From: Terriglobia bacterium | Lineage (GTDB): Bacteria; Acidobacteriota; Terriglobia; Bryobacterales; Bryobacteraceae | Length of the DNA: 64,000 nucleotides | Assembly (NCBI GenBank): GCA_025350105.1 | Contig: JANXYJ010000183.1 | Location: 1 to 64,000, forward strand | Direction of reading: 5' to 3' | Part shown: positions 1-64,000 of the stretch, piece after piece | Layout: each line of letters begins with the position of its first letter | Position numbering within the stretch: the stretch's first letter is position 1 | Position numbers and translations under genes: made by a program | The notes under the pieces: generated by a model | Told to the model about the DNA's origin: nothing | The model's input: the letters and a program-made list of their open reading frames with translations, nothing else | Database searches by the model: none

Positions 1-18
1 CGCTTCAATTTTTTTCAT
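1..18 (-). CDS. glnK: PII nitrogen regulatory protein, 5' end only
   Basis: Only the first six codons lie in the window, reading MKKIEA on the minus strand from an ATG at 18-16. A purine-rich Shine-Dalgarno (GGAG type) precedes it. MKKIEA is the usual N-terminus of GlnB/GlnK PII proteins, and the gene starts 28 nt downstream of an ammonium transporter, the standard amt-glnK pairing. PII trimers plug AmtB when nitrogen is plentiful and sense 2-oxoglutarate and ATP/ADP. The identity rests on six residues plus context, so it is an inference; the rest of the gene lies outside the window. Confidence 0.7.
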
Positions 19-46
19 ATAGGCTCCTGCTCCTTCACTCTACGCC

Positions 47-1717
47 CTATGCTTCCGACGCATGCATCGCGTCCTCGGGATAGCAAGCCAGACCAAACTC
101 TGGAACGTCCAGACCCTGCTCTTCCACATCCCTCGAAACCCGCATGGACTTGATGCCGTTCACCACTTTAAACGTAATGAACGTCAGGCCAAATCCCCAA
201 ACAGCACAAACCACGGCACCGATCACCTGCACCATGAACTGGCTGCTATCGCCGTAGAACAACCCGGTGACGCCCTGGCCAGCTTTGCCCAGATAGTTTG
301 CGGCGCCAACACCGTTCCAGCCCGCGCCGTAGGTTCCGTCGGCAAAAAGACCGACGCAAATGCCGCCCAGAATTCCGCAGAATCCGTGGACCGAGATGGC
401 GCCGCAGGGGTCGTCAATCTTGGTGACGTTATCGTTGAACAGCACGCCCATGCAGACCACCAGACCGGCGATCACGCCGATGATGACCGCAGAGGTCGGC
501 CCGACGAAAGCGCAAGGAGCGGTGATGGCCACCAGTCCTGCCAGCATTCCGTTGCAGGCCATGGTGACGTCCGGTTTGCCGAATTTCCAGTACCAGAACA
601 ACATCGCGGTGGCGGAGCCGGCGATGGCCGCCAGGTTGGTGTTGATAGCGACCACGGAGATGCGCAGATCGGTTGCACCCAACGTGGAACCGGGGTTGAA
701 GCCCATCCAGCCGAACAGCAGGATGAAAGTGCCGCTGACCACGTAAACAATGTTGTGCGCGGGGAAGGCTTTGGCTTTGCCGTCTTTGCCAAATTTCCCC
801 AGCCGCGGACCCAAGACCATGGAGAGAGCCATGGCGGCCATACCTCCTACGGCGTGCACCACCGTTGATCCCGCAAAGTCGACATACCCGTGACCCCAAT
901 GCATCGTGTTGCCCAGTTGCGACAACCAACCGCCGCCCCACACCCAGCATCCGAAGATGGGATAGAGAATTGCGCCGATGAACAATTCGCAAAGAATGAA
1001 CGCGCCAAACGTGATGCGTTCGCAGATGGAGCCCACGATGATATAGCCCGCGGTTTCCATGAACACCACTTCGAACAGCGCGAACACGTTGCTGCCGGCA
1101 TCATAAGCGGGGCCCGCCATGAAGAAGCCCTTGCCGCCCAGGAAACCCCATAAGCCATCGCCCAACAGGAAATGATTCAGCGTTGGCGTCCCACCCAGAT
1201 TGGCGGGCGCGGCATTCACCGCTACGGCTCCGAACTGAAATGCGTAACCCACGGCCCAGTAAGCGATGAACGCGAAAACGTAGGCCGCGAAATTCAGCAT
1301 CATCAAATGCCCGGCATTCTTTTTGCGCACCAGTCCGCAGGTGAGCAGCGCGAAGCCAGCCTGCATGAACAGCACCAGGTAGCCAGTATTCAGCGTCCAG
1401 GCGAAATTGGTGGCCACGCGCACGTGGCCCACGGTATCGGCCAACTTCATGGCCAGCGGTTCCTTTTCCGCCATCGCCTTGAAGTCCGCCGCGTCCTTCA
1501 TGCCCTGCGCGTAAGTAGGCGATGTTTTATCGGTGGGTTCGCTTACGACAAAGGCAGTGCCTCCGCCATCTACCGCAGTGCTCTTGTCACCGGTCGCGAT
1601 ACCAGCGGGATCCGGTTTGGGATCATCCGCCATCAGCGGTGTTAGGCACGTCATCAGAATGCTAGCGGCCAAAACCGCCAGCACGCTGCCTCTCAACCAT
1701 TTTGTGTTTGCCTTCAC
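47..1717 (-). CDS. amt: Ammonium transporter (Amt family) with cleavable signal peptide
   Basis: Inner-membrane ammonium channel of the Amt/MEP/Rh family, about 556 aa. A GTG start at 1717 is chosen because AGGAGAACGAACT lies directly before it; the open frame continues 26 codons upstream but without a ribosome site. The N-terminus is a signal peptide (ends near LTPLMADDP), followed by about 70 polar residues and then some 11 membrane segments. The two pore histidines are visible in VVHAVGG and in ISVHGFCG. The extended periplasmic N-terminus makes it longer than E. coli AmtB (about 400 aa after processing). It is first in an amt-glnK operon, the reverse of the common glnK-amtB order. Nitrogen control is expected, but I found no clear sigma-54 site. 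Confidence 0.95.
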   Translation of the reverse strand: MKANTKWLRGSVLAVLAASILMTCLTPLMADDPKPDPAGIATGDKSTAVDGGGTAFVVSEPTDKTSPTYAQGMKDAADFKAMAEKEPLAMKLADTVGHVRVATNFAWTLNTGYLVLFMQAGFALLTCGLVRKKNAGHLMMLNFAAYVFAFIAYWAVGYAFQFGAVAVNAAPANLGGTPTLNHFLLGDGLWGFLGGKGFFMAGPAYDAGSNVFALFEVVFMETAGYIIVGSICERITFGAFILCELFIGAILYPIFGCWVWGGGWLSQLGNTMHWGHGYVDFAGSTVVHAVGGMAAMALSMVLGPRLGKFGKDGKAKAFPAHNIVYVVSGTFILLFGWMGFNPGSTLGATDLRISVVAINTNLAAIAGSATAMLFWYWKFGKPDVTMACNGMLAGLVAITAPCAFVGPTSAVIIGVIAGLVVCMGVLFNDNVTKIDDPCGAISVHGFCGILGGICVGLFADGTYGAGWNGVGAANYLGKAGQGVTGLFYGDSSQFMVQVIGAVVCAVWGFGLTFITFKVVNGIKSMRVSRDVEEQGLDVPEFGLACYPEDAMHASEA

Positions 1718-2145
1718 AGTTCGTTCTCCTGTTTGGATGTATTCGCGGCAGAGACAGCTGCCGACGGCACGCAGGACGATTTGCAGACAGGGCAAAGGGC
1801 CTTCGCTTGACGAACGAGTTTATGCCAAACGGCAACGAGCGTCAATCAAATATTTGAATCAGGTACATTCAGAATTATGAGGGGGCCGCCGTAACCCGCC
1901 AACGGCCGATTGCGCCTATATGTTCTTGGCGCGAAAGTCAAAAAACCCGCACCGGACACAGCGAAATTCATTCGGGTGGGGAAAGTCCGCGGTATTGCGC
2001 CGGCGGCGAAGTCTTCTCAATCTCAATCCCGCGCTTGGCAAAGGGGAATTCTCGATCAAGGACTCTGCATATGGCGGCTCTGTCCTGGCCAAATTGGCCA
2101 GTGTATTGTGAAGAACCGGCGTTGTTTGAGAGCGGACCGCCCGCT
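1718..2145. other. Intergenic region upstream of amt with a 12-bp palindrome
   Basis: No convincing gene lies in these 428 bases; the short frames here have no ribosome site or family signature. A perfect 12-bp palindrome, TCAAATATTTGA, sits at 1846-1857, about 130 bp before the amt start, and is a possible regulator site. I looked for a minus-strand sigma-54 (-24/-12) promoter and did not see one. The motif TTGGCCA recurs several times between 2090 and 2235 with no obvious meaning. A GAGCGG/CCGCTC stem near 2130-2150 has no T-run on the side needed to end the DUF1501 transcript. Confidence 0.4.
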
Positions 2146-3525
2146 CTATAAAAATGCCGGCGGAGGCGTCTTGAAATTGGCCAGATTCGGAAACACTGTG
2201 GCCAATTTTGCGGGCGGCACGCCGAACCAATTGGCCAAGGTTGCGCCATATTGATCGAGCGATGTCGTCGGAATCCACACACCGCGCGTGGTGGCGTCAT
2301 CGGGGCCGCTTAACTTTTGCGTCGGGAAGGTCCCGTAGAGGTCGCCACCCTTCACTGCATCCCCCAGCACGAAGTGATGGCTTCCCCAAGCGTGATCGCT
2401 TCCAAGCGTAGCCCCGCCGCTGGGCTGCAGCGTTCGCCCGAAATCAGATTCGGTGAAGGTGACCACATTCTGGCCCACGCCCATTTCCTGGGTGGCGGTG
2501 TAGAAAGCCTGCATCGCCTGGCTCACTTGCGTCAGGCCGGTGGCCTGATCGTTCAGTTCTTTGTCGTGCGTGTCGAAGCCGCCCAGGAAGGTGAAGAAAA
2601 TCTGCCGCGTCACGCCCAGCCCGCTGCGTACGTTGATGATCTTGGCCACCTGCAGCAGTTGGTTGCCCAAGGACGTGTTAGGGAACGCCGTGGTCAAAGC
2701 CTTGCCGGACGCCAAGGCTTGATTGAGTAACGTAGATTGATGAATGCCGGCGGAGCCAATCGCGTTTGATGCTTGCGCCAGTTCCAATCCGTTGTCAAAG
2801 CCCAGCAGATTATTCAACGCCGTCAAACGCGCCACCGACGGTGCCGTGGTGTTGAAACCCTGCAAACCCGCAACCGCGCCCGCGGTTACGGTGGCGGGGC
2901 TCGATTGCGCGCCCGCTGCAAACAACACGTTTCCATTCAGCGAAACGATCAGCGGAAAGCCTCCCGTGTTGCAGCCCTGCATGGCATCGGCCAGGCGTCC
3001 GCCCCAACCCGTGTTGGCGAAACCCTGCGCCTGAGCCGTTTGCCATTCGGTTTGTTGATCCAGGTGCGAAAACAAATTCGCCGGAATTCTGGCGGTTTTC
3101 TGCAGGTATTGCGTCTGGGTAAGCGGATTCACCAGCGACCCCACGTTGGCCACCACCGCCACGTTCTTGTTGCTGTTGTAGAGCGTAGCCAATTCCACAA
3201 GATTGGGGTGCAGCCCGAACTGATCGCCCTTCGACGTCCCGATCATATTCAAACTGGTTTGCGGCAAGGCCAGCCCGCCGCGGATAGTCGCGTAATTGCT
3301 ATACGAATTGTTTGGGTTCGACGGCGTGCTGACCGGCACCAGCGTGTTGTTGCCGTCGTTGCCTCCAAACATAAAGACGCATACCAGCGCCTTGTAATCG
3401 GTGGGGCACGCGGTTTGCGCCAACGCGTTCACCTGGCTTAAGCGGCCCACCACGCTGGCCGCGCCAATGGCGGACAGGGAGCGCAAGCCCAGCTTCAGGA
3501 AATCCCGTCTCAAGAAATTCATCAT
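2146..3525 (-). CDS. DUF1501 family Tat-exported protein
   Basis: About 459 aa. The start at 3525 follows GGAGG with 8-nt spacing; the frame extends ten codons further without a ribosome site. The N-terminus FLRRDFLKLG plus a hydrophobic stretch is a Tat signal. The mature part has the DUF1501 hallmarks near the start (VFMFGGNDGNNTLVP) and near the end (ESDFGRTLQPSGG and DHAWGSHHFVLG), an alkaline-phosphatase-like fold in which the conserved Asp/His residues suggest a metalloenzyme. The biochemical role of the family is unknown. It is second in an operon with the DUF1800 gene, 58 nt upstream; the two families are almost always paired in Acidobacteria, Planctomycetes and Gammaproteobacteria. 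Confidence 0.9.
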   Translation of the reverse strand: MMNFLRRDFLKLGLRSLSAIGAASVVGRLSQVNALAQTACPTDYKALVCVFMFGGNDGNNTLVPVSTPSNPNNSYSNYATIRGGLALPQTSLNMIGTSKGDQFGLHPNLVELATLYNSNKNVAVVANVGSLVNPLTQTQYLQKTARIPANLFSHLDQQTEWQTAQAQGFANTGWGGRLADAMQGCNTGGFPLIVSLNGNVLFAAGAQSSPATVTAGAVAGLQGFNTTAPSVARLTALNNLLGFDNGLELAQASNAIGSAGIHQSTLLNQALASGKALTTAFPNTSLGNQLLQVAKIINVRSGLGVTRQIFFTFLGGFDTHDKELNDQATGLTQVSQAMQAFYTATQEMGVGQNVVTFTESDFGRTLQPSGGATLGSDHAWGSHHFVLGDAVKGGDLYGTFPTQKLSGPDDATTRGVWIPTTSLDQYGATLANWFGVPPAKLATVFPNLANFKTPPPAFL

Positions 3526-3552
3526 GATTTCTTCCTCCGCGGTCTGGTGTTC

Positions 3553-3580
3553 CACGTGTGTTGCACGTGTGTTGCACGTT
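3553..3580. repeat. 11-bp tandem repeat between DUF1800 and DUF1501 genes
   Basis: The unit CACGTGTGTTG occurs twice in perfect tandem (3553-3563, 3564-3574), followed by a partial third copy. The flanking sequence GTTCCACGT also occurs on both sides (3549 and 3589). It lies in the short gap between the two operon genes and probably arose by slippage; no function is evident. Confidence 0.7.
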
Positions 3581-3583
3581 GGT

Positions 3584-5866
3584 CTAATGTTCCACGTTGT
3601 AGTACGACGAGGACAGCGCCAGATACAGCGCCGCCTGGGCGCGGGCCTTGGCCGCAGCCGCCGTGGTGCCGGTGGCAGCGGCGTTTACCGCCGACAGAAT
3701 ATCGCTCCGCATATTGGGCGGCATCAGGCCATAAAAGAACGCGTTGTTGATGGCCAGCATCAGCGCGGGCGGGCTATTTCCTAAATTTGTAAGTGCCGTC
3801 AGGTCAATCAGCGCGCCATTGCCCAGACTGCCGTAAATCATCGTGTTCAAGACGTTGATGCGCCCCACCGCGGCCGAGGGCGATTGCAGTTGGTACTCTG
3901 GTCCGCCCAGTGTTGCGCCCGCGCTGAAATCCGCGGGAATCTGGTAGCCCGGCGCAAAGTAGCTGAACACCGAAGGCGGGCTGAAAACATTCTGGCCCAA
4001 ACTTGTGGACAAGCTGTTCAGGGCATTGGTGTCGTTCACCTGCGCGCCCAGGCCGCGCAGGATGGCGGGAATCACAAACATGGGTTCGCGCAGATGGCCG
4101 GCCACGGTGGAGAACTTCGCCCCTCCGCGCGGAGCCTGATGCAGGTGGGTACCAATCGCAACGGTGCCGGGATCGTTGGCCGCATCACCAGTCCCGCCAG
4201 GCGGAACATTGCCGATGGGCAAATTGAACGCCGTGCCGTTGTCGCCCGCGCGGGCTTCCGGGTCCAGCAAAATCGCGCGCACCACCATCGCCAAATCTCC
4301 CCGAACGCCGGAACCGTTGTCGTAGAACACGGTCGCAACGCGGTTCACATAACCCGGCGACGGGTTGCTGGTGACCAGATGCTGAATCAGTTGCTTGCTG
4401 ATGAACGGGGCGAGGTTGGGATGATAAAAGATATTATCCAGCGCCTGCGCTAAATCCTTGGCCGCCGTTTGCCCGGCAGGCAAGCTGGTCAACACCCCGG
4501 CGGGTGCGGCGTACTGCAGCAGGGTTTTCGCCGTGGTGTCGTGATTGGCATCGAAAGCCTCCATCGGGCCTACATAATAGGCCGGGTTGTGTTTCGCCAA
4601 GGTGGCCCCGGGCTTGGTGGGATAGGTCCACCCCGTGTAGACCTTGGCAAAACTTTGAACCGTCGCCTGATCGTAGGTGGGAATGGCATTGCCCGCTGCA
4701 TCCAGTTTCAACGTGCCATCCGGGTTTAACACGGAAAGGCCGATGGTGAACAGCTGCATCAGTTCGCGGGCATAATTTTCGTTGGCCAGCGCCGTGCCCG
4801 CGGCCTTGTCGTTGTTGCGCATGTCCAGGTATTCGCCCATGGCCACGTTCAACGTGATGTCGTTCATCAGCGTGCGGAAATTGCCAAAGGCATTCTTCTG
4901 GAAAACTTGCAGATAGGGCACTAGCTGCGCGGGGGTGTTTTCTTCTACCCCGGACGCCACCATGATCTCGCTCAGCGCCAAGGCCACACGTTGCCCCAGT
5001 TGATCCTGCCCATGCACCGCGTTGGCAAAGAAGCGCGCCTGAACCAATGCCAGGTTGACGGGAATATTCACCGGATCGGGATAGGGTGAAACCGGCGCGG
5101 ACAATTGTTCGGTGATATAGCCGTCCAGTCCGGTGCCTTGCACATGCACGATAGTGGCGGCGTCGGGCCCGAATGCAGCCTGATCCAAAAACCGCGCCGC
5201 GGCGGTTGCCGTGATCTTGGCGGGACCGTCCAGCGAACCCACCGTCACCGTGACGGCGTCGGTAGAAGTAGCCGGACCCGGCGCCGGGTTCGTCACCGCC
5301 ACCGCCACCCGCGTATTGTTCTGGCTTTGTACGGCCGTTCCGGTGGCAGTGAGCCGGGTTGCGGAGACGAAGGTGGTGGGCAACGCCACCCCGCCAAAAA
5401 TCAGCTGTGCTCCATTCACGAAATTGCTGCCGTTGGCGGTCAACGTAAACGCACCCACCGTGACCGATCCGGGGAACGTGGAGGAAAGCGCCGGGTAAGG
5501 ATTCAGCAAAGTGACGGTGGCGCTGGCCGATGCCGTGGGTGCCGCCAAACTGGTTACCGTCACAATGGCGGTGTTTCCGCTAGGCAGTGCCGCCGGCGGC
5601 GTATAAAGCCCTCCCGTATTCACCGTTCCGGGTGACCCGGTGTCGCCCGCCGGCAGCGCCACCGTCCACGCCACCGTCGTGTTGGTGTTGCCCGTCACCC
5701 TGGCGGTAAATTGAAAGGCAGTGCCCAACCGCACGCCGGCGGCGGTGGGGGTGATGGTCACCGTGGTGGCCGTCTGGCCCAACACCGGAGCTTGGAACCC
5801 CAAGGTTCCCGCAAGTCCTAAAGCGCACACTAATCCACCTTGAATACGACGAATTCTCAAGTTCAT
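3584..5866 (-). CDS. DUF1800 family secreted protein with N-terminal Ig-like domains
   Basis: About 760 aa. The ATG at 5866 is preceded by GGAGGG with short spacing; the frame upstream of it is non-coding. Residues 1-40 form a signal peptide. Residues 40-230 form beta-rich Ig-like repeats (VTITPTAAGVRLGTAFQFTA, then an IPT/TIG-like segment). The C-terminal 500 residues are DUF1800: AARFLDQAAFGP, a MGEYLDMRNN segment, NENYARELMQLFTIG, and a C-terminal GRINVLNTMIYG region. DUF1800 is a mostly helical exported domain of unknown function that travels with DUF1501. The Ig-like addition suggests cell-surface or extracellular display. It is the first gene of the operon. Confidence 0.9.
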   Translation of the reverse strand: MNLRIRRIQGGLVCALGLAGTLGFQAPVLGQTATTVTITPTAAGVRLGTAFQFTARVTGNTNTTVAWTVALPAGDTGSPGTVNTGGLYTPPAALPSGNTAIVTVTSLAAPTASASATVTLLNPYPALSSTFPGSVTVGAFTLTANGSNFVNGAQLIFGGVALPTTFVSATRLTATGTAVQSQNNTRVAVAVTNPAPGPATSTDAVTVTVGSLDGPAKITATAAARFLDQAAFGPDAATIVHVQGTGLDGYITEQLSAPVSPYPDPVNIPVNLALVQARFFANAVHGQDQLGQRVALALSEIMVASGVEENTPAQLVPYLQVFQKNAFGNFRTLMNDITLNVAMGEYLDMRNNDKAAGTALANENYARELMQLFTIGLSVLNPDGTLKLDAAGNAIPTYDQATVQSFAKVYTGWTYPTKPGATLAKHNPAYYVGPMEAFDANHDTTAKTLLQYAAPAGVLTSLPAGQTAAKDLAQALDNIFYHPNLAPFISKQLIQHLVTSNPSPGYVNRVATVFYDNGSGVRGDLAMVVRAILLDPEARAGDNGTAFNLPIGNVPPGGTGDAANDPGTVAIGTHLHQAPRGGAKFSTVAGHLREPMFVIPAILRGLGAQVNDTNALNSLSTSLGQNVFSPPSVFSYFAPGYQIPADFSAGATLGGPEYQLQSPSAAVGRINVLNTMIYGSLGNGALIDLTALTNLGNSPPALMLAINNAFFYGLMPPNMRSDILSAVNAAATGTTAAAAKARAQAALYLALSSSYYNVEH

Positions 5867-6077
5867 GCTTCCCTCCGGACGAAAGTCCTTCAGTAGACGG
5901 ACACGGCCAACCAAAGCCGTGTTCGTACTAAAACTACCACCAAATGCAGCTGGTTCCAATGGTCTAAACCCGTCATCCGGCGCAAGGTTGCGAAATAAGG
6001 CCATTTCATCGGCCGGGCGGCCTAGCGTTACACATTTCTCGGCAAGATCGCGTACGATCAACATCAGGTTACAAGAT

Positions 6078-7328
6078 ATGCCCGCCGAGATCCCCAAGAA
6101 CCCAAAGCCGGTCAATGCTACTGAAAGCGCTACTGAAAGCGCTACCGAAAGCCTCAGCGAAGTGCGCAAGCGCATCATTGCGTTTGACCAAGGTCGCGAT
6201 CCGGAACGCCTGGCGATGAAATACCGGCTGCTGTGCAAGGACGCCTTCGTCTTCCTGCGCGGCACCTGTCATCTTTTTTACGAAGACCTGGATCCGGCGG
6301 CCCTGCCTGCGTCGCCTCTGGTTTGGTGCTGCGGTGACCTGCATCTTGAGAACTTGGGCACTTATAAAGGCGATAACCGTCTGGTGTACTTCGACCTCAA
6401 CGATTTTGACGAGGCCTGTCTGGCTCCTGCCGCATGGGAGTTGGTGCGTTTTCTGACCAGCGTCATGGTGGGCGGTAAAACGCTGGGCATGGACCGCGGC
6501 ACCTGCAAAGCGATGATGCAGCAGTTCCTGGCCGGGTATTCGGAAGCCTTGAGACGTGGAAAAGCGATGTGGCTGGAGCGGGCCACCGCGCCAGGAGTGA
6601 TTCGGGATCTGCTCACACAACTGCGCAAACGCAAGCAGAAGAAATTTATCGGCAGCCGCACCTACCTGGCCAAAGGCAAGCGCAAGCTGCTGATTAACGG
6701 CAAGCGAACCCTGGCGCTCGAAAAAGGGCAGATGAAGATGTTGCGCGAATTCATGGCCGGGTTTGCCGGGCAGCAGAGCAATCCTTCTTTTTACCGCCTG
6801 CACGATGCCGCCCGGCGCGTGGCGGGCACGGGCAGCTTGGGTCTGGAGCGGTATGTTTTGTTGGTGGAAGGCCACGGGGGCGAAGGGCAGTTTCTGCTGG
6901 ATCTGAAGCATCAACCGGGTTCGGCCATGGCGGCCGCGCAGCCATCTTTGGCGCAGCCCAACTGGAACTCTGAAGGCGAGCGCGTGGTCACCATCCAGCA
7001 CGATGTGGAAGCCGCTTCGCCGGCTTTGCTGCAGGCCGTGACACTGAATGGCAGATCATTTGTGATCCAGGAATTGATGCCCATCGCGGACCGCCTGGAC
7101 ATTGCAAAATGGCAGGGCGACCTAGCTGGCTTCGAAGAAGCCCTGCGCGTGATGGGGCGCCTGGTGGCGTGGGGCAACCTGCGTTCCAGTGCCCGCCGGG
7201 GCTCGGTCGGGCCGGAGGAACTGATGGCCTTCGGCCGCAAAACAGGCTGGGAAAAGCCGCTGCTGGAATATGCCAACCAGTGCGCGCAAAGAATCCAAAA
7301 GCAGTGGCGAGAATACGCTAGGGGCTAG
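6078..7328 (+). CDS. DUF2252 family protein (kinase-like fold)
   Basis: About 416 aa, cytoplasmic. The ATG at 6078 gives MPAEIPKNPKPVNATES; the frame extends upstream to 5865 but overlaps the divergent DUF1800 promoter region and does not look coding. The DUF2252 core shows CCGDLHLENLGTYKG and YFDLNDFDEACLAP, which resemble the catalytic HxDxxxxN and DxD loops of aminoglycoside phosphotransferase-like kinases, with GTGSLGLERYVLLVEG later. The substrate is unknown. The N-terminal tail contains a perfect or near-perfect TESA repeat from a 12-bp tandem duplication. It is divergent from the DUF1800 operon and convergent with a small hypothetical gene 14 nt away. Confidence 0.85.
   Translation: MPAEIPKNPKPVNATESATESATESLSEVRKRIIAFDQGRDPERLAMKYRLLCKDAFVFLRGTCHLFYEDLDPAALPASPLVWCCGDLHLENLGTYKGDNRLVYFDLNDFDEACLAPAAWELVRFLTSVMVGGKTLGMDRGTCKAMMQQFLAGYSEALRRGKAMWLERATAPGVIRDLLTQLRKRKQKKFIGSRTYLAKGKRKLLINGKRTLALEKGQMKMLREFMAGFAGQQSNPSFYRLHDAARRVAGTGSLGLERYVLLVEGHGGEGQFLLDLKHQPGSAMAAAQPSLAQPNWNSEGERVVTIQHDVEAASPALLQAVTLNGRSFVIQELMPIADRLDIAKWQGDLAGFEEALRVMGRLVAWGNLRSSARRGSVGPEELMAFGRKTGWEKPLLEYANQCAQRIQKQWREYARG
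6117..6152 (+). repeat. 12-bp tandem repeat inside the DUF2252 coding region
   Basis: Three copies of GCTACTGAAAGC (third copy with one change) encode the repeated residues ATES near the N-terminus. In-frame length suggests recent slippage tolerated in a disordered tail. Confidence 0.85.
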
Positions 7329-7342
7329 CTCTACAAACACAT

Positions 7343-7660
7343 CTATAAACCGGGAATTGTTGTGGGGAAATCCTCCACAAATTCGTGCGGGCTTGGTTTC
7401 GCGGGTGCGGCCTCCGCTGCGGATTGACCGCGGTGCAGCGCTGGTTGCCGCACTTGAACCGAAGGGATGGCTGATGTTTGTTCATACGTATGTTCCGGTG
7501 CCACCGCCTGTTTCTCACTCCCGCTGGTCTCCATGAACGCGATCCCGCTTTCGTGAAGTCCCGCTTCATGAAAATGCGACACGGCCAACCCGGCTCCTGC
7601 TGCCAGTACGACTGACAGCAGGGAACCCGGCAATAGCGGACAGGTCAGTAACTTAAGCAT
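7343..7660 (-). CDS. Small hypothetical protein with N-terminal membrane or signal segment
   Basis: About 105 aa. The ATG at 7660 has GAGGAG about 11 nt upstream; a GTG 12 nt earlier is too close to that site. The N-terminus LLTCPLLPGSLLSVVLAAGAG is hydrophobic and would act as a signal or single anchor, followed by a polar tail rich in H, E and P. I recognise no family. It is convergent with the DUF2252 gene. A competing plus-strand frame covers part of the region, so coding is plausible but not certain. Confidence 0.4.
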   Translation of the reverse strand: MLKLLTCPLLPGSLLSVVLAAGAGLAVSHFHEAGLHESGIAFMETSGSEKQAVAPEHTYEQTSAIPSVQVRQPALHRGQSAAEAAPAKPSPHEFVEDFPTTIPGL

Positions 7661-7809
7661 CCAACCGCGCACTCCTCGCGCGATAGGCTTAGTGGCAACC
7701 GGGCACTGGTCCTCTCATCTTTTTAAAAGGTGTTTTCAGGTTTCTGCATTCGTTTTCGTCACGCAACTCGCGTGAACTTGCAGCCCAGAGTGTTATGCTG
7801 TAGGGAGAA

Positions 7810-8148
7810 ATGTTCCCGGGCAAAGTTATCTTCGGTCTGGTGATACTCCTGTTGGTGGGGCAATTCCAGTGCGTTTCTGGGTGCACCGTGAACGCTTTCA
7901 ATGCGGCTCCGCATCAACCGCCTTGCCATCGCCAGCAGAATCATTCGGCGCCATCTGGCTCCCCTTCGAACGATTGCCTGACGGTGGCGGCTCCGGCTTC
8001 CGTGCTTTTCGCCGCGGCCACGCTGGCCACCCCGCCGGTGCCCGCAGTGTTGATCCATCAACCGGCGGCAGTGGACGCATTTAAACTTTTCACCATCGTT
8101 CCTCCACTGTATTTCGTTTCTGTCCGGCCACTTGTGCTGCGTACCTGA
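7810..8148 (+). CDS. Small secreted Cys/His-containing protein of unknown function
   Basis: About 112 aa. The start follows AGGGAGAA directly. It has a signal peptide or N-terminal anchor (KVIFGLVILLLVGQF), then a polar Cys/His stretch (C, C, HQPPCHRQQNH, C) and a hydrophobic C-terminal part. The pattern of scattered Cys and His in a short exported protein resembles those found beside metal-efflux or metal-responsive outer-membrane proteins, but I cannot assign a family. It lies 70 nt upstream of the outer-membrane-type gene in the same direction and probably shares its transcript. Confidence 0.6.
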   Translation: MFPGKVIFGLVILLLVGQFQCVSGCTVNAFNAAPHQPPCHRQQNHSAPSGSPSNDCLTVAAPASVLFAAATLATPPVPAVLIHQPAAVDAFKLFTIVPPLYFVSVRPLVLRT

Positions 8149-8218
8149 TTCCGCTCGTTTCCTCGTTTCTACTCGTTTTTCAAACTCGAAGTTTTGGATG
8201 AAGCCAGACAGGTGAATC

Positions 8219-9460
8219 ATGTTCAGTCGAGTTGTCTTCGCGTTTTTTGCATTCGTGCCCTTGGCGTTGGGCCAGGATCCCGAACCCCCGCATTCCCACA
8301 CGGGTATGGGCCAAATGAACGCCGTCATTTTGTATCAAATGACTTTGGCGTCTGGAACTTCGGCAAATCCGTCATCGATCATCCCGCCCATGCGGATGCT
8401 GCATTTCGATCTAGGGAACGAAAAGTGGAATGCCATGTTGATGGGCACGGGGTTCGTCGTAGATACCCAGCAATCCGCTCCGCGCGGCGGCGACAAATTG
8501 TACAGCAGCAATTGGTTGATGGGATCGCTGCAACACAAAGTAGGCGCAAAGGGGGCCTTTCAGGCCGATTTGATGCTGAGCCTGGAGCCCGCCACAGTGA
8601 CCAATCGTAGCTATCCGCTGCTGTTTCAGACCGGCGAGACGACTTACGGGCGTCCCCTTAATGACGCCCAGCATCCGCACAACTTCGTGATGGCCTTGGG
8701 TTTCCACTACACGCGGCAATTGGCCGCGCGAACATTTTTGGACGTTTATGTTGCTCCGGTGGGAGACCCGGCGCTGGGGCCGGTGGCGTTTCCGCACCGG
8801 GCATCGGCGGCGGAGATTCCGCAGGCGACGATATCGCATCATGTGCAGGATTCCACACATATTGCCGATGACGTGGTGACGCTGGGCTTGGCGCGCAAAC
8901 AATTCAAACTGGAAGCCAGCGGATTTCACGGAGCGGAGTCCGGCGAAAATCGCTGGGTGATCGAGCAGGGTGCGATCGATTCATGGTCGGCGCGATTGTG
9001 GTTTTTTCCCACCAGCGCCTGGGCGGCGCAGGTTTCGGCGGGTCGCATTGCGCATCCGGAAGCACTGGAATCGGGCGATCAGGTGCGCGTAGCATCGTCC
9101 GTCAGTTACACCAAACGCGGCTGGTCGTCCAGCGTCATCTGGGGAAGGACGCATAACACGGCGAATGCACACGACCTGAATGCATACTTGGTTGAATCTG
9201 TTGTGCCTCTTCGCCGGGACAATTTCATTACCGGCCGCATCGAGGTGGCGGATAAGGACGAATTGCTGAATGTTCCCAGCGGAACGTATCGCATCGGCGC
9301 CTACACGATTGGCTACACGCGCGAACTGCATCGGTTTCGTTATCTCGCAGTAGCAATGGGCGCAAACTTCACCGCCTACACCTTGCCGGACGCGATCAAG
9401 CCGTTTTACGGCGAGCATCCGGTGGGTGGAAATGTGTTTTTAAGGGTGCGGGTGCGGTAG
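8219..9460 (+). CDS. Outer-membrane beta-barrel-like protein of unknown function
   Basis: About 413 aa with a clear signal peptide (VVFAFFAFVPLALGQ). The mature N-terminus is His/Met-containing (PPHSHTGMGQMNA), and the body is made of alternating amphipathic strands ending in VFLRVRVR, typical of a barrel C-terminus. A conserved-looking block GRPLNDAQHPHNFVMALGF is present. Similar proteins are, from memory, found near copper/heavy-metal efflux genes; that is weak evidence and no transporter is present here. A mutated copy of its last 45 codons lies 2.3 kb downstream (11728-11858). Confidence 0.6.
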   Translation: MFSRVVFAFFAFVPLALGQDPEPPHSHTGMGQMNAVILYQMTLASGTSANPSSIIPPMRMLHFDLGNEKWNAMLMGTGFVVDTQQSAPRGGDKLYSSNWLMGSLQHKVGAKGAFQADLMLSLEPATVTNRSYPLLFQTGETTYGRPLNDAQHPHNFVMALGFHYTRQLAARTFLDVYVAPVGDPALGPVAFPHRASAAEIPQATISHHVQDSTHIADDVVTLGLARKQFKLEASGFHGAESGENRWVIEQGAIDSWSARLWFFPTSAWAAQVSAGRIAHPEALESGDQVRVASSVSYTKRGWSSSVIWGRTHNTANAHDLNAYLVESVVPLRRDNFITGRIEVADKDELLNVPSGTYRIGAYTIGYTRELHRFRYLAVAMGANFTAYTLPDAIKPFYGEHPVGGNVFLRVRVR

Positions 9461-9708
9461 AAAGCGCGAGCGGTTCAGTCTCAGTTTACAAGTTCAAGCG
9501 GCGCCGAGCAGTCTGCTCCTTGGCTGCTTCTCCAAAGCAATAGCGCACTGCGCGCGGCGGCAGGGCTGACGCGGACGACGAGCGCGCCCGGAAGGATGGG
9601 GCCATTTGGATAACTATGGCGCTTAGACGCCTCTATTCTACGCCCGCCCTGTCACCTTTCCCGCGTGCCTGCATCTCTATCATTGAAAGCAGAAAACGAG
9701 GCGCAATC

Positions 9709-10116
9709 ATGGAAGCAACCGCACAATACTTGGGAAAACAGAAGTTTGAAGTGGAAGCTCGCGGGCATCGCGTGATTTGCGATCAGCCCACTGATGTTGG
9801 CGGCGAGGATGGGGGGATGACTCCGCCGGAGTTTTTGTTGGCCTCGCTGGCCAGTTGCGCAGCGTTCTATGCGGCGCAGTATCTAAATATTCGAAAGCTG
9901 CCGGCGGATGACCTGAAGGCGCGGGTTACCGCGGAAAAGGTGGCCAATCCCGCGCGGCTGGCATCGTTTCAAATTGAGGTGACTGTGGGCGGGTTGAATG
10001 AGCGCGATCAGGAAGGCGTGTTGCGCTCCGTGAAGAAGTGCCTGATTCACAATACGCTATTAGGCTTGCCAAGTATCGATGTGAACGTACGTGCGGCGGC
10101 ATTGGCGGCGGCATAA
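9709..10116 (+). CDS. OsmC family protein
   Basis: About 135 aa. The ATG at 9709 follows GAGGCGCAATC; the 31 codons upstream in frame look non-coding. The sequence matches the OsmC/Ohr fold: TPPEFLLASLASCAAFYAAQYL contains the active-site cysteine segment, and VKKCLIHNTLLG holds the second conserved cysteine. OsmC proteins are cytoplasmic thiol-dependent peroxidases for organic hydroperoxides; the second Cys in VKKC fits this. It lies 16 nt upstream of the ECF sigma factor, so all three may form one stress-response transcript. Confidence 0.9.
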   Translation: MEATAQYLGKQKFEVEARGHRVICDQPTDVGGEDGGMTPPEFLLASLASCAAFYAAQYLNIRKLPADDLKARVTAEKVANPARLASFQIEVTVGGLNERDQEGVLRSVKKCLIHNTLLGLPSIDVNVRAAALAAA

Positions 10117-10132
10117 CCATTAGACTGAAGGT

Positions 10133-10756
10133 TTGGAACGGGATGCGGAGATTGAGCTTGCGCGGCAACTGATCGCTGGGAAACCGGCGGCCTTCGAGCA
10201 TTTTGTCGAACACTACCGCGCCAAAGTGTTTCACTACAGCTGGCTGATGTGCGGCCAGCGCGAGGATGCCGAAGAAGTGGCCCAGGAAACGCTGCTGAAG
10301 GTTTTCGAAAGCGCCGGCCAGGTGCGCGAGCCCGGGAAGATGAAAGCGTGGGTATTTCGAATCGCCAAGAACGCTTGCTTGATGAAGCGCCGCAAAAGTG
10401 TTTTCGCGCCGGTGAGGGAATTGTCGCTGGATGAATTTATGCCGGTGAAGCATACCAATGACGGCGGCGGGATGAGGATTGAAATTGCCGATTGGTCCGC
10501 CTTGCCCGATAACATCGCACTTCAGTCGGAGATGAAGGCGTTGCTGGAACAAGCCATTCGTGAACTGCCGGAGACGTACCGCTCTGTGATCTTGTTGCGG
10601 GACACGGAGGAATTAACCACCCAGGAGACAGCCCAAATCCTGGAAGTGAGCGAAGATGTGGTGAAGACGCGCCTGCATCGGGCGCGCCTGGCCTTGCGCA
10701 AAACGCTGGACGAATGCTTACGTGGAACCAAGGAAAATGCCACTACACACGCATAG
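10133..10756 (+). CDS. ECF-type RNA polymerase sigma factor
   Basis: About 207 aa. The TTG at 10133 is the only start available before an in-frame stop at 10121. Region 2 is visible (FHYSWLMCGQREDAEEVAQ then ETLLKVFESAG) and region 4 at the C-terminus (LPETYRSVILLRDTEELTTQ then a helix-turn-helix ending HRARLALRKTL). A zinc anti-sigma factor gene overlaps its 3' end, so activity is presumably held in check by that protein and released by a redox or metal signal. The OsmC neighbour suggests an oxidative-stress regulon; that is inference. Confidence 0.9.
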   Translation: MERDAEIELARQLIAGKPAAFEHFVEHYRAKVFHYSWLMCGQREDAEEVAQETLLKVFESAGQVREPGKMKAWVFRIAKNACLMKRRKSVFAPVRELSLDEFMPVKHTNDGGGMRIEIADWSALPDNIALQSEMKALLEQAIRELPETYRSVILLRDTEELTTQETAQILEVSEDVVKTRLHRARLALRKTLDECLRGTKENATTHA

Positions 10757-11012
10757 CGAAAACTGCCAGCAAGTGTTCGCGGTGCTTTCCGACTACTTGA
10801 ATCTGGAGTTACCGCCGGATGCTTGCGCCGAAATCGAAGCCCATATAGCCGGCTGCACGCCCTGCGTGGAATTCGCCGAAAGCCTGCGCAAGACAGTGGC
10901 GATGTGCAAACAATATCAGCCCGCCGAACTCCCCGCGCCACTGGGCGCGGCAGCCAAAGCGCAACTGGTGGCCGCGTACGGAAAAATGCTGGCGGCGCGA
11001 AAAAGCGGCTAA
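10737..11012 (+). CDS. Zinc-binding anti-sigma factor (ZAS/zf-HC2 type), soluble
   Basis: About 91 aa. It overlaps the sigma gene by 20 nt; the ATG at 10737 has AAGGA just upstream. The ZAS motif HxxxCxxC is present as HIAGCTPC, preceded by an extra His/Cys pair (HTHSENC) that could supply the fourth ligand. The protein lacks any transmembrane helix, so it is a cytoplasmic, RsrA/ChrR-like regulator that probably responds to thiol oxidation or zinc loss inside the cell. Translational overlap fits a sigma/anti-sigma stoichiometric pair. Confidence 0.8.
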   Translation: MPLHTHSENCQQVFAVLSDYLNLELPPDACAEIEAHIAGCTPCVEFAESLRKTVAMCKQYQPAELPAPLGAAAKAQLVAAYGKMLAARKSG

Positions 11013-11022
11013 GCGGGCCGCA

Positions 11023-11613
11023 CTAGGTTTCTTTGTCGGCCAGAGTCTTTTCGATCCGCCGGTCCGGGACCAGCCAGATCAGCGCTACCAGAACATAAAT
11101 TCCCCGCGAAAGCCTGGCATCCACATAAGCCAGCGGGATGGCCACGATGTAGAGGCCCAGCGACGCCAATCCTTTTATGTCGCTCCCCAGGGCGACGGCA
11201 AGCGGCGAGCCCATTCCGTCATGGCGAATCAAAAGGCGGCTGAGCAGATAGTAGGCCGCTCCCGACATCAGCAGGACCACGCCATACGCGGCCACCGGAG
11301 ACTGCGCATAACCGCTTGCGCTCATCCAGGAAGTGACGAACGGCACCAGCGACAGCCAAAACAGCAAATGCAGATTGGCCCACAGTGCGCCTCCACTCAC
11401 CCGTTGCACGGCGTGGAACAAGTGGTGGTGATTGTTCCAGTAGATTCCCAAAAACACAAAGCTCAGCAGATAGCCTTCAAGAGTTGGCAGAAAGGCCAGC
11501 AGCGCGGAGAGATTCGATCCCTCTGGAGTCTTCAATTCCAACACCATGATGGTGATTAGAATCGCAATCACACCATCGCTGAAAGCCTCAATGCGGGTTT
11601 TCCCCATTGCCAT
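11023..11613 (-). CDS. TMEM175 family (DUF1211) potassium channel-like membrane protein
   Basis: About 196 aa with six predicted membrane helices. The first helix carries the family signature RIEAFSDGVIAILITIMVLE (RxxxFSD), followed by NNHHHLFHAV. Bacterial TMEM175 proteins are tetrameric, weakly K+-selective channels lacking a classical selectivity filter. The length matches the bacterial single-repeat form. No Shine-Dalgarno is obvious before the ATG at 11613 (a second ATG lies 6 nt in). It is convergent with the anti-sigma gene (10 nt between them). Confidence 0.88.
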   Translation of the reverse strand: MAMGKTRIEAFSDGVIAILITIMVLELKTPEGSNLSALLAFLPTLEGYLLSFVFLGIYWNNHHHLFHAVQRVSGGALWANLHLLFWLSLVPFVTSWMSASGYAQSPVAAYGVVLLMSGAAYYLLSRLLIRHDGMGSPLAVALGSDIKGLASLGLYIVAIPLAYVDARLSRGIYVLVALIWLVPDRRIEKTLADKET

Positions 11614-11654
11614 ATGATAAGGGAACCCGCCCGGATGGGGCTACTTCGTCTTGG

Positions 11655-11727
11655 CTATTTCTTTTTGGGCCAGAGCACACCCTGGTCCTTGGCAGTCACC
11701 GGCGCCATTCCTTTATAGACAAATTTC
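11655..11727 (-). pseudogene. Remnant: C-terminal tail of an NHL-propeller gene
   Basis: On the minus strand the last 23 codons read KFVYKGMAPVTAKDQG then VLWPKKK and stop, almost identical to the end of the intact NHL-propeller gene at 12636-13913 (one residue differs). Upstream of this tail the frame runs straight into the antisense of another remnant, so no N-terminal part exists. It is a decayed or rearranged copy of the neighbour's 3' end. Confidence 0.8.
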
Positions 11728-11858
11728 TCCGTTACCTGGCAACCGCTTTCGCTTTGGGAGCGAATTTCACGGCGTACACCGTGCCGGACGCGATCAAGCC
11801 ATTTTAAGGTGCGCATCCGGTGGGGAGGAATGTGTTTTTGCGCTTGCGGGTGCGGTGA
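11728..11858 (+). pseudogene. Remnant: C-terminal tail of the outer-membrane-type gene, with nonsense mutation
   Basis: On the plus strand the sequence reads LGANFTAYTVPDAIKPF, stop, then GAHPVGRNVFLRLRVR, stop. It aligns codon for codon with the end of the gene at 8219-9460 (GANFTAYTLPDAIKPF-Y-GEHPVGGNVFLRVRVR); the tyrosine codon TAC is now TAA. It abuts the NHL tail remnant at about 11727, so the two tails point away from each other. Confidence 0.8.
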
Positions 11859-11881
11859 GAGCCAAGCTTGGGGTTCCAGTT

Positions 11882-12625
11882 CTAATGAATGGCGGCTTCG
11901 CGAACGTGTAATAGGTCCCCAAAACAATCTCCGCCTCCGCCGGGGCGATTGCGCTCCAATATAATTGTGCTGCGGGTGGCTTTCGGATTCACGTGCACCA
12001 ATAACCCTACGGGGACGAAGTTGTTCGAAGTGTTCGGCACCGGCGCCTCATCCGCTTGCAGCACGTAACCGCCGGCTGGGACATATTCGAATGCAAATTT
12101 GCCATCCTGGTCAGTTACTGTTTTAAACTGGGCGCCCGACACTGGATCTTGCAGAGTCAATTTGGTGGCTGGAAGAACGATATCGGGTGGATGCTGAAGC
12201 CCTGCCAGTGTATCTCCCAGGACCATCTGTCCGGCGACCCGTCTCACCTCAGGTGCGCCAAAACCCAATTCGTGAGTGATCGTTTTTCTTTCGAGGCCGA
12301 CGCGTAACTTCAAAACGTGAAAACATCCGTGTTCAGCCGGGACACCGAGTTTTTGCACCCAGAAATCATAGTTGCCGGGGGGAAGTCGGTTGAACTCCAA
12401 CGTTCCCTGGGGACCGGTCTCTCCCTCAAGGTCGACGCCCTCCGGTGCAGAGCCAAGCACAGTTATCTTTACGCCTGGAACCGGCCTCCCGAGAAGTTTC
12501 ACTTCCACCGTGAGATCGGCGCGCATAGCTGGCCCATGATGTGGACAGATATAGCTTATTGAACAAGCAAGCGAAGGTGTCCCGGCTAGCGCCGTGACGA
12601 ACGCGATGATCCCCAGCCGACCCAT
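11882..12625 (-). CDS. Secreted protein with two CnaB/carboxypeptidase-regulatory-like domains
   Basis: About 247 aa. The ATG at 12625 follows GGAGGGAGT. It has a signal peptide (IIAFVTALAGTPSLA) and then two beta-sandwich repeats of the CnaB or carboxypeptidase-regulatory type: TGPQGTLEFNRLPPGNYDFW, and DQDGKFAFEYVPAGGYVLQA. Such domains act as structural or adhesive modules on exported proteins. Four cysteines (two near the N-terminus) may form disulfides. It lies 10 nt downstream of the NHL-propeller gene and is probably co-transcribed with it. Confidence 0.65.
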   Translation of the reverse strand: MGRLGIIAFVTALAGTPSLACSISYICPHHGPAMRADLTVEVKLLGRPVPGVKITVLGSAPEGVDLEGETGPQGTLEFNRLPPGNYDFWVQKLGVPAEHGCFHVLKLRVGLERKTITHELGFGAPEVRRVAGQMVLGDTLAGLQHPPDIVLPATKLTLQDPVSGAQFKTVTDQDGKFAFEYVPAGGYVLQADEAPVPNTSNNFVPVGLLVHVNPKATRSTIILERNRPGGGGDCFGDLLHVREAAIH

Positions 12626-12635
12626 ACTCCCTCCG

Positions 12636-13913
12636 CTACTTCTTCTTCGGCCAGACCACGCCCTGATCCTTCGCAGTCACCGGCGCCATTCCTTTATAAA
12701 CAAACTTCTGCAAACGCTGGCCGCGGTAGGTCTCGGTGGTGTAGATGTTGCCTTTCGAATCCGTCGCAATGCTGTGCACGCCGTAGAATTCGCCGGGCTG
12801 GCGGCCGCCTTCGCCAAACGTGGTCAGCACTTCCAGCGATTGGCGATCGATGATGTGCACGCGGTCGTTTTCACCATCGGCCAAATAAATGTATTTCTGC
12901 TGGGGATCTTTTGAAAACGCAATGTCCCAGGCCGAGCCCGAACCCAGCGTATGCTTTTCCACGAACACCTCTTTGACAAACGTCCCGTCGGGATGAAACA
13001 CCTGAATGCGGTCGTTCTGACGGTCGCAAACATACAGCAGGCCGTCGGCGGATAATTCCACGCAATGCACCGGATTGCGAAACTGCTGATCTGGCGGCGC
13101 ATCGCCTTTGTACGGAGGCAGCGGTTCGTCACTGGGCACTTTACCGTAGGCGCCCCAATGGCGTTTGTACTTTCCGGTTTCGGCGTCGAACACAATCACG
13201 CGGTGATTGCCATAGCCGTCGGCGACGTAAAGTTCGTTGGTCTTGGGGTCCACCATGGTCTTGGCGGGCAGGCGCAGGTTCTCCACGTCGTTGCTGCCTT
13301 TGCTGCTTTTCGGCTTGCCGATCTGCATCAGAAACTTGCCGTCCTGCGTGAACTTCAGAACTTGATTGTCGGCAAAGGGGTCCACTGTTTTCGATGCCCC
13401 GCGTCCGCCGGTGGCCAGTTCTTCGTCCTGTCCGTTCAGCGCACCGCGCCCGCTTTGCGGTCCCCGGCCATTGCCGCCGATCCACACATTGCCTTTGTAA
13501 TCGATGGTGATGCCGTGATTGGAATCCGGCCAATCGTAACCGTTGCCCTTGCCGCCCCAGTTTTGGATAAGATTGCCTGCCTGATCGAACGCCAGCACGG
13601 GAGGCGCGGCCGCGCAGCACTGGGCCGCACCGCTGGTCAGGTGCAACTCACCGGCCTCGAGTGACCCGGCGCGATGAATGATCCAAACGTTATCCTTCGC
13701 GTCCACCGAAACGCCGATGGTTTGCCCCATCAGCCAATGATTGGGTAAGGGCTTGGGCCACAGTGGATCCACTTCAAAACGCGGCGCCATGGCGGTAGCG
13801 GCATGAACCACCTGATTCAACGGCCCACTATGCTGCTCAAACACATACGCAGCCCATCCCAGTCCGGCAATCGCCGTAAGAAAACCCGCACCCACGAAAA
13901 ATTGGCGTCGCAT
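12636..13913 (-). CDS. Exported NHL-repeat (six-bladed beta-propeller) protein
   Basis: About 425 aa. ATG at 13913 (MRRQFFVGAGFL) gives a Tat-like or Sec signal; a TTG two codons earlier is less likely. NHL-type blades recur: NHGITIDYKGNVWIGGNG, ADGYGNHRVIVFDAETGKYK, HCVELSADGLLYVCDRQNDR, HSIATDSKGNIYTTET. A CC pair (AAQCCAAAPP) is conserved with the paralogue at 21909-23057. Members are annotated peptidyl-alpha-hydroxyglycine lyase-like, but catalytic residues of that enzyme cannot be assumed. It is likely a periplasmic binding or scaffold protein. First gene of a two-gene unit; a remnant of its 3' end lies at 11655. Confidence 0.8.
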   Translation of the reverse strand: MRRQFFVGAGFLTAIAGLGWAAYVFEQHSGPLNQVVHAATAMAPRFEVDPLWPKPLPNHWLMGQTIGVSVDAKDNVWIIHRAGSLEAGELHLTSGAAQCCAAAPPVLAFDQAGNLIQNWGGKGNGYDWPDSNHGITIDYKGNVWIGGNGRGPQSGRGALNGQDEELATGGRGASKTVDPFADNQVLKFTQDGKFLMQIGKPKSSKGSNDVENLRLPAKTMVDPKTNELYVADGYGNHRVIVFDAETGKYKRHWGAYGKVPSDEPLPPYKGDAPPDQQFRNPVHCVELSADGLLYVCDRQNDRIQVFHPDGTFVKEVFVEKHTLGSGSAWDIAFSKDPQQKYIYLADGENDRVHIIDRQSLEVLTTFGEGGRQPGEFYGVHSIATDSKGNIYTTETYRGQRLQKFVYKGMAPVTAKDQGVVWPKKK

Positions 13914-14069
13914 AATCAATGCGAGTATACACCCGGCGAAGACTGAGCGCTCTTAGCCTTGGGCCTTTTCTATTTGGCCAATTAAGCGCTTTCCCTGACG
14001 GATGCTTCCGATACTGCTGCGCCGATTCCGCCGATCAAAGATTTGGACGGCAAATACGTCTTTAAGTTT

Positions 14070-14474
14070 ATGACCGCAAACTCAAGCTTCAGACGAGATC
14101 TCGTCAAACCTGGCCGCACCTGGTTCGGGCTGCTGTTCATGAGCTTCTTTCAGACCGCTGAACAGATAGTGGATCCAGTGAATGCGCATCGCAAGGCCAT
14201 CTTGATCGCAGCGGGCCTGGTGTGCACCATTTGTCTGCTGTTCTGGCCGTTTGCTGTCTTGCGCCGGCTGCAGGATGTTGGGGTGAGAAGCCTGTGGACC
14301 TGGCCGATCATTGCCGGCACGGTAGGGATGGGATGGCTGGCCGGGCACTTTGCCGATAGCCCGCCACTGGGAGTCTTTGTGGGTTTTGTGCTGTATCTGC
14401 CGTTGGTGCTGCTGCGTGGCGGGTTTCTGAACACAACGGCAAATTCAGAGAACCCGCCCAGGTTCTTGCGATAG
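14070..14474 (+). CDS. Small integral membrane protein, start uncertain
   Basis: About 134 aa from the ATG at 14070 (MTANSSFRRDLVKPGRTW). The frame stays open back to 13986, and the segment before the ATG (IKDLDGKYVFKF) reads like coding sequence, so the gene may start at TTG 14043 or be truncated at its 5' end. Three or four hydrophobic helices follow (LIAAGLVCTICLLFWPFAVL; WPIIAGTVGMGWLAG; VFVGFVLYLPLVLL). No family recognised. Convergent with the DyP peroxidase gene (8 nt apart). Confidence 0.4.
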   Translation: MTANSSFRRDLVKPGRTWFGLLFMSFFQTAEQIVDPVNAHRKAILIAAGLVCTICLLFWPFAVLRRLQDVGVRSLWTWPIIAGTVGMGWLAGHFADSPPLGVFVGFVLYLPLVLLRGGFLNTTANSENPPRFLR

Positions 14475-14482
14475 GCCTTACT

Positions 14483-16219
14483 TCAACCCAACCAATCCGT
14501 TAGCGTGGAAATGGACGGCGAAAAGAAATACTGGCCGCCCCGCGTGGCCACGAAGTGCTTGAAGCTTACCGGGCACTGCGAGGCATCCGCTTTTTTATGG
14601 AACGGACAACCGGCAATCGGCCCGGCGGCGGTGTTGTTGGTGATGATGGGATCCTGTCCGGCGTTCTTCTGCGGAAAATCCGGGTCGTCCACCCAGGCCC
14701 TTTGTACAAATTCAAACTGCCGTTCAATGTCGGTTTGATAGGCAAAAAACAGCAGGCCGCGCGGGTCGGCCGGTTTGCCGCCCTCAGGTGCGCCCAGCGA
14801 TTTCCCGAAGGGGATCCCGCGGCGCAACAGGCGGTGGGTTTGCGTTCGGCTTTCGGCGCTTGGATCGTTCGGCGGAAAAGTCTTTCCATCTTCCTGTAAA
14901 GGAGACTGGTCCCGGGGATATGCCTTGCGAATATGCGCCGCCAGCGGCACGATTTCGCCTTGGTCATCATCTGCGTATTCAAAGTCATTGTTGATGGAGT
15001 CGTTATTGGCCGTCGCCGGTTTGGCAATTCCGGGATCGGTCATCGGCGGTTGGTATTCGCCGATGCCCGCCTGGAATTTCAGCGCCTCCAGCGGAGCCCC
15101 ACTACGGTAGCGGCCGACGATCTTCGCACCCAACAAGTCGGAGCTGATTTTCAGCGTGGCCGCGATTTGGTCCACCGAATCGCGGAAGTTTTTTACGTCC
15201 TGGGCCAGCCGCCGGAACACCAGGAACGACCCATTTTTCGCCCATGATGGAAGAACCGTTTGAGACCCGGCTGGATCGGTGGTGTAGAACGCCTCACCGG
15301 CAACGATTCCCTGGCTGGGATTTGGGGTGGTTCCGTCCGCCGCCACCACAGGAATTTGTCGCGGATAGCCCAAGACGAACTCTCCCGGCTGCAGCAGATC
15401 CTGGCCTGGATTTCCTTGATTCGGATTGTGCAGCGGGTCGTCGGGAGCCGTCACGCCGCGAACTCCCGGTTGCGACACACCGTCCTTGAAACCGAAATGT
15501 TCATGGCCCACTTCATCCACGCGCGTTTCGCCGTGAATCACACCTAATACGGTCACGCCTGAACCGGCGGCGCGCAGGGTTTTCAAGTAGCGCACCACGC
15601 GGCCATCAGCGGCGCCCTCGCTCACCTGCACTGGATCGTCGGAGCCCACCAGAATGGCGGCATCCACCTTGCTCCAGTCCACCACCACATCCATACTCTG
15701 GTTCCATTTGCTGGGATCGTTTTCGCCGATATCGCCGATGGCTCCAGCGCGCCCCACCATGCCTTGAAAGGCCCCACCCGCGGTGCCCTTGAAAGCCTCT
15801 GGAAATTGCTCCAGGTCCTCTTCCAGATCGCTGCTCAGCTTCTTCATCCCCCGTGCGGTGAACACCAGATTGGTCCAGGTGGCTTGGATACTGCCCTCCG
15901 GGCTACCATCCCGGCGAAGGGCGTGGAAGGCCTCGTTGAAGGCCAACACGGCCTCACTCGAGCTCCTGTGCACGTGGGTAAGGATGCTGTCGTTCGCATC
16001 GGGCGGCGTGTCCGGATCGCCCGAATGCTTCAACGCCGCCTTGGCTTTCGCCACGTCCTGAATCTCCAGCAGGATAGTCACCTGGTGGTCTTTGGAAAAT
16101 CCACCAAAGATGTTGCCCTGAATCTGATCGAATTCGATGGCAACGTTTCCCAGTGCGCCTTTTACTGTTGTCGGATCAACGCCACTGTCGCTAGCGGCGG
16201 TTGATTTGGTCTTAGCCAT
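14483..16219 (-). CDS. DyP-type heme peroxidase
   Basis: About 578 aa. The start follows AAGGAGGCAGGAC, an excellent ribosome site. The family signature GxxDG is present as GFKDGVSQPG near residue 243, with the catalytic Asp, and the proximal heme His in the HIRKAYPRD segment near residue 430. A second heme-pocket block LLRRGIPFG follows. The N-terminus IEFDQIQGNIFGGF is typical. The length places it in the large (C/V-type) class. It oxidises aromatic dyes and lignin-type phenols with H2O2. No signal peptide is visible, so it is cytoplasmic or encapsulated, though no encapsulin gene is nearby. Confidence 0.93.
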   Translation of the reverse strand: MAKTKSTAASDSGVDPTTVKGALGNVAIEFDQIQGNIFGGFSKDHQVTILLEIQDVAKAKAALKHSGDPDTPPDANDSILTHVHRSSSEAVLAFNEAFHALRRDGSPEGSIQATWTNLVFTARGMKKLSSDLEEDLEQFPEAFKGTAGGAFQGMVGRAGAIGDIGENDPSKWNQSMDVVVDWSKVDAAILVGSDDPVQVSEGAADGRVVRYLKTLRAAGSGVTVLGVIHGETRVDEVGHEHFGFKDGVSQPGVRGVTAPDDPLHNPNQGNPGQDLLQPGEFVLGYPRQIPVVAADGTTPNPSQGIVAGEAFYTTDPAGSQTVLPSWAKNGSFLVFRRLAQDVKNFRDSVDQIAATLKISSDLLGAKIVGRYRSGAPLEALKFQAGIGEYQPPMTDPGIAKPATANNDSINNDFEYADDDQGEIVPLAAHIRKAYPRDQSPLQEDGKTFPPNDPSAESRTQTHRLLRRGIPFGKSLGAPEGGKPADPRGLLFFAYQTDIERQFEFVQRAWVDDPDFPQKNAGQDPIITNNTAAGPIAGCPFHKKADASQCPVSFKHFVATRGGQYFFSPSISTLTDWLG

Positions 16220-16240
16220 GTCCGTCCTGCCTCCTTATTT

Positions 16241-16275
16241 GTGATGCCTTTTGATGATGTGATGCCTTTGATGAG
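16241..16275. repeat. 17-18-bp imperfect tandem repeat in the DyP leader
   Basis: GTGATGCCTTTTGATGAT (16241-16258) is followed directly by GTGATGCCTTTGATGAG (16259-16275). It lies about 20 nt upstream of the DyP start on the minus strand, so it may sit in its promoter or leader. No regulator can be assigned. Confidence 0.6.
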
Positions 16276-16442
16276 TGCCGCGTTACGAACTTGTGGGGCA
16301 CTAAATACATGTCCCTGGAACTAAATGCGTAGGGCTAGAGGATTTCCCGCCAAACAAACCGCACCCGGCGCGTTTTCATGGGCCGAGCATTTTCTAATCC
16401 AAGAATATCCAGCGTGCCCGCGATTACGCTACACTCGGCGTG

Positions 16443-17312
16443 ATGATCTTGCCGCAGCCACGCTTTTACCCGATCGGACTTGCAGCGCTGATTCTTGTCG
16501 CAGGTGCGGGGTTCCTTCCGGCGCAGGTGTCTGTACCGGAAGCCTTTGTTGCCGTGCCGGGTGCGCGAATATTTTACGTCGACACCGGCGGCCGCGGCGT
16601 TCCGGTGGTCCTATTGCATGCCAATACTGGCAGCAGCCGGGTTTGGGAGTATCAAATTCCTGCTTTCAAAGCAGCGGGCTATCGAGTGATTGCATTGGAC
16701 CGCCGCGGTTGGGGCCGCACGGAGATTTTGGACCCTGCGGCACCATCCACCGCCGCTGATGATTTGCTGGCGCTGCTCGATGCGCTGAAACTGAGCAAGG
16801 TCCATCTTATCGGGTCCGCAGGCGGGGGTTTTGCGGCTTTGGACTTTGCCTTATCCTATCCAGAGCGCTTGCGCAGCCTGGTGATCGCCAACAGCATCGG
16901 TGGAGTGCAGGATGCGGACTTTGTGGCCCTGGGGAATCGCATTCGTCCTCCGCAGTTTGCTGCATTGCCGCCGGAAATTCGTGAAGTGGGCCCGGAGTAT
17001 CGGGCGGCTAACCCTGCAGGGACAAAGCGTTGGATAGATCTCGAGAAAATCAGCCGCTCCGCAGGGCCGGTGATCCCAGCGCAAAAACTACGCAACGACA
17101 TTACCCTGAAACTGCTGGAAAATATTCATACACCAACATTCCTATTAACCGGCGGTGCGGATATGTTTGCGCCGCCAGCCGTTCAGCGTTTGTTCGCCGC
17201 GCATATTCGAGGCGCCCAATCTTTTGTGATTCCAGAAGCCGGGCACTCTTCCTACTGGGAACAGCCAGAAACGTTTAACCGCGTAGTAGTAGGCTTTATG
17301 GGCAAGTATTAG
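16443..17312 (+). CDS. Exported alpha/beta-hydrolase-fold protein with Ala at the nucleophile position
   Basis: About 289 aa. Hydrophobic signal (IGLAALILVAGAGFLPAQ). Fold markers: VVLLHANTGSSRVWEYQ (oxyanion region), ALDRRGWGRT, the elbow LIGSAGGGFAALDFA, the acid LTGGADMFAPP and the base EAGHSSYWEQP. Aligning the elbow to the usual GxSxGG puts Ala126 where the catalytic Ser belongs; Ser125 is one position early. So it may be a non-esterase member or use a different chemistry. The -10-like TACACT ends 7 nt before the ATG, suggesting a very short leader. Divergent from the DyP peroxidase. Confidence 0.8.
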   Translation: MILPQPRFYPIGLAALILVAGAGFLPAQVSVPEAFVAVPGARIFYVDTGGRGVPVVLLHANTGSSRVWEYQIPAFKAAGYRVIALDRRGWGRTEILDPAAPSTAADDLLALLDALKLSKVHLIGSAGGGFAALDFALSYPERLRSLVIANSIGGVQDADFVALGNRIRPPQFAALPPEIREVGPEYRAANPAGTKRWIDLEKISRSAGPVIPAQKLRNDITLKLLENIHTPTFLLTGGADMFAPPAVQRLFAAHIRGAQSFVIPEAGHSSYWEQPETFNRVVVGFMGKY

Positions 17313-17415
17313 TGGTTTTATGGCGGGGAATTACGAGTCTTCGCGGGCGAGATTAGGACTCCCTACCAGGGCAAATCCGTTCCGGTTTTCCCTCTTCTGG
17401 CCGATGGCTTAAGGA

Positions 17416-18093
17416 GTGACCGAGCCCTCGTCCATATTGGCCGGCAATACCATATCGGCCGAAAATGTCATATCGGCCGGCAATGCCACCTTGCTATCTG
17501 GCCAGGCTCCGTCCGTTGCCGCGTTCCCAGCAGTCGGTGTTTCGACTGAAGGTCAACCGCTGGCCGAGGAAGCTTCCTTGCGTCACAATCCTCAAACCCA
17601 TGGGCTGGTGCCGGACTTTTGGGGGTCGAGACCCAAGGTAAACGCAGGAAAGGGACCCGCGACAGACTGGCCGCTGGACGATGCGCGGGGCGCAGTCCGT
17701 TTGTCGGGGCTATGTTCCGCTATGGTGTTTGCCTGGTGGAGCGGCTGGCTTTGGTTTCATGAACCCACGGCCACCGTTTGGCGGTGGCTAGCGATGCCGG
17801 GCGCTGTTTTACCAACTGCCGCGCTGGCCTTCACTCTGACAATCACACCAATGGTTACGGCGTGTTGGATCTTCATTCTGTGCAACCGCGCCGGGCGGGC
17901 GGGATGGCCAGCGTGGCTGGTAGCGCCGTACTTCGCGCTGGTGGTGGCTCCGCTTTGCTGGTTGTGGCACCTGCTTTTCCCTTCCAACGAAATGCTGGCG
18001 CTAGTGGCGTGTACCGTGCCCTTGGAAATGTTCAAGCCCAATAGTTTCGTCATCGTGAAGGTGGCTAGGTGGTTCGCCCGCTTGCACTCGTGA
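17416..18093 (+). CDS. Putative integral membrane protein of unknown function
   Basis: Up to 225 aa. The start is unsure: the GTG at 17416 has AAGGA almost touching it. The N-terminal 90 residues are polar and contain a six-residue repeat (ILAGNT/ISAENV/ISAGNA); the rest has three or four membrane helices (LCSAMVFAWWSGWLWF; VLPTAALAFTLTITPMVTA; YFALVVAPLCWLWHLLF) and a C-terminal Lys/Arg tail. No family recognised with confidence. Convergent with the Sel1 gene (15 nt apart). Confidence 0.55.
   Translation: MTEPSSILAGNTISAENVISAGNATLLSGQAPSVAAFPAVGVSTEGQPLAEEASLRHNPQTHGLVPDFWGSRPKVNAGKGPATDWPLDDARGAVRLSGLCSAMVFAWWSGWLWFHEPTATVWRWLAMPGAVLPTAALAFTLTITPMVTACWIFILCNRAGRAGWPAWLVAPYFALVVAPLCWLWHLLFPSNEMLALVACTVPLEMFKPNSFVIVKVARWFARLHS
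17434..17487 (+). repeat. 18-bp tandem repeat, three copies, in frame
   Basis: Three contiguous 18-bp units beginning ATATYGGCCG encode the hexapeptides ILAGNT, ISAENV and ISAGNA near the N-terminus of the membrane protein. Units differ by 3-4 bases, so the array is older than the other in-frame repeats in the window. Confidence 0.8.
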
Positions 18094-18108
18094 GAGTCCT
18101 GGTGCACC

Positions 18109-18876
18109 TTACTCGCTCTTGGCCACCACTGCTTTAGCAAACCACTTGTCGGCCTCGGCATCACTCTTCGCTACGCCCTGGCCTTTGCGATACAGCAGGC
18201 CCAGGTTGAACATGGCTTCGCCGTTGCCCAAATCTGCCGCGCGGCGGAACCAGAGAGCGGCGCTTGCGAAATCCACGGGCACGCCTTGCCCGTTGCGATA
18301 TAATGCGCCGACGCTATTCATGGCTTTATCGTTTTCACGATTGCTGGCCTTGGCGAACCAGGCCATGGCTTCTGCGAAATCCACTTTCACGCCCAGGCCA
18401 TCGCGGTACATCACGCCCAGGTTGAACATGGCTTGATCGTTGCCCTCCGCCGCAGCATCGCGAAACCACTGCATGGCGGCATCATACCGTTGCGGAGTCC
18501 CCAGGCCCTTGTAATGCAGAATCGCGATGTTCACCATGGCCTGGCTATCACCATAGGCGGCAGCCTTGCGCAACCACTTCATGGCTTCGATATAGTTGAC
18601 CGGCGTGCCTCGGCCTTCGGTGTACATCAATCCCAGGTACGATGCCGCTTCGATCTTGCCGGCCACCGCCGCTTCCTGAAACGCCAGAAAAGCCGTGGGA
18701 TATTTTCTGTTCTCGAACATATCCACCGCACGGGAATACAGAGCGTTCTTGTCCGGCGCAACCGGCGTGGGCATGGGAGCCTGCGCCAGGCTAATTTGCG
18801 CGATCAGAAGAACCAACAACAAGGGCATGCACTCACGCAGACGGATGGCGATGCTGGCGAGTTGCTGCGATTTCAT
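18109..18876 (-). CDS. Secreted Sel1-repeat (TPR-like) protein
   Basis: About 255 aa with a signal peptide (MPLLLVLLIAQISLAQ). Five Sel1 units of about 36 residues follow, each with the pattern A..LG.MY..G.GV..D...A..W...A (for example NLGVMYRDGLGVKVDFAEAM and NLGLLYRKGQGVAKSDAEAD). Sel1 solenoids are protein-protein interaction scaffolds; exported ones often link envelope proteins or signalling systems. No partner gene is adjacent. GAGAGG sits immediately before the ATG at 18876, closer than ideal. Confidence 0.9.
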   Translation of the reverse strand: MKSQQLASIAIRLRECMPLLLVLLIAQISLAQAPMPTPVAPDKNALYSRAVDMFENRKYPTAFLAFQEAAVAGKIEAASYLGLMYTEGRGTPVNYIEAMKWLRKAAAYGDSQAMVNIAILHYKGLGTPQRYDAAMQWFRDAAAEGNDQAMFNLGVMYRDGLGVKVDFAEAMAWFAKASNRENDKAMNSVGALYRNGQGVPVDFASAALWFRRAADLGNGEAMFNLGLLYRKGQGVAKSDAEADKWFAKAVVAKSE

Positions 18877-19004
18877 CCTCTCTCATTATCGCCTTTTCGC
18901 ACTGGAACACATTTTAGAACACCACCGAACAAACTCGCTTACTTCACGGCGCGACTCAGAAACGATCGCGGCCAGAAGCAAGCGGGTTCTTGCACCAAGT
19001 GCGG

Positions 19005-19832
19005 CTACTGCACAGCCGGCAGCAGTGTTTGATCGCCGGTATTGATGCACTTGGGATGTCCAAAGCCACCGGCACTTACACCCGGGTTGCCGGTGATGTC
19101 GTAGATGATATTATCCGGACGCGCAGGATCGCCCGAAACGCCACCCACGCCGGAAAGATGATCCAGGCCCAAGTTGTGCCGCACGCGCCAGCCAATCATG
19201 TGATCGGCGCAGGAGGTATCGCCACTAACTCCCACTCCACCAACCACTTGCTTGCTGGACGAGTACAGCGCCAAGCCGCCGCCAAAAACATTCACACCGC
19301 CGATCTTACGACCATTCATAGGGTCCTGCGAACTGCCGAATTGTGAGGAAGGACCTTTGTAGGCAACGTCCGTATCCACCGGGTTGCTCTCCTGCAAACC
19401 AAAGAGGCTGCCGCCGGGTTGCACCGCCGAATAAAGGTTGGCCGTGGAAAGCGCCAGGCCGCTGGGCTTGCCGGAACTGTTGCTGCTGGAGGACGAATCC
19501 AAACTGAACGAATTGGCGGTATTGGCTTTCTGCGCTGAAATCACGCGGCTGCCGGGCCACTGCGCACCCCGGTTCACTCCCGAAAACGCCACGGCGCAAA
19601 CAATGCCGTCACGATCCACAACCGTGGCCCACATTTGCAGATTCAACCCGCTGGTTTCGGTGGCGGTGGCGGCTGCCAGCGCGCTTTTCAGAGCGCTGTA
19701 GCCGGGCAAGTTGCCGCATCCATTGCTGTTACCGTGGTCGTCGTTACTATTGTTATCGTCGGCCAGAGCTACGCCCGCGGTCCCCGCTAAGGCCAGCAAA
19801 ACAGTGGCAGCACGCAGTGACATCTTGTACAT
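19005..19832 (-). CDS. Secreted heme-binding (GlcG/HbpS-like) protein
   Basis: About 275 aa. AGGAGGACTC precedes the ATG. Signal peptide (AATVLLALAGTAGVALA), then an Asp/Asn/His-rich linker (DDNNSNDDHGNSNGCG). The core resembles the GlcG/HbpS (DUF336) fold: LQMWATVVDRDGIVCAVAFSG, QKANTANSFSLD, a Gly-rich ALYSSSKQVVGGVGVSGD. HbpS-type proteins bind heme extracellularly and act in redox sensing or heme buffering. Insertions and a long C-terminal tail (HPKCINTGDQ) make it larger than the usual 140-residue domain. Monocistronic by appearance. Confidence 0.8.
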   Translation of the reverse strand: MYKMSLRAATVLLALAGTAGVALADDNNSNDDHGNSNGCGNLPGYSALKSALAAATATETSGLNLQMWATVVDRDGIVCAVAFSGVNRGAQWPGSRVISAQKANTANSFSLDSSSSSNSSGKPSGLALSTANLYSAVQPGGSLFGLQESNPVDTDVAYKGPSSQFGSSQDPMNGRKIGGVNVFGGGLALYSSSKQVVGGVGVSGDTSCADHMIGWRVRHNLGLDHLSGVGGVSGDPARPDNIIYDITGNPGVSAGGFGHPKCINTGDQTLLPAVQ

Positions 19833-20002
19833 GAGTCCTCCTAATGAATTGGTGTTCCGAGCTTCTGCGCGAACAAGGGGGTTCGTCGACGCGACCCTCC
19901 GATCCGGCTTTGCGATTATGCACTAGACCGCTGGGTTATGCAATACAGAATTTGTGGGTTCCGTACGTACATTACCCTTTAATTCAGCGGGTTTCACAGG
20001 CC

Positions 20003-20019
20003 GGTGACCCCTGGTCACC
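20003..20019. repeat. Perfect 7-bp inverted repeat just downstream of the MBL-fusion gene
   Basis: GGTGACC and GGTCACC flank a 3-base loop, directly after the stop codon of the minus-strand gene at 20020. A stable stem-loop would form in the transcript, but no U-tract follows, so it may only protect the 3' end or assist Rho-dependent ending. Confidence 0.45.
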
Positions 20020-21801
20020 CTACTTCCCCGCCGCCGGCAAACTCTTCGCCGTCAGACTCTTGTAGGCAGCTTCCACAAACAGGTCCGTGGTCCATCCGGT
20101 CACCGCCCCGTAAAGCGGATCGTAATCCATGGTGGGCCGCGCAGCTTGCACTTCGCCTAGCGTCATGCCTTTTTTGATCATGGCCCGCAAGCGATCACGC
20201 ACGATGGTCAGCATGTCGCGGTATTCCACGACATCGGCTTCATCGCAAATGCGGCCCCGGCCGGGCACCACCATGGTGCCGCCTTCTTGCGAGAACGCTG
20301 GGACGGTGATATCCAGAATGCGGTTCAAGCCATCGATGCTGCCCTGCAGACTGCCGCCGTGCGCGAGGTCGATCACGGGATAGCGGTCGGGGTCCATCAA
20401 CCCACCCACGGCGATGACGTCGGAGCGGCGAAAGTGCACCAGGCTATCGCCATCGGTATGCGCGGCGGGTACGTGGAGCATGGTTACCGCTTCACCGTTG
20501 AAGTAAATTTCGTCCCTCTCGTTGGCGTAGGTTTCGGTTGGCCAGGCGTCGGAGGAATACTGCTTGCTGGCGCTCATGCGTTTGAACACGGCTTCGGTGG
20601 CCACGAACTCGGCCACCTGCGCCGCTGTTCCAAAAGGCGTGTTGTTGAGTTCCACTTTGTGCGCGGAGCCCGCGAAATTCGCCACCGCCACATTGCCGCC
20701 CACGTGATCGGCATCAGCGCTGGTATTTAGAACCCAACGGACGGGCTGCGCTGTCAGTTTCTTTAAGGCGTCCAACATCTTTACTGCGGCGGTTTGCGTT
20801 CCGGTGTCCACCATCAATGTGCCCTGGTCGCCGGTCTGCACCAAAACGTTGCCACCCGCGCCAATGATCAAATAGACGTTGCCCTGTACTTTCACGGCTT
20901 CCGCATTCGCCGGAGCCGGCGGACGTGGCACGGCGCGATTCTTCCCCACCGCGCCTTTCGATGACCGCACCATGTTCTTCATGTACTCCGGATACATGGT
21001 TTCGGCCCCGCCCAGCGCGGCGTTCAACGGCAGCTTCCAACGGTCGGCGAATTCTTTCATGAACGGATTTTCGCCGGGCAAATAGTTGGGCACCTCTCCC
21101 TTTTTGCGGCCAGTAATTTCGTCAACCGAGCGGCAGTGATAGACCCACTGCGCATTCTCGCCGTGCAGATTCATCTCGAAGTTTTCGGTTTTGATCAGCG
21201 GTTCGGTCAGATAGACGGGGTCAGTGAGAATGGTCACGTGAGTCAGATGATCGTCATGACGGATGAAGTGTTCCACCATGGTGGCCTGATCGCTTTGCGG
21301 CAGTCCATTGCGCCGAACCCAGCCCTGCTTGATGTGCGTGGTGGAGACCGTGAGGATGGTACCGTCCCATTTGCCGGTGGAGAATCCCATCCAGGTGTGC
21401 GGAGCCCACACGGGTGGATGCGGACGGCCGTCCATCCAAATGGTTCGGAACTGTGAAAACGTTCCGAGATATTGGTGAATCGCCACCACCTGTTGCGTCT
21501 CCGGATCTTTTTCCGACCAGACGCGGAAATCCAGCGGGCCGCGATAAATATAGGGCGCAACGTGCACGCGGCACTGCTCTTCCGGCAAGGTGAGCCGCGA
21601 TGCATCCCAGCTTTCGGCCTTCAAACGCGCGGCGTCGTTAATGGGCAGGCCAAGATAATCCACCAGTTCAGGCCCAGGAATGCGTTCATCGAAATCCTCA
21701 TGGTAGCGGGCAGCCCAATCGCCATCGAGGAGAATTTGGGCCGAACCGGTAAGCGAAAACAGAAGGCCGAAGGCTGTATAAAGAAAGGCGCGCGTGATCA
21801 T
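20020..21801 (-). CDS. Secreted fusion: 'GKWDG' domain plus metallo-beta-lactamase-fold domain with altered metal site
   Basis: About 593 aa with a signal peptide (LYTAFGLLFSLTGSAQ). Residues 20-310 match the secreted family also encoded at 42791, 44492 and 46737: WMDGRPHPPVWAPHTWMGF then STGKWDGTILTVSTTHIKQG. Residues 335-590 are an MBL fold: VYLIIGAGGNVLVQTGDQ, MVDTGTQTAA, then WVLNTSADADHVGGN. The usual HxHxDH is SxDxDH here, so two of the three zinc ligands of that motif are missing; later AAHTDGDSLVHF is kept. The closest relatives are quinoprotein-relay-type MBL proteins. Whether it binds metal is unclear. TATAAT-like boxes lie upstream. Confidence 0.8.
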   Translation of the reverse strand: MITRAFLYTAFGLLFSLTGSAQILLDGDWAARYHEDFDERIPGPELVDYLGLPINDAARLKAESWDASRLTLPEEQCRVHVAPYIYRGPLDFRVWSEKDPETQQVVAIHQYLGTFSQFRTIWMDGRPHPPVWAPHTWMGFSTGKWDGTILTVSTTHIKQGWVRRNGLPQSDQATMVEHFIRHDDHLTHVTILTDPVYLTEPLIKTENFEMNLHGENAQWVYHCRSVDEITGRKKGEVPNYLPGENPFMKEFADRWKLPLNAALGGAETMYPEYMKNMVRSSKGAVGKNRAVPRPPAPANAEAVKVQGNVYLIIGAGGNVLVQTGDQGTLMVDTGTQTAAVKMLDALKKLTAQPVRWVLNTSADADHVGGNVAVANFAGSAHKVELNNTPFGTAAQVAEFVATEAVFKRMSASKQYSSDAWPTETYANERDEIYFNGEAVTMLHVPAAHTDGDSLVHFRRSDVIAVGGLMDPDRYPVIDLAHGGSLQGSIDGLNRILDITVPAFSQEGGTMVVPGRGRICDEADVVEYRDMLTIVRDRLRAMIKKGMTLGEVQAARPTMDYDPLYGAVTGWTTDLFVEAAYKSLTAKSLPAAGK

Positions 21802-21810
21802 TGCGTCATC

Positions 21811-21827
21811 ATTATAGACGGATTATA
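21811..21827 (-). promoter_or_regulatory. Candidate -10 elements for the MBL-fusion gene
   Basis: Two TATAAT hexamers on the minus strand (21827-21822 and 21816-21811) lie 10-26 nt before the ATG at 21801. The farther one would give a leader of about 14 nt. No good -35 is seen and there is no Shine-Dalgarno, so the call rests on the -10 match alone. Confidence 0.35.
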
Positions 21828-21908
21828 AACGCTTGAGGCTTGCGTTGGTCTCCTGGGAAAGCTACAGTGTATGTTCCTTTGGTTGGCTATGGCAGGAAAG
21901 GCAGAGAC

Positions 21909-23057
21909 ATGAGACCAAGCATGTGGGCGGCAGCCGCAACCGTTTTGATCGCCGCGGGATTGATTGGCACCTATTCGCTGCTGGAGGACGCGACTGCGGC
22001 CGAACCCTCGCTTCCCAAGTTTGAAGCCGATGCCGCCTGGCCCAAACCGCTGCCGAACAACTGGATGCTAGGGCAGGTTTCAGGAACGGCGATTGATTCC
22101 CGCGATCATGTTTGGATACTGCATCGTCCGCGAACCTTGGACGAGCACGACAAATATCTGGAAACGGGCAAGGGTGACTGCTGCGTGCCCGCGCCGGCGG
22201 TGATTGAGTTCGATGCGGCGGGCAATGCGGTGCAAGGCTGGGGTGGCCCGCCGAATTCCACCACACAAAAAGGCGCGGCGGGCGAGGTCTACGAATGGCC
22301 CGACAATGAACACGGCATTCTGGTCGACCACAAAGACAACGTCTGGATCACAGGCAACGGCGACAAAGACGCGGAGATTCTGAAGTTCACCAAGACCGGC
22401 AAGTTCCTGATGCAAATCGGCCACAAAGGAAAAAGCGGAGGCAGCAACGACACAGCCAACCTGGGACGGCCCGCGGCGTTGGCGGAGAATCCGGCCACTA
22501 ACGAAATCTTCGTGGCCGATGGCTATGGCAACCGCCGCGTGATTGTGTTTGACGAAGACACGGGAGCCTACAAACGCCACTGGGGCGCGTACGGCAAAAG
22601 GCCGGACGACAGCGCGCCGCGCACGCGAGTGTACGAAGGCGAAGGTTCGCCGCAATTCAACCTGGTGCACGGCATTCGCATTTCAAACGACGGCCTGGTG
22701 TATGTTGGCGACCGCGTGAACAACCGCGTGCAGATTTTCAAACTGGACGGGACGTTTGTCAAAGAGGTTTACATCGAACGCAAAACTTCGGCGGGCGAAG
22801 GCACGGCATTTGACATCGCCTTTTCGCCCGACAAAGCGCAGCGCTACTTCTATGTTCCTGACGGCAGCAATAAGAAGGTGCGGATTGTGGACCGGCAGTC
22901 GGGTGAACTGGTAGGGTTCTTTGGCGGACACGGTGGCCACGGCGTGGGTGAGTTCTATCACATCCACAGCATGGTGACCGATTCCAAGGGCAACGTTTAC
23001 CTGGGCGAAGTGAACAACGGGCGGCGCGTGCTGCGCTGGAACTACAAAGGCCGCTAA
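21909..23057 (+). CDS. Exported NHL-repeat (six-bladed beta-propeller) protein, paralogue of 12636-13913
   Basis: About 382 aa. The ATG at 21909 follows GGAAAGGCAGAGAC. Signal or anchor AAAATVLIAAGLIGTYSLL. Shares the arrangement of its paralogue: AAWPKPLPNNWMLGQVSG, a CC pair (KGDCCVPAPA), NEHGILVDHKDNVWITGNGD, ADGYGNRRVIVFDEDTGAYK, VYVGDRVNNRVQIFKLDG and a final HSMVTDSKGNVYLGEV blade. The linker between blades two and three is shorter. Function unknown; a periplasmic propeller. It is followed after 34 nt by a His-rich membrane protein gene, suggesting they work together. Confidence 0.8.
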   Translation: MRPSMWAAAATVLIAAGLIGTYSLLEDATAAEPSLPKFEADAAWPKPLPNNWMLGQVSGTAIDSRDHVWILHRPRTLDEHDKYLETGKGDCCVPAPAVIEFDAAGNAVQGWGGPPNSTTQKGAAGEVYEWPDNEHGILVDHKDNVWITGNGDKDAEILKFTKTGKFLMQIGHKGKSGGSNDTANLGRPAALAENPATNEIFVADGYGNRRVIVFDEDTGAYKRHWGAYGKRPDDSAPRTRVYEGEGSPQFNLVHGIRISNDGLVYVGDRVNNRVQIFKLDGTFVKEVYIERKTSAGEGTAFDIAFSPDKAQRYFYVPDGSNKKVRIVDRQSGELVGFFGGHGGHGVGEFYHIHSMVTDSKGNVYLGEVNNGRRVLRWNYKGR

Positions 23058-23091
23058 AGCTTCACCCGAAATCCGTCGATAGCCCGGGTGA

Positions 23092-24144
23092 ATGAGCACC
23101 GCGTCCCTGAATCCGGCGTCCGTTACGCCGTCGATCATCCGCACGCCATGGATCATTTCGCGGCGCCAGGATCTCATCTGGTTCATCGGCTCCGGCGGCA
23201 TTGGTTACGCGGCGCTGGGACTGATGGCCCTGGGTTTTCCGCTGACGCCGCTGCAACTGTTTTGGTTCTTTTTGGTAGACGGGCCGCATGTGCTTTCCAC
23301 CGTCACCCGCACCTATTGTGATTCGGCGGAGCGCGCCAAACTCGGCCGTTTCCTGTGGATGCCGGTACCGTTGATGCTGATTGGCCCGGTGATGACTATG
23401 GGCGGCTTGTACGCACTGTTCACCCTGCTGGCGGTTTGCTGGCAACATTTCCATATTGTGAAACAACATTTTGGCTTCATGATGTTGTACAAAGCCAAGC
23501 TGCGCGACCGCAACGACTTCTGGCTGGACCGCATCTTCTTACTGGCTTCGCTATTTTTGCCGCTGATGCTTTTCGTTCTGAAAACACGCCCGGCTTTGAC
23601 CGCGGCGCTAAACTCTCTGCCCGCGCCGTTGCCCTGGCTGCCGAATTTCAGCTTGGCGTTGTACGGATCGCTAACGCTCACCTGGCTGATTCGCCAAGGC
23701 GAAAAATGGCACAAGGGTTTGGAAATGAATTGGCCGAAAATCGGCCTGCTGGCGACAGTGGTTCCGCTGCAGTGGCTGGCGCTGACGCACGCCGCCCAGT
23801 ATGGCCCCGATGGAATTCTGCGCGCCGGCATCACGCTGGGCCTATTCCACAGCTTTCAGTATCACCGCCTGATGTGGTTCCACAACAAGAATCGCTATAG
23901 CGAAGACGCCGCGCCGCAACGCTACGGTTTGGCGGCCAAACTGGCGCCCAGCGTAGGCGTATATCTGGCCATCGCGATCGGCTTGCACTTCCTCACCACG
24001 TTTGTGCCGCAGGCGATTTTCCCGTTCAACCAAGTGGTCAGCGCGAGCGTTTGGGGCATTGCGTTCACGCACTATTGCCTGGATGCGCGCATCTGGCACG
24101 TGCGGGGTGACAAGGGCCTGGCGCGGGCGCTGAACATGGCGTAG
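23092..24144 (+). CDS. Conserved polytopic membrane protein with His-rich motifs, unknown function
   Basis: About 350 aa with eight or so membrane helices. Conserved-looking polar motifs face the membrane ends: FFLVDGPHVLSTVTRTY near residue 62, CWQHFHIVKQHFGFMMLYK near residue 123, and GLFHSFQYHRLMWFHNKNRY near residue 250. The many paired histidines resemble membrane di-metal or heme proteins (carotenoid 15,15'-dioxygenase Blh or desaturase-like), but I cannot assign a family. It lies 34 nt after the NHL-propeller gene and is likely co-transcribed with it. Confidence 0.65.
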   Translation: MSTASLNPASVTPSIIRTPWIISRRQDLIWFIGSGGIGYAALGLMALGFPLTPLQLFWFFLVDGPHVLSTVTRTYCDSAERAKLGRFLWMPVPLMLIGPVMTMGGLYALFTLLAVCWQHFHIVKQHFGFMMLYKAKLRDRNDFWLDRIFLLASLFLPLMLFVLKTRPALTAALNSLPAPLPWLPNFSLALYGSLTLTWLIRQGEKWHKGLEMNWPKIGLLATVVPLQWLALTHAAQYGPDGILRAGITLGLFHSFQYHRLMWFHNKNRYSEDAAPQRYGLAAKLAPSVGVYLAIAIGLHFLTTFVPQAIFPFNQVVSASVWGIAFTHYCLDARIWHVRGDKGLARALNMA

Positions 24145-24151
24145 ATTCGGC

Positions 24152-24430
24152 CTACAACCGTTCTGGCCATTTTCGCGCGCCATGGATCACCGCGACAATT
24201 TCGATCGCGCCGCGGCGCACCCGGTAGGCCACTACGTAAGGCGTGAACACCAATTCACGAATACCAGCCAGGCGGCCTTTGCGGCCCATTTCCGGATGCT
24301 GTTCGAGAGCCGCAACGCCAGAAAGCAGTGCGTCCACCGTCTCGGCCGCAGCGATGCGACTGTCTACAAAAATGTAGGCGTGCACGTTTTCGAGATCGCG
24401 GAGAGCCGTGCGCGTCCAGTCAACAGTCAT
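24152..24430 (-). CDS. RelE/ParE-type toxin
   Basis: About 92 aa. The ATG at 24430 gives MTVDWTRTALRDLENVHAYI, the typical ParE start; the upstream frame lies within the antitoxin gene. The C-terminal half has the family pattern (HPEMGRKGRLAGIRELVFTP, YVVAYRVRRGAIEIVAVIHG, ARKWP). ParE toxins poison gyrase, RelE toxins cut mRNA on the ribosome; which applies cannot be read here, though the AIEIVAVIHGARKWP ending is ParE-like. It lies 14 nt after its antitoxin. Convergent with the membrane protein gene 7 nt away. Confidence 0.9.
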   Translation of the reverse strand: MTVDWTRTALRDLENVHAYIFVDSRIAAAETVDALLSGVAALEQHPEMGRKGRLAGIRELVFTPYVVAYRVRRGAIEIVAVIHGARKWPERL

Positions 24431-24444
24431 GGAGACTCCGGAAG

Positions 24445-24684
24445 CTAGCGCCGTCTTAGCCGCTCTGTCACCCGCTTCACTTCTGCAGCCGAGGCAAACT
24501 CCCCTGCGTTCGCTTCGCGCAGCCCTTGGCGGATGTGATCCAACTGCCATTGATGAACGCTGATAAATTCCTCCAGCGCTTGGCCCACTACATAGGTTCG
24601 ATCACGATCCAGCGCTACGGCGATGCCGTCTAACGCTTTGCGGATACCGGGCTCCACCCGCACAGTGAGTGTTTCCTTGGCCAT
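24445..24684 (-). CDS. CopG/ParD-like ribbon-helix-helix antitoxin
   Basis: About 79 aa. The ATG at 24684 gives MAKETLTVRVEPGIRKALDG, the beta-strand and first helix of a ribbon-helix-helix DNA-binding domain, followed by DRTYVVGQALEEFISVHQWQ and a basic tail that would wrap the toxin. An earlier in-frame start would run through the presumed operator. It neutralises the downstream toxin and probably represses its own promoter at the inverted repeat just upstream. Confidence 0.9.
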   Translation of the reverse strand: MAKETLTVRVEPGIRKALDGIAVALDRDRTYVVGQALEEFISVHQWQLDHIRQGLREANAGEFASAAEVKRVTERLRRR

Positions 24685-24689
24685 GCATT

Positions 24690-24704
24690 CAGTGTAGCGC
24701 ACTG
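24690..24704 (-). promoter_or_regulatory. Candidate operator of the toxin-antitoxin operon
   Basis: CAGTG and CACTG form a perfect 5-bp inverted repeat around TAGCG, 5 bp upstream of the antitoxin ATG. Short inverted repeats in this position are usual binding sites for ribbon-helix-helix antitoxins. Confidence 0.5.
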
Positions 24705-24743
24705 TAAGACGTTCTACCGCATCGCACTCCATATCGATCAGGC

Positions 24744-24749
24744 TACACT
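24744..24749 (+). promoter_or_regulatory. Candidate -10 element for aroA (GCTACACT)
   Basis: TACACT within GCTACACT lies 22 nt before the aroA ATG. The same octamer occurs upstream of the hydrolase (16443), the kinase (26113) and E1-alpha (32283) genes. No strong -35 is visible. Confidence 0.35.
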
Positions 24750-24771
24750 GAAATTTCCCTCCCTACTCAAC

Positions 24772-26079
24772 ATGAATCAATTCGTTTCTCCTGCAAAATC
24801 ATTGAACGGCGTGGTCGTTCTTCCCGGCGATAAATCCATCTCGCACCGTTACGGTCTGCTCGGCGGTATCGCCAGCGGCGTCACCACCATTCACAACTAT
24901 TCCACTGGCGCCGATTGCCAATCCACGCTTGGTTGCATGCAAGCGCTGGGCGCGGTCGTCGAAAGAAAAGAAGACAAGCTGCTGATTCACGGCGCGTCTC
25001 TTCATGAACCTGCCGCGCAGTTGGACGCCGGAAATTCAGGCTCTACCATTCGCATGTTGTCTGGTATTTTAGCGGGGCAGAAATTTACGTCGCGCATCGG
25101 CGGTGATGAGTCGCTTTCCGGCCGGCCCATGGATCGCGTGATCAAGCCGCTGACGCAAATGGGAGCACGCATTGAAGGCAGCGCCATTGCCGGGCGCAAC
25201 GAAAATTTCCCGCCGCTGACAATTCACGGCCATGGTTTGAACGGGCAGCCTCTGCACGGCATTGATTACACCCCGCCCATGGCCAGCGCACAGGTGAAAA
25301 GCTGTGTGCTATTGGCTGGCCTTTTTGCTGAAGGCGACACCATTGTCCGCGAGCCGATTCAAACCCGCGATCATACCGAAATCGCGCTGAAAGATTTTGG
25401 AGCGGATATGGAACTGGCCCCGCGAACCATCACGCTGCATGGGGGAGCCAAACTCGAAGGCCGCGAGCTGATGGTTCCCGGGGATCTTTCTTCCGCTGCA
25501 TTCTTCCTGGTGGCAGCGCTCCTGGTGCCGGAAGCCGACCTGATTATTCGTAACGTCGGCCTGAACCCCACGCGAACTGCATTGCTGGATTTTCTGGCAT
25601 CACTTGGCGCGTCCATCAAGATCATTGACGTAAAACAATCCGGTGGTGAGTTGATCGGGGACCTGCGCGTTCGCAGCTCAGCCAATGGCCTGACGGGCGG
25701 CGTGATCGCCGGCGCGCAAACCGCGGCGTTGATCGACGAGATCCCCGCGCTATCGGTTTTAGGGGCGGCGAGCGAAGGCGGCCTCACTGTACGCGATGCT
25801 GGTGAATTGCGCGTGAAGGAAACCGACCGCATCGCCACCATCGAAAGCAATATGCGCCGCATGGGCATTCAGATCGAAAGCACTCCAGACGGTTTCCATA
25901 TCCCCGGCAGGCAGAAATTCCGCGCGGCGGAGATCCACCCGGCTGGCGATCATCGCATCGCCATGGCGTTTTCCGTGGCAGCGCTGGCGGCCGACGGCCC
26001 GTGCACCATCACCGAAGCCGAATGCGCGGGAGTTTCGTTTCCGGAGTTTTTTGCTACACTGCAAGCGATTGTCGGATAG
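24772..26079 (+). CDS. aroA: 3-phosphoshikimate 1-carboxyvinyltransferase (EPSP synthase)
   Basis: About 435 aa, cytoplasmic; sixth step of the shikimate pathway, joining shikimate-3-phosphate and PEP. All core motifs are present: LPGDKSISHRYGLLGGIASG (phosphate binding), LDAGNSGSTIRMLSGILAGQ (PEP binding), GDESLSGRPMDRVI, MASAQVKSC, IDEIPALSVLGAAS (catalytic Asp/Glu) and ELRVKETDRI. Full length for the family. The GNSGS form (Ser instead of Thr after GNSG) is a mild variation. No Shine-Dalgarno is obvious. Two signalling genes follow in the same direction. Confidence 0.96.
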   Translation: MNQFVSPAKSLNGVVVLPGDKSISHRYGLLGGIASGVTTIHNYSTGADCQSTLGCMQALGAVVERKEDKLLIHGASLHEPAAQLDAGNSGSTIRMLSGILAGQKFTSRIGGDESLSGRPMDRVIKPLTQMGARIEGSAIAGRNENFPPLTIHGHGLNGQPLHGIDYTPPMASAQVKSCVLLAGLFAEGDTIVREPIQTRDHTEIALKDFGADMELAPRTITLHGGAKLEGRELMVPGDLSSAAFFLVAALLVPEADLIIRNVGLNPTRTALLDFLASLGASIKIIDVKQSGGELIGDLRVRSSANGLTGGVIAGAQTAALIDEIPALSVLGAASEGGLTVRDAGELRVKETDRIATIESNMRRMGIQIESTPDGFHIPGRQKFRAAEIHPAGDHRIAMAFSVAALAADGPCTITEAECAGVSFPEFFATLQAIVG

Positions 26080-26112
26080 GCTTCCCGCACCCGGAGTCAC
26101 CAGCGGAACAGC

Positions 26113-26745
26113 ATGGAAAATACCAAGGATCTTACTGTCGCAGGTTTAGTCCACGATTTGAACAATGTGTTTCAAACATTAGTGGAAGCCGCCGACATGC
26201 TGTCGGAAGATCCGCGATGGGAACATCTTTCGGCGCTGATCGTCCGTAGCGTGGAGCGCGGCAAGGAACTCACCCAGAGCCTGCAAAAGACCGAGCAGCC
26301 AGCGGCGACGGTGCAGAATATCATTGCCGGCGCGCAATCGTTCGTGGAAGATTTGGTGCTTGCAGGCCGTGGTCCAGCCATTCATTTTGAATGCGACGTA
26401 GAACCCAAACTGATGCTGCGCCGGGCGTTATCTTGGGAACGGGTTTTCATCAACCTGTTTTCCAACTCCGTGCGCGCCATGCCCCAGGGCGGAAGCATTT
26501 TCGTGCAAGGCCTTCGTAAAGAAAACAGGCTGATCATCACCGTCGCCGACGACGGGCCAGGAATCGAACCGCATTTACTTACCGAAATCTTCAAGCCCAA
26601 TGTTTCTAGCCGCCTTGACGGTGGCCTGGGGCTGCACATCGTTGAATCCATCGTGAGAGAGCATCACGGCGAAGTGCGCGCGGCGAACCGCCCGGATGGT
26701 GGCGCGGAATTTACCATCACGCTGCCGGTGGAACTGGGTTTGTAG
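26113..26745 (+). CDS. Small soluble histidine kinase without sensor domain
   Basis: About 210 aa. An H-box is near the start (VAGLVHDLNNVFQTLVEAAD; His14), followed by the HATPase_c boxes: N-box WERVFINLFSNSVRAM, G1 VADDGPGIEPHLL and G2 GGLGLHIVESIV. There is no sensor domain and no membrane helix, so input must come from a partner protein. The HDLNN form of the H-box is that of NtrB/HWE-like kinases. The STAS protein 24 nt downstream is the obvious partner, and no response regulator is adjacent. Confidence 0.85.
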   Translation: MENTKDLTVAGLVHDLNNVFQTLVEAADMLSEDPRWEHLSALIVRSVERGKELTQSLQKTEQPAATVQNIIAGAQSFVEDLVLAGRGPAIHFECDVEPKLMLRRALSWERVFINLFSNSVRAMPQGGSIFVQGLRKENRLIITVADDGPGIEPHLLTEIFKPNVSSRLDGGLGLHIVESIVREHHGEVRAANRPDGGAEFTITLPVELGL

Positions 26746-26769
26746 ACGAAACTGTAGGACACTATCAAA

Positions 26770-27120
26770 ATGAGCTTTAGCAGTCTGGTTCGCGGCGTGG
26801 ATGATGTCACCGTTATCGATTTTGTGGGCCGCATTGTGCTGGGCAGCAGCGCCGGCGAAGTGCGCCGCGTGGTTTGCGAAGTGGCCAGTGAGGACAAACG
26901 CAAAATTGTTTTGAACCTGGCGCTGGTGGACTACATTGATAGTTCCGGCCTGGGCGAGTTGATCAGCGCTTACGCCCGCGTCAAACAATCGGGTGGCGAA
27001 ATCCGGCTGGCCCATTTGCAGAAACGAATTTCCGATTTGCTGCAAATTACCAAGCTCTACACCGTCTTCGCGTCGTACCCCGATGAAGCGTCGGCCGTGA
27101 AGAGCTTCCAGTTGCTATAA
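26770..27120 (+). CDS. STAS-domain anti-sigma factor antagonist
   Basis: About 116 aa, a single STAS domain of the SpoIIAA/RsbV type. The phosphorylation loop VDYIDSSGLGELISAY has the conserved Ser58 (and Ser59). In partner switching, a kinase/anti-sigma factor phosphorylates this serine and a PP2C phosphatase restores it; neither is nearby. It is adjacent to a histidine-kinase-like ATPase, whose GHKL fold is shared with RsbW-type anti-sigma kinases. Convergent with the OYE gene 11 nt away. Confidence 0.9.
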   Translation: MSFSSLVRGVDDVTVIDFVGRIVLGSSAGEVRRVVCEVASEDKRKIVLNLALVDYIDSSGLGELISAYARVKQSGGEIRLAHLQKRISDLLQITKLYTVFASYPDEASAVKSFQLL

Positions 27121-27131
27121 AACCGGCGCGA

Positions 27132-28379
27132 TTATAGAAGTGGATAATCCGTGTAGCCCTTCGCCCCCGGCGTGTAGAACGACGCTTGATCTGGCGCATT
27201 CAGCGGGGCATTTTTCTCGAAACGCTTCACCAAATCCGGATTGGCCACGTAAGTAGATCCGAACACGATGGCGTCGGCCTTGCCCGCGGCCAGGGTCTGA
27301 TCGGCTTCTTCTTTCTTAAAACCGCCGCCCACCAAAAGCGTGCCCGCGAAAGCTTCGCGCAATACCGTCTCGGATCCGATGCCGGTGCGCATCACATGTA
27401 AGTAAGCAGGCTTCAACGCCGCATACGCTTTCGCCAAAGCGATGAATGTGGGCAGCGGATCTTCATCGGCGATGTCATTGAACTTCATCCCGGGGCTCAG
27501 TTTCATGCCCACTCTACCTGAGGATCCAGCGGCGGCGATCATCGCCGTTGCGGTCTCCACCACAAACCGAATACGGTTTTCACTGGACCCGCCGTACGCG
27601 TCGGTTCGATGATTGGCGCTGGTGCTCAGGAACTGATTCGGCAGATAGCCGGAAGCCGAATGCAACTCCACGCCATCGAAACCCGCGGCCAGCGCGTTGC
27701 GCGTAGCTTGTGCATACTCATAGATGACAGACGGAATCTCGCTCAACTCAAGCGCACGCGGCATGTCATTTGGCTGCATCCCCTGCGCATCGGTCCACAT
27801 CTGCCCGGCCGCGCGAATGGCTGATGGCGCTACTGGCGCGTCAGGAATGGTTCGATTGGCCGAGTGCGTAATCCGCCCCACGTGCATGATCTGCGCAAAA
27901 ATTGTTCCGCCGCGCGCGTGCACCGCATTTGTCACTTTGCGCCATGCAGCAATCTGCGCGTCATTGTAGATTCCAGGGCTGCGCGCATAACCCAAGCCCA
28001 TCGCGCTGGGGGCGATGCCTTCGGAAATAATCAAGCCGGCGTCGGCGCGTGCGCCGTAATATTCCGCCGCCAGTGGCAAGATCACGCCTTGCGCATCCGC
28101 ACGCGAACGCGTCATGGGAGCCATCACAATTCGGTTACGCAGCGAAAAATCGCCAATGTTTATAGGTGAAAAGACATTCATGTGTCTGTTGGATGCAGCA
28201 TGGACGATATCGGGCGCAGCTAAGATTTCATGTCCGGCACAATGGAAAACCGGCAGACGCGGATATTTGGGATAGGCTGGATCCGCCAGCGCCAATTCAC
28301 ACAAATAGAAAGCGTTGCCGCGATCAGACCGTACCGTTCTGCTATGCGCGCAATCGCCGCATAGGCCTATTGCCCGCAC
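27132..28379 (-). CDS. Old Yellow Enzyme-type ene-reductase with an extra Cys4 N-terminal domain
   Basis: About 415 aa if read from the GTG at 28379, whose G overlaps the TAG stop of the cytochrome c gene (TAGTG), a coupling arrangement. Residues 1-50 hold four cysteines (C7, C10, C27, C47) in a pattern known to me from free-standing ~55-residue proteins of Acidobacteria. From Met67 an OYE begins: INIGDFSLRNRIVMAPMTRS, FAQIMHVGRITHS, GVELHSASGYLPNQFLS, LVGGGFKKEEAD, ending with the FMN-binding FGSTYVANPDLV. The internal ATG at 28181 has no ribosome site. OYEs reduce activated C=C bonds with NAD(P)H and FMN. It lacks a signal peptide. Confidence 0.85.
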   Translation of the reverse strand: MRAIGLCGDCAHSRTVRSDRGNAFYLCELALADPAYPKYPRLPVFHCAGHEILAAPDIVHAASNRHMNVFSPINIGDFSLRNRIVMAPMTRSRADAQGVILPLAAEYYGARADAGLIISEGIAPSAMGLGYARSPGIYNDAQIAAWRKVTNAVHARGGTIFAQIMHVGRITHSANRTIPDAPVAPSAIRAAGQMWTDAQGMQPNDMPRALELSEIPSVIYEYAQATRNALAAGFDGVELHSASGYLPNQFLSTSANHRTDAYGGSSENRIRFVVETATAMIAAAGSSGRVGMKLSPGMKFNDIADEDPLPTFIALAKAYAALKPAYLHVMRTGIGSETVLREAFAGTLLVGGGFKKEEADQTLAAGKADAIVFGSTYVANPDLVKRFEKNAPLNAPDQASFYTPGAKGYTDYPLL

Positions 28380-28702
28380 TATTGATTGAGTAACGGCACA
28401 TCCTTCAGCGCAGGCGGCGCCGGGCGCGAAGACAGATACGCGTGAATGTCTGTCAGATCGGCATCGGAAACGATCTTGGCCGTAAATGGAGGCATGCCAC
28501 CCGCCGGTTTGCGCACGTAGGCGATCAACACCGCCACTGCGGGCGGCTTGGTTCCAATGCGCGGCCCGCTGCTGCCTCCTTGCCCGTCATGCCCGTGACA
28601 GGCCGAACAGTACAGCTTTTCAAAAACCACCTTGCCGTGTTCGGCATTACCCTGCCCGTACCCAAGCGAAGCCAGAAACGTGATGATCACTAGTCTCTTC
28701 AT
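28379..28702 (-). CDS. Secreted class I cytochrome c
   Basis: About 107 aa with a short signal peptide (LVIITFLASLGYGQ). A single heme c site CSACH (Cys32, Cys35, His36) and the axial Met70 in PAGGMPPF define a small c-type cytochrome, followed by the usual ADLTDIHAYLSSR C-terminal helix. It would accept electrons in the periplasm. It lies 33 nt downstream of the exported thiamine-diphosphate enzyme gene, pointing to a role as its electron acceptor. The stop codon overlaps the start of the OYE gene. Confidence 0.93.
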   Translation of the reverse strand: MKRLVIITFLASLGYGQGNAEHGKVVFEKLYCSACHGHDGQGGSSGPRIGTKPPAVAVLIAYVRKPAGGMPPFTAKIVSDADLTDIHAYLSSRPAPPALKDVPLLNQ

Positions 28703-28735
28703 TTGTTCTACCGTCCCTGTATTAACATCCCTGCG

Positions 28736-30682
28736 TCATCTTCCTTGCGTAACGACATCAATCAAATACGGCCGCCCGCTCTTCACCACTTCCACCCCGC
28801 GCTTGATCGCCGGGCCCAGCTCCGCTGGATTGGTCACCGGGCCAAACGCCTCCACACCCAGGCCCTGGGCCACCTTTGCGTAATCGATGTTCGGATCTGT
28901 GATCGTAGTGCCGATGCCGCATTGCTCAAAGCCGCGGTTATGCTGGCCCGCCATCCGCTGCAGTTGCATGATCTCCTGGTGATAAGCCCGGTTGTTGTGC
29001 ACCAGAATCAGAATCGGAATGCGATGATGCGCCGCGGTCCAAAGCGCGCCGGGCTGGTACATCAAATCACCATCAGGCTGAATGGAAACCGATAGGCGCC
29101 CGTACTTCTTGTTGGCCAGCGCCGCTCCCACCGTCGCCGGAGCAAGATAGCCCACACCTTCGCCGCCCGCGCCGCCAATGTAGTGGTAGTGCTTGTTCAT
29201 GTCCCACAAACGCTGCGGCCAATTGCTCACCCAAAAGCTGTCGCTCACCAATGACCAATCTTCATTCTTCACGGCGCCGTACAGCTCCATCGACATACGC
29301 GCGGTGCTAATCGGGCTAGAATCCCACCCTTGTGATGCCGCCACACGCGTTTGCTCCAAGGCTTGTTTTTGCGCCTCGCCCAGCTTCTTGCCGCGCTCGG
29401 CCAGAGTGCGTTTGCGGTCGTCGGTCAGCTGGCGCTTCACGGCCTCGATCAAAGCTGGCAACGACGCTTCGCCGTCCGCCGCTACGCTCATATCTACTTC
29501 GGTGTTTCTAAAGAATGTCTGGTAGTTACTCTTAAAGAACAGATCGTTCGCGCTGATGCTGATCAGCTTGGCGTCAGCTTTGGTGATGGAGCGCGCTTCG
29601 GTCTTGAAGCGTCCGCCCAGCGTGTGAATCGAGCCATAAAAATCCCAAACCTCCAGGCCTACAATCAGGTCGGCTTGTTGCAACACAGGGCGTTGGCGCA
29701 AGGTTTGATTCAGCGGATGGCGATTGGGGAAATTCATGCGCCGCTTTTGATCCACCACGGCGCACTGCAGCAATTCCGCCAACTCCACCAGCAACTGCAC
29801 ACCCTTGGGCGTGCGTGCGGCTTTGCCCGTCAGAATCACGGGATTTTCGGCAGCCAGCAGCATCTTCGCCACTTCGTTTGCTGTGCCAGCGTCGATGGCC
29901 GGCTGCACATTCACCGGCAGTTTTGGAATATGGCCCTTGAAGTTATCCGGATACGGATCTTCCTGCAGATCTTCATCGCACACCAGCATCACCGGCATCT
30001 GCGGAGCCATGGTGGCCAAATGATACCCGCGCACCATCGACTCGCCCCAATGTTCCAGCGACCCGGGGTTATCGTCCCACTTGGTGTAATCGCGCACCAT
30101 GGCTGCCGCGTCCTGCACGCTGTGCACCCACTCCACGTAACTGCGCCGCTCACTGGAATCGCGGCGGTTGCCGGCCAGCACAATCATCGGAGCCTGATCG
30201 CAATAGGAGTTGTAAATCGCCATCGCCGCGTGCTGCGTGCCTACCGTGCCGTGCACCGCGGTAACCGCCGGTTTGCCTTCGATCTTGGCGTAGCCGTTGC
30301 ACATCGCCGCTGCGATTTCTTCGTGATTGCACGTAATGAATTCGGGCTTGTTCCCGCCATAGCTCACCAGCGATTCGTGAATGCCACGAAAGCTGGACCC
30401 CGGATTGGCGATGAAATACTCCACGCCCAAACTCTTGATCACGTCGATCATGTAGTCCGCGCCGGGACGTTCAATGAAAGGCGGCGCGCCACTGCCGGCG
30501 TTGCGTTCGGCCTCCACCTGGGCCGCGCTGGGCGGCGCAGCTCCACGTGTTGGAGCCGCTGGCGCCTGCGCGTTGGCCTGCTGCGGCGTGCTGACCAACG
30601 CCGTGGCTCCGGCTGCCGCGCCTACCGCCGCGCCTTTCAAAAACCCACGCCGTGCAAATGAAGTTTTAGTTGATTTGGCCAT
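28736..30682 (-). CDS. Tat-exported thiamine-diphosphate enzyme (acetolactate synthase/benzoylformate decarboxylase family)
   Basis: About 648 aa. AGGAGGGCATATC precedes the ATG. The N-terminus has a Tat signal (FARRGFLKGAAVGAAAGATA) ending near NAQAPAAP. The body has all three domains of the ThDP family: N-terminal pyrimidine-binding part with the catalytic Glu in FITCNHEEIAAAMCNGYAK; middle domain starting MLLAAENPVILTGKA; C-terminal PP domain with the GDL...NN motif (QPDGDLMYQPGALWTAAHH, then ILVHNNRAYHQ). Export of a folded ThDP enzyme is unusual and fits Tat. First gene of an operon with a cytochrome c and an OYE. The substrate is unknown; an oxidative 2-oxoacid decarboxylase passing electrons to cytochrome c is a plausible role. 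Confidence 0.88.
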   Translation of the reverse strand: MAKSTKTSFARRGFLKGAAVGAAAGATALVSTPQQANAQAPAAPTRGAAPPSAAQVEAERNAGSGAPPFIERPGADYMIDVIKSLGVEYFIANPGSSFRGIHESLVSYGGNKPEFITCNHEEIAAAMCNGYAKIEGKPAVTAVHGTVGTQHAAMAIYNSYCDQAPMIVLAGNRRDSSERRSYVEWVHSVQDAAAMVRDYTKWDDNPGSLEHWGESMVRGYHLATMAPQMPVMLVCDEDLQEDPYPDNFKGHIPKLPVNVQPAIDAGTANEVAKMLLAAENPVILTGKAARTPKGVQLLVELAELLQCAVVDQKRRMNFPNRHPLNQTLRQRPVLQQADLIVGLEVWDFYGSIHTLGGRFKTEARSITKADAKLISISANDLFFKSNYQTFFRNTEVDMSVAADGEASLPALIEAVKRQLTDDRKRTLAERGKKLGEAQKQALEQTRVAASQGWDSSPISTARMSMELYGAVKNEDWSLVSDSFWVSNWPQRLWDMNKHYHYIGGAGGEGVGYLAPATVGAALANKKYGRLSVSIQPDGDLMYQPGALWTAAHHRIPILILVHNNRAYHQEIMQLQRMAGQHNRGFEQCGIGTTITDPNIDYAKVAQGLGVEAFGPVTNPAELGPAIKRGVEVVKSGRPYLIDVVTQGR

Positions 30683-30862
30683 GATATGCCCTCCTGCTCC
30701 GCCTATTCAGTATCAGCCATCATGTCAAAGCGCAGCGGTGGAGGCAAGTGGGCTTTGGAATAGGCCAAACGCAAATATGGCTCCCGCAACCTTTCGCCGG
30801 CGGCGAGAGCCATATGGTTTTTCAGATCGGCTGGTTTACATCTTTATTGGGGTGTACAACGA

Positions 30863-32041
30863 CTACGGTGTGCAATTCAACGGCAGAGCGGTCAGCGCAT
30901 GCTCATCCGGGAAGCTATACGCTCCGTCAATCGCATTCGATGGACTGGTGCGTGCAAACCATTGCAACAGCGCTTCGGATTGTGGATGGAACAGGAAGCC
31001 GTCATACCCGGCGATGGGAATGGAGAAGCCTACGATGGGATCGCCCACCTCCAGCACCGTGGTGCAGCCGTATTGCCCCGCGCTTGGCGTGGTCCACGGT
31101 GGAACGATGTTGGTGATAAATGGATCGTTGGCCCATTCGGCGATCTCGTGCGTCATGCCGTGGATATCGGCGATGTTGGTGTTGCGGAAGATACCCGGTT
31201 CCAGCCAGGAACCGAAGCCCCAGGTCTGTATGCTTTCCGTTCCATCGGCATCGTGAGTCTCGTTGCTATAGGTGTGGAACCCCAGAACGCAGCAACCGGC
31301 CAACGGATTTGTACTAATTGTGGAGGAAAGCACCATATTATGGGTGGCGGCCACTACGAACGCGCCAAAATCGGTGCGGCTGGAAACGATGGATTCCATT
31401 ACATAGGCGAAAAAGTTCTCGTCCACTACCGCCAGCTTTTGTCCGTTACTAAAGTGGTAGACCACGCCGTAGTCGTCCGGTACATTCAGCACCACTTCTT
31501 TCAATACTTTGGCGTTCAGATTGAAATGCCAATTGCGCGCGGCCGGCATCATGTTCCAGAACTGCGCTCGCTGTTCGGCGTCTATAAACTGGCCATCGCC
31601 GGTAGCATAAGTATTGCTGTTGAACAGCGGACTGTCCGCCATTTGATAGGTTGTGTCCACGGATTCAAACGACTCGCCGTTGCCCATATTAAGCGTCAAG
31701 GGAATGAAGTCGACGTTGATTTTAGAGCCCTCTCCGGTCGCGGGATCGGTGCCAGCCATGATATAGGGGTAAGTCTTGCCTTGGTATTGGAACGTGCGCA
31801 GAAAATTCGGAATCGAATTGATCCCCGGAATCGCGCTGGATGCAGTAGCGGCGCTGCCGCCCGATCCGCCCACTGCTGCGGCCGCGAACTTGCTGCCGTC
31901 CCGGCTGGGGCCACCCCCTCTCACTTTTACGTAGTCGTCCAAAGTACCGGTGAGCTCAATCACCCGGGTTGCGCCGAATACGCTCAACGGCGCCAGCGTC
32001 GCGAAGCACAGATACACGGCCAGTTTGTTTGCAATCTTCAT
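30863..32041 (-). CDS. Secreted protein of unknown function with an HEIAE motif
   Basis: About 392 aa. AGGAGAAAA precedes the ATG at 32041. Signal peptide (LAVYLCFATLAPLSVFGA). The mature protein is hydrophilic with a Gly/Ser/Ala-rich stretch (residues 50-70), a segment GFHTYSNETHDADG, and IADIHGMTHEIAEWANDP near residue 295. The HEIAEWANDP element resembles the THEIxE..xDP block of some exported putative metalloproteases (HExxE rather than HExxH), so a zinc peptidase is possible but unproven. Monocistronic; divergent from the 2-oxoacid dehydrogenase operon. Confidence 0.6.
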   Translation of the reverse strand: MKIANKLAVYLCFATLAPLSVFGATRVIELTGTLDDYVKVRGGGPSRDGSKFAAAAVGGSGGSAATASSAIPGINSIPNFLRTFQYQGKTYPYIMAGTDPATGEGSKINVDFIPLTLNMGNGESFESVDTTYQMADSPLFNSNTYATGDGQFIDAEQRAQFWNMMPAARNWHFNLNAKVLKEVVLNVPDDYGVVYHFSNGQKLAVVDENFFAYVMESIVSSRTDFGAFVVAATHNMVLSSTISTNPLAGCCVLGFHTYSNETHDADGTESIQTWGFGSWLEPGIFRNTNIADIHGMTHEIAEWANDPFITNIVPPWTTPSAGQYGCTTVLEVGDPIVGFSIPIAGYDGFLFHPQSEALLQWFARTSPSNAIDGAYSFPDEHALTALPLNCTP

Positions 32042-32178
32042 TTTTCTCCTCTGCACGCGGCAACATCATTTCGATCCGATGTTAAAGCGAATTTAGAGCA
32101 GAATACACCTGAAGTACCATCAAAGCAAGATATTTTGTTTGACTCAAACTCGCTTTCATCTGGGCCTCCCAGGACGTC

Positions 32179-32197
32179 TGTAGGTTCTGATCCTACA
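32179..32197. promoter_or_regulatory. Inverted repeat upstream of the 2-oxoacid dehydrogenase operon
   Basis: TGTAGG and CCTACA form a perfect 6-bp inverted repeat around 7 bases, about 40 bp upstream of the TACACT -10 candidate. It lies in the divergent 241-bp gap and could be an operator for either side. Confidence 0.4.
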
Positions 32198-32234
32198 ATC
32201 ATGCAAAGTCAATTTTTTGCGCCCGTCGCTTTGC

Positions 32235-32240
32235 TACACT
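32235..32240 (+). promoter_or_regulatory. Candidate -10 element for the dehydrogenase operon (GCTACACT)
   Basis: TTGCTACACT occurs 43 nt before the E1-alpha start, the same extended hexamer seen upstream of aroA and other genes in the window. No clear -35. Confidence 0.35.
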
Positions 32241-32282
32241 TTTTTACAAGCGCTTTAAGTCTGAAGTGACCCTTCGCAAATT

Positions 32283-33323
32283 ATGGCCAAAACTCAAACC
32301 ACCGCCGCCGGACCGTCGGTGCTCGTTCGCACCAACGATGGTATTGATGCCGACTTGCGGCTGCGGATGTACCGCAGCCAGGTGCAGATCCGTGAGGCGG
32401 AACAACGCGCCAACGATTTGTTTTTGCAGAATCTGGTGAAGGGCACCAGCCACTTATCGCTGGGCCAGGAAGCCGTGGCCGCCGGTTGCGCCGCCGCCAT
32501 GCAACCCGGCGACCTCAGCTTCTGTACTTATAGGGGCCACGCGCACACCTTGGCCCGCGGTGTGGCGGTTGAAAAAGTCCTGGGCGAATTGATGGGCCGT
32601 GACAACGGCTTGCTCCGCGGCAAGGGCGGGTCCATGCATTTGACCTCCATCGAACACGGCGTGATGGGTTCCTACGCCATCATCGGCGCGCACCTGCCCA
32701 TCGCTTGCGGCGCGGCCTGGCGTGCCCAATACAAAGGCGACAAAGACGTTTCGGTGTGTTTCTTCGGAGACGGAACCACCAACATCGGGGCCTTTCATGA
32801 AGCCCTGAACTTCGCCGTCATCTGGAAGCTGCCGGTTGTGTTCGTCTGCGAAAACAATCTGTATATGGAATACACGCCCATCAGCGAAGTTACCGCCGTG
32901 GCGAATCCCGCCGCGGATCGCGCCAGCGCGTATGGTCTGCAGCCCATCATGGCGGATGGCCAGGACGCCGACGCCGTTTATCGCACTGCAAAAGCCGCTT
33001 TCGATAAAGCCCGCGCGGGCGGCGGGCCGTCGTTACTTGAGTTCAAGACGTATCGCTACAGCGGCCACTCCCGCGCCGATCCAGCCAAGTATCGCCCCGC
33101 GGGCGAGCTGGAGCATTGGAAAGCCAACCGCGATCCCATTAAGATTTACCGCCAGCGCGCGCTCGATTCCGGCATCAGTCACGCCCAGTTGGATGAAATC
33201 GAAGGCAGCGTAAAGCAAGAAGTGGACCAAGCGACGGAAAAATGCAAAGCCGCGCCGCCCACATCCGTCGACATTCTCTGCACGGACGTCTACGCCGACG
33301 GGGGCTGGGCATGGCGGAACTAA
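32283..33323 (+). CDS. 2-oxoacid dehydrogenase E1 component, alpha subunit (pyruvate/acetoin type)
   Basis: About 346 aa, cytoplasmic. The family core is clear: GQEAVAAGCAAAMQPGD, RGKGGSMHLTSIEHG, and the thiamine-diphosphate motif FFGDGTTNIGAFHEALN ending ENNLYM. The loop YRYSGHSRADPAKYR matches the phosphorylation-loop region of E1-alpha. The size and GKGGSMH motif fit PdhA/AcoA (pyruvate or acetoin dehydrogenase) rather than the longer branched-chain BkdA1. It decarboxylates the 2-oxoacid with E1-beta. Its 3' end overlaps the beta gene by 13 nt, so the subunits are translationally coupled. Confidence 0.93.
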   Translation: MAKTQTTAAGPSVLVRTNDGIDADLRLRMYRSQVQIREAEQRANDLFLQNLVKGTSHLSLGQEAVAAGCAAAMQPGDLSFCTYRGHAHTLARGVAVEKVLGELMGRDNGLLRGKGGSMHLTSIEHGVMGSYAIIGAHLPIACGAAWRAQYKGDKDVSVCFFGDGTTNIGAFHEALNFAVIWKLPVVFVCENNLYMEYTPISEVTAVANPAADRASAYGLQPIMADGQDADAVYRTAKAAFDKARAGGGPSLLEFKTYRYSGHSRADPAKYRPAGELEHWKANRDPIKIYRQRALDSGISHAQLDEIEGSVKQEVDQATEKCKAAPPTSVDILCTDVYADGGWAWRN

Positions 33324-34291
33324 CTTACCGCGACGCCGTGGCACGCGGCATCGCCCAGGAAATGTCGCGCGATAGCGACGTCGTTTTCCTGGGCGAAGAC
33401 ATCGCCAAAGCGGGCGGCGTTTTTAAGGCCACGGTTGGATTGCTGGAACAATTCGGGCCGCTGCGCGTCCGTGACACGCCCATTTCCGAACAAGCCATTT
33501 TAGGCGCCGCCATGGGAGCCGCGATGACCGGACTGAAGCCCATCGCCGAAATCATGTTCTCCGATTTCATCGCCGTGTGCTTCGACTACCTGGCCAACGA
33601 ATTTTCCAAAAGCCGCTATATGACCAACGGCCAGGTGAAGTGTCCGCTTGTCGTCCGCACCGGCAATGGCGGCGGCGCCCGCTTCGGCGCGCAACACAGC
33701 CAGAGCGTCGAAAACTGGTGCATGATGATTCCCGGCCTGAAAGTGGTTGCGCCGTCGACGCCGCTCGACGTGATTGGCCTGCTGGCAGCCTCGGTTCGCG
33801 ATCCCGATCCGGTGATCTTCTTCGAACACAAATCGCTCTACGCCGTGAAAGGCGAAGTGCCGGACGGCGAAATCGTCGACACGCTGGGCACTGCGAAAAT
33901 CGTGCGCCCTGGTAAAGACGCGACGATATTAGCGCTGGCCATGATGGTGCCGCGTGCTCTGGCCGCCGCCGAAAGACTGAAAGCCGAACACGGCGTCGAT
34001 TGCGAAGTGATCGATGTACGCTCGCTGGTTCCTCTGGATACGCAAACCATGCTTGCGTCGGTAGCTCGCACCGGCCGCGTGTTTACGGTGGAAGAAAATC
34101 CGCGCCTGTGCGGCTGGGGAGCGGAACTGGTCTCCATCATCGCCGACGAAGCTTTTTACGACTTGGACGGGCCGCCGGTGCGCATCACCACGCCCCACAT
34201 CCCGCTGCCGGCGGCGGACGCGCTGGAAGATCTGGCCATTCCCAGCGTGCAGCGAATCACCAACACCATCCAGCGGTCGCTTTCGGCATAA
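33311..34291 (+). CDS. 2-oxoacid dehydrogenase E1 component, beta subunit
   Basis: About 326 aa. The ATG at 33311 (MAELTYRDAVARGIAQEMSR) overlaps the alpha gene; the longer frame upstream is alpha-coding. Family features: FLGEDIAKAGGVFKATVGLL, the conserved Glu in RDTPISEQAILGAAMGAAM, RTGNGGGARFGAQHSQS, and the transketolase C-terminal block (VIDVRSLVPLDTQTMLAS, RVFTVEENPRLCGWGAEL). It forms the alpha2-beta2 E1 heterotetramer that binds thiamine diphosphate at the subunit interface. The E2 gene follows after 12 nt. Confidence 0.94.
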   Translation: MAELTYRDAVARGIAQEMSRDSDVVFLGEDIAKAGGVFKATVGLLEQFGPLRVRDTPISEQAILGAAMGAAMTGLKPIAEIMFSDFIAVCFDYLANEFSKSRYMTNGQVKCPLVVRTGNGGGARFGAQHSQSVENWCMMIPGLKVVAPSTPLDVIGLLAASVRDPDPVIFFEHKSLYAVKGEVPDGEIVDTLGTAKIVRPGKDATILALAMMVPRALAAAERLKAEHGVDCEVIDVRSLVPLDTQTMLASVARTGRVFTVEENPRLCGWGAELVSIIADEAFYDLDGPPVRITTPHIPLPAADALEDLAIPSVQRITNTIQRSLSA

Positions 34292-34303
34292 AGGGGCACA
34301 TCT

Positions 34304-35548
34304 ATGGACGTCTTAATGCCTCAACTCGGCGAAACGGTGAAGGAAGGCAAAATCACCATCTGGTTCAAAGCGGTGGGCGACTCCGTGAAGTCCGGCGACA
34401 ATCTGTTTGAGATTGAGACCGATAAAGTTTCGATGGAGGTGCCCTCCATCACGGCTGGCGTGATTGCGGAGATCCGCGTGAAAGCCGGTGAAATCGCGCC
34501 AGTGGGCGGCGTGCTGGCGGTGATTTCGGAGAACGGAACGGCTCCCGCCAAAAGCAACGGAACTCCGCAGGCAGCCGCTGTTGATCCACGTGTCAAGCCC
34601 GCACAGATGAACCCGTTCCAGGAAGTTCATTCGCCCGAACGCAATTTCGGTCCTGCGAAAACCGCAAAGGGCGTGCCCGTCACACCCATGGCGCGGCGGC
34701 TGGCATCACTCTCCGGAATTGATTTGTCCACCGTGCCCGGTTCGGGTCCGCATGGCAGGATCGTGGCCCAGGACGTCCGCGGCACCCGGCCCGCCGCGCC
34801 CGTCTTATCACCCATCGCGTCTTCTTTTGGAACAGCCGACCAAGTCCGCGCCATCTACAAAGACGTCCCCTTTGAAGAAATACCCGTCGACGGAATGCGC
34901 CGCGTCATCGCCAGGCGTTTGGTGGAAGCCAAGCAAACCGTTCCGCATTTTTATTTAACAGCGGACGTCAATATGGATCGTCTGCTAACGCTGCGCAAGG
35001 AAGCGAATGAGGAAGGTCCCTTGAAACTTTCGGTGAACGATTTCATCATCAAAGCCCTGGCGCTGGCGCTGCAAAAAGTTCCTCATGCCAACGCGGTATG
35101 GGCCGAAGATCGCATCCTCCGCTTCTCGCGTTCCGACGTTGGCGTCGTCGTGGCTAGCGAAGGCGGATTGTTGACGCCGGTCATCCGTTCCGCCGAAAGC
35201 AAATCGCTTTCTGCTATCTCAACCGAAATGCGCGATCTGGCCGAGCGCGCCCGTGGGCGTAAACTGCAGCCCGTCGAATACCAGGGTGGGGCCTCCGCTG
35301 TCTCAAACTTGGGCATGTACGGCATCCGCGTTTTCTCGGGCATCATCAATCCGCCGCAAGCAACATTGTTGGCGGTTGGCGCCGCCGAACGCCGCCCCGT
35401 GGAAGGTGAAAACGGCGCTGTCCGTTTCGCCACGCAAATGACCGTGACGCTCTCCTGCGATCATCGTGTGGTCGACGGCGCGCTTGGCGCGCAGCTGCTG
35501 AACGCCTTCAAGGCGGCCATGGAACATCCCGTCACGATGTTGGTCTAA
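34304..35548 (+). CDS. 2-oxoacid dehydrogenase E2 component (dihydrolipoamide acyltransferase)
   Basis: About 414 aa. Residues 1-75 are one lipoyl domain with the lipoylated Lys41 in ETDKVSMEVPS. Residues about 125-160 are the E1/E3-binding domain (TPMARRLASLSGIDLSTVPG). Residues 190-414 are the catalytic core, with the active-site His near residue 387 in CDHRVVDGALG. An Ala/Pro-rich linker joins the parts. One lipoyl domain fits Pdh/Aco-type E2 of many bacteria. No E3 (lipoamide dehydrogenase) gene is in the window, so the complex must borrow one encoded elsewhere. Confidence 0.94.
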   Translation: MDVLMPQLGETVKEGKITIWFKAVGDSVKSGDNLFEIETDKVSMEVPSITAGVIAEIRVKAGEIAPVGGVLAVISENGTAPAKSNGTPQAAAVDPRVKPAQMNPFQEVHSPERNFGPAKTAKGVPVTPMARRLASLSGIDLSTVPGSGPHGRIVAQDVRGTRPAAPVLSPIASSFGTADQVRAIYKDVPFEEIPVDGMRRVIARRLVEAKQTVPHFYLTADVNMDRLLTLRKEANEEGPLKLSVNDFIIKALALALQKVPHANAVWAEDRILRFSRSDVGVVVASEGGLLTPVIRSAESKSLSAISTEMRDLAERARGRKLQPVEYQGGASAVSNLGMYGIRVFSGIINPPQATLLAVGAAERRPVEGENGAVRFATQMTVTLSCDHRVVDGALGAQLLNAFKAAMEHPVTMLV

Positions 35549-35562
35549 GCACGTAAAAGCAC

Positions 35563-35600
35563 TTCAGCACCAAACCGCGACCGTAAGGGAGCGTCGCAAC
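35563..35600 (+). repeat. Dispersed 38-bp repeat, copy 1
   Basis: Matches the copy at 40403-40440 at 35 of 38 positions; the core is CCGCGACCGTNAGGGAGCG. A short GCGAC/GTCGC inverted repeat lets this copy fold into a hairpin. It sits 27 nt before the MFS transporter start, in the gap after the E2 gene. Confidence 0.75.
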
Positions 35601-35627
35601 AATACAAGTCAGTGTTTTCACAAATCA

Positions 35628-36863
35628 ATGTTTTCCTGGATCGCCACCCTCTCCGCCAAAGAACGCCGTGCCTTTGGCGCTTGCGTCGGTGGCTGGGCGC
35701 TGGACGCCATGGACGTCCAGATGTACAGCTTTGTGATCCCCACCTTGATTGCCACCTGGGGCATCACGCGCGGCCAGGCCGGCGCCTTGGGCACCGCGGC
35801 ACTTTTGGTTTCCGCCATCGGCGGTTGGATCGCCGGCTGGTTCGCCGATCGCTACGGCCGCGTGCGCACTTTGCAAATCGCCATCGCCTGGTTCGCCGTC
35901 TTCACTTGTCTTTCCGGCCTGGCACAAAACTACAACCAAATGTTTGTGGTGCGCGCGCTGCTGGGCGTAGGCTTCGGTGGCGAATGGGCCGCCGGCGCGG
36001 TTCTACTGGGCGAGGTCATGCGCCCTGAACATCGTGGCAAAGCGCTCGGCACCATGCAAGCGGGCTGGGCCGTGGGTTGGGGCGCTTCGGCGTTATTGTA
36101 CGCGCTGTTCTTTTCGATCCTGCCCGCCCAGCTCGCCTGGCGCGCGCTTTTCTTGATTGGCATTCTGCCCGCGCTGCTGGTCTTTTTCGTCCGCCGCTAC
36201 GTCGAGGAACCTGAGGTCTATCTCGCCAGCAAAGCCCAGCTCGAAAAATCGGGTGACCGGCCGTCGTTTACAGAAATTTTTCGCGGCCCGCTGTTGCCCA
36301 TCACCGTTCTGGGCGGCATCATGGGCACCGGCGCGCAGGGCGGCTACTACGCCGTCACCACCTGGCTGCCCACTTACCTGCGCACGGAACGCCACCTCTC
36401 TGTTTTAAACAGTTCCGGCTATCTTGCGGTATCCATCGCCGGTGCCTTCTTCGGCTACATGACCGGAGGCATCCTGGCCGACGCCATCGGCCGCCGCCTC
36501 ACGTTCCTTGTCTTCGCCATCGGCGCGGGCGCGGTGGCGTTGATCTATACGATGATCCCTTTCGGCAACCAAGCCATGCTCGTGCTGGGCTTCCCTCTGG
36601 GCTTCTTCGCGTCCGGCGTCTTCAGCGCCATGGGGCCATTCTTTACCGAACATTTCCCCACCCGCGTGCGTGGCGTCGGTCAAGGCTTCGCCTACAATAT
36701 TGGCCGCGCAGTGGGTGCGTTGTTCCCCACTCTGGTCGGCAAACTTTCGGAAACTATGCCGCTGGCGCAAGCCATCGGCCTCTTCGCCGGCGGAGCCTAC
36801 GCCGTCATGGCCATCGCCGCCTTTCTTTTGCCAGAGACCAAGGGTAAAAAATTGGCGGCGTGA
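35628..36863 (+). CDS. MFS transporter, carboxylate/aromatic-acid (AAHS/SHS-like) type
   Basis: About 411 aa, 12 membrane helices, inner membrane. The loop between helices 2 and 3 carries the MFS signature GWFADRYGRVRTLQIA, the N-terminus has GWALDAMDVQMYSFVIPTL (the Asp in helix 1 typical of organic-acid:H+ symporters), and helix 4-5 has GVGFGGEWAAGAVLLGEVM. These features match SHS/AAHS-type importers of organic or aromatic acids. It follows the 2-oxoacid dehydrogenase genes after 79 nt and precedes an oxidoreductase cluster, suggesting substrate uptake for this region. No Shine-Dalgarno is evident. Confidence 0.88.
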   Translation: MFSWIATLSAKERRAFGACVGGWALDAMDVQMYSFVIPTLIATWGITRGQAGALGTAALLVSAIGGWIAGWFADRYGRVRTLQIAIAWFAVFTCLSGLAQNYNQMFVVRALLGVGFGGEWAAGAVLLGEVMRPEHRGKALGTMQAGWAVGWGASALLYALFFSILPAQLAWRALFLIGILPALLVFFVRRYVEEPEVYLASKAQLEKSGDRPSFTEIFRGPLLPITVLGGIMGTGAQGGYYAVTTWLPTYLRTERHLSVLNSSGYLAVSIAGAFFGYMTGGILADAIGRRLTFLVFAIGAGAVALIYTMIPFGNQAMLVLGFPLGFFASGVFSAMGPFFTEHFPTRVRGVGQGFAYNIGRAVGALFPTLVGKLSETMPLAQAIGLFAGGAYAVMAIAAFLLPETKGKKLAA

Positions 36864-36882
36864 AACGCATGAAGCGGGCCGT

Positions 36883-36910
36883 TTGCCCCACCCGCCCCAA
36901 CGGGTATAAA
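36883..36910 (+). promoter_or_regulatory. Sigma-70-type promoter of the NTF2-like lipoprotein gene
   Basis: TTGCCC (36883-36888) and TATAAA (36905-36910) are separated by 16 bp, 10 nt before the ATG at 36921. This is the best -35/-10 pair I found; the leader would be only a few bases long. It overlaps the last bases of the MFS region. Confidence 0.5.
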
Positions 36911-36920
36911 CTCAACAGAC

Positions 36921-37430
36921 ATGACAACCAACACCAAAACTTCGTCACTTGTCAGTTTTGCCTTTCTGGTGCCAGCGTTTCTAGCATTAGCCGGTTGCAC
37001 GCAGGCGCCGCCGCCCCCGCCTGCCATCGATCTCGCCGCCGAGGAAACTAAGATCCGCGACATCGAAACCGCCTGGAACAAGGACTGGGCCGCCAAGGAC
37101 GTGGAGAAAATAGCTTCTCACTATGCCGACGATGCCACGCTGATGGCGCCCGGTGGACCCGCCATGAAGGGCATCGCCGTCATCCACGAAGGCTTGAAGC
37201 CGTTTATGGCGGACCCCAACATGAAGCTGGCCTTCACCGCGCAACACGTGGAAATCGCCAAATCCGGCGACGTCGCTTTTACGCAAGGCACCTATACAAT
37301 GACCATGAGCAACCCCAAGACCAAAAAGCCCGAAACCGAAAAGGGCACCTACGTCACGGTCTATAAAAAAGCGGCCAACGGAAATTGGATGGCCATGGAA
37401 GATATCAACACGCCCGACGGAACGCACTAA
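36921..37430 (+). CDS. NTF2-like (DUF4440/SnoaL) lipoprotein
   Basis: About 169 aa. A lipobox LALAGC (Cys26) follows a hydrophobic stretch, so the mature protein is lipid-anchored, probably at the outer membrane or periplasmic face. The remainder is one cone-shaped NTF2/SnoaL fold: IRDIETAWNKDWAAKDVEKI, SHYADDATLMAPGGPAMKG, then the strand GDVAFTQGTYTMTM and KGTYVTVYKKAANGNWMAME. This DUF4440-type fold is often a binding protein or isomerase-like enzyme of unknown substrate. It is followed by the sulfite-oxidase-type gene. Confidence 0.88.
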   Translation: MTTNTKTSSLVSFAFLVPAFLALAGCTQAPPPPPAIDLAAEETKIRDIETAWNKDWAAKDVEKIASHYADDATLMAPGGPAMKGIAVIHEGLKPFMADPNMKLAFTAQHVEIAKSGDVAFTQGTYTMTMSNPKTKKPETEKGTYVTVYKKAANGNWMAMEDINTPDGTH

Positions 37431-37450
37431 ACCGCGACACCGAAATCCGA

Positions 37451-37470
37451 GCCGCGGCCAAAGGGAGCGG
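37451..37470 (+). repeat. Dispersed repeat, short degenerate copy
   Basis: GCCGCGGCCAAAGGGAGCGG resembles the core of the 38-bp repeat at 35563 and 40403. It lies 46 nt before the molybdoenzyme start. The flanks are not conserved, so this copy is partial. Confidence 0.5.
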
Positions 37471-37516
37471 TGAAGGAACATACCAAAGCACGGTAAATCA
37501 AAAGGACAAAATCATC

Positions 37517-38713
37517 ATGTCGAACCCGATCACTCGCCCCACGCGTCGCGAAACCTTTCGCCTCGGCTTGGCCGCCACCGCCGCGCTCGCCACCATTCCC
37601 GATTGGGCCACGCCCGCCTTGGCCCAAGGGGAGGTCGACGTTCCCTTCACCGATATTCCGGCTACCTTCAATCCCGGTAATCCCACCGCCACCACGCGCC
37701 TGCTCGACATCCGTAAGATCGATGGCCTGGTGACGCCGCGCGAACAATTTTTCGCCATCAACCATTTCAATCGCCCGGAAATCGATGGCGCCGCGCACCG
37801 CGTCAAGTTCACTGGCTTGCTGAACAAGCCCACTGAATTTTCGTTGGCCGACCTCAAGGCCATGAAGCCCGTCGAAGTCGTCGCCGGTTACGAGTGTTCC
37901 GGCAACAGCGGACGTGCCATGCAAGGCCTGTCATCGAACGGCCGCTGGACCGGAGTGCGTTTAAGTGATCTGCTGAAGAAAGTGGGCGTGCAACCCTCCG
38001 CCCGCGAAGTGGTCTTCTTCGGAACCGATCGCGGTAAAGAGGACGTCGTCTTCCGCCAGCAAACCTTCAAAATCGAACAGCAATTCGGCCGCAGCATGAC
38101 GCTGGAGCACGCCATGAAGCAGCCGCTGCTGGCCTATGCACTTAACGGCGAGCCGCTGGCCCGCGAACAAGGCTTCCCCGTGCGCCTCGTCATGCCCGGC
38201 TGGTACGGCGTGGCCAACGTAAAGTGGCTGGCTGAAGTGCATCTTCAGGAAGATCGCTATTTGGGCAATTATCAGGCGCGCTGGTATCGCAGTCTTCGCG
38301 GCACCGGTGGCACCGGCGAAGAGACCGACCCGCAGACGCACTGGGTGGAGAACGAAGTCACCCACATGCGCGTGAAATCCGTCATCGCGCGCGTGCGCAA
38401 GTCGGGCAATCTTCACCAGGTGATGGGCTTCGTGTTGAACGATGGCACGCCGCTCAAATCCGTGGAAGTGCAAATCGATGGCGGCGCTTGGCAATCAGCC
38501 ACGTTAGACAAAACCACCGACAAAGCCAACTCCCAATATTCCTGGAAGCTCTTCACCTATCGTTGGGAAGGCGCCACGCCTGGTCCGCATACCCTGGTGG
38601 CCCGCGCCACCGAAATCACCGGCGCCGTCCAACCCACTACAGCCGAGCTCAGCCGTAAGAAAACATTTTTGGAAGATAACAGCCAGTTCCCGCGCAAGCT
38701 GACGATTGCGTGA
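37517..38713 (+). CDS. Tat-exported sulfite oxidase-type molybdopterin enzyme
   Basis: About 398 aa. The ATG at 37517 has AAAGGA upstream; the longer frame runs back into the lipoprotein gene. Twin-arginine signal (RPTRRETFRLGLAATAALAT). The Moco-coordinating cysteine is Cys127 in VAGYECSGNSGRAMQG, with pterin contacts such as GYECSGN, PVRLVMPGWYGVANVKWL. The C-terminal third is the Mo-co dimerisation domain (KSVIARVRKSGNLHQ, EVQIDGGAWQSA). There is no heme domain, as in SorA-like or YedY-related proteins, so an external electron acceptor is needed. Oxidises sulfite or a related S/C substrate in the periplasm. Confidence 0.92.
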   Translation: MSNPITRPTRRETFRLGLAATAALATIPDWATPALAQGEVDVPFTDIPATFNPGNPTATTRLLDIRKIDGLVTPREQFFAINHFNRPEIDGAAHRVKFTGLLNKPTEFSLADLKAMKPVEVVAGYECSGNSGRAMQGLSSNGRWTGVRLSDLLKKVGVQPSAREVVFFGTDRGKEDVVFRQQTFKIEQQFGRSMTLEHAMKQPLLAYALNGEPLAREQGFPVRLVMPGWYGVANVKWLAEVHLQEDRYLGNYQARWYRSLRGTGGTGEETDPQTHWVENEVTHMRVKSVIARVRKSGNLHQVMGFVLNDGTPLKSVEVQIDGGAWQSATLDKTTDKANSQYSWKLFTYRWEGATPGPHTLVARATEITGAVQPTTAELSRKKTFLEDNSQFPRKLTIA

Positions 38714-38720
38714 GCTTGCT

Positions 38721-39065
38721 TTACCGACGAACTGGCTTTGCCGGCGCAGCGGGCTCCGGTAGCATGAAGGTGGTCTGGCCCGGATGATGCAGTTTTAGTT
38801 TCTTTTGAATTTCCAGATCCCGCTCATCCGGATTGGTGCGCAGCCGCTCCACATGCTCGCGCAGACGCTTGTTGTTCTGCGCAAGAATCGCGTTCTGCTG
38901 TTCCAGTTCCCGGATCTCGCGATGCTTTTGCAGCAGCGAATGAACGCCCCAGGGGCCCTCCAGCACCAGCAAGGCATACAAGGCGGCGCATGCCCCCACC
39001 AGCGCAAAGCGTCTGCTTCGGGGAGCCGGGGACCAAAAATTCTGTATCGCGTCTAGGATCATCAT
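38721..39065 (-). CDS. Septum formation initiator, FtsB/DivIC-like
   Basis: About 114 aa. One membrane helix (FALVGACAALYALLVLEGPWG) follows a short cytoplasmic N-terminus, and then a coiled coil (LLQKHREIRELEQQNAILAQ, RLREHVERL) with the conserved DERDLEIQKKLKL segment after it. This is the layout of FtsB/DivIC, which joins FtsL and FtsQ at the division septum. A Pro-rich tail ends the protein. Convergent with the molybdoenzyme gene (7 nt apart); no cell-division partner is nearby. Confidence 0.88.
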   Translation of the reverse strand: MMILDAIQNFWSPAPRSRRFALVGACAALYALLVLEGPWGVHSLLQKHREIRELEQQNAILAQNNKRLREHVERLRTNPDERDLEIQKKLKLHHPGQTTFMLPEPAAPAKPVRR

Positions 39066-39229
39066 CAGGCATCACACTTGCCAAGCATTCGAAACAACAA
39101 TGTAACAAGTCCTCCCATTATACAAAGCGAAGGCGCTCCCGTGGCCCATCCGAAATGCCCGTTCAGAAAATGCCCGTAGGCATACTTGCCATTCCTTGCT
39201 ACCCTTGAATTGGCGGGCGAATAGGTCCC

Positions 39230-39415
39230 ATGATCACCGATCGGTTGGGTTCGGAAACAAATATGAACTGCCCCAAGTGTGGCTCCCACGATGTTCGCCG
39301 TTCGCATTTCGGCGGCTTCTGGGATGCAGTGCTGCGCATTCGCGGCAAGTGGCCTTTCCGCTGCCGCAGTTGCCGTTTTCGCTTTCATCAAACTGCGGAA
39401 GCACCTCCTGATTAG
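39230..39415 (+). CDS. Small zinc-ribbon protein
   Basis: About 61 aa; the true start may be the ATG at 39263 (MNCPKCGSHDVRRSHFGGFW), which gives 50 residues. Two CxxC knuckles (CPKC and CRSC) separated by 30 residues form a zinc ribbon, with a basic C-terminal RFRFHQT. From memory this CPKCGS..VRRS pattern recurs in small Acidobacterial and deltaproteobacterial proteins. Function unknown; nucleic-acid or protein binding is possible. Confidence 0.65.
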   Translation: MITDRLGSETNMNCPKCGSHDVRRSHFGGFWDAVLRIRGKWPFRCRSCRFRFHQTAEAPPD

Positions 39416-39438
39416 CGTCCCGGCACTCAACACCTCGC

Positions 39439-40296
39439 ATGCATTCCTCTCGCGGTACCCTCATCCTCACCGGAGCCAGTCGCGGCATCGGAGCCGCCAT
39501 CGCCCGCTTGGCCGCCGCAAAACCCCACGCCTATTCCGTTGCCGTCAATTATCTTCGTGATGAGAATGCCGCGTATACTGTCGCCGAACAAATTCGCTCA
39601 GCCGGCGGAGTCGCCTCCGCTATTCAGGCCGATGTTGGCTCGGAGCCCGATGTTTTGCGCCTGTTCGCAACCGCCGCGCGCGAACTCGGACCCATCACCG
39701 CGCTGGTAAATAACGCTGGCATCGCCGAGCGCATCTGCCGCGTCGAAGATCTTACCGCGCAAGAGATGGAACGCATGTTCCGCGTCAACGTCATCGGAAC
39801 CATGCTCTGCTCGCGCGAAGCCGTGCGCGTCATGTCCGCGAAGGACAGCATGAATAAAAAACCCGCCAGCGTAGCCAGCGCAAGCGAACCCGCCGCACAC
39901 AAATACGGTGCAAGTGAACACAGAGCGGGTGAACTCGACGCGAGTAAGCCCAGTGGCGCCATCGTCAATATTTCTTCCATCGCCGCCCGCACCGGCAGCC
40001 CCGGTGAATGGGTCCATTACGCCGCATCGAAGGCCGCCGTGAATACTTTTACCATCGGGCTCGCCCGCGAAGTGGCCACCGAAAACATCCGCGTCAACGC
40101 CGTCACCCCCGGCCTGGTGAGCACCGAATTTCACGCGAGCGTCGGCGCACCCGATCGCCTCTCGCGCCTCAGCCCATCCATCCCCATGCAACGCCCCGCT
40201 AAACCCGAAGAAATCGCCGAAGCCGTTCTGTGGCTCCTCTCACCCGCCGCCTCCTACGTCACCGGCACAATTCTCGAAGTCGGTGGTGGCCGATAG
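39439..40296 (+). CDS. SDR family oxidoreductase with an unusual insertion
   Basis: About 285 aa. Rossmann SDR features: ILTGASRGIGAAIARLA (NAD(P) binding), ALVNNAGIAERIC, the catalytic Ser in IVNISSIAARTG and YAASK (Tyr/Lys), and VTGTILEVGGG at the end. Between the NVIG helix and the GAIVNISS strand there is an extra segment of about 30 residues rich in Ala, Ser, Glu and Lys (around AKDSMNKKPASVASASEPAA) that is absent from the standard ~250-residue FabG-like enzyme. Substrate unknown; the neighbouring thiolase suggests a fatty or carboxylic acid pathway. Confidence 0.88.
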   Translation: MHSSRGTLILTGASRGIGAAIARLAAAKPHAYSVAVNYLRDENAAYTVAEQIRSAGGVASAIQADVGSEPDVLRLFATAARELGPITALVNNAGIAERICRVEDLTAQEMERMFRVNVIGTMLCSREAVRVMSAKDSMNKKPASVASASEPAAHKYGASEHRAGELDASKPSGAIVNISSIAARTGSPGEWVHYAASKAAVNTFTIGLAREVATENIRVNAVTPGLVSTEFHASVGAPDRLSRLSPSIPMQRPAKPEEIAEAVLWLLSPAASYVTGTILEVGGGR

Positions 40297-40402
40297 CTGG
40301 CGGCGGCCGGAGTGAATCGATTTATAGATATCGGTCATCCCATGTATGTGGTCATTACACATAGAGAAAGACCCAGCCTCTACTTCAGGATCAAGCCTGA
40401 TG

Positions 40403-40440
40403 TTCAGCACCAAGCCGCGACCGTCAGGGAGCGACGCAAC
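40403..40440 (+). repeat. Dispersed 38-bp repeat, copy 2
   Basis: 35 of 38 bases match the copy at 35563-35600. It lies 33 nt before the thiolase start, upstream of the TAAACT -10 candidate (40453-40458). The recurring position just before a start codon is notable. Confidence 0.75.
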
Positions 40441-40473
40441 GCTCACCTTCGCTAAACTGGAAGCACAACCCCT

Positions 40474-41679
40474 ATGAACGAAGTCTTCATCTGCGACGCC
40501 ATCCGCACCCCCTTTGGACGCTACGGCGGATCTCTCGCTAGCATTCGTACCGACGATCTTGCTTCGCTTCCCCTCAAAGCCCTGCAGGCCCGCAACCCCA
40601 ACGCGGATTGGTCCGCCCTCGACGACGTTGTCTACGGCTGCGCCAATCAAGCCGGCGAAGATAATCGCGACGTTGCCCGCATGGCCCTTCTGCTCGCCGG
40701 TTTTCCGCAGGAGGTACCCGGCAGCACCGTCAACCGTTTGTGCGGATCCAGTCTTGACGCTCTCGGCGTCGCTTCCCGCGCCATCAAATCCGGCGAAGCC
40801 GAGTTCATGATCGTCGGCGGCGTCGAAAGCATGTCGCGCGCCCCGTTTGTCATGGGTAAAGCCGACAGCGCCTTCAGCCGCACCGCCGAAATTTTTGATA
40901 CGACGATTGGCTGGCGCTTCATCAATCCTGCGATGAAAGCCAAGTACGGCGTCGACTCCATGCCCGAAACCGCCGAAAACGTGGCAGAGGACTTTAAGAT
41001 CAACCGCGCCGACCAGGATCTCTTTGCCTACCGCACCCAACAACGCTGGGCCGCCGCGAACGCCGCCGGCTTCTTCAAAAGCGAAATCGTCCCGGTGACC
41101 ATCCCGCAAAAGAAGGGCGATCCCAAAGCGTTCGACACCGACGAACATCCGCGCCCCGACACAACGCTCGAAGCCCTGGCCAAACTCAGGCCCGTCGTGA
41201 AACCCACCGGCACTGTCACCGCTGGCAACGCATCGGGTGTGAATGACGGTTCGGTCGCCCTCATCCTCGCCACCGAAAGCGCTGCGAAGAAACATGGTCT
41301 GACGCCCAAAGCCCGCGTCATCGCCACCGCCGCCGCCGGAGTCGCCCCCCGCATCATGGGCATGGGCCCCGCCCCCGCCACCCGCAAGGTGCTGGCCAAG
41401 GCCGGCCTCAAACTGTCCGACATTTCCGTCATCGAACTCAACGAAGCCTTCGCCGCCCAAGCCCTCGCCGTCACCCGCGACCTCGGCCTCCCCGACGACG
41501 ACCCGCGCGTCAACCCCAACGGCGGCGCCATCGCCATCGGCCACCCCCTGGGAGCCAGCGGTGCCCGTCTCGCCACCACCGCGCTCTATCAGCTCCACAA
41601 AACCAACGGCAAATACGCCCTCTGCACCATGTGCATCGGAGTCGGCCAAGGCATCGCGATGATCATGCAACGCGAATAG
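40474..41679 (+). CDS. pcaF: 3-oxoadipyl-CoA thiolase
   Basis: About 401 aa. Thiolase catalytic residues are Cys90 (VNRLCGSSLDALGVA), a His near residue 357 (GGAIAIGHPLGASGARL) and a Cys near residue 387 (LCTMCIGVGQGIA). The PcaF/PaaJ signature is visible in WRFINPAMKAKYGVDSMPET and AENVAEDFKINRADQDLFA. It cleaves 3-oxoadipyl-CoA to succinyl-CoA and acetyl-CoA at the end of the beta-ketoadipate or phenylacetate pathway. No other pca or paa gene is present, so the assignment is by sequence, and a general acetyl-CoA acyltransferase role is not excluded. Confidence 0.85.
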   Translation: MNEVFICDAIRTPFGRYGGSLASIRTDDLASLPLKALQARNPNADWSALDDVVYGCANQAGEDNRDVARMALLLAGFPQEVPGSTVNRLCGSSLDALGVASRAIKSGEAEFMIVGGVESMSRAPFVMGKADSAFSRTAEIFDTTIGWRFINPAMKAKYGVDSMPETAENVAEDFKINRADQDLFAYRTQQRWAAANAAGFFKSEIVPVTIPQKKGDPKAFDTDEHPRPDTTLEALAKLRPVVKPTGTVTAGNASGVNDGSVALILATESAAKKHGLTPKARVIATAAAGVAPRIMGMGPAPATRKVLAKAGLKLSDISVIELNEAFAAQALAVTRDLGLPDDDPRVNPNGGAIAIGHPLGASGARLATTALYQLHKTNGKYALCTMCIGVGQGIAMIMQRE

Positions 41680-41731
41680 CGGAATGCGCTCGACTCACGA
41701 TGCACGGGTTGCTCCCGCTTGCAGCACCCTG

Positions 41732-42682
41732 TCAACTTATGTGCGCACTCAGGAACGCCGCCGCCCGCCCCAGCGCTTCCCTCGCCTCCGGCACCAGCGA
41801 ATGCCAGGTATGAAACACGTGGAAGCAATCCGGATAAATTTCCAGATGCACTTTCACCTTCGCCGCACCAGCCTTGCCGGCCAGCCGCACCGAATCGTCC
41901 AGCAACGTCTCTTCGCTGCCCACTTGAATGATCATGGGCGGCAGCCCGGTCATATCGCCCTGCAGCGGCGAAACCAGCGGGTCAGCTTTCGAATGCCCCT
42001 GCAGATACATGCTGGACATCCCGCGCAGCATGTCGGGGCCCGCCAGTAATTCCACAGCTGCTTTCGTGACGATGGTGCGGCCCGTTAGGTCATCATCCAT
42101 CGAAGTTTGATCCATCCATGTATGGTCAACCCAGGGCGCAATCAAAAACGCTGCCCCCGGCATCGGCAGCCCCGCCGTCCGGGCCTGAAACAGGGTTGCC
42201 AGCGCCAACGCCCCACCCGCCGAATCGCCAGCAACGGCAATCGACCCGGCAGCGATGCCTTGCCCCAACAACCACCGGTAGGCCGTCAGGCCGTCTTCAG
42301 CCGCGGCAGGAAATTTGTGTTCAGGAGCCAAGCGATATTCCACTGAGAACACCCGCATGTTGGCCAGGCGTCCGAGCTCGCCAGACAATCCTCGCCAGGA
42401 GCTGGCTGTTCCCACGAAGTAGCCACCTCCATGAAAATAAAGGATCGTTTTGTTGGCGGAGGTGGTTGAATCAGTCGGCGCATTCTGGGACCAGATCCCT
42501 TTGACCCTATTTCCGTCCGTCGTCTTTTCGTCAACATCGGTAAAGGAAACTCCCGGCGACAACGGCAGACTGGCGTTGGCTCCGTTGGCGAAAGCGCGCA
42601 TTTGTTCAACGGTGGGATTGGTGGGAAGCTGCGAGCCCGCAGCGCGCATCAGGGCCCAAATTTTTTCGAGATCGGCGTTCAT
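41732..42682 (-). CDS. Alpha/beta hydrolase, hormone-sensitive-lipase family esterase
   Basis: About 316 aa, cytoplasmic. The ATG at 42682 (MNADLEKIWALMRAAG) is preferred; the TTG 30 nt upstream has no ribosome site. Oxyanion motif YFHGGGYFVG (residues 83-91) and nucleophile elbow GDSAGG (Ser154) define the HSL (bHSL/family IV) group, with the acid in QVGSEETLLDDS and a His in PDCFHVFHTW. Acts on short-chain acyl esters. Monocistronic and divergent from a secreted-family gene. Confidence 0.9.
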   Translation of the reverse strand: MNADLEKIWALMRAAGSQLPTNPTVEQMRAFANGANASLPLSPGVSFTDVDEKTTDGNRVKGIWSQNAPTDSTTSANKTILYFHGGGYFVGTASSWRGLSGELGRLANMRVFSVEYRLAPEHKFPAAAEDGLTAYRWLLGQGIAAGSIAVAGDSAGGALALATLFQARTAGLPMPGAAFLIAPWVDHTWMDQTSMDDDLTGRTIVTKAAVELLAGPDMLRGMSSMYLQGHSKADPLVSPLQGDMTGLPPMIIQVGSEETLLDDSVRLAGKAGAAKVKVHLEIYPDCFHVFHTWHSLVPEAREALGRAAAFLSAHIS

Positions 42683-42790
42683 GATTAGAAATGTTATCAG
42701 ATTGTTTTTCAAACACCGCTCTCAGCGATCGCCCTCAGCTAGCGGCATCGCATTAACATCCACCGCAAAAACAAGTAGAATTATTTCCAC

Positions 42791-43630
42791 ATGCGAATCG
42801 CCTTTGGCTTCCTCGTTTGCGCCCTATCGTTCGATCTGGGCGCGCAATGGCTCAATTACCCCACCGCAGGAGTTCCGCGCTTGCCGGACGGCAAGCCCAA
42901 CCTCTCCGCGCCCGCACCCCGCAGCAGCGACGGCAAACCGGATCTCTCGGGAATCTGGGGTTTGCCATGCCCGGTTGGCAACGCCGTTGCCAGTGACGGC
43001 TACAAAGGTCTTCCGAATGTTTTTTGCGCCACCGAAGTCGCCATTCCGCCGGAGTTCGCCAACATCGGCCAGTCGCTCAAAGAGGGCTTGCCGTACCAGC
43101 CCTGGGCCGCCGATCTGGTGAAGAAAACCCGCTTGGCCGCCCGGCCGAACGATCCGATGTCCCGTTGCCTTCCCCCCGGCCTCATCCGTCTGGAAGTGTT
43201 TCCCCTGTTCCGCAAGATGATCCAGATTCCGGGCCTGCTGGTGATCCTGAACGAACAAAACGCCAGTTACCGGCAAATTTTCACCGACGGGCGGCCCCTG
43301 CCCGCCGATCCAAATCCTTCCTGGAACGGCTATTCATCCGCTAAATGGGACGGCGATACGTTGGTGGTGCAAAGCATCGGCTTCCGCGATGGCATGTGGC
43401 TGGACACCGGCGCCAGCCCGCTTACTGAAGCCGCCCGCGTCACCGAAAAATTCCGCCGCCCAAATTTCGGGACCTTGAACATTGAACTCACCGTCGACGA
43501 TTCCAAAGCCTACACCAAACCCTGGACCATTCACATAAAGCAGATCCTGGCAGCGGACACAGAACTGTTGGACTACATCTGCGCGGAAAATGAAAAGGAC
43601 GTGGCGCATTTGCCGTCCAAGTTGCCGTGA
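42791..43630 (+). CDS. Secreted 'GKPDLSGxW' family protein, member 1
   Basis: About 279 aa with a signal peptide (GFLVCALSFDLGAQ). The family pattern is APRSSDGKPDLSGIWGLPCP near the N-terminus, EGLPYQPWAADLVKK, the middle RCLPPGLIRLEVFPLFRKMI, and GYSSAKWDGDTLVVQSIGFR, DGMWLDTGASPLTEAARVTE, KFRRPNFGTLNIELTVDDSK. The 46737 protein is closely similar throughout, the one at 44492 more distantly, and the N-terminal part of 20020 carries the same core. Function unknown; a beta-rich exported domain. Followed by a nitrilase-type hydrolase gene after 54 nt. Confidence 0.75.
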   Translation: MRIAFGFLVCALSFDLGAQWLNYPTAGVPRLPDGKPNLSAPAPRSSDGKPDLSGIWGLPCPVGNAVASDGYKGLPNVFCATEVAIPPEFANIGQSLKEGLPYQPWAADLVKKTRLAARPNDPMSRCLPPGLIRLEVFPLFRKMIQIPGLLVILNEQNASYRQIFTDGRPLPADPNPSWNGYSSAKWDGDTLVVQSIGFRDGMWLDTGASPLTEAARVTEKFRRPNFGTLNIELTVDDSKAYTKPWTIHIKQILAADTELLDYICAENEKDVAHLPSKLP

Positions 43631-43684
43631 CGAAAAAACGATGCAACCTCACCGCCGTACTTCTAAGCGCGCAATACTGAAAGC

Positions 43685-44473
43685 GTGAGTCTATATCGGA
43701 TTGCACTCGCCAACCTTCCTTATCCCGCGACGCCAGAGGAGTCGGTGGCACTGGCGGTGGCGGCGGTGTCTGAAGCCGGGGAGCAGCGTGCCGGGGTGAT
43801 CTGTTTTCCCGAATGTTTCGTTCCAGGCTATCGTGCGCCGGGCAAAATAGTGCCTCCGCCAAATGCAGAGTTTTTGGAGCGGGCGTGGTCGGCCATTTCA
43901 GCGGCCGCTTCGAAAGCAGGCGTGGCGGTGGTGCTTGGCACGGAGCGCCTGGTGAACGGCACGGCGCTGCTTACGGTTTTGGTCATCCATCCCGATGGCA
44001 GGAGGGCGGGCTTTCAAGATAAAGTGCAGCTGGATCCGACCGAGGAATCGATCTATGTTGCGGGCACGGAGCGGCGCGTGTTTCACGCCGGTCCGATGAC
44101 TTTCGGAGTGGCGATTTGCCATGAAGGCTGGCGTTATCCGGAAACCGTTCGCTGGGCCGCGCGGCGTGGAGCACAGGTGGTGTTTCATCCCCATTTTGGT
44201 GAGGCGGAACCCGGCGGCTACCGGCCGGTGAGCTTTGCCGATCCTGCGAACACCTTCCATGAGAAGGCGGTTTTGTGCCGGGCCGCCGAAAATACTTGCT
44301 ACTTTGCGAGTGTGAACTGTGCCAGCCCAGGGTCGCCCACAACCTCCGCCGTGGCCGCGCCTGATGGAACGCTCCTCTGCTATCAGCCTTACGGGAAAGC
44401 AGGTTTGCTCACTGCGGATTTGGATTTGGAGAAGGCGACAGGATTGCTGGCGGTGCGATGCAGATATGCCTAG
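43685..44473 (+). CDS. Carbon-nitrogen hydrolase (nitrilase superfamily)
   Basis: About 262 aa. GTG start at 43685. The Glu-Lys-Cys triad is Glu43 (CFPECFVPGYR), Lys113 (GFQDKVQLDPTEE) and Cys145 (VAICHEGWRYPE), each in the expected context, with VVFHPHFG after the Cys and WAARRGAQ between. The family hydrolyses nitriles, amides or carbamoyl groups; the subgroup cannot be told from the sequence alone. No membrane part or lipidation site. It sits between two secreted-family genes but has no signal peptide of its own. Confidence 0.85.
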   Translation: MSLYRIALANLPYPATPEESVALAVAAVSEAGEQRAGVICFPECFVPGYRAPGKIVPPPNAEFLERAWSAISAAASKAGVAVVLGTERLVNGTALLTVLVIHPDGRRAGFQDKVQLDPTEESIYVAGTERRVFHAGPMTFGVAICHEGWRYPETVRWAARRGAQVVFHPHFGEAEPGGYRPVSFADPANTFHEKAVLCRAAENTCYFASVNCASPGSPTTSAVAAPDGTLLCYQPYGKAGLLTADLDLEKATGLLAVRCRYA

Positions 44474-44491
44474 GCCGCGACAGCAACCGCC

Positions 44492-45448
44492 CTACTTCTC
44501 CGCTTTCTTCTCGGCCTTCTTCTCCGAAACCCGCGCTGCCTGCAACACGCCTACCAGACCGTAATTGCCTTCATGGCAAGCGTATTCGTATACCGGCCCT
44601 TTGGTTTTATTCATCGGCACCGACCCCGACCACGGGCGTGAAAACGTCGCCGGATCTTCGACTGTAAAATCATAAGTAATCGTATCCGCGCTGGTGCGTG
44701 TAATGCGTTCCACCACGCGCAGGTTTTCAGTCGAGCCCCGGAACTGGCTCTTGCTGGAAAAATTCGTGGTTTCGACAACCAGTGTGTTTCCCTCCCAATG
44801 CCCGCGCGAATCGCCCAGCCACGGTCGAATCCCGGCGGGAAGGTGCGGTCTTTTAACGATGGGTATTATGCGCACATCGTGAATCATCTCGATCACAATC
44901 ACGACGGAGTCCGCTGTTTGAAAAATCTGATAAGTGTTATTGTACGGTCCCGGCAACATTGGCGGTCCGGCCGAACCCCACAGCAAACAGTGATCGGTCA
45001 GCGCCAAATCCTCCGGGCTATCCGCCGGATGCTGGCGAGTGTATTCGGCGGCTTTCGCCAACCGCGCACGGCCCTCGCTTGAATACGGAATGCGCCCGGC
45101 AGGTGGATCCACAATGAGCGACGTCCGCATGGTCTTCACAATGTGCGAGCCGCGATCAAACCACGCCTGGTTGTAGGCCCGGTTCATGTCGGTCTGCCCG
45201 TCGCCATCGCGGCGGTCGCGGTTGTTGGCATAGAGCAGCGCTTTTTCGTACGCCGCCGCTTCCTGCGGCGTAAAGAATGGCTTGTCCGCCAAATCCGCCG
45301 GCCGCTCCAGCGGCGTCATCGTGGCGGTGTCCCAAACCCCTTGCAGATCGGGCTGTCCGTCGATGGTGCGGGGCGGTGTCCAAGGTGCCGCGGTTTGCGC
45401 AAATAGCGGCATCGCTAGGAAGGCTGCGACTAGAACGATCTTCTTCAT
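44492..45448 (-). CDS. Secreted 'GKPDLSGxW'-related protein, member 2
   Basis: About 318 aa. AGAGGCTT precedes the ATG. Signal peptide (IVLVAAFLAMPLFAQ), then PPRTIDGQPDLQGVWDTATM, and later WLGDSRGHWEGNTLVVETTN, FRGSTENLRVVERITR and FEVEDP-like FTVEDPATFSRPWSGSVPMN. A longer central region (HCLLWGSAGPPMLPGPYNN) distinguishes it from members 1 and 3. A C-terminal Lys/Glu-rich repeat (EKKAEKKAEK) is added. It lies 6 nt after the FMN oxidase gene and is almost surely co-transcribed. Function unknown. Confidence 0.75.
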   Translation of the reverse strand: MKKIVLVAAFLAMPLFAQTAAPWTPPRTIDGQPDLQGVWDTATMTPLERPADLADKPFFTPQEAAAYEKALLYANNRDRRDGDGQTDMNRAYNQAWFDRGSHIVKTMRTSLIVDPPAGRIPYSSEGRARLAKAAEYTRQHPADSPEDLALTDHCLLWGSAGPPMLPGPYNNTYQIFQTADSVVIVIEMIHDVRIIPIVKRPHLPAGIRPWLGDSRGHWEGNTLVVETTNFSSKSQFRGSTENLRVVERITRTSADTITYDFTVEDPATFSRPWSGSVPMNKTKGPVYEYACHEGNYGLVGVLQAARVSEKKAEKKAEK

Positions 45449-45454
45449 AAGCCT

Positions 45455-46651
45455 CTACACCCTCACCCCATTGCGCAAAATCGCGCCGCGGCCGATCTGT
45501 CCGATCGACGGTGTGCCCATTTGCCTCATGGTCAAGCTCAGCTCCGCGCGTAATATGTCCAGGACTTGTTCGACGCCCTCTTGGCCAAACGCGGAAAGCC
45601 CATAAATATACGGCCGCCCGATGCCCACGCCACGTGCGCCCAGCGCCAGTGCTTTGTAAACATCCGACCCTCGCCGGAACCCTCCATCGACGAACACCGG
45701 AAACTGCGCGCCGACTGCGTCCACCACTTCGGGCAGAATATCGATGGTGCCGCGTCCGGTCTCCGCCGCGCGGCCGCCGTGATTGGACACGATTACGCCA
45801 TCGGCCCCGTGTTCGCGCGCCAGCTTGGCATCTTCCGCGGTGTCGATCCCTTTCAGCAGCAGCTTCATTTTGGTCATCTTCTTCAGACGCTCCACCCAAC
45901 TCCAGGTGGCGCCCGGCGGATTCATATTTCCTGAAAGCCCCGCAAACATGGGCTTGCGTTGGTTGCTGGAAGTATTCGCGCCCGCCGTGGGCGATGTCGC
46001 GTGGCAGCTTAAACAATCGCGCTGATCGGTTCTGGTGAACCGCGTTGCGGTTTCCGTATTGCGGCCGGCCAGAAGATCGATGGTCCACGCCAGCACCGGG
46101 CACCCGGCGGCCTCGGCGCGCTTCACCAGCTTTTCGGTGTCGTCCCAAGTGGTGGGCATGTACAACTGAAACCATGGGGCCGTGCCCAGCGCTTTGCCGA
46201 CGTCCTCAACGGCGACGGAAGAAACCGTCGACAACATTTGCATGGCTTTCTTGGCCTTCGCCGCCCGCGCCGTGGCGATTTCTCCATCCGGATGAAACGC
46301 CTTCTGGCTGCCGACAGCGCTAATGTAGACCGGCGATTCCCACTGCGCCCCGAACACCTCCGTCTTCAGGTCCGCGGTGGTCACATCCACCAGCCGCCGT
46401 GCACGCAATTGATAATGATCGAACGCCTCGCGATTCATGCGCAGCGTTTTGTCGTCGTCCACGCCGGTGGCCATGTAACCCCAATGTGCCGGGGGCAAAA
46501 CCCTGCGCGCCACTGGTTCAAAATCCATCACACTCAAAGCGTCTTTTGCGCTGGTGATGGTGTTAGTGGAAGTCGGGCTTTGCCCATAAGCCGCAGCCGC
46601 CAACGGACTCGCAGCTAGAAATCGCAAAAACTCACGGCGATAGGAGGTCAT
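45455..46651 (-). CDS. Exported FMN-dependent 2-hydroxyacid oxidase/dehydrogenase with CxxCH
   Basis: About 398 aa. The N-terminus SYRREFLRFLAASPLAAAAY is a Tat-type signal, unusual for this family. The body is an FMN TIM barrel: MATGVDDDKTLRMNREAFDH, FQLYMP, LLLKGIDTAEDAKLAREHGA, the base His and FMN Arg in VIVSNHGGRAAETGRG, and FVDGGFRRGSDVYKALALGA. Between the fifth and sixth strands a loop carries CLSCH (Cys213, Cys216, His217), a potential heme c site or disulfide. Lactate, glycolate or a related acid is a likely substrate. In an operon with the secreted family member at 44492. Confidence 0.88.
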   Translation of the reverse strand: MTSYRREFLRFLAASPLAAAAYGQSPTSTNTITSAKDALSVMDFEPVARRVLPPAHWGYMATGVDDDKTLRMNREAFDHYQLRARRLVDVTTADLKTEVFGAQWESPVYISAVGSQKAFHPDGEIATARAAKAKKAMQMLSTVSSVAVEDVGKALGTAPWFQLYMPTTWDDTEKLVKRAEAAGCPVLAWTIDLLAGRNTETATRFTRTDQRDCLSCHATSPTAGANTSSNQRKPMFAGLSGNMNPPGATWSWVERLKKMTKMKLLLKGIDTAEDAKLAREHGADGVIVSNHGGRAAETGRGTIDILPEVVDAVGAQFPVFVDGGFRRGSDVYKALALGARGVGIGRPYIYGLSAFGQEGVEQVLDILRAELSLTMRQMGTPSIGQIGRGAILRNGVRV

Positions 46652-46736
46652 GGGTTTATTCTAGCGAGAAGCTGCGGCAGCCCGAACCACTGCCGCCCTG
46701 TCGCCGGCTCACGCATTTTGGTGTATTCTTGGCCCC

Positions 46737-47702
46737 ATGGGATTTTCAATTCTTTCCAGCGCCACTGCTCGCCTACGATTTCCATCCTGCATCAATGTCG
46801 CTCTGATCGTTTTGTTTGCGCCCATCGCAGCAACTTCGCTATCTGCCCAATGGCTGAAGGTGACCACCCCCGGCGTTCCGCGCAACGCCGATGGCAGTGT
46901 GAACATGTCGGCCCCCGCGCCGAAGCTGGCGGACGGCAAGCCTGACTTTTCTGCAGTCTGGATGACCGGGGAGCCTAACACTCGCCGGGGAGGCGGCGTC
47001 TTGTCCAGTCCCAAGCAGGCCGCGGGCCCAACAGATGCGCAAGCTCCAAACAATTCCTCCACCAGCAATCCCTCCACCAGCAATCCCTCCACCAACGACA
47101 AGCCTGGTGACGCAGAGGTAATCACCGCCTCGCGCCAAATGTCCAACATCGGCGTGGATCTTCCCGGAGGCCTGCCCTATCAACCTTGGCTTGTGCCCAT
47201 CGTGAAAGAGCGCACGGCCAACGATGCTGTAGACGATCCCCACATCCGCTGCCTGCCCGATAACTTTATCCGCGCCTACGGCCTGCCGCATCTACTGAAG
47301 TTCGTTCACTCGCCGGGCCTGTTGTTGATGCTGAATGAAATGAACGCCGGATACCGGCAGGTATTCACCGACGCGCGGCCGCTGCCCAAAGATCCAGCTC
47401 CCGCCTGGCAGGGATACTCGTCGGGAAAATGGACGGGCGATACGCTGGAAATCGACACGATCGGACTCCGCGACGATACCTGGATCGATTGGAATGGCAG
47501 CGTGGTAACGGAACAAGCAAAAGTACGGGAGCAAATCCGGCGCCCTGATTTCGGACATCTGGAAATTCGGGTGACCGTGGACGACCCCAAGGCTTACACG
47601 AAGCCGTGGACCGTCACACTAAAGCAGCGCATCGTAGTGGACGCTGAACTGATCGACGAAGTCTGCCTGGAAAATGAGCACTCGCTCACGCACATGAAGT
47701 AA
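46737..47702 (+). CDS. Secreted 'GKPDLSGxW' family protein, member 3
   Basis: About 321 aa with a signal peptide (INVALIVLFAPIAATSLSAQ). Closely related to the protein at 42791: LSAPAPKLADGKPDFSAVW near the start, GLPYQPWLVPIVKERTAN, RCLPDNFIRAYGLPHLLKFV, GYSSGKWTGDTLEIDTIGL, DDTWIDWNGSVVTEQAKV and RPDFGHLEIRVTVDDPKAYT. An insertion of about 25 residues between the start motif and QMSNIGVD contains a three-copy NPSTS repeat. Divergent from the FMN oxidase gene (85 bp). Function unknown. Confidence 0.75.
   Translation: MGFSILSSATARLRFPSCINVALIVLFAPIAATSLSAQWLKVTTPGVPRNADGSVNMSAPAPKLADGKPDFSAVWMTGEPNTRRGGGVLSSPKQAAGPTDAQAPNNSSTSNPSTSNPSTNDKPGDAEVITASRQMSNIGVDLPGGLPYQPWLVPIVKERTANDAVDDPHIRCLPDNFIRAYGLPHLLKFVHSPGLLLMLNEMNAGYRQVFTDARPLPKDPAPAWQGYSSGKWTGDTLEIDTIGLRDDTWIDWNGSVVTEQAKVREQIRRPDFGHLEIRVTVDDPKAYTKPWTVTLKQRIVVDAELIDEVCLENEHSLTHMK
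47051..47095 (+). repeat. 15-bp tandem repeat, three copies, in frame
   Basis: Three contiguous copies of CAATCCCTCCACCAG (first copy with one change, last base changed in the third) encode NSSTS-NPSTS-NPSTN in the family member at 46737. Near-identity points to a recent expansion. Confidence 0.85.
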
Positions 47703-47772
47703 TCGCAGATTAGCAAGCAGTGTTGAACCTACAGTACTCATAGTGCCCAAAAACTGCGGCCACGCGAATTTC

Positions 47773-47803
47773 TTGGCATAAAGTGACCGGGACGGCTTAG
47801 AAT
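47773..47803 (+). promoter_or_regulatory. Candidate promoter of the large secreted protein gene
   Basis: TTGGCA (47773-47778) and TAGAAT (47798-47803) are separated by 19 bp, 6 nt before the ATG at 47810. The spacing is slightly long and the leader very short. No ribosome site is seen, consistent with a near-leaderless transcript. Confidence 0.4.
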
Positions 47804-47809
47804 AACCGC

Positions 47810-50800
47810 ATGTGTCGTCACCTGTCCTTCCGGGTCTTTTTCACTGTCATTGCGTGCCTGACTTCAGGCGTGGAGTTGAGGGCGGCCAGCAACCCGATCA
47901 CCCTGGAAAACCAGCAGCCGGGCACCGCGGATTGGGGAATCCTCACCGCCGGACACGATCAGAATCTCGAAATTAAGGGTTACGCGTCGGCCACCAGTGT
48001 CAATGCCGGCCAAACGCTTTCGTTTTCCGTGACGGTGACACCGGCGCAAACCTATACCATCGACATCTTCCGAATGGGTTGGTATCAGGGTCTGGGAGGC
48101 CGGCTGATGCAACACATCGGCCCCATCGCGGGGAAGCACCAGGCGGCCTGCCCTGTTACCAGCACCACCGGGTTTAGGGAATGTAACTGGGTGCCGGATA
48201 CCACCATAACCATTCCTGGAACTTGGACCACCGGCGTGTACCTGGCCTTGCTGACGAATGCCAGAGGTTTCCAGAATTACATGACCTTTGTGGTGCGCGA
48301 CGATGCGCGGAAGGCCGATTTTCTGTTTCAACAATCGGTGACCACTTATCAGGCCTACAACAATTTCCCGGACGACGGCAAGACTGGAAAAAGTCTGTAC
48401 GACTACAACAGCTACGGCGCGAACACCGTTTCGGGAACCCCCAGAGCGGTAAAGGTATCGTTCAACCGGCCCTATACGGATCTGGGCGACGGGCAGTTTA
48501 CCCAGTACGAGATCTATTTTGTGCAATGGATGGAGTCACAAGGCTACGACGTAAGCTATTCCACCGATGTGGACACCCATGCCAATGGGGCGGCGCTTTT
48601 GAGTCGCAAGGCGTTTATCTCGCTGGGGCATGACGAATACTGGTCCAAAGCCATGCGCGATGCCGCGGAGCAAGCCCGCAACAGCGGCGTAAGCCTGGGC
48701 TTTTTCGGCGCCAATATCGCGTATTGGCAGGTGCGTTTTGAATCGTCGCCGCTAAACGGAGTGGCCAACCGGGTGCTGGTCTGCTACAAGGACCAAACCA
48801 CAGACCCCGTGCAAGGCCCCACGACGACCGTGCAATTCCGCGATCCTTTCCTGAATCGGCCGGAGCAAAGCCTGCTGGGAATCATGTCATCGGCGGTCAG
48901 CAATTCCTCCTTCGATCAGCCACCGCTGACTTATGTGGTGACCAATAGTTCGCATTGGGCGTATGCGGGAACGGGCCTGGTAAATGGCAGCACAGTGCCG
49001 CAGATTGTGGGCTACGAAACCGACCGGCAATTCACGGAATATCCGCTACCCAGTTTCGTTCCGGGCACCTATACACTCTTGTCGCACTCTCCGGTGACGG
49101 ACATTTACAGTGGGCTGGCGGATTACCAAAGCTCCTCGGTGTACCAGGCGCCCAGTGGAGCGTGGGTGTTCGCGGCGGGGTCGATTGACTGGTCTTGGGC
49201 GCTACTGAATCCGGGTTATGTAAGCACACCGCTCCAGCAGATGACCCGCAACATCTTGAATCGGTTTGTGAGCGCAGGTGCGCCGGGTGCGCCCAGTGCC
49301 CTGACCGCCACCGCCGTGTCGGCCGCGGAAATTGACTTGCGCTGGACAGCAAATTCCACCAATGAGACCGGTTTCGTGGTGGAGAGCAGCCTGACCAGTA
49401 CTTTCGCCACCATCACCAGTTTCAATTTAGCTGCCGGGCAGACGACGTTTCAAAATACCGGCCTCACCACCGGCACGACCTATTTCTACCGCGTTAAGGC
49501 CATCAACACGGCGGGCAGTTCCGGCTATAGCAATACGGCCAGCGCAACGCCCGCAAGTGTTCCGGCCGCGCCCAGCAATCTAAGCGCGGCGACGTCGTCC
49601 ACCACGCAGATCAATTTGGGCTGGACCGACAATTCCAACAACGAAAACAATTTTGTACTGGAACGCGCGTTGACCAATGCGTTCAACACCGTGACCAGCT
49701 TTACGCTGGCCGCCAACCAGACCACCTATAGCGACAGCGGACTGGCCGCCGGTACAGCCTATTTCTATCGCGTAAAGGCTACCAACGCGGTGGGCAGTTC
49801 GCCTTACAGCAATATCGCCACTGCGACCACCACCGCAGCGCCACTTGCAATTGCGCCCGCCACGCTTGGCGGTGCGGCGCTGGGCACGGCGTACACGGCA
49901 GTCCTAACGGTAACGGGGGGAAGCGCGCCGTTTTCGTGGACCATCAGCGCGGGCGCTCTGCCGGCCGGGTTGGGCATTAACGCCAGCAGCGGTTTGATCA
50001 GCGGCACACCAACCGCCACCGGAATTTTTAACTTTACTGTGAAGGTGACCAACGCCACGCAAAGCGGGACCATCAATTACAGCATTACGGTGGCAGCGGG
50101 CTCCGTTCCCGCCATTCCCGGCGGCGTGAAGGCTGTAGCGGGCAACGCTCAGGTGACGGTGAGTTGGACGGCCAGCGCCGGGGCCACTAGCTATATCGTC
50201 CGGCGGGCCACGGTGAGCGGCGGGCCCTACACCCAGGTGGGTGCGCCCGTTGCCGTGAGCTTCCCCGACACTGGCCTGACCAACGGCACCACATATTATT
50301 ACGTTGTGGCGGCGGTGAACGCGAATGGGGCCAGCGCGAACTCCAACCAAGTGTCGGCAACGCCCACGGCCGCCAAAATTGCGCTGGTGCAGTCGGCACA
50401 CACACTTTGGAGCCCCACCGCGTCGTTTAGCGGGAATAATACCGCCGGAAATACGATTATCGTAAGCGTGTCCTGGACTTACTCGGCCAAGACCACGATC
50501 TCAGACAGCCAGGGGAACAAATACGTCGCTCTCCCCGAATTTACGGGCGGGGTTCCGGGTGCCTTGGCGAATCAAATTTTCTACTATGCCACCAACATCA
50601 AAGCGGGAGCCAACACAATTACCATTGCCGGGCCGGCTGACACGGACGCGGTGGGCATCACGATTGCCGAGTATTCCGGCGTAGCGGCCAGCAATACTTT
50701 GGGCATCACATCGACCATCGCGGCGCCGGGGCTGACCACCACGCCGCAGTCGAAAGTGTTCACTCCATCGATCCCTGGATCGCTGATTCTAGTGGCGTTT

Positions 50801-50995
50801 GCGGACCAGGCTTACACGCAGACCGCGGTGACAGCCGGCCCTGGCTATACGATGGTGCGAGCCGACGGCCTCCACGCTGATGGATTGGAGGCGGCTACCA
50901 ATTTAGCGGCCACTGCTCAAACAGCAAGTTTCGGAGTCACCACTGCCACCGATACCTGGGTGATCTATGTGGCGGAGTTCCAGCCGGCACCCTAG
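47810..50995 (+). CDS. Large secreted multidomain protein: DMFase-beta-like domain, fibronectin III and Ig repeats
   Basis: About 1061 aa with a signal peptide (FFTVIACLTSGVELRA). Residues ~40-480 match the N,N-dimethylformamidase beta-subunit-like domain (GWYQGLGGRLMQHIGP, TTYQAYNNFPDDGKTGKSLY, SLGHDEYWSKAMRDAAEQAR). Then follow fibronectin type III modules (~485-575 and ~580-665), a He_PIG-type Ig domain (~670-755, LPAGLGINASSGLISGTPTA), another fibronectin III (~760-845) and a beta-rich C-terminal domain. The first domain looks enzyme-like but no substrate can be given; the repeats suggest polysaccharide or cell-surface contact. Terminator 51172-51206 lies downstream. Confidence 0.85.
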   Translation: MCRHLSFRVFFTVIACLTSGVELRAASNPITLENQQPGTADWGILTAGHDQNLEIKGYASATSVNAGQTLSFSVTVTPAQTYTIDIFRMGWYQGLGGRLMQHIGPIAGKHQAACPVTSTTGFRECNWVPDTTITIPGTWTTGVYLALLTNARGFQNYMTFVVRDDARKADFLFQQSVTTYQAYNNFPDDGKTGKSLYDYNSYGANTVSGTPRAVKVSFNRPYTDLGDGQFTQYEIYFVQWMESQGYDVSYSTDVDTHANGAALLSRKAFISLGHDEYWSKAMRDAAEQARNSGVSLGFFGANIAYWQVRFESSPLNGVANRVLVCYKDQTTDPVQGPTTTVQFRDPFLNRPEQSLLGIMSSAVSNSSFDQPPLTYVVTNSSHWAYAGTGLVNGSTVPQIVGYETDRQFTEYPLPSFVPGTYTLLSHSPVTDIYSGLADYQSSSVYQAPSGAWVFAAGSIDWSWALLNPGYVSTPLQQMTRNILNRFVSAGAPGAPSALTATAVSAAEIDLRWTANSTNETGFVVESSLTSTFATITSFNLAAGQTTFQNTGLTTGTTYFYRVKAINTAGSSGYSNTASATPASVPAAPSNLSAATSSTTQINLGWTDNSNNENNFVLERALTNAFNTVTSFTLAANQTTYSDSGLAAGTAYFYRVKATNAVGSSPYSNIATATTTAAPLAIAPATLGGAALGTAYTAVLTVTGGSAPFSWTISAGALPAGLGINASSGLISGTPTATGIFNFTVKVTNATQSGTINYSITVAAGSVPAIPGGVKAVAGNAQVTVSWTASAGATSYIVRRATVSGGPYTQVGAPVAVSFPDTGLTNGTTYYYVVAAVNANGASANSNQVSATPTAAKIALVQSAHTLWSPTASFSGNNTAGNTIIVSVSWTYSAKTTISDSQGNKYVALPEFTGGVPGALANQIFYYATNIKAGANTITIAGPADTDAVGITIAEYSGVAASNTLGITSTIAAPGLTTTPQSKVFTPSIPGSLILVAFADQAYTQTAVTAGPGYTMVRADGLHADGLEAATNLAATAQTASFGVTTATDTWVIYVAEFQPAP

Positions 50996-51171
50996 CGGCA
51001 GAGAAGAGTGTTGGCCCAACAAGTGACCTGCCTGCCTCCAAAGACGGGTCAAACGCGACGTTCCCTACTTGTGCCGCCGCGTAATGTCTCATTCTATCAA
51101 TCATTTACGCGTCCCAAGATCAGCGTCGGCGACTAGCTCGCCAGCCGGTGGTTCCTGGAAAGAAGCAGAAA

Positions 51172-51206
51172 AACCAGGAGCAACTGGCAGTTGCTCCTGG
51201 TTTTTT
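51172..51206 (+). terminator. Perfect intrinsic terminator between the large secreted gene and gatB
   Basis: A perfect 14-bp stem (AACCAGGAGCAACT and its complement) closes a 3-base loop (GGC) and runs into a T-tract, with an A-tract on the other side, so it could work both ways. It ends transcription 180 nt after the secreted gene and 80 nt before the gatB start. Confidence 0.93.
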
Positions 51207-51282
51207 GCTTGGTTTTTCGCTTGGTTTCTGCATCACGAGTCTTCCCGAGCATCCGGCAAAACAAAACACTAGAATAAAGATC

Positions 51283-52749
51283 ATGCCCGCCGTCATCAGT
51301 GACCACCAAATTTCGTCCAAGTACGAAGCCGTCATCGGTTTGGAAGTGCACGTTCAGCTCGCCACACATACCAAAATATTCTGCGGTTGCCCCACCAGTT
51401 TCGGCGCTGCGCCGAACTCGAACGTCTGCCCAGTTTGCCTGGGCTTGCCCGGCGCCCTGCCCGTGTTGAACAAACATGCAGTGGAATTGGCCATCGCGGC
51501 GTCACTCGCCATCGGCTGCAAAATCAATCCAAAAAGCGTTTTCGCTCGCAAGAATTATTTCTATCCGGATCTGCCCAAGGGCTACCAGATCTCGCAATAT
51601 GATCAGCCGCTGGCTGAGCACGGCCACATCGACGTGGCGGTGGACGCGGTTCAAAAACGTATCGGCGTCACGCGGGTTCACATGGAGGACGACGCTGGAA
51701 AAAGCATTCACGACGGCTTCAAGGACTCCGATCGCTATACTTATGTCGACCTGAATCGCAGCGGCACGCCACTGATCGAAATTGTCAGCGAGCCCGATAT
51801 CCGCAGCTCCGACGAAGCCCATGCGTATCTCACCGAACTCAAGCAGGTGATGCAGTATCTGAACGTCTCGACCTGTGACATGGAGAAAGGCCACCTGCGC
51901 TGCGATGCCAACGTCAGTGTGCGACTGCGTGGCGCGAAAGAGTTCGGGACCAAGGCGGAAGTAAAGAATGTGAACTCCTTCCGCTTCGTGAAAATGGCGA
52001 TTGATTGCGAAATTGCGCGGCAAATCGCGGTGATCGAAGGCGGCGGCAAAGTGATTCAGGAATCGCGTCTGTACAATCCCGATGCCGACGAAACCGTCAG
52101 CATGCGCAGCAAGGAACACGCGCATGACTATCGTTATTTCCCTGAACCGGACCTGCTGCCGTTGATGATTTCCGATTCCTGGATGAAGTCCATTGAGGAG
52201 ACTACGCCGGAACTGCCCGCTTCGCGCCGGCAACGCTTCATCGAAAATTACGGGTTGCGCGAATATGACGCCCAGGTCCTCACCGCCACGCGCCCCATGA
52301 GTGAATACTTTGAGAAGACCGCTGTGATCAGCAATGATGCCCGCGCCGCCGCGAATTGGGTGATGGGCGACCTTTCGGCTGTGCTTAAAAGCGAAAACAA
52401 AGAGATTGAAGATTCACCCGTCCCGCCCCAACGCCTGGGCCAATTGATTGCGTTGATCACGTCAGGCAAAATCAACGGCAGAATGGCGAAAGACATCTTT
52501 CCCAAAATGGTGGAAACCGGCGACGACCCGGAAACCATCATGCGCCGCGAAGGCCTGGAATCGATCAGTGACGAAGGTGCGTTGGTAAAAATTATCGACG
52601 AAGTGATCGCTGCCAATCCTAAACAAGTGGAACAGTACAAAGGCGGCAAGCAACAAGTGATCGGCTTCCTGGTCGGCCAGGCCATGAAGGCCAGCCGGGG
52701 GCAAGCGGATCCTGCGGTGGTGAATCGGATGATGAAGGAGCGCCTGTAG
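51283..52749 (+). CDS. gatB: Aspartyl/glutamyl-tRNA amidotransferase subunit B
   Basis: About 488 aa. The ATG at 51283 begins MPAVISDHQISSKYEAVIGL; the open frame upstream would run through the terminator hairpin. GatB markers: YEAVIGLEVHVQLATHTKIF, CGCPTSFG with CPVCLGLPG (zinc-binding cysteines), KNYFYPDLPKGYQISQYDQP, IHLEDDAGK-type MEDDAGKSIHDGF, and the C-terminal Yqey-like tail. It transamidates Glu-tRNA(Gln) or Asp-tRNA(Asn) with GatA and GatC, which are not in the window. A -10-like TAGAAT lies 10 nt before the ATG. Confidence 0.97.
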   Translation: MPAVISDHQISSKYEAVIGLEVHVQLATHTKIFCGCPTSFGAAPNSNVCPVCLGLPGALPVLNKHAVELAIAASLAIGCKINPKSVFARKNYFYPDLPKGYQISQYDQPLAEHGHIDVAVDAVQKRIGVTRVHMEDDAGKSIHDGFKDSDRYTYVDLNRSGTPLIEIVSEPDIRSSDEAHAYLTELKQVMQYLNVSTCDMEKGHLRCDANVSVRLRGAKEFGTKAEVKNVNSFRFVKMAIDCEIARQIAVIEGGGKVIQESRLYNPDADETVSMRSKEHAHDYRYFPEPDLLPLMISDSWMKSIEETTPELPASRRQRFIENYGLREYDAQVLTATRPMSEYFEKTAVISNDARAAANWVMGDLSAVLKSENKEIEDSPVPPQRLGQLIALITSGKINGRMAKDIFPKMVETGDDPETIMRREGLESISDEGALVKIIDEVIAANPKQVEQYKGGKQQVIGFLVGQAMKASRGQADPAVVNRMMKERL

Positions 52750-52757
52750 CCGCGAAC

Positions 52758-53606
52758 CTACCGCGCCGCCACCACCCGCAACGGCTGATCCAGCTTAAAC
52801 GTCAGCACGGTTTCCGCCGGGACTTTAATCGCATTTCCTTTGGTGAGCAACTGCGTGAGCAAGCCCGCTCCCGCGCCGGAACCCGCGCCAATCGCCGCGC
52901 CTTTTCCACCGCCCGCAATCGCTCCGATGATCGATCCCACTGCCGCGCCGCCACCGGCAAATATTCCGGTGCGCCTATTTTTGCCCACCCCATCACGGCC
53001 GTGTTCCACGATGTCGCTGGTGTTCAGCGTATATTTTTGCCCTTCCACGGAGACCGACAGCAGGTCCAATTGCAGGTCCAACGCGCTGTGAAAGCGGTCA
53101 CCTTTCGATGCGGAGCGGATCACCACCATGGCGTTGGAGCCCCGCGGCACTACCACGTCACCCTTGGCATCAGTCAGGTCGCGCGCTACTTCCGCGGCGT
53201 AAGTCTGGCCCTCCACGGCTTTACTGGAATCGATGGTTTCCTCCAGGCGCACCGGAAACTCCGCGCCTTCCATCAACAACAAGCTGCGCGAGCGAATCTT
53301 ATTCTCTGCCGGATGGTAATGCTCCTCATGCGCGGCATCGGCGCTTACCGCCACGTCTGGACCGGGCGTGTCAGGCGTGTCATACGACACCAGCTTCACT
53401 TGATCCGTCTGAATTTCGATAGGCAGCTTGTCGTCCTGCACCAACGTTATTTGTAAGGTTGTACTTTGCGTGATGGATCCCTTTAGGCGCTTTCCATCGC
53501 GCATCACCACCGTGGCATGGGCGCCGGTAGCGGTCCCTTCCAGATTCGTGCAAGAAGTGCAGGCGGCCGATAACACAGCCACCGTCAACAAAATAGATCG
53601 TCGCAT
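52758..53606 (-). CDS. Envelope protein with glycine zipper, TrbI/VirB10-like
   Basis: About 282 aa. The ATG at 53606 (MRRSILLTVAVLSAACTSC) gives a signal peptide with possible lipidation at the first Cys. Residues 30-90 form an SH3-like strand set (VVMRDGKRLKGSITQSTTLQ). Residues 120-200 resemble the TrbI/VirB10 beta-barrel repeat (MEGAEFPVRLEETIDSSKAV, VVVPRGSNAMVVIRSASKGD). A glycine zipper (GGGAAVGSIIGAIAGGGKGA) near residue 225 probably spans the outer membrane. Lone acidobacterial members of this type are common; no conjugation genes are near. Convergent with gatB. Confidence 0.7.
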   Translation of the reverse strand: MRRSILLTVAVLSAACTSCTNLEGTATGAHATVVMRDGKRLKGSITQSTTLQITLVQDDKLPIEIQTDQVKLVSYDTPDTPGPDVAVSADAAHEEHYHPAENKIRSRSLLLMEGAEFPVRLEETIDSSKAVEGQTYAAEVARDLTDAKGDVVVPRGSNAMVVIRSASKGDRFHSALDLQLDLLSVSVEGQKYTLNTSDIVEHGRDGVGKNRRTGIFAGGGAAVGSIIGAIAGGGKGAAIGAGSGAGAGLLTQLLTKGNAIKVPAETVLTFKLDQPLRVVAAR

Positions 53607-53684
53607 AAAATCCACCAACTCCGCAGAGTAGATGCCCGATGTCCGGAAAGCGTTACAACATTTTGTTGCCGATTTATGGAAACA

Positions 53685-54815
53685 TTACTCGCTGGATGAT
53701 TCAGGCCGAATGCCCAGCGTTTCGCGGATGTGAGCCAGGGTTGAGGAATCGCTCACCACCTCCTCCAGCCAGCGATCGAGCGACAATTCGCCCCAGCGTG
53801 CGGCGCGCTGCACCAGGTAGGAAACCGGACTGTGCGGCTCCGTGCGCGCAAAAAACTCGGCCACCTCTTGTAAGCGCCGCAACGCTTCGGCGCGGCTGCC
53901 GGGCGCGCCGGCGGGGCCGCCGAATGATGCCGGCGCGCCGCCAGAATCGGTGAGCTCCGTTGCGGCCGCGGTACGCATCGCCGAACCCGCCGGCGCTGGC
54001 TTGGTGCGCAACAGATCTTCGATTTTGTACTGCACTTCCTGTAAGCCCTGGCGCAGTGCGCCAAAATTCGGAATGGGGTCTTCCAAATTCTCTACGCCTG
54101 GCGCCGAGCGAAATTTTTCGTCCACCAGATTGCGAACTTCTTCCAGCGCCTGCTGGCACCCCTCACCTGCCGCCACCAGATCCTGGTAAAACTTACGCGG
54201 GGTTTTCTCCACCGCCTTTTCCAGCGCTGCGCGCAGCTCCTGCGCTTCCGCCATCAAGCCGTCGCGAGTATCCGCGCTGGCCTGCGACGCTTTCTCCCCT
54301 TTATGCTGCGCATTCTGCCATTCCCAGAACGCATGCGTTTCGCCATCCACGCGAACGGTCAGTTCCAGATCGGCCAAAGTCTTTTGCACCAGCCGGTCAA
54401 AACGCTCCAGCCACATGGCCCGCGGCTCTAAATCGTTGTCAGCTGCCCGCGGATACATTTCCTCCCACCAACGTTCGTGCATGCCGTGCAGCAGCAGGAT
54501 CCCATCGTGAATTCCCGCCAGGCCATGCACCCGCGCCAGTGCTTCGGTCAGATAGGCCACCAGCGTCAGATCCTTGGTCTTGTTGGTCAGCGCTTCCGTG
54601 CACAGCGCAATCACTTTGGGGAAATCGGCCACGCGCGCTTGTCCGTCGCGCAGCTTGCCCACCGATTCGTCCACGGCGCCGCCGGGATCGTCAGTCGTGC
54701 GCAGTTCGTTGATCTTGTCGAATAACGGCGAGCGATTCAGATCGGCGCCGGCAGGGGCGTCCTCACGAATCGGCGCCAGCAGCGCCGCAAGATCAATCAA
54801 GGTTGGTTCGGCCAT
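53685..54815 (-). CDS. tssA: Type VI secretion system protein TssA (ImpA family)
   Basis: About 376 aa, cytoplasmic. The N-terminal ImpA_N domain is clear: LLAPIREDAPAGADLNRSPL, VIALCTEALTNKTKDLTLVA, YLTEALARVHGLAGIHDGIL, MHERWWEEMYPRAADNDLEP. A Gly/Ala/Pro-rich linker (residues ~280-310) leads to a C-terminal EALRRLQEVAEFFARTEPHS, a conserved ending in short TssA proteins. TssA caps the baseplate/sheath assembly of the T6SS. No other tss gene lies in the window, so either it is separated from its cluster or the cluster begins beyond it. Confidence 0.9.
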   Translation of the reverse strand: MAEPTLIDLAALLAPIREDAPAGADLNRSPLFDKINELRTTDDPGGAVDESVGKLRDGQARVADFPKVIALCTEALTNKTKDLTLVAYLTEALARVHGLAGIHDGILLLHGMHERWWEEMYPRAADNDLEPRAMWLERFDRLVQKTLADLELTVRVDGETHAFWEWQNAQHKGEKASQASADTRDGLMAEAQELRAALEKAVEKTPRKFYQDLVAAGEGCQQALEEVRNLVDEKFRSAPGVENLEDPIPNFGALRQGLQEVQYKIEDLLRTKPAPAGSAMRTAAATELTDSGGAPASFGGPAGAPGSRAEALRRLQEVAEFFARTEPHSPVSYLVQRAARWGELSLDRWLEEVVSDSSTLAHIRETLGIRPESSSE

Positions 54816-54875
54816 TTGCGACTGATTATAGCGGAGCCGTATGCCCGTGGCGCGACTACACGCTTACGACATTCG

Positions 54876-55991
54876 TCAGGCCAAACGTTTTATAGGCCAG
54901 GCGGCCTCCACCCGTTCCCCACGGCAGGCGTAAATGGTGTCGTAGAGGTTCGCCGTGGGATCGCAGTGCGGTGGAATGAATTCCACGCGGTCGCCCAGAC
55001 GCAAATGGGTGAAAACGGGCGAGGCCGTTTCTGTTTTGCGAAAAACCTCCGGCCGCGCATGCTGTTCCGGGGCATCTGGTGTGAAATCGACATACCCGAA
55101 CTCGTCGCCACCCCAGCGATACTTGCTGCCGGGCAAATTCACGGCCTCCGGCCCATAGCCACGATCGGTGGAAAATGCCTTAAAGCCCGCATCTACGGTG
55201 ACGAAACCCGCGTGATTGGCGCTAACCACCGTGGCCACTACGGTCATCGCGTGGCGGAAATCCAGGCCCGCGCGCGCATAGGCCAAGTCCATCATCACGT
55301 AAGAACCGGCCTGCAATTCGGTAAGCTGCGGCAGCGCGGTGTCCACTTGCCAGGTGCCAGTGCTGCCGCCACTCAGGATTTCTGTCGACAGCCCTTTGCG
55401 CATCATCGCATCGCGAACTTCTTGGGCGCGGCCAAAGGCCTCGCTCGAAACACGCGTGCGTTCCTCACCCGGCGCGGCATGCGAACCCACCACCGAATAG
55501 GCCTGCAGCCCACGCAGCTTCAAATGAGAAGCCCGATCCACCGCTTCGGCAATCTTTAGCGCCTGATCGAAGGTCGCTCCCGTGCGATGATCACCGACGT
55601 CCAAATCCACCAGCACGTCCACCTTACGATCGGCAGAAAGCGCCGCTTTCTGGTACCACTCGGCTTGTTGGAGGTGATCGACAACCACCATCGCGCGCGT
55701 GTCCACAATGCGCTCAATCTTCTTGGGATGTGCCACCGGTGAAGTGAGCAGCATTCCTGAAACGCCCGCCCGCGCCATCAATTCCGCTTCCGCAAGCGTA
55801 GCCACGCAAACACCAATGGCCCCGGCGACAATTTGGCGCTTGGCGATTTCAGAACATTTATGCGCCTTTACGTGCGGCCGCAGATGCTTGCCCGCCGTCT
55901 TCACATGAGCGGCCATGCGCGCTACGTTGTCCTCGAAGGCATCTAGATCCAGCAAAAGCGCGGGGGTGAGGATTTCTTGTTTGGTCAGCAT
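54876..55991 (-). CDS. DSD1-family PLP enzyme (D-threonine aldolase/D-serine dehydratase-like)
   Basis: About 371 aa. The start follows the stop of the upstream MBL gene directly (TAG then ATG), so the two are coupled. An alanine-racemase-like N-terminal barrel carries the PLP lysine (Lys42) in LRPHVKAHKCSEIA, with LLDLDAFEDNVARMAAHVK before it and GGSTGTWQ for phosphate binding. The C-terminal domain has the metal site of the DSD1 group, FIPPHCDPTANLYDTIYACR. Such enzymes cleave D-threonine to glycine and acetaldehyde or dehydrate D-serine. No signal peptide. Confidence 0.88.
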   Translation of the reverse strand: MLTKQEILTPALLLDLDAFEDNVARMAAHVKTAGKHLRPHVKAHKCSEIAKRQIVAGAIGVCVATLAEAELMARAGVSGMLLTSPVAHPKKIERIVDTRAMVVVDHLQQAEWYQKAALSADRKVDVLVDLDVGDHRTGATFDQALKIAEAVDRASHLKLRGLQAYSVVGSHAAPGEERTRVSSEAFGRAQEVRDAMMRKGLSTEILSGGSTGTWQVDTALPQLTELQAGSYVMMDLAYARAGLDFRHAMTVVATVVSANHAGFVTVDAGFKAFSTDRGYGPEAVNLPGSKYRWGGDEFGYVDFTPDAPEQHARPEVFRKTETASPVFTHLRLGDRVEFIPPHCDPTANLYDTIYACRGERVEAAWPIKRLA

Positions 55992-56813
55992 CTACTTTTT
56001 TTGTGAAGCCAGCATGGCCTGCATTTCCTTTTCCTTCTGATCAATATAGGCCAAATAACCCGCGTGATCGACGAACGGATTCGGGTCGTCCTGGCCCCGT
56101 TTGAGCGACTTCGCGTATTTGCCTTGCAGATCGTAAAAGGTTCCGTGTGCACCCAAAAACACATCGCACGGCAGCGCACGCAGTTTCTTATATGTCGCGG
56201 CGTAGTCCTCCGCAATCTGCGGATAGTCTTGGTTGTTTATCAGCACATAACCAGGGTTCGCGCCCGCGCTGCACACAATCACCACGTCGAATGATTTTCC
56301 ACCCTCTTGCGCTTTCATCGTCCAGGTAGTGCAGCCCTTGGTATGACCCGCGGTCAGGTGCGCCGTCAGAGTCACATCGCCCAACTTCACCTGGTCGCCG
56401 TCGTGCAGCACGCGGTCGACGGGATGTTTCTTTCCGCCGGGCATCATTTTTTCAAGCGCAGGAACATCGCTGTCCATGGCCATCACGCGCGCGCCAGTCA
56501 TTTCTTTCACCATGGCATCGGCTTCCATATGGTCGCCGTGGGCGTGACTGCCCAGCAGAATCTTTACGTCGGAAAATTTGAAGCCCAGTTGCTCCACCGA
56601 TTTGCGGATCACCGGCACGGTGTCCTCAAAATCGCTATTGATCAGAATGTGTCCCTGCGGCGTGGTGATCAAATACGTCGACAGGTTATTCGAGCCGACA
56701 TAGTAAATGTTGCCGATGACTTTATGGGGCGGAAACGGCTGGCTCCAGTCCTTACGCAAATTCTGGGCGTTCACTGCCAACGCAGCCATCGTCAACAACA
56801 GAAAAGTTCTCAT
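55992..56813 (-). CDS. Secreted subclass B3 metallo-beta-lactamase-like hydrolase
   Basis: About 273 aa with a signal peptide (FLLLTMAALAVNAQ). The complete metal-ligand set of B3 enzymes is present: His90, His92, Asp94 and His95 (SHAHGDHMEAD), His157 (TAGHTKGCTTW) and His223 (LGAHGTFYDLQGKY). The mature start PFPPHKVIGNIYYVG and the SNNLSTYLI strand are typical. B3 enzymes hydrolyse beta-lactams with zinc; acidobacterial members are common in soils, and activity needs testing. Its stop codon touches the start of the PLP enzyme gene. Confidence 0.9.
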   Translation of the reverse strand: MRTFLLLTMAALAVNAQNLRKDWSQPFPPHKVIGNIYYVGSNNLSTYLITTPQGHILINSDFEDTVPVIRKSVEQLGFKFSDVKILLGSHAHGDHMEADAMVKEMTGARVMAMDSDVPALEKMMPGGKKHPVDRVLHDGDQVKLGDVTLTAHLTAGHTKGCTTWTMKAQEGGKSFDVVIVCSAGANPGYVLINNQDYPQIAEDYAATYKKLRALPCDVFLGAHGTFYDLQGKYAKSLKRGQDDPNPFVDHAGYLAYIDQKEKEMQAMLASQKK

Positions 56814-56909
56814 ACCCGTAAAGGATAGAGCATCTGGTCATGCGTTTTGTTACCCTTTTGTAGTGTTGGCTAGCCGTCTTGCAAGTGGCCGGACACTGGG
56901 AGTAACCTC

Positions 56910-59810
56910 GTGAGTTTAGTGCAGTTGGACCCCGCTTCGAAAATTGACACATCCAAAGTAAACCGGGCGCTTCTACAACAGGAACTCCAAAAGAGCATTA
57001 CAGGCGAAGTTCGTTTCGACGCAGCTTCGCGCGCGCTGTATTCCACCGACGCCAGTGTTTATCGCATCAAGCCGCTGGGCGTGGTGATTCCGAAGACACG
57101 CGAAGACATCATCCGCATTGTGGAGATTTGCGCCCGCCATGCCTGCCCCATCACCATGCGCGGCGGTGGCACTTCGCAAGCCGGCCAAGCCATTGGCGAG
57201 GGCATTCAGGTAGATACGTCCAAATATTTCAATCGCTTGTTGGAGGTGAACGCCGAACAGCTCTGGGCGCGCGTGGAACCTGGTATCGTGCTGGATGAAT
57301 TGAATGCGCTGTTGGCTCCGCTGGGCATGCGTTTTGCGCCCGATATTTCCACTGCCAGCCGTGCCGCTATCGGCGGCATGATGGCCAACAATTCCTGCGG
57401 CGCGCGCAGCGTGCTCTACGGCAAAACGATTGATCATGTACTGGAGCAAACGGTGGTCTTGTCGGACGCAAGTGTGGTCCAGTTTAAAGAAATTCCGCGC
57501 AGCGAAGTTCCCACTGGCTCTACATTAGAGGCGGCGTGCTATCGCACTGTTCTGGAACTGGCCCGCCAGTATGCAGATGAGATCGATCGCCGCTTTCCCA
57601 AAGTTCTGCGCCGGGTGATGGGCTACAACCTGGACGAATTTGTCGACCAGAACAAGCCCGTGAATCTGGCTAAGATCATGGTGGGATCGGAAGGCACGCT
57701 GGGCGTGGTGTTGGAGGCCAAGTTGCGTTTGGTCCCTTTGCCGAAAGCGAAAGCCGTGATGGTGATTGGTTTCGAGCATTTGCTGGAATCGCTGTCCGCC
57801 GCGCCGGTCATCCTAAATCACAAACCGTCCGCCATCGAAGTGATGGACAAGGCGATCCTCGATAACACGCGTCAAAACGCGAACCTGGATAGCATTCGCA
57901 ATAAGTATGTTTCGGGCGAACCGGCGTCCACTTTGTGCGTGGAAATGTATGCGGACAACAAAGAGGACCTGCCCCCGCGCATGGCCGCGCTGGAGCAAGA
58001 TCTGCGCGAACGCAAACTCGGTTATCACTATCATTCGGAATTCGACATCCCCTCGCAAGCTCGTATTTGGAGCCTCCGCGAAGCCGCTCTGGGGCTTTCT
58101 ATGGCAATGAAGGACGACGCCAAATCGATTTCGTTCGTGGAAGATACGGCGGTGCCACCGGAAAAACTGAGCACCTTTATCGGCGAGTTTCTCGAGATCG
58201 TTCACGGACACAACACTACTGCCGGTATTTACGCGCATGCCTCCGTCGGCTGTCTGCACGTACGCCCCGTGATCAACATGAAAACCGAAGCAGGGGTGCG
58301 CCAGTTCGAAGCCATCGCGCAGGATGTTGCCGATCTGGTTCTGAAATACGGCGGAGCTTTGTCAGGTGAACACGGCGACGGCCTGGTGCGCAGTCCCTTC
58401 ATGCGCCAGATGTTCGGCGAAACGCTTTACGGCGCTTTCAAGGAAGTAAAGCAGGCCTTCGATCCGCACAATATTTTCAATCCCGGAAAGATTATCGACG
58501 CGCCGCCGCTCACCAATAATCTGCGCTTTGGGGCCAGTTATAAAATCGCCAATCCCAAAACATTTTTCGACTACACCGAATACGGCGGCCTGGGCGGTGC
58601 CGTGGAAATGTGCAGTGGCGTTGGTGCGTGCCGTAAAAAGTTAGCGGGCACGATGTGTCCTTCTTATATGGCCACCCGTGACGAGCGCGATTCCACACGC
58701 GGCCGCGCCAACGTTTTGCGCACCGCGATGACCGGCCAGTTGGATGAGGCGGGTTTGGGCGACGAAGGCGTACACCAGGCGCTGGATCTATGTCTCGAGT
58801 GCCGCGCCTGCAAGGCCGAATGCCCGGTAGGTGTGGATATGGCGCGCTATAAAAGCGAGTTTTTGGCCGATTACTATTCACGCCACGGAACGCCGCTCAG
58901 TGCAAGAGCGATGGGTAACGCCAAAGCCATGGCGGAATTGGGCAGCGCGTTCGCGCCGCTTTCGAATTGGGTGATGGGCAGCGCGCCTGCACGTTGGCTG
59001 AACGAAAAAATGACCGGCGTGGATGCGCGGCGGCGCTTGCCGGAATGGAAAAGGAACACGTTTGCGCGGCAAGCAAAGGGGCGAAGCCGCTCGTCATCAA
59101 AAAAGACCGTCACTCTGTTCAACGACACCTTCACCAATCACTACGATCCCGAAATCGGCGTAGCCGCTTTCGAAATTCTGGAACGCGGCGGTTATAAAGT
59201 GGACGTGGTCCGTCCGGGCTGCTGTGGCCGTCCTTTGATCTCGAAGGGCCTTTTGCGTGAAGCCCGCGAGAGCGTCGCCCAGTTGGTGGAGGCCTTGTAT
59301 CCAATTGCGCAACGCGGCGAAAGCATTTTGTTCCTGGAACCCAGCTGCCTGTCGTCGTTGAAAGAAGACGCCGCCAGCCTATTGCGTGGCGAACAGCAAC
59401 AGAAGGCGCGCGTGCTCGCCAAAGCATGTTTGCTCTGGGAGGAATTTGCTGCCACTCTCGATTTGCCTTTGCAAAAAGGGCCAGAAAAGATTCTGTTGCA
59501 CGGGCATTGTCATCAAAAATCGATGGGCCTGCTGCCGGCTTCGGTGAAGCTGCTATCAAAAATTCCCGGCGCAACGGTGGTGGATTTAGACGCTGGCTGT
59601 TGCGGCATGGCCGGCAGTTTCGGTTATACAAAGGATCACTATGATGTTTCGGTGGCCATTGCCAATCGCAAACTGTTGCCGGCGGTGAAAGCCATGAAGC
59701 CCGGGGAAGCGCTGGTGGCGGTGGGCACATCGTGCCGTCATCAAGTGGAAAGCCTAGCCGCGGCGCACGCGGTGCATCCCGCCGTTTTGATTCGCAATCT
59801 GCTTCAATAG
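56910..59810 (+). CDS. Fused FAD-linked oxidase and Fe-S (CCG-domain) oxidoreductase
   Basis: About 966 aa. GTG start at 56910 after GGGAG. Residues 40-270 are the FAD-binding PCMH domain (YSTDASVYRIKPLGVVIPKT, ITMRGGGTSQAGQAIGEG); 270-510 the FAD-oxidase C domain ending KEVKQAFDPHNIFNPGKII. Two 4Fe-4S ferredoxin segments follow (CSGVGACRKKLAGTMCP near 567; CLECRACKAECPVGVD near 627), then two CCG heterodisulfide-reductase-type domains (GCCGRPL near 770, GCCGMAGSFG near 897). This is the GlcD plus GlcF layout in one chain, as in YdiJ/D-2-hydroxyglutarate or D-lactate dehydrogenases. First gene of a five-gene operon. Confidence 0.92.
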   Translation: MSLVQLDPASKIDTSKVNRALLQQELQKSITGEVRFDAASRALYSTDASVYRIKPLGVVIPKTREDIIRIVEICARHACPITMRGGGTSQAGQAIGEGIQVDTSKYFNRLLEVNAEQLWARVEPGIVLDELNALLAPLGMRFAPDISTASRAAIGGMMANNSCGARSVLYGKTIDHVLEQTVVLSDASVVQFKEIPRSEVPTGSTLEAACYRTVLELARQYADEIDRRFPKVLRRVMGYNLDEFVDQNKPVNLAKIMVGSEGTLGVVLEAKLRLVPLPKAKAVMVIGFEHLLESLSAAPVILNHKPSAIEVMDKAILDNTRQNANLDSIRNKYVSGEPASTLCVEMYADNKEDLPPRMAALEQDLRERKLGYHYHSEFDIPSQARIWSLREAALGLSMAMKDDAKSISFVEDTAVPPEKLSTFIGEFLEIVHGHNTTAGIYAHASVGCLHVRPVINMKTEAGVRQFEAIAQDVADLVLKYGGALSGEHGDGLVRSPFMRQMFGETLYGAFKEVKQAFDPHNIFNPGKIIDAPPLTNNLRFGASYKIANPKTFFDYTEYGGLGGAVEMCSGVGACRKKLAGTMCPSYMATRDERDSTRGRANVLRTAMTGQLDEAGLGDEGVHQALDLCLECRACKAECPVGVDMARYKSEFLADYYSRHGTPLSARAMGNAKAMAELGSAFAPLSNWVMGSAPARWLNEKMTGVDARRRLPEWKRNTFARQAKGRSRSSSKKTVTLFNDTFTNHYDPEIGVAAFEILERGGYKVDVVRPGCCGRPLISKGLLREARESVAQLVEALYPIAQRGESILFLEPSCLSSLKEDAASLLRGEQQQKARVLAKACLLWEEFAATLDLPLQKGPEKILLHGHCHQKSMGLLPASVKLLSKIPGATVVDLDAGCCGMAGSFGYTKDHYDVSVAIANRKLLPAVKAMKPGEALVAVGTSCRHQVESLAAAHAVHPAVLIRNLLQ

Positions 59811-59817
59811 GTGACTA

Positions 59818-61137
59818 ATGCAGCCGAACGTGGCCACGGAGCCCACATCCAGCAATCCCCAATCTCGCCCCACGCGCGTGCGCCATATTGTTTTGGCGCT
59901 TACCGTAGCCGCGTACATGATTACCTACATGGACCGCCAGATTCTGGCCGTGGCGCGGCCCGTCATCCGGCAAGAGCTTGGCATATCTCTAGTGATGATG
60001 GGCTGGATCACCTTTGGCTTTCGTTTGGCGTACGCGCTGTTTCAAATTCCCGGCGGTTGGATGGGCGATCGTTTCGGCGCGAGGCGCGCTCTAACCGTCG
60101 TCGTCACTTGGTGGAGCGTTTTCACCGCTTTCACCGCGATGGCTTGGAATGCGGTCTCGATGCTGGTGATTCAGGTGTTTTTTGGCCTGGGCGAAGCCGG
60201 CGCGTTTCCCATCGCCACACGATCTCTTTCACGATGGATGCGGCCCACTGAACGCGGCTTCGCGCAAGGTGTCACGCATGCGGGCTCGCGATTAGGCGGG
60301 GCGCTTACGCCCCTCATTCTCGCCGGCTTCACTGTTTTCGGTTTGCGTTGGTCCGGCGTGATCCCCCTATTCGGATGGCGCGCCGCATTTTTGGGATTTG
60401 GTGTTTTGGGATTGTTGTGGTCCGCTGCGTGGTTCCTTTACTACCGCGATACACCCGAAGAGCACGCCAGTGTCAATCAAGCCGAACGCGACTTGATCGG
60501 CGGCGGACGCAAGCGCTCTACCGCTGCCGTACCTTGGAAGGCGATTTTTGCCCACGGCAACATTTGGGTGTTGGCCGCCATGTACTTTTGCTACAACTTC
60601 AACCTCAACGTATATCAGGATTGGTTCCCCACCTACTTGAATGACGTGCATCACATCTCCATTGCCAAGCTGGGGCTGTATGCGTTTTCGCCCTTGTTTG
60701 CAGGCACGCTGGGCGATTTGGCGGGTGGCTGGTTTTCCGATCACGTCCTGCGTTCCACCGGCAACGTGAACCTGTCGCGGCGCTGGGTTGCCATTGCGGG
60801 CTTCCTGGTTTCCGCCGCCGCCACGATTCCCGCCGTGCTGTCCACCACACCCGAACGGTCTGTCTTCTTCTACTCCATCGCCTTCTTCGCCCTGGAGTGG
60901 ACCGTGGGCATTTCCTGGGCGGTGCCGCTGGATATCGGTGGCGATTTCGCGGGATCGGTTTCGGCTGTGATGAACTCCGTCGGCAACATCGGCGGCGCGA
61001 TTTCCGCCACCGTGGTTACCAACACCGCGGCGAAGTTTGGCTGGAATATTCCGTTCTTCATCACCTCGATCCTGTGCCTGATCGCCGCGGCGTTGTTCTT
61101 GAAAATTGACGCGACCAAGAAAATTGCCGCGGAGTAG
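59818..61137 (+). CDS. MFS transporter, anion:cation symporter (ACS) type
   Basis: About 439 aa, 12 membrane helices. The ACS signature is in helix 1 (VAAYMITYMDRQILAVARPV) and helix 2-3 loop (GGWMGDRFGARRALTVVVTW); helix 4 has GLGEAGAFPIATRSLSRWM and helix 8-9 YNFNLNVYQDWFPTYL. Such transporters import organic anions such as glucarate, galactonate, hexuronates, tartrate or similar acids with H+. It lies 7 nt after the FAD/Fe-S oxidase gene and feeds the same operon, so its substrate is probably the oxidase's hydroxyacid. Confidence 0.92.
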   Translation: MQPNVATEPTSSNPQSRPTRVRHIVLALTVAAYMITYMDRQILAVARPVIRQELGISLVMMGWITFGFRLAYALFQIPGGWMGDRFGARRALTVVVTWWSVFTAFTAMAWNAVSMLVIQVFFGLGEAGAFPIATRSLSRWMRPTERGFAQGVTHAGSRLGGALTPLILAGFTVFGLRWSGVIPLFGWRAAFLGFGVLGLLWSAAWFLYYRDTPEEHASVNQAERDLIGGGRKRSTAAVPWKAIFAHGNIWVLAAMYFCYNFNLNVYQDWFPTYLNDVHHISIAKLGLYAFSPLFAGTLGDLAGGWFSDHVLRSTGNVNLSRRWVAIAGFLVSAAATIPAVLSTTPERSVFFYSIAFFALEWTVGISWAVPLDIGGDFAGSVSAVMNSVGNIGGAISATVVTNTAAKFGWNIPFFITSILCLIAAALFLKIDATKKIAAE

Positions 61138-61142
61138 ATGAC

Positions 61143-61952
61143 GTGCACATTGATCCCAATAAATGCGTGGCCTGCGGTAATTGCACCTATGTGTGCCCAA
61201 TGGGAGCCATTGCCATCGATCCTATTCTTAAGCGTGCCGCTGTTAACCAAAATGAATGCGTGGAATGCTACTCCTGCTTCAATGGACTCAGCCAGGAACA
61301 TCTGAATCCGACATTTGTACGGGCGGTGCGCAAAGTGTTTCAAACATTGCGGCTGCGTTTTGATCCGGAGCCGGACGTCTGCCCCACCGCTGCTTTTCAG
61401 CCCGACGATCTGACATGGCCGCGCACCGTCCGCCGGGCGTTTTCCGATCCGAGGGTTCCGCACGAGTCAACCGGCGTGCACGGCCGCGGAACGGAAGAAG
61501 TAAAAACCAACGACGTCAGCGGCCGCGTGGGGGTGGGAGAAGTCGGTTTCACTATTGAATTCGGCCGCCCGGGCGTTGGCGTTTGGTTTCACGATCTGCA
61601 AAAAATGTGTTGGGCTTTGGCCAAGGCCGACGTGGCGTTTGAGAAAAAGAACCCCGTGACGTCGTTGATGAGCGACGTCGCCAGCGGCACCATTCGCGAA
61701 GATATCTTGGGCGAAAAGGTACTCTCGGCCATCGTCGAAATTAAAGTGCCCGCGTCGCGCACAGAGGAAATCGTCAGGCTGGTTTGGGAAATTGAAAAGC
61801 AGATGGACACAACCGTTGCTCTTGGAGTCGGCGCCCGCTGCGATGTTTTCGGTAACGAAAATGCAATCGAGCCCATCTTAGAAAAGCTGGGCTATCAACC
61901 GCAGCGGGCCAAGACGAACATCGGGCTCGGAAGGGAGACAAACGCTTCGTAA
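61143..61952 (+). CDS. Ferredoxin-domain protein with a split second 4Fe-4S site and a novel C-terminal domain
   Basis: About 269 aa. GTG start 5 nt after the MFS stop. Cluster 1 is CVACGNCTYVCP (Cys8, 11, 14, 18). Cluster 2 begins CVECYSC (Cys39, 42, 45) but its fourth cysteine comes only 35 residues later in DVCPTAAF (Cys80), an unusual insertion. Residues 95-269 form a domain I do not recognise (STGVHGRGTEEVKTNDVSGR, VGEVGFTIEFGRPGVGVWFH, AIVEIKVPASRTEEIVRLVW, VALGVGARCDVFG); the strand-helix pattern near the end looks ACT- or ferredoxin-like. Co-transcribed with the oxidases. Confidence 0.8.
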   Translation: MHIDPNKCVACGNCTYVCPMGAIAIDPILKRAAVNQNECVECYSCFNGLSQEHLNPTFVRAVRKVFQTLRLRFDPEPDVCPTAAFQPDDLTWPRTVRRAFSDPRVPHESTGVHGRGTEEVKTNDVSGRVGVGEVGFTIEFGRPGVGVWFHDLQKMCWALAKADVAFEKKNPVTSLMSDVASGTIREDILGEKVLSAIVEIKVPASRTEEIVRLVWEIEKQMDTTVALGVGARCDVFGNENAIEPILEKLGYQPQRAKTNIGLGRETNAS

Positions 61953-61967
61953 GAAGCGTGCAAAGAG

Positions 61968-62651
61968 ATGACCAACACCCTCCACCGCTACGGCGATGCC
62001 AATAGTTTCCATGACGACTACGTCGTCTTCGCCATGTGCGCGCGCGGCCGCAACGATCAGGACGCGCTGCCGAAGTTGCGAAAATTCTTGGAGCTGGCGC
62101 TGCCCTTTAAGCCCGTGAACCTGGGCGATGCATCGCACGGCGGCGCCTTGCGCCCGTCAAAGAACATGAATCCGCTTTCGCACTGGAAACGCGATTACGC
62201 GCCCGATTTACAAGCCGTGGTCAACGGCCTGGATCAACTCACCACCGTTGCGGCAGTATTCGACAACCGTCCAGCCGCCGAAGATTTCGTGAAGGCGATC
62301 AAAGCGGCGGACCTGGGGCTCAGCATCAACATCTCCACGTCGATTGACGGCGCCGAACAATGCTGCCACGCCGCGGGGATCGCGCGGCATAGCGTTGGTT
62401 ATTCGCTCGGCTTTGAAGGCAAGCGCGAAAAACTGCCGTCCTCGCAAGTCCTCGCACTATCCACCATGTGCGGTCATGGAATGGTAAGCCACTCGCTGGC
62501 GCAAAAGATGCTCGATTGGGTGAAAGAAGGCCGCCGCACGCCGGAGCAAGCGGCAACATATTTAACGCGCTTTTGTTCCTGCGGTGTCTTTAATCCGGCG
62601 AGAGCGGCGCGGTTGCTTTCGACGACCAACACCAACACAAATGGAGAGTGA
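61968..62651 (+). CDS. Cys-rich cytoplasmic protein of unknown function, partner of the ferredoxin
   Basis: About 227 aa, no signal peptide or membrane part. Six cysteines fall in conserved-looking settings: Cys24 (VFAMCARGRND), Cys132-133 (EQCCHAAGIARHSVGYSLGF), Cys168 (LSTMCGHGMVSHSL) and Cys203/205 (RFCSCGVFNPARAARLL). Several His residues flank them, so a metal or Fe-S centre is possible. No family known to me. It lies 15 nt after the ferredoxin gene and its stop is followed within 5 nt by the flavoenzyme gene, so it belongs to the operon. Confidence 0.75.
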   Translation: MTNTLHRYGDANSFHDDYVVFAMCARGRNDQDALPKLRKFLELALPFKPVNLGDASHGGALRPSKNMNPLSHWKRDYAPDLQAVVNGLDQLTTVAAVFDNRPAAEDFVKAIKAADLGLSINISTSIDGAEQCCHAAGIARHSVGYSLGFEGKREKLPSSQVLALSTMCGHGMVSHSLAQKMLDWVKEGRRTPEQAATYLTRFCSCGVFNPARAARLLSTTNTNTNGE

Positions 62652-62656
62652 ACACC

Positions 62657-63988
62657 ATGCTCACCGATCTCCGATCCCAACTCCGCGGCACGTTAACCAT
62701 TCCCGCCGACGCGCACTACGACAATGCCCGCGCCGTTTGGAACGGCATGATCGACAAGCGCCCCGCCGCCATTGTGCATGCGCAAGGTGTCGCCGACGTG
62801 ATCGCCACGGTGAGATTCGCGCGGCAGCAAAAACTTACGCTCGCCGTGCGCGGCGGTGGTCACAACGTCGCCGGCCACGGCACTTGTGACGGCGGCCTTG
62901 TGCTGGATCTTTCGCCCATGCGCTCGGTTCACGTGGATCCCATTCGCAAGACCGCCCGCGTCGAAGGTGGGGCTACGTGGAAGCAATTCGATCGCGAAAC
63001 GCAAGCTTTTGGCTTGGCGACTCCCGGCGGATTAGTTTCTTCGACAGGCGTGGGTGGCCTGACGTTGGGCGGCGGCTTCGGATATTTGTCGCGCTTGTAC
63101 GGGATGGTTTCCGACAATCTTGTTTCGGTCGACGTAGTCACTGCTAATGGAGCACTCGTCGTTACGTCAGAAAAAGACAATGCCGAATTGTTTTGGGGCC
63201 TGCGTGGCGGCGGAGGCAACTTCGGCGTCGCAACCTCCTTTAAGTTCATGCTTCATGATGTCGGTCCGGTCTACGGCGGGCTGATTCTGTTTCCCTTTGA
63301 GATGGCGCGGGCGGTGCTGCAACGCTATCGCGAAGCAACCGCCGCTGCGCCCGATGCGTTGACGCTCTACGCGGGTCTCCTTCCTTCACCAACAGGAGCC
63401 AAAGTTGTGGGCCTTGTCGTCGGCTATATGGGACCCGAAGACGCCGGCCGCGCGGCCATTCAACCGATTCGCGATCTCGGCACACCGCTCCTCGACACCG
63501 TCACCACCATCTCCTACTGCCAACTCCAACAACAGATGGACGCCGCCTATCCCAAGGGCATGCGCAACTATTGGAAGTCCAGTTATCTTTCCGGTCTGCC
63601 AGACGCAGCGCTCGATTTGTTCATCAATAGCGTTAAGTCTGCGCCGACGCCGCTTTGCCAAATGATCATCGAACACTACGGCGGCGCGATGGGGCGTTTA
63701 CCGAAAGATGCTACCGCCTTTGACCACCGTGACGCCCAATATAACGTCATGATTTTGGGATTGTCGACAGACGACAACCACGACGCGCCCAACGCCGAAT
63801 GGGCCTGCAAAGTGTGGGACCAGACGCGCCCGTTTTCCACCGGCGGCGCGTACGTAAACTACCTGGGCGAAGGCGAAGACGTGCGGTCGGCTTATAGTAC
63901 GGCCACGAAATATGATCGGCTCGTCGCGCTGAAGCGCAAATATGATCCGGAGAATTTGTTTCGGTTGAATCAGAATGTGCGGCCGTAG
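62657..63988 (+). CDS. Berberine-bridge-type (BBE) FAD oxidoreductase
   Basis: About 443 aa. ATG at 62657 is chosen because GGAGAG lies 8 nt before it; a GTG at 62648 overlaps the previous stop. PCMH FAD domain: LAVRGGGHNVAGHGTCDGG with the covalent-FAD His69, then GGLVSSTGVGGLTLGGGFGY. The second covalent cysteine of bicovalent BBE enzymes is absent, so FAD is probably attached through His69 only. The BBE C-terminal region is complete (AYVNYLGEGEDVRSAYSTAT, LVALKRKYDPENLFRLNQNV). Such enzymes oxidise sugars, alkaloids or hydroxyacids with O2 or another acceptor. Last gene of the operon seen; the window ends 12 nt later. Confidence 0.9.
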   Translation: MLTDLRSQLRGTLTIPADAHYDNARAVWNGMIDKRPAAIVHAQGVADVIATVRFARQQKLTLAVRGGGHNVAGHGTCDGGLVLDLSPMRSVHVDPIRKTARVEGGATWKQFDRETQAFGLATPGGLVSSTGVGGLTLGGGFGYLSRLYGMVSDNLVSVDVVTANGALVVTSEKDNAELFWGLRGGGGNFGVATSFKFMLHDVGPVYGGLILFPFEMARAVLQRYREATAAAPDALTLYAGLLPSPTGAKVVGLVVGYMGPEDAGRAAIQPIRDLGTPLLDTVTTISYCQLQQQMDAAYPKGMRNYWKSSYLSGLPDAALDLFINSVKSAPTPLCQMIIEHYGGAMGRLPKDATAFDHRDAQYNVMILGLSTDDNHDAPNAEWACKVWDQTRPFSTGGAYVNYLGEGEDVRSAYSTATKYDRLVALKRKYDPENLFRLNQNVRP

Positions 63989-64000
63989 GCCCTACAGCAC

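Follow-up and report, generated by a model that had tools for sequence, protein, structure and literature searches.

The window analysed here, a stretch of 64,000 nucleotides from a Bryobacterales-like Acidobacteriota, carries a thiamine diphosphate (ThDP)-dependent enzyme with an export-type N-terminus, followed on the minus strand, after a gap of 33 nt, by a gene for a small cytochrome c (Table 1). ThDP enzymes are regarded as catalysts of the cytoplasm, and the question raised by this locus is what such an enzyme might do outside the inner membrane, and whether the cytochrome c might accept its electrons. An earlier note had described three minus-strand genes, of which the ThDP gene, the cytochrome c gene and the gap between them were recovered, while an additional small CxxC frame was found to run into the third, an Old Yellow Enzyme (OYE). 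Read from the sequence, the stretch is made up of four coding parts, the CxxC and OYE parts sharing one open frame. The TAGTG overlap noted previously is present at 28379, where it marks merely the earliest possible start of the third ORF.

Table 1. Predicted features of the ThDP locus and their positions in the window.
Feature	Position	Strand	Basis
ThDP-dependent enzyme, 648 aa, benzoylformate-decarboxylase-like (DC family)	28736..30682	-	ORF; Pfam; N-terminus inspected
Tat-type signal peptide region, RRGFLKGAAVGAAAGATALV ... ANAQA, putative cleavage site	30557..30682	-	sequence inspection
Monohaem cytochrome c, predicted secreted, 107 aa, partner subfamily; CSACH, axial-type Met70	28379..28702	-	Pfam Cytochrome_CBB3 2.5e-12
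Small CxxC frame, 66 codons, upstream of and in frame with OYE; outside the conserved unit	28182..28379	-	matches in 11/25 other genomes searched
Old Yellow Enzyme (NemA-like), local neighbour	27132..28181	-	Pfam Oxidored_FMN 1.3e-70

The ThDP enzyme possesses the TPP_enzyme_N, M and C domains of the DC family in order, with Pfam scores of 83.8, 40.7 and 77.6 bits that all exceed the cut-offs. Its best NCBIfam match is PRK08327 (248 bits, below the cut-off of 456), and the benzoylformate decarboxylase equivalog NF005485 gives 168.5 bits against a cut-off of 493. Benzoylformate decarboxylase and its variants came top in a PDB sequence search, and benzoylformate decarboxylases and a designed variant also ranked first in a Foldseek search against the PDB, with about 20% identity and an rmsd of 11-13, from a poor AlphaFold model (mean pLDDT 66, one job). 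A C-terminal membrane-binding extension of the PoxB type is absent, the TPP_C match ending at residue 643 of 648.

The activating glutamate and the Mg/diphosphate motif (GDG..NN) of the DC family are present as well. Residues E121, S96 and H144 align with residues 47, 26 and 70 of benzoylformate decarboxylase, respectively, and we take E121 to be the catalytic, activating glutamate and H144 the active-site histidine. Among the members of the predicted exported clade (hereafter exported members), E121, H144, D537, G538 and N563 are kept in 74/74 and N564 in 73/74. The complete ThDP core claimed previously was right in substance (E121, D537-G538, N563-N564), though the first glycine of the usual GDG is replaced, giving PDGD in the window and xDGD in the 12 aligned rows examined.

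According to direct reading of the window, the N-terminus of the ThDP enzyme, MAKSTKTSFARRGFLKGAAVGAAAGATALV..ANAQA, is a Tat-type signal that contains RRGFLKG, in line with the Tat signal assigned to this product by the earlier note. A twin-arginine motif with a small/hydrophobic stretch was found by our own script, used in place of a signal-peptide predictor, in 70 of the 74 exported rows; among the four misses, L076 and L080 are cut by a contig end, and in L052 and L060 the frame runs far upstream and the wrong place was read. TatC is also encoded in the window's genome (9.2e-59), and the enzyme thereby combines the two features of a Tat substrate, a twin-arginine signal and a genomic TatC, from which export across the inner membrane is predicted. 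An RR motif also stands at the start of 11 of the 13 distant relatives whose start was read, where it may be a Tat signal too. None of the 14 distant relatives has a downstream cytochrome c, suggesting that an exported ThDP enzyme need not come with a cytochrome partner.

The cytochrome c of the window has a hydrophobic start and a single CSACH haem motif, as expected of the secreted monohaem cytochrome c reported before. C32, C35 and H36 occur in 61/61 partner cytochromes and M70 in 60/61, so that the CXXCH motif and distal methionine of class I c-type cytochromes are found, together with an export signal that was judged by eye and for the window only. In the window's genome, a PQQ dehydrogenase gene (L153) is preceded, at a distance of 1 nt, by a same-subfamily cytochrome with 51% identity. 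PQQ dehydrogenases are an enzyme class that feeds cytochromes c.

A same-subfamily cytochrome c lies directly downstream of the ThDP gene in 61 of the 74 exported-clade members longer than 500 aa and in 6 of 10 exported members added later. Close relatives without a signal have no cytochrome c downstream (0/5 in the first set and 0/5 in the later one), so that the central proposal of the earlier note, an exported ThDP enzyme with a cytochrome c as its partner, survives the refuting condition set for it there. The exported members group in a single clade (SH-aLRT 94) of a tree built without L027 and L005, and enzyme and cytochrome co-diverge, their distances correlating with r 0.78, which was reached in 0 of 2000 shuffles (best shuffle 0.20). 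By clustering, cytochrome c is the commonest neighbour (51 loci), the next occurring in 14. Several Acidobacteriota families have the pair, as do alpha-, beta- and gammaproteobacteria, with the same subfamily and the same order in 6/6 proteobacterial loci read (L038, L042, L043, L044, L114 and L115), and on the Novosphingobium plasmid of L115 the ThDP gene forms a row with two cytochromes c and a TonB receptor. The ThDP-cytochrome two-gene core is real and conserved, and the association is far from chance. No fusion of the two genes was seen among the loci read, in a non-systematic search; the long frames of L052, L060, L106 and L113 were rejected as fusions, being extended on the N-terminal side only.

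Several choices define these counts. L036, L039 and L046, which share contigs with L048, L104 and L074, and L091, a fragment of less than 500 aa, were dropped. The later sample covers 16 of 26 ThDP matches, the others being already included, fragments, a copy interrupted by stops, or G543:C231, whose coordinates show it to be paired and which stands outside the later counted set. L171 duplicates L045 and was left out of the count, and L170, its start being unread, is included among the exported members on the strength of 54% identity (without it the pairing is 5/9). The room downstream is short in L079 (367 nt, counted unpaired) and L179 (176 nt, signal-less). For the phylum sample, three candidates were scored per genome, and further ThDP genes may exist.

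The third ORF opens with the small CxxC protein, five of whose matches in other genomes are in frames of 64-72 codons, with none in the other 83 ThDP loci. Pfam Oxidored_FMN covers residues 69-394 of this 415-aa ORF, and the OYE proper would start at about the ATG at 28181; it scores 318.9 bits against a cut-off of 403 for NemA (N-ethylmaleimide reductase, NCBIfam NF007899). The earlier note had made the OYE the third member of the operon. A search for the trio gave an OYE homologue in only 2 of 84 loci, the window and Caballeronia L114, where it lies beyond an oppositely oriented LysR gene, and four ThDP-bearing relatives hold only 33-42% matches, each over partial length. The OYE is thus probably a local neighbour outside the module.

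The cytochrome was also searched in 28 genomes (8 + 20), with coordinates matched by hand. At E <=1e-13, a threshold set after inspection of the list, unpaired cytochromes were found in 8 of the 9 genomes in which a listed ThDP gene lacks a cytochrome downstream, compared with 0 of the 19 in which all listed ThDP genes are paired. In the ninth genome, G543, two ThDP genes are unpaired, and at 1e-8 the search gave no unpaired cytochrome. G073 and G134 have the extra cytochrome immediately upstream of a ThDP gene, and in G000 it adjoins a PQQ dehydrogenase, with a fragment on C203 in addition; weaker unpaired matches occur in G433, G177 and G265 (8e-13 to 9e-10). We take these results as no more than supportive of dispersed ThDP/cytochrome pairs in genomes with unpaired ThDP genes.

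The signal-less relatives have other neighbours. An aldehyde dehydrogenase is near the ThDP gene in 3/5 signal-less loci (L117, L118 and L119) versus 1/73 exported loci, and an alpha-hydroxy-acid oxidase in 2/5 versus 0/73, the 73 including one repeat. The signal-less form therefore resembles a system in which a 2-oxo acid is decarboxylated and the aldehyde is then oxidised; in exported loci, the cytochrome c looks as if it occupies the place of the aldehyde dehydrogenase. No substrate gene was found to be consistently linked to the ThDP gene among the exported loci.

We lean, with modest confidence, towards a two-gene extracytoplasmic redox module, in which the ThDP enzyme oxidises a 2-oxo compound and passes the electrons to the co-encoded cytochrome c; as the earlier note did, we infer a periplasmic oxidative decarboxylase or lyase. 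The enzyme would acquire ThDP and Mg before leaving the cytoplasm in folded form via Tat. Beyond the inner membrane, the usual carbanion/enamine would form on ThDP from the 2-oxo compound, most probably a 2-oxo acid and possibly an aromatic one, and the intermediate together with water would be oxidised to a carboxylic acid (and CO2); the cytochrome c would take the electrons directly, with no flavin between, and hand them to the respiratory chain. In favour of this module are the conserved pairing and the co-divergence of the two genes, the Tat-type signals and TatC, the intact ThDP core, the contrast with the close signal-less relatives in both cytochrome and aldehyde dehydrogenase, the same-subfamily cytochrome beside the PQQ dehydrogenase gene, and the gene row on the Novosphingobium plasmid. 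Against it stand the exported members without a downstream cytochrome (13/74 and 4/10), the distant relatives that have an RR start and no cytochrome, the lack of a consistently linked substrate gene, the poor structure model, and the enzyme itself, in which no sign of a flavin or Fe-S site was noticed. A narrower version is put forward tentatively, as a possibility we would not bet on: a ThDP oxidoreductase located outside the inner membrane and lacking both flavin and Fe-S, from whose ThDP-bound carbanion a dedicated c-type haem would directly take two electrons, one at a time. To our knowledge, direct coupling of ThDP chemistry to respiration via a c-type haem has no precedent.

The rival that survives best, though we consider it rather unlikely, is an exported lyase that is not a redox enzyme and makes an aldehyde from its substrate, by decarboxylation or cleavage, with no acceptor involved, the cytochrome c serving a separate periplasmic dehydrogenase, e.g. 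a PQQ enzyme, that oxidises the product. Benzoylformate decarboxylase is a non-redox enzyme, which also counts against the redox module, and the closest solved relatives are non-oxidative decarboxylases. Moreover, E570, conserved in 74/74 exported members, presumably stands, by spacing, at the position of the pyruvate decarboxylase glutamate that helps protonate the intermediate, and would favour non-oxidative decarboxylation. PQQ-type dehydrogenases do occur in 6/73 exported loci, and in L153, at the site in the window's genome described above, one adjoins a same-subfamily cytochrome. However, six are few beside the co-diverging cytochromes that follow most exported ThDP genes, even if the dehydrogenase may be elsewhere in the genome, and the close relatives without a signal lack the cytochrome.

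An exported flavin-containing ThDP oxidase, in which FAD in the middle domain relays electrons to the cytochrome c as in pyruvate oxidase, appears improbable. Several DC-family enzymes bind FAD in this domain, glyoxylate carboligase and a CDH entry are in the Foldseek list, and Tat export would suit a flavoprotein; nevertheless, benzoylformate decarboxylases come first by both sequence and fold, and the pyruvate oxidase model NF006377 gives 83.2 bits against a cut-off of 742. That the two genes are ordinary neighbours, a frozen accident without functional coupling, is hardly credible: genes for cytochromes c abound in these genomes (the window's has 52 PF13442 matches at E 1e-3) and some exported ThDP genes stand alone, but the pair is kept across Acidobacteriota families and in all proteobacterial loci read, and 0/10 signal-less close relatives have it.

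If the redox module is real, C-C bond cleavage would be one more periplasmic route by which respiration is supplied directly, bypassing NADH and CoA, and the pair suggests that normally intracellular chemistry can supply respiration with electrons from outside the inner membrane. The hosts are soil bacteria, mostly known from metagenomes, and proteins named just 'thiamine pyrophosphate-binding protein', such as the Caballeronia record, would gain a function. For enzymologists, a radical-capable cofactor paired with haem c would be a novel combination.

In agreement with the earlier note, which knew of no such system, no description of an exported ThDP enzyme and cytochrome c module was found among the matches listed in the open-licence literature. 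Benzoylformate and 4-hydroxybenzoylformate decarboxylases resemble the window enzyme in the three TPP domains, in the aligned E121, S96 and H144 and as top sequence and fold matches, whereas the window enzyme differs from benzoylformate decarboxylase by its Tat-type signal, its pairing with a cytochrome c, the low identity of the fold alignment and the NCBIfam score below cut-off. Pyruvate oxidase of the PoxB type would share the net conversion of a 2-oxo acid to an acid and CO2 with electrons delivered to the respiratory chain. PoxB is cytoplasmic and FAD-dependent and passes electrons to quinone via a C-terminal membrane segment, while the window enzyme ends 5 residues after its TPP_C match and has an export signal and a cytochrome c. 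PQQ dehydrogenases and D-malate:cytochrome c oxidoreductase, reported as a periplasmic cytochrome c-linked dehydrogenase (PMC12294151), are alike in oxidising small organic compounds outside the cytoplasm with a c-type cytochrome as acceptor, as proposed here, and the same cytochrome subfamily adjoins a PQQ dehydrogenase gene in the window's genome; unlike in these periplasmic dehydrogenases, the catalytic part here would be a ThDP enzyme working through a carbanion, in place of a quinoprotein or flavoprotein dehydrogenase. Finally, in the lao-cccA-ridA cluster of Gluconacetobacter diazotrophicus (PMC5053998), an L-amino acid oxidase gene lies beside a cytochrome c gene with a proposed electron-transfer role, the same arrangement of an oxidising enzyme and a cytochrome c, with a ThDP enzyme here in place of the L-amino acid oxidase.

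The ThDP gene of the window, which belongs to a 4.74-Mb draft genome, encodes a protein whose N-terminus reads as a Tat-type signal, SFARRGFLKGAAVGAAAGATALV, closing with ANAQA, and it is followed after 33 nt by the gene of a secreted-type cytochrome c with a single haem motif, in agreement with the signal and the cytochrome described in the earlier note. According to the ThDP protein, the nearest named relatives are Bryobacterales metagenome bins (77-78% identity, locus L035). Directly upstream, at 30863-32056 on the minus strand, lies a gene whose 397-aa product probably carries a secretion signal and has no match to Pfam or NCBIfam models at 1e-3.

Features of the window locus
Feature	Coordinates	Strand	Basis
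ThDP enzyme, 648 aa	30682-28736	minus	ORF; Pfam TPP_enzyme_N, M, C
Monohaem cytochrome c, 107 aa	28702-28379	minus	ORF; Pfam Cytochrome_CBB3
Open frame, 415 codons	28379-27132	minus	Pfam Oxidored_FMN over residues 69-394

Pairing was scored in the 900 nt 3' of every ThDP gene, in all three frames of its strand. Of the members with a Tat-type signal (>500 aa; hereafter exported members, as predicted from that signal), 61 of 74 are directly followed by a cytochrome c that belongs to the same subfamily as that of the window, and four of these 61 cytochromes carry two haem motifs (L037, L038, L040, and L114). No downstream cytochrome was detected in the five close relatives without a signal (L105 and L116-L119) or in 14 distant relatives (26-31% identity; Fisher test for 61/74 vs 0/19, 1.2e-11, with related loci not being independent). 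Among 16 further regions fetched after the first counts, including one repeat of L045, six of ten new exported members are paired (L170, among these six, was counted with its start unread), while the cytochrome is absent from all five signal-less members, one of which offers only 176 nt of room. Homologues with a signal thus usually neighbour cytochrome c whereas close signal-less ones do not, as expected from the earlier proposal of an exported enzyme with its own cytochrome. Clustering of neighbouring genes placed the cytochrome cluster in 51 loci, against 14 for the next cluster. The exported members form one clade (SH-aLRT 94; the tree was a rapid one in which some branches are long), and the distances among enzymes and among their partner cytochromes correlate at 0.78 (best of 2000 shuffles, 0.20), which is partly due to shared species history, though several paralogues per genome were included.

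The distant relatives also begin with an RR motif, a possible Tat signal, in 11 of the 13 members read. Loci L021, L023-L029, L031, L032, and L034, from genomes of the window's family, represent a second ThDP family (26-31% identical) and show starts such as MQELVRGYLDRALSRRGFVEGLSRLGFTAAAAQ without a downstream cytochrome c, and such stretches look like an unusual twin-arginine signal. Since none of the 14 distant relatives has the cytochrome, it marks the exported clade rather than all possibly exported ThDP enzymes.

Thirteen of the 74 exported members, and four of ten in the later set, lack a downstream cytochrome. Eight of the 13 come from the window's own genus (G000, the window's genome, G089, G119, and G139), including a window-genome copy on contig C195 whose start is lost at the contig end and the copy at L079, which has only 367 nt of downstream room. 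Genomes with unpaired ThDP genes tend also to be those that hold unpaired cytochromes of this subfamily, at a threshold picked afterwards and with genome G543 as a counterexample. One such cytochrome, in the window's genome (L153 on contig C34, 3628-6004), lies 1 nt ahead of a gene for a PQQ dehydrogenase; known acceptors of PQQ dehydrogenases are cytochromes c, so the partner subfamily also adjoins an enzyme class of this kind.

The spread of the ThDP family is sporadic, and many carrier genomes hold several paralogues; the window's genome has four close members, three of them at 55-57% to the copy in the window. Matches better than 1e-100 are present in 16 of 150 genomes sampled from the window's family, some match at 1e-3, mostly to ordinary ThDP enzymes, in 149 of the 150, and a match at 1e-60 in 14 of 396 genomes across the phylum. 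Other members were found in Rhodospirillaceae, Beijerinckiaceae, and one gammaproteobacterium, and plasmid-borne ones in Caballeronia and Novosphingobium. All six proteobacterial members examined have the cytochrome partner, annotated as 'c-type cytochrome' in the Caballeronia record. On the Novosphingobium plasmid (L115, 7761-12881), genes for two small cytochromes c and then for a TonB-dependent receptor come after the ThDP gene, a hint that the substrate may be imported. In L062, L067, and L073, exported ThDP genes stand in tandem pairs with adjoining cytochrome c genes, and in the latter two the cytochrome comes after the second ThDP gene.

The ThDP core, described as complete in the earlier note, is kept across the clade: E121, H144, D537, G538, N563, and E570 are present in all 74 exported members and N564 in 73. 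In alignments with benzoylformate decarboxylase, E121, S96, and H144 align with its residues 47, 26, and 70; together with the kept catalytic residues, this indicates an enzyme that has not degenerated. Q150, H568, E570, and M572 are among the residues by which the exported clade differs from the five relatives without a signal; the last three come shortly after the NN motif, in a stretch that lines the substrate pocket in relatives.

The earlier note had proposed a three-gene operon, of which the ThDP-cytochrome pair stands and the Old Yellow Enzyme (OYE) as third member is not supported. An OYE homologue is close to a ThDP gene in 2 of 84 loci (in Caballeronia, past a LysR gene of opposite orientation), and four related genomes holding the ThDP enzyme yield only 33-42% OYE matches, which argues against OYE as a member of the unit. 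OYE is better regarded as a local neighbour, which may share a transcript with the pair in the window's genome. At its start the third frame has 66 codons (28182-28379) that match a small CxxC protein; 11 of 25 other genomes have this protein, and in five cases its frame spans 64-72 codons. The overlapping TAGTG therefore marks the start of this small frame, and OYE proper starts at about the ATG at 28181. The CxxC frame continues into OYE without a stop, and in several relatives it is a separate short frame; the joint frame may have arisen by recent fusion or may comprise two cistrons.

Of the five loci of signal-less relatives (32-37% identity), three have a gene for an aldehyde dehydrogenase nearby (L117, L118, and L119) and two one for an alpha-hydroxy-acid oxidase, and the three that are annotated also have carboxylate uptake genes; this content would fit the familiar series from hydroxy acid through oxo acid and aldehyde to acid. 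In the 73 exported loci (one a repeat; the flanks covered are unequal, in most cases 5-6 kb at the longest and less where a contig ends), aldehyde dehydrogenase occurs once (L074, other strand), alpha-hydroxy-acid oxidase is absent, and cytochrome c follows the ThDP gene in place of aldehyde dehydrogenase. Read most economically, the exported enzyme would form the same ThDP intermediate as its signal-less relatives and the cytochrome would oxidise it to acid and CO2, so that electrons reach respiration and neither NAD nor CoA is needed outside the membrane. Real weight must also be given to a non-redox lyase whose neighbouring cytochrome serves another dehydrogenase: the closest solved enzymes are non-oxidative, E570 resembles the Glu of pyruvate decarboxylase in its spacing, and PQQ-type dehydrogenases are present in six of the 73 exported loci. 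A flavin-containing variant of the exported enzyme is possible.

The open-licence literature searched yielded no account in which an exported ThDP enzyme goes with a cytochrome c. In sequence and fold searches alike, benzoylformate decarboxylases, 4-hydroxybenzoylformate decarboxylases or variants of these rank top, and among the 25 NCBIfam models listed none attains its cut-off for the ThDP enzyme. The enzyme fold and the cytochrome class are already known, while the predicted location and the pairing are new.
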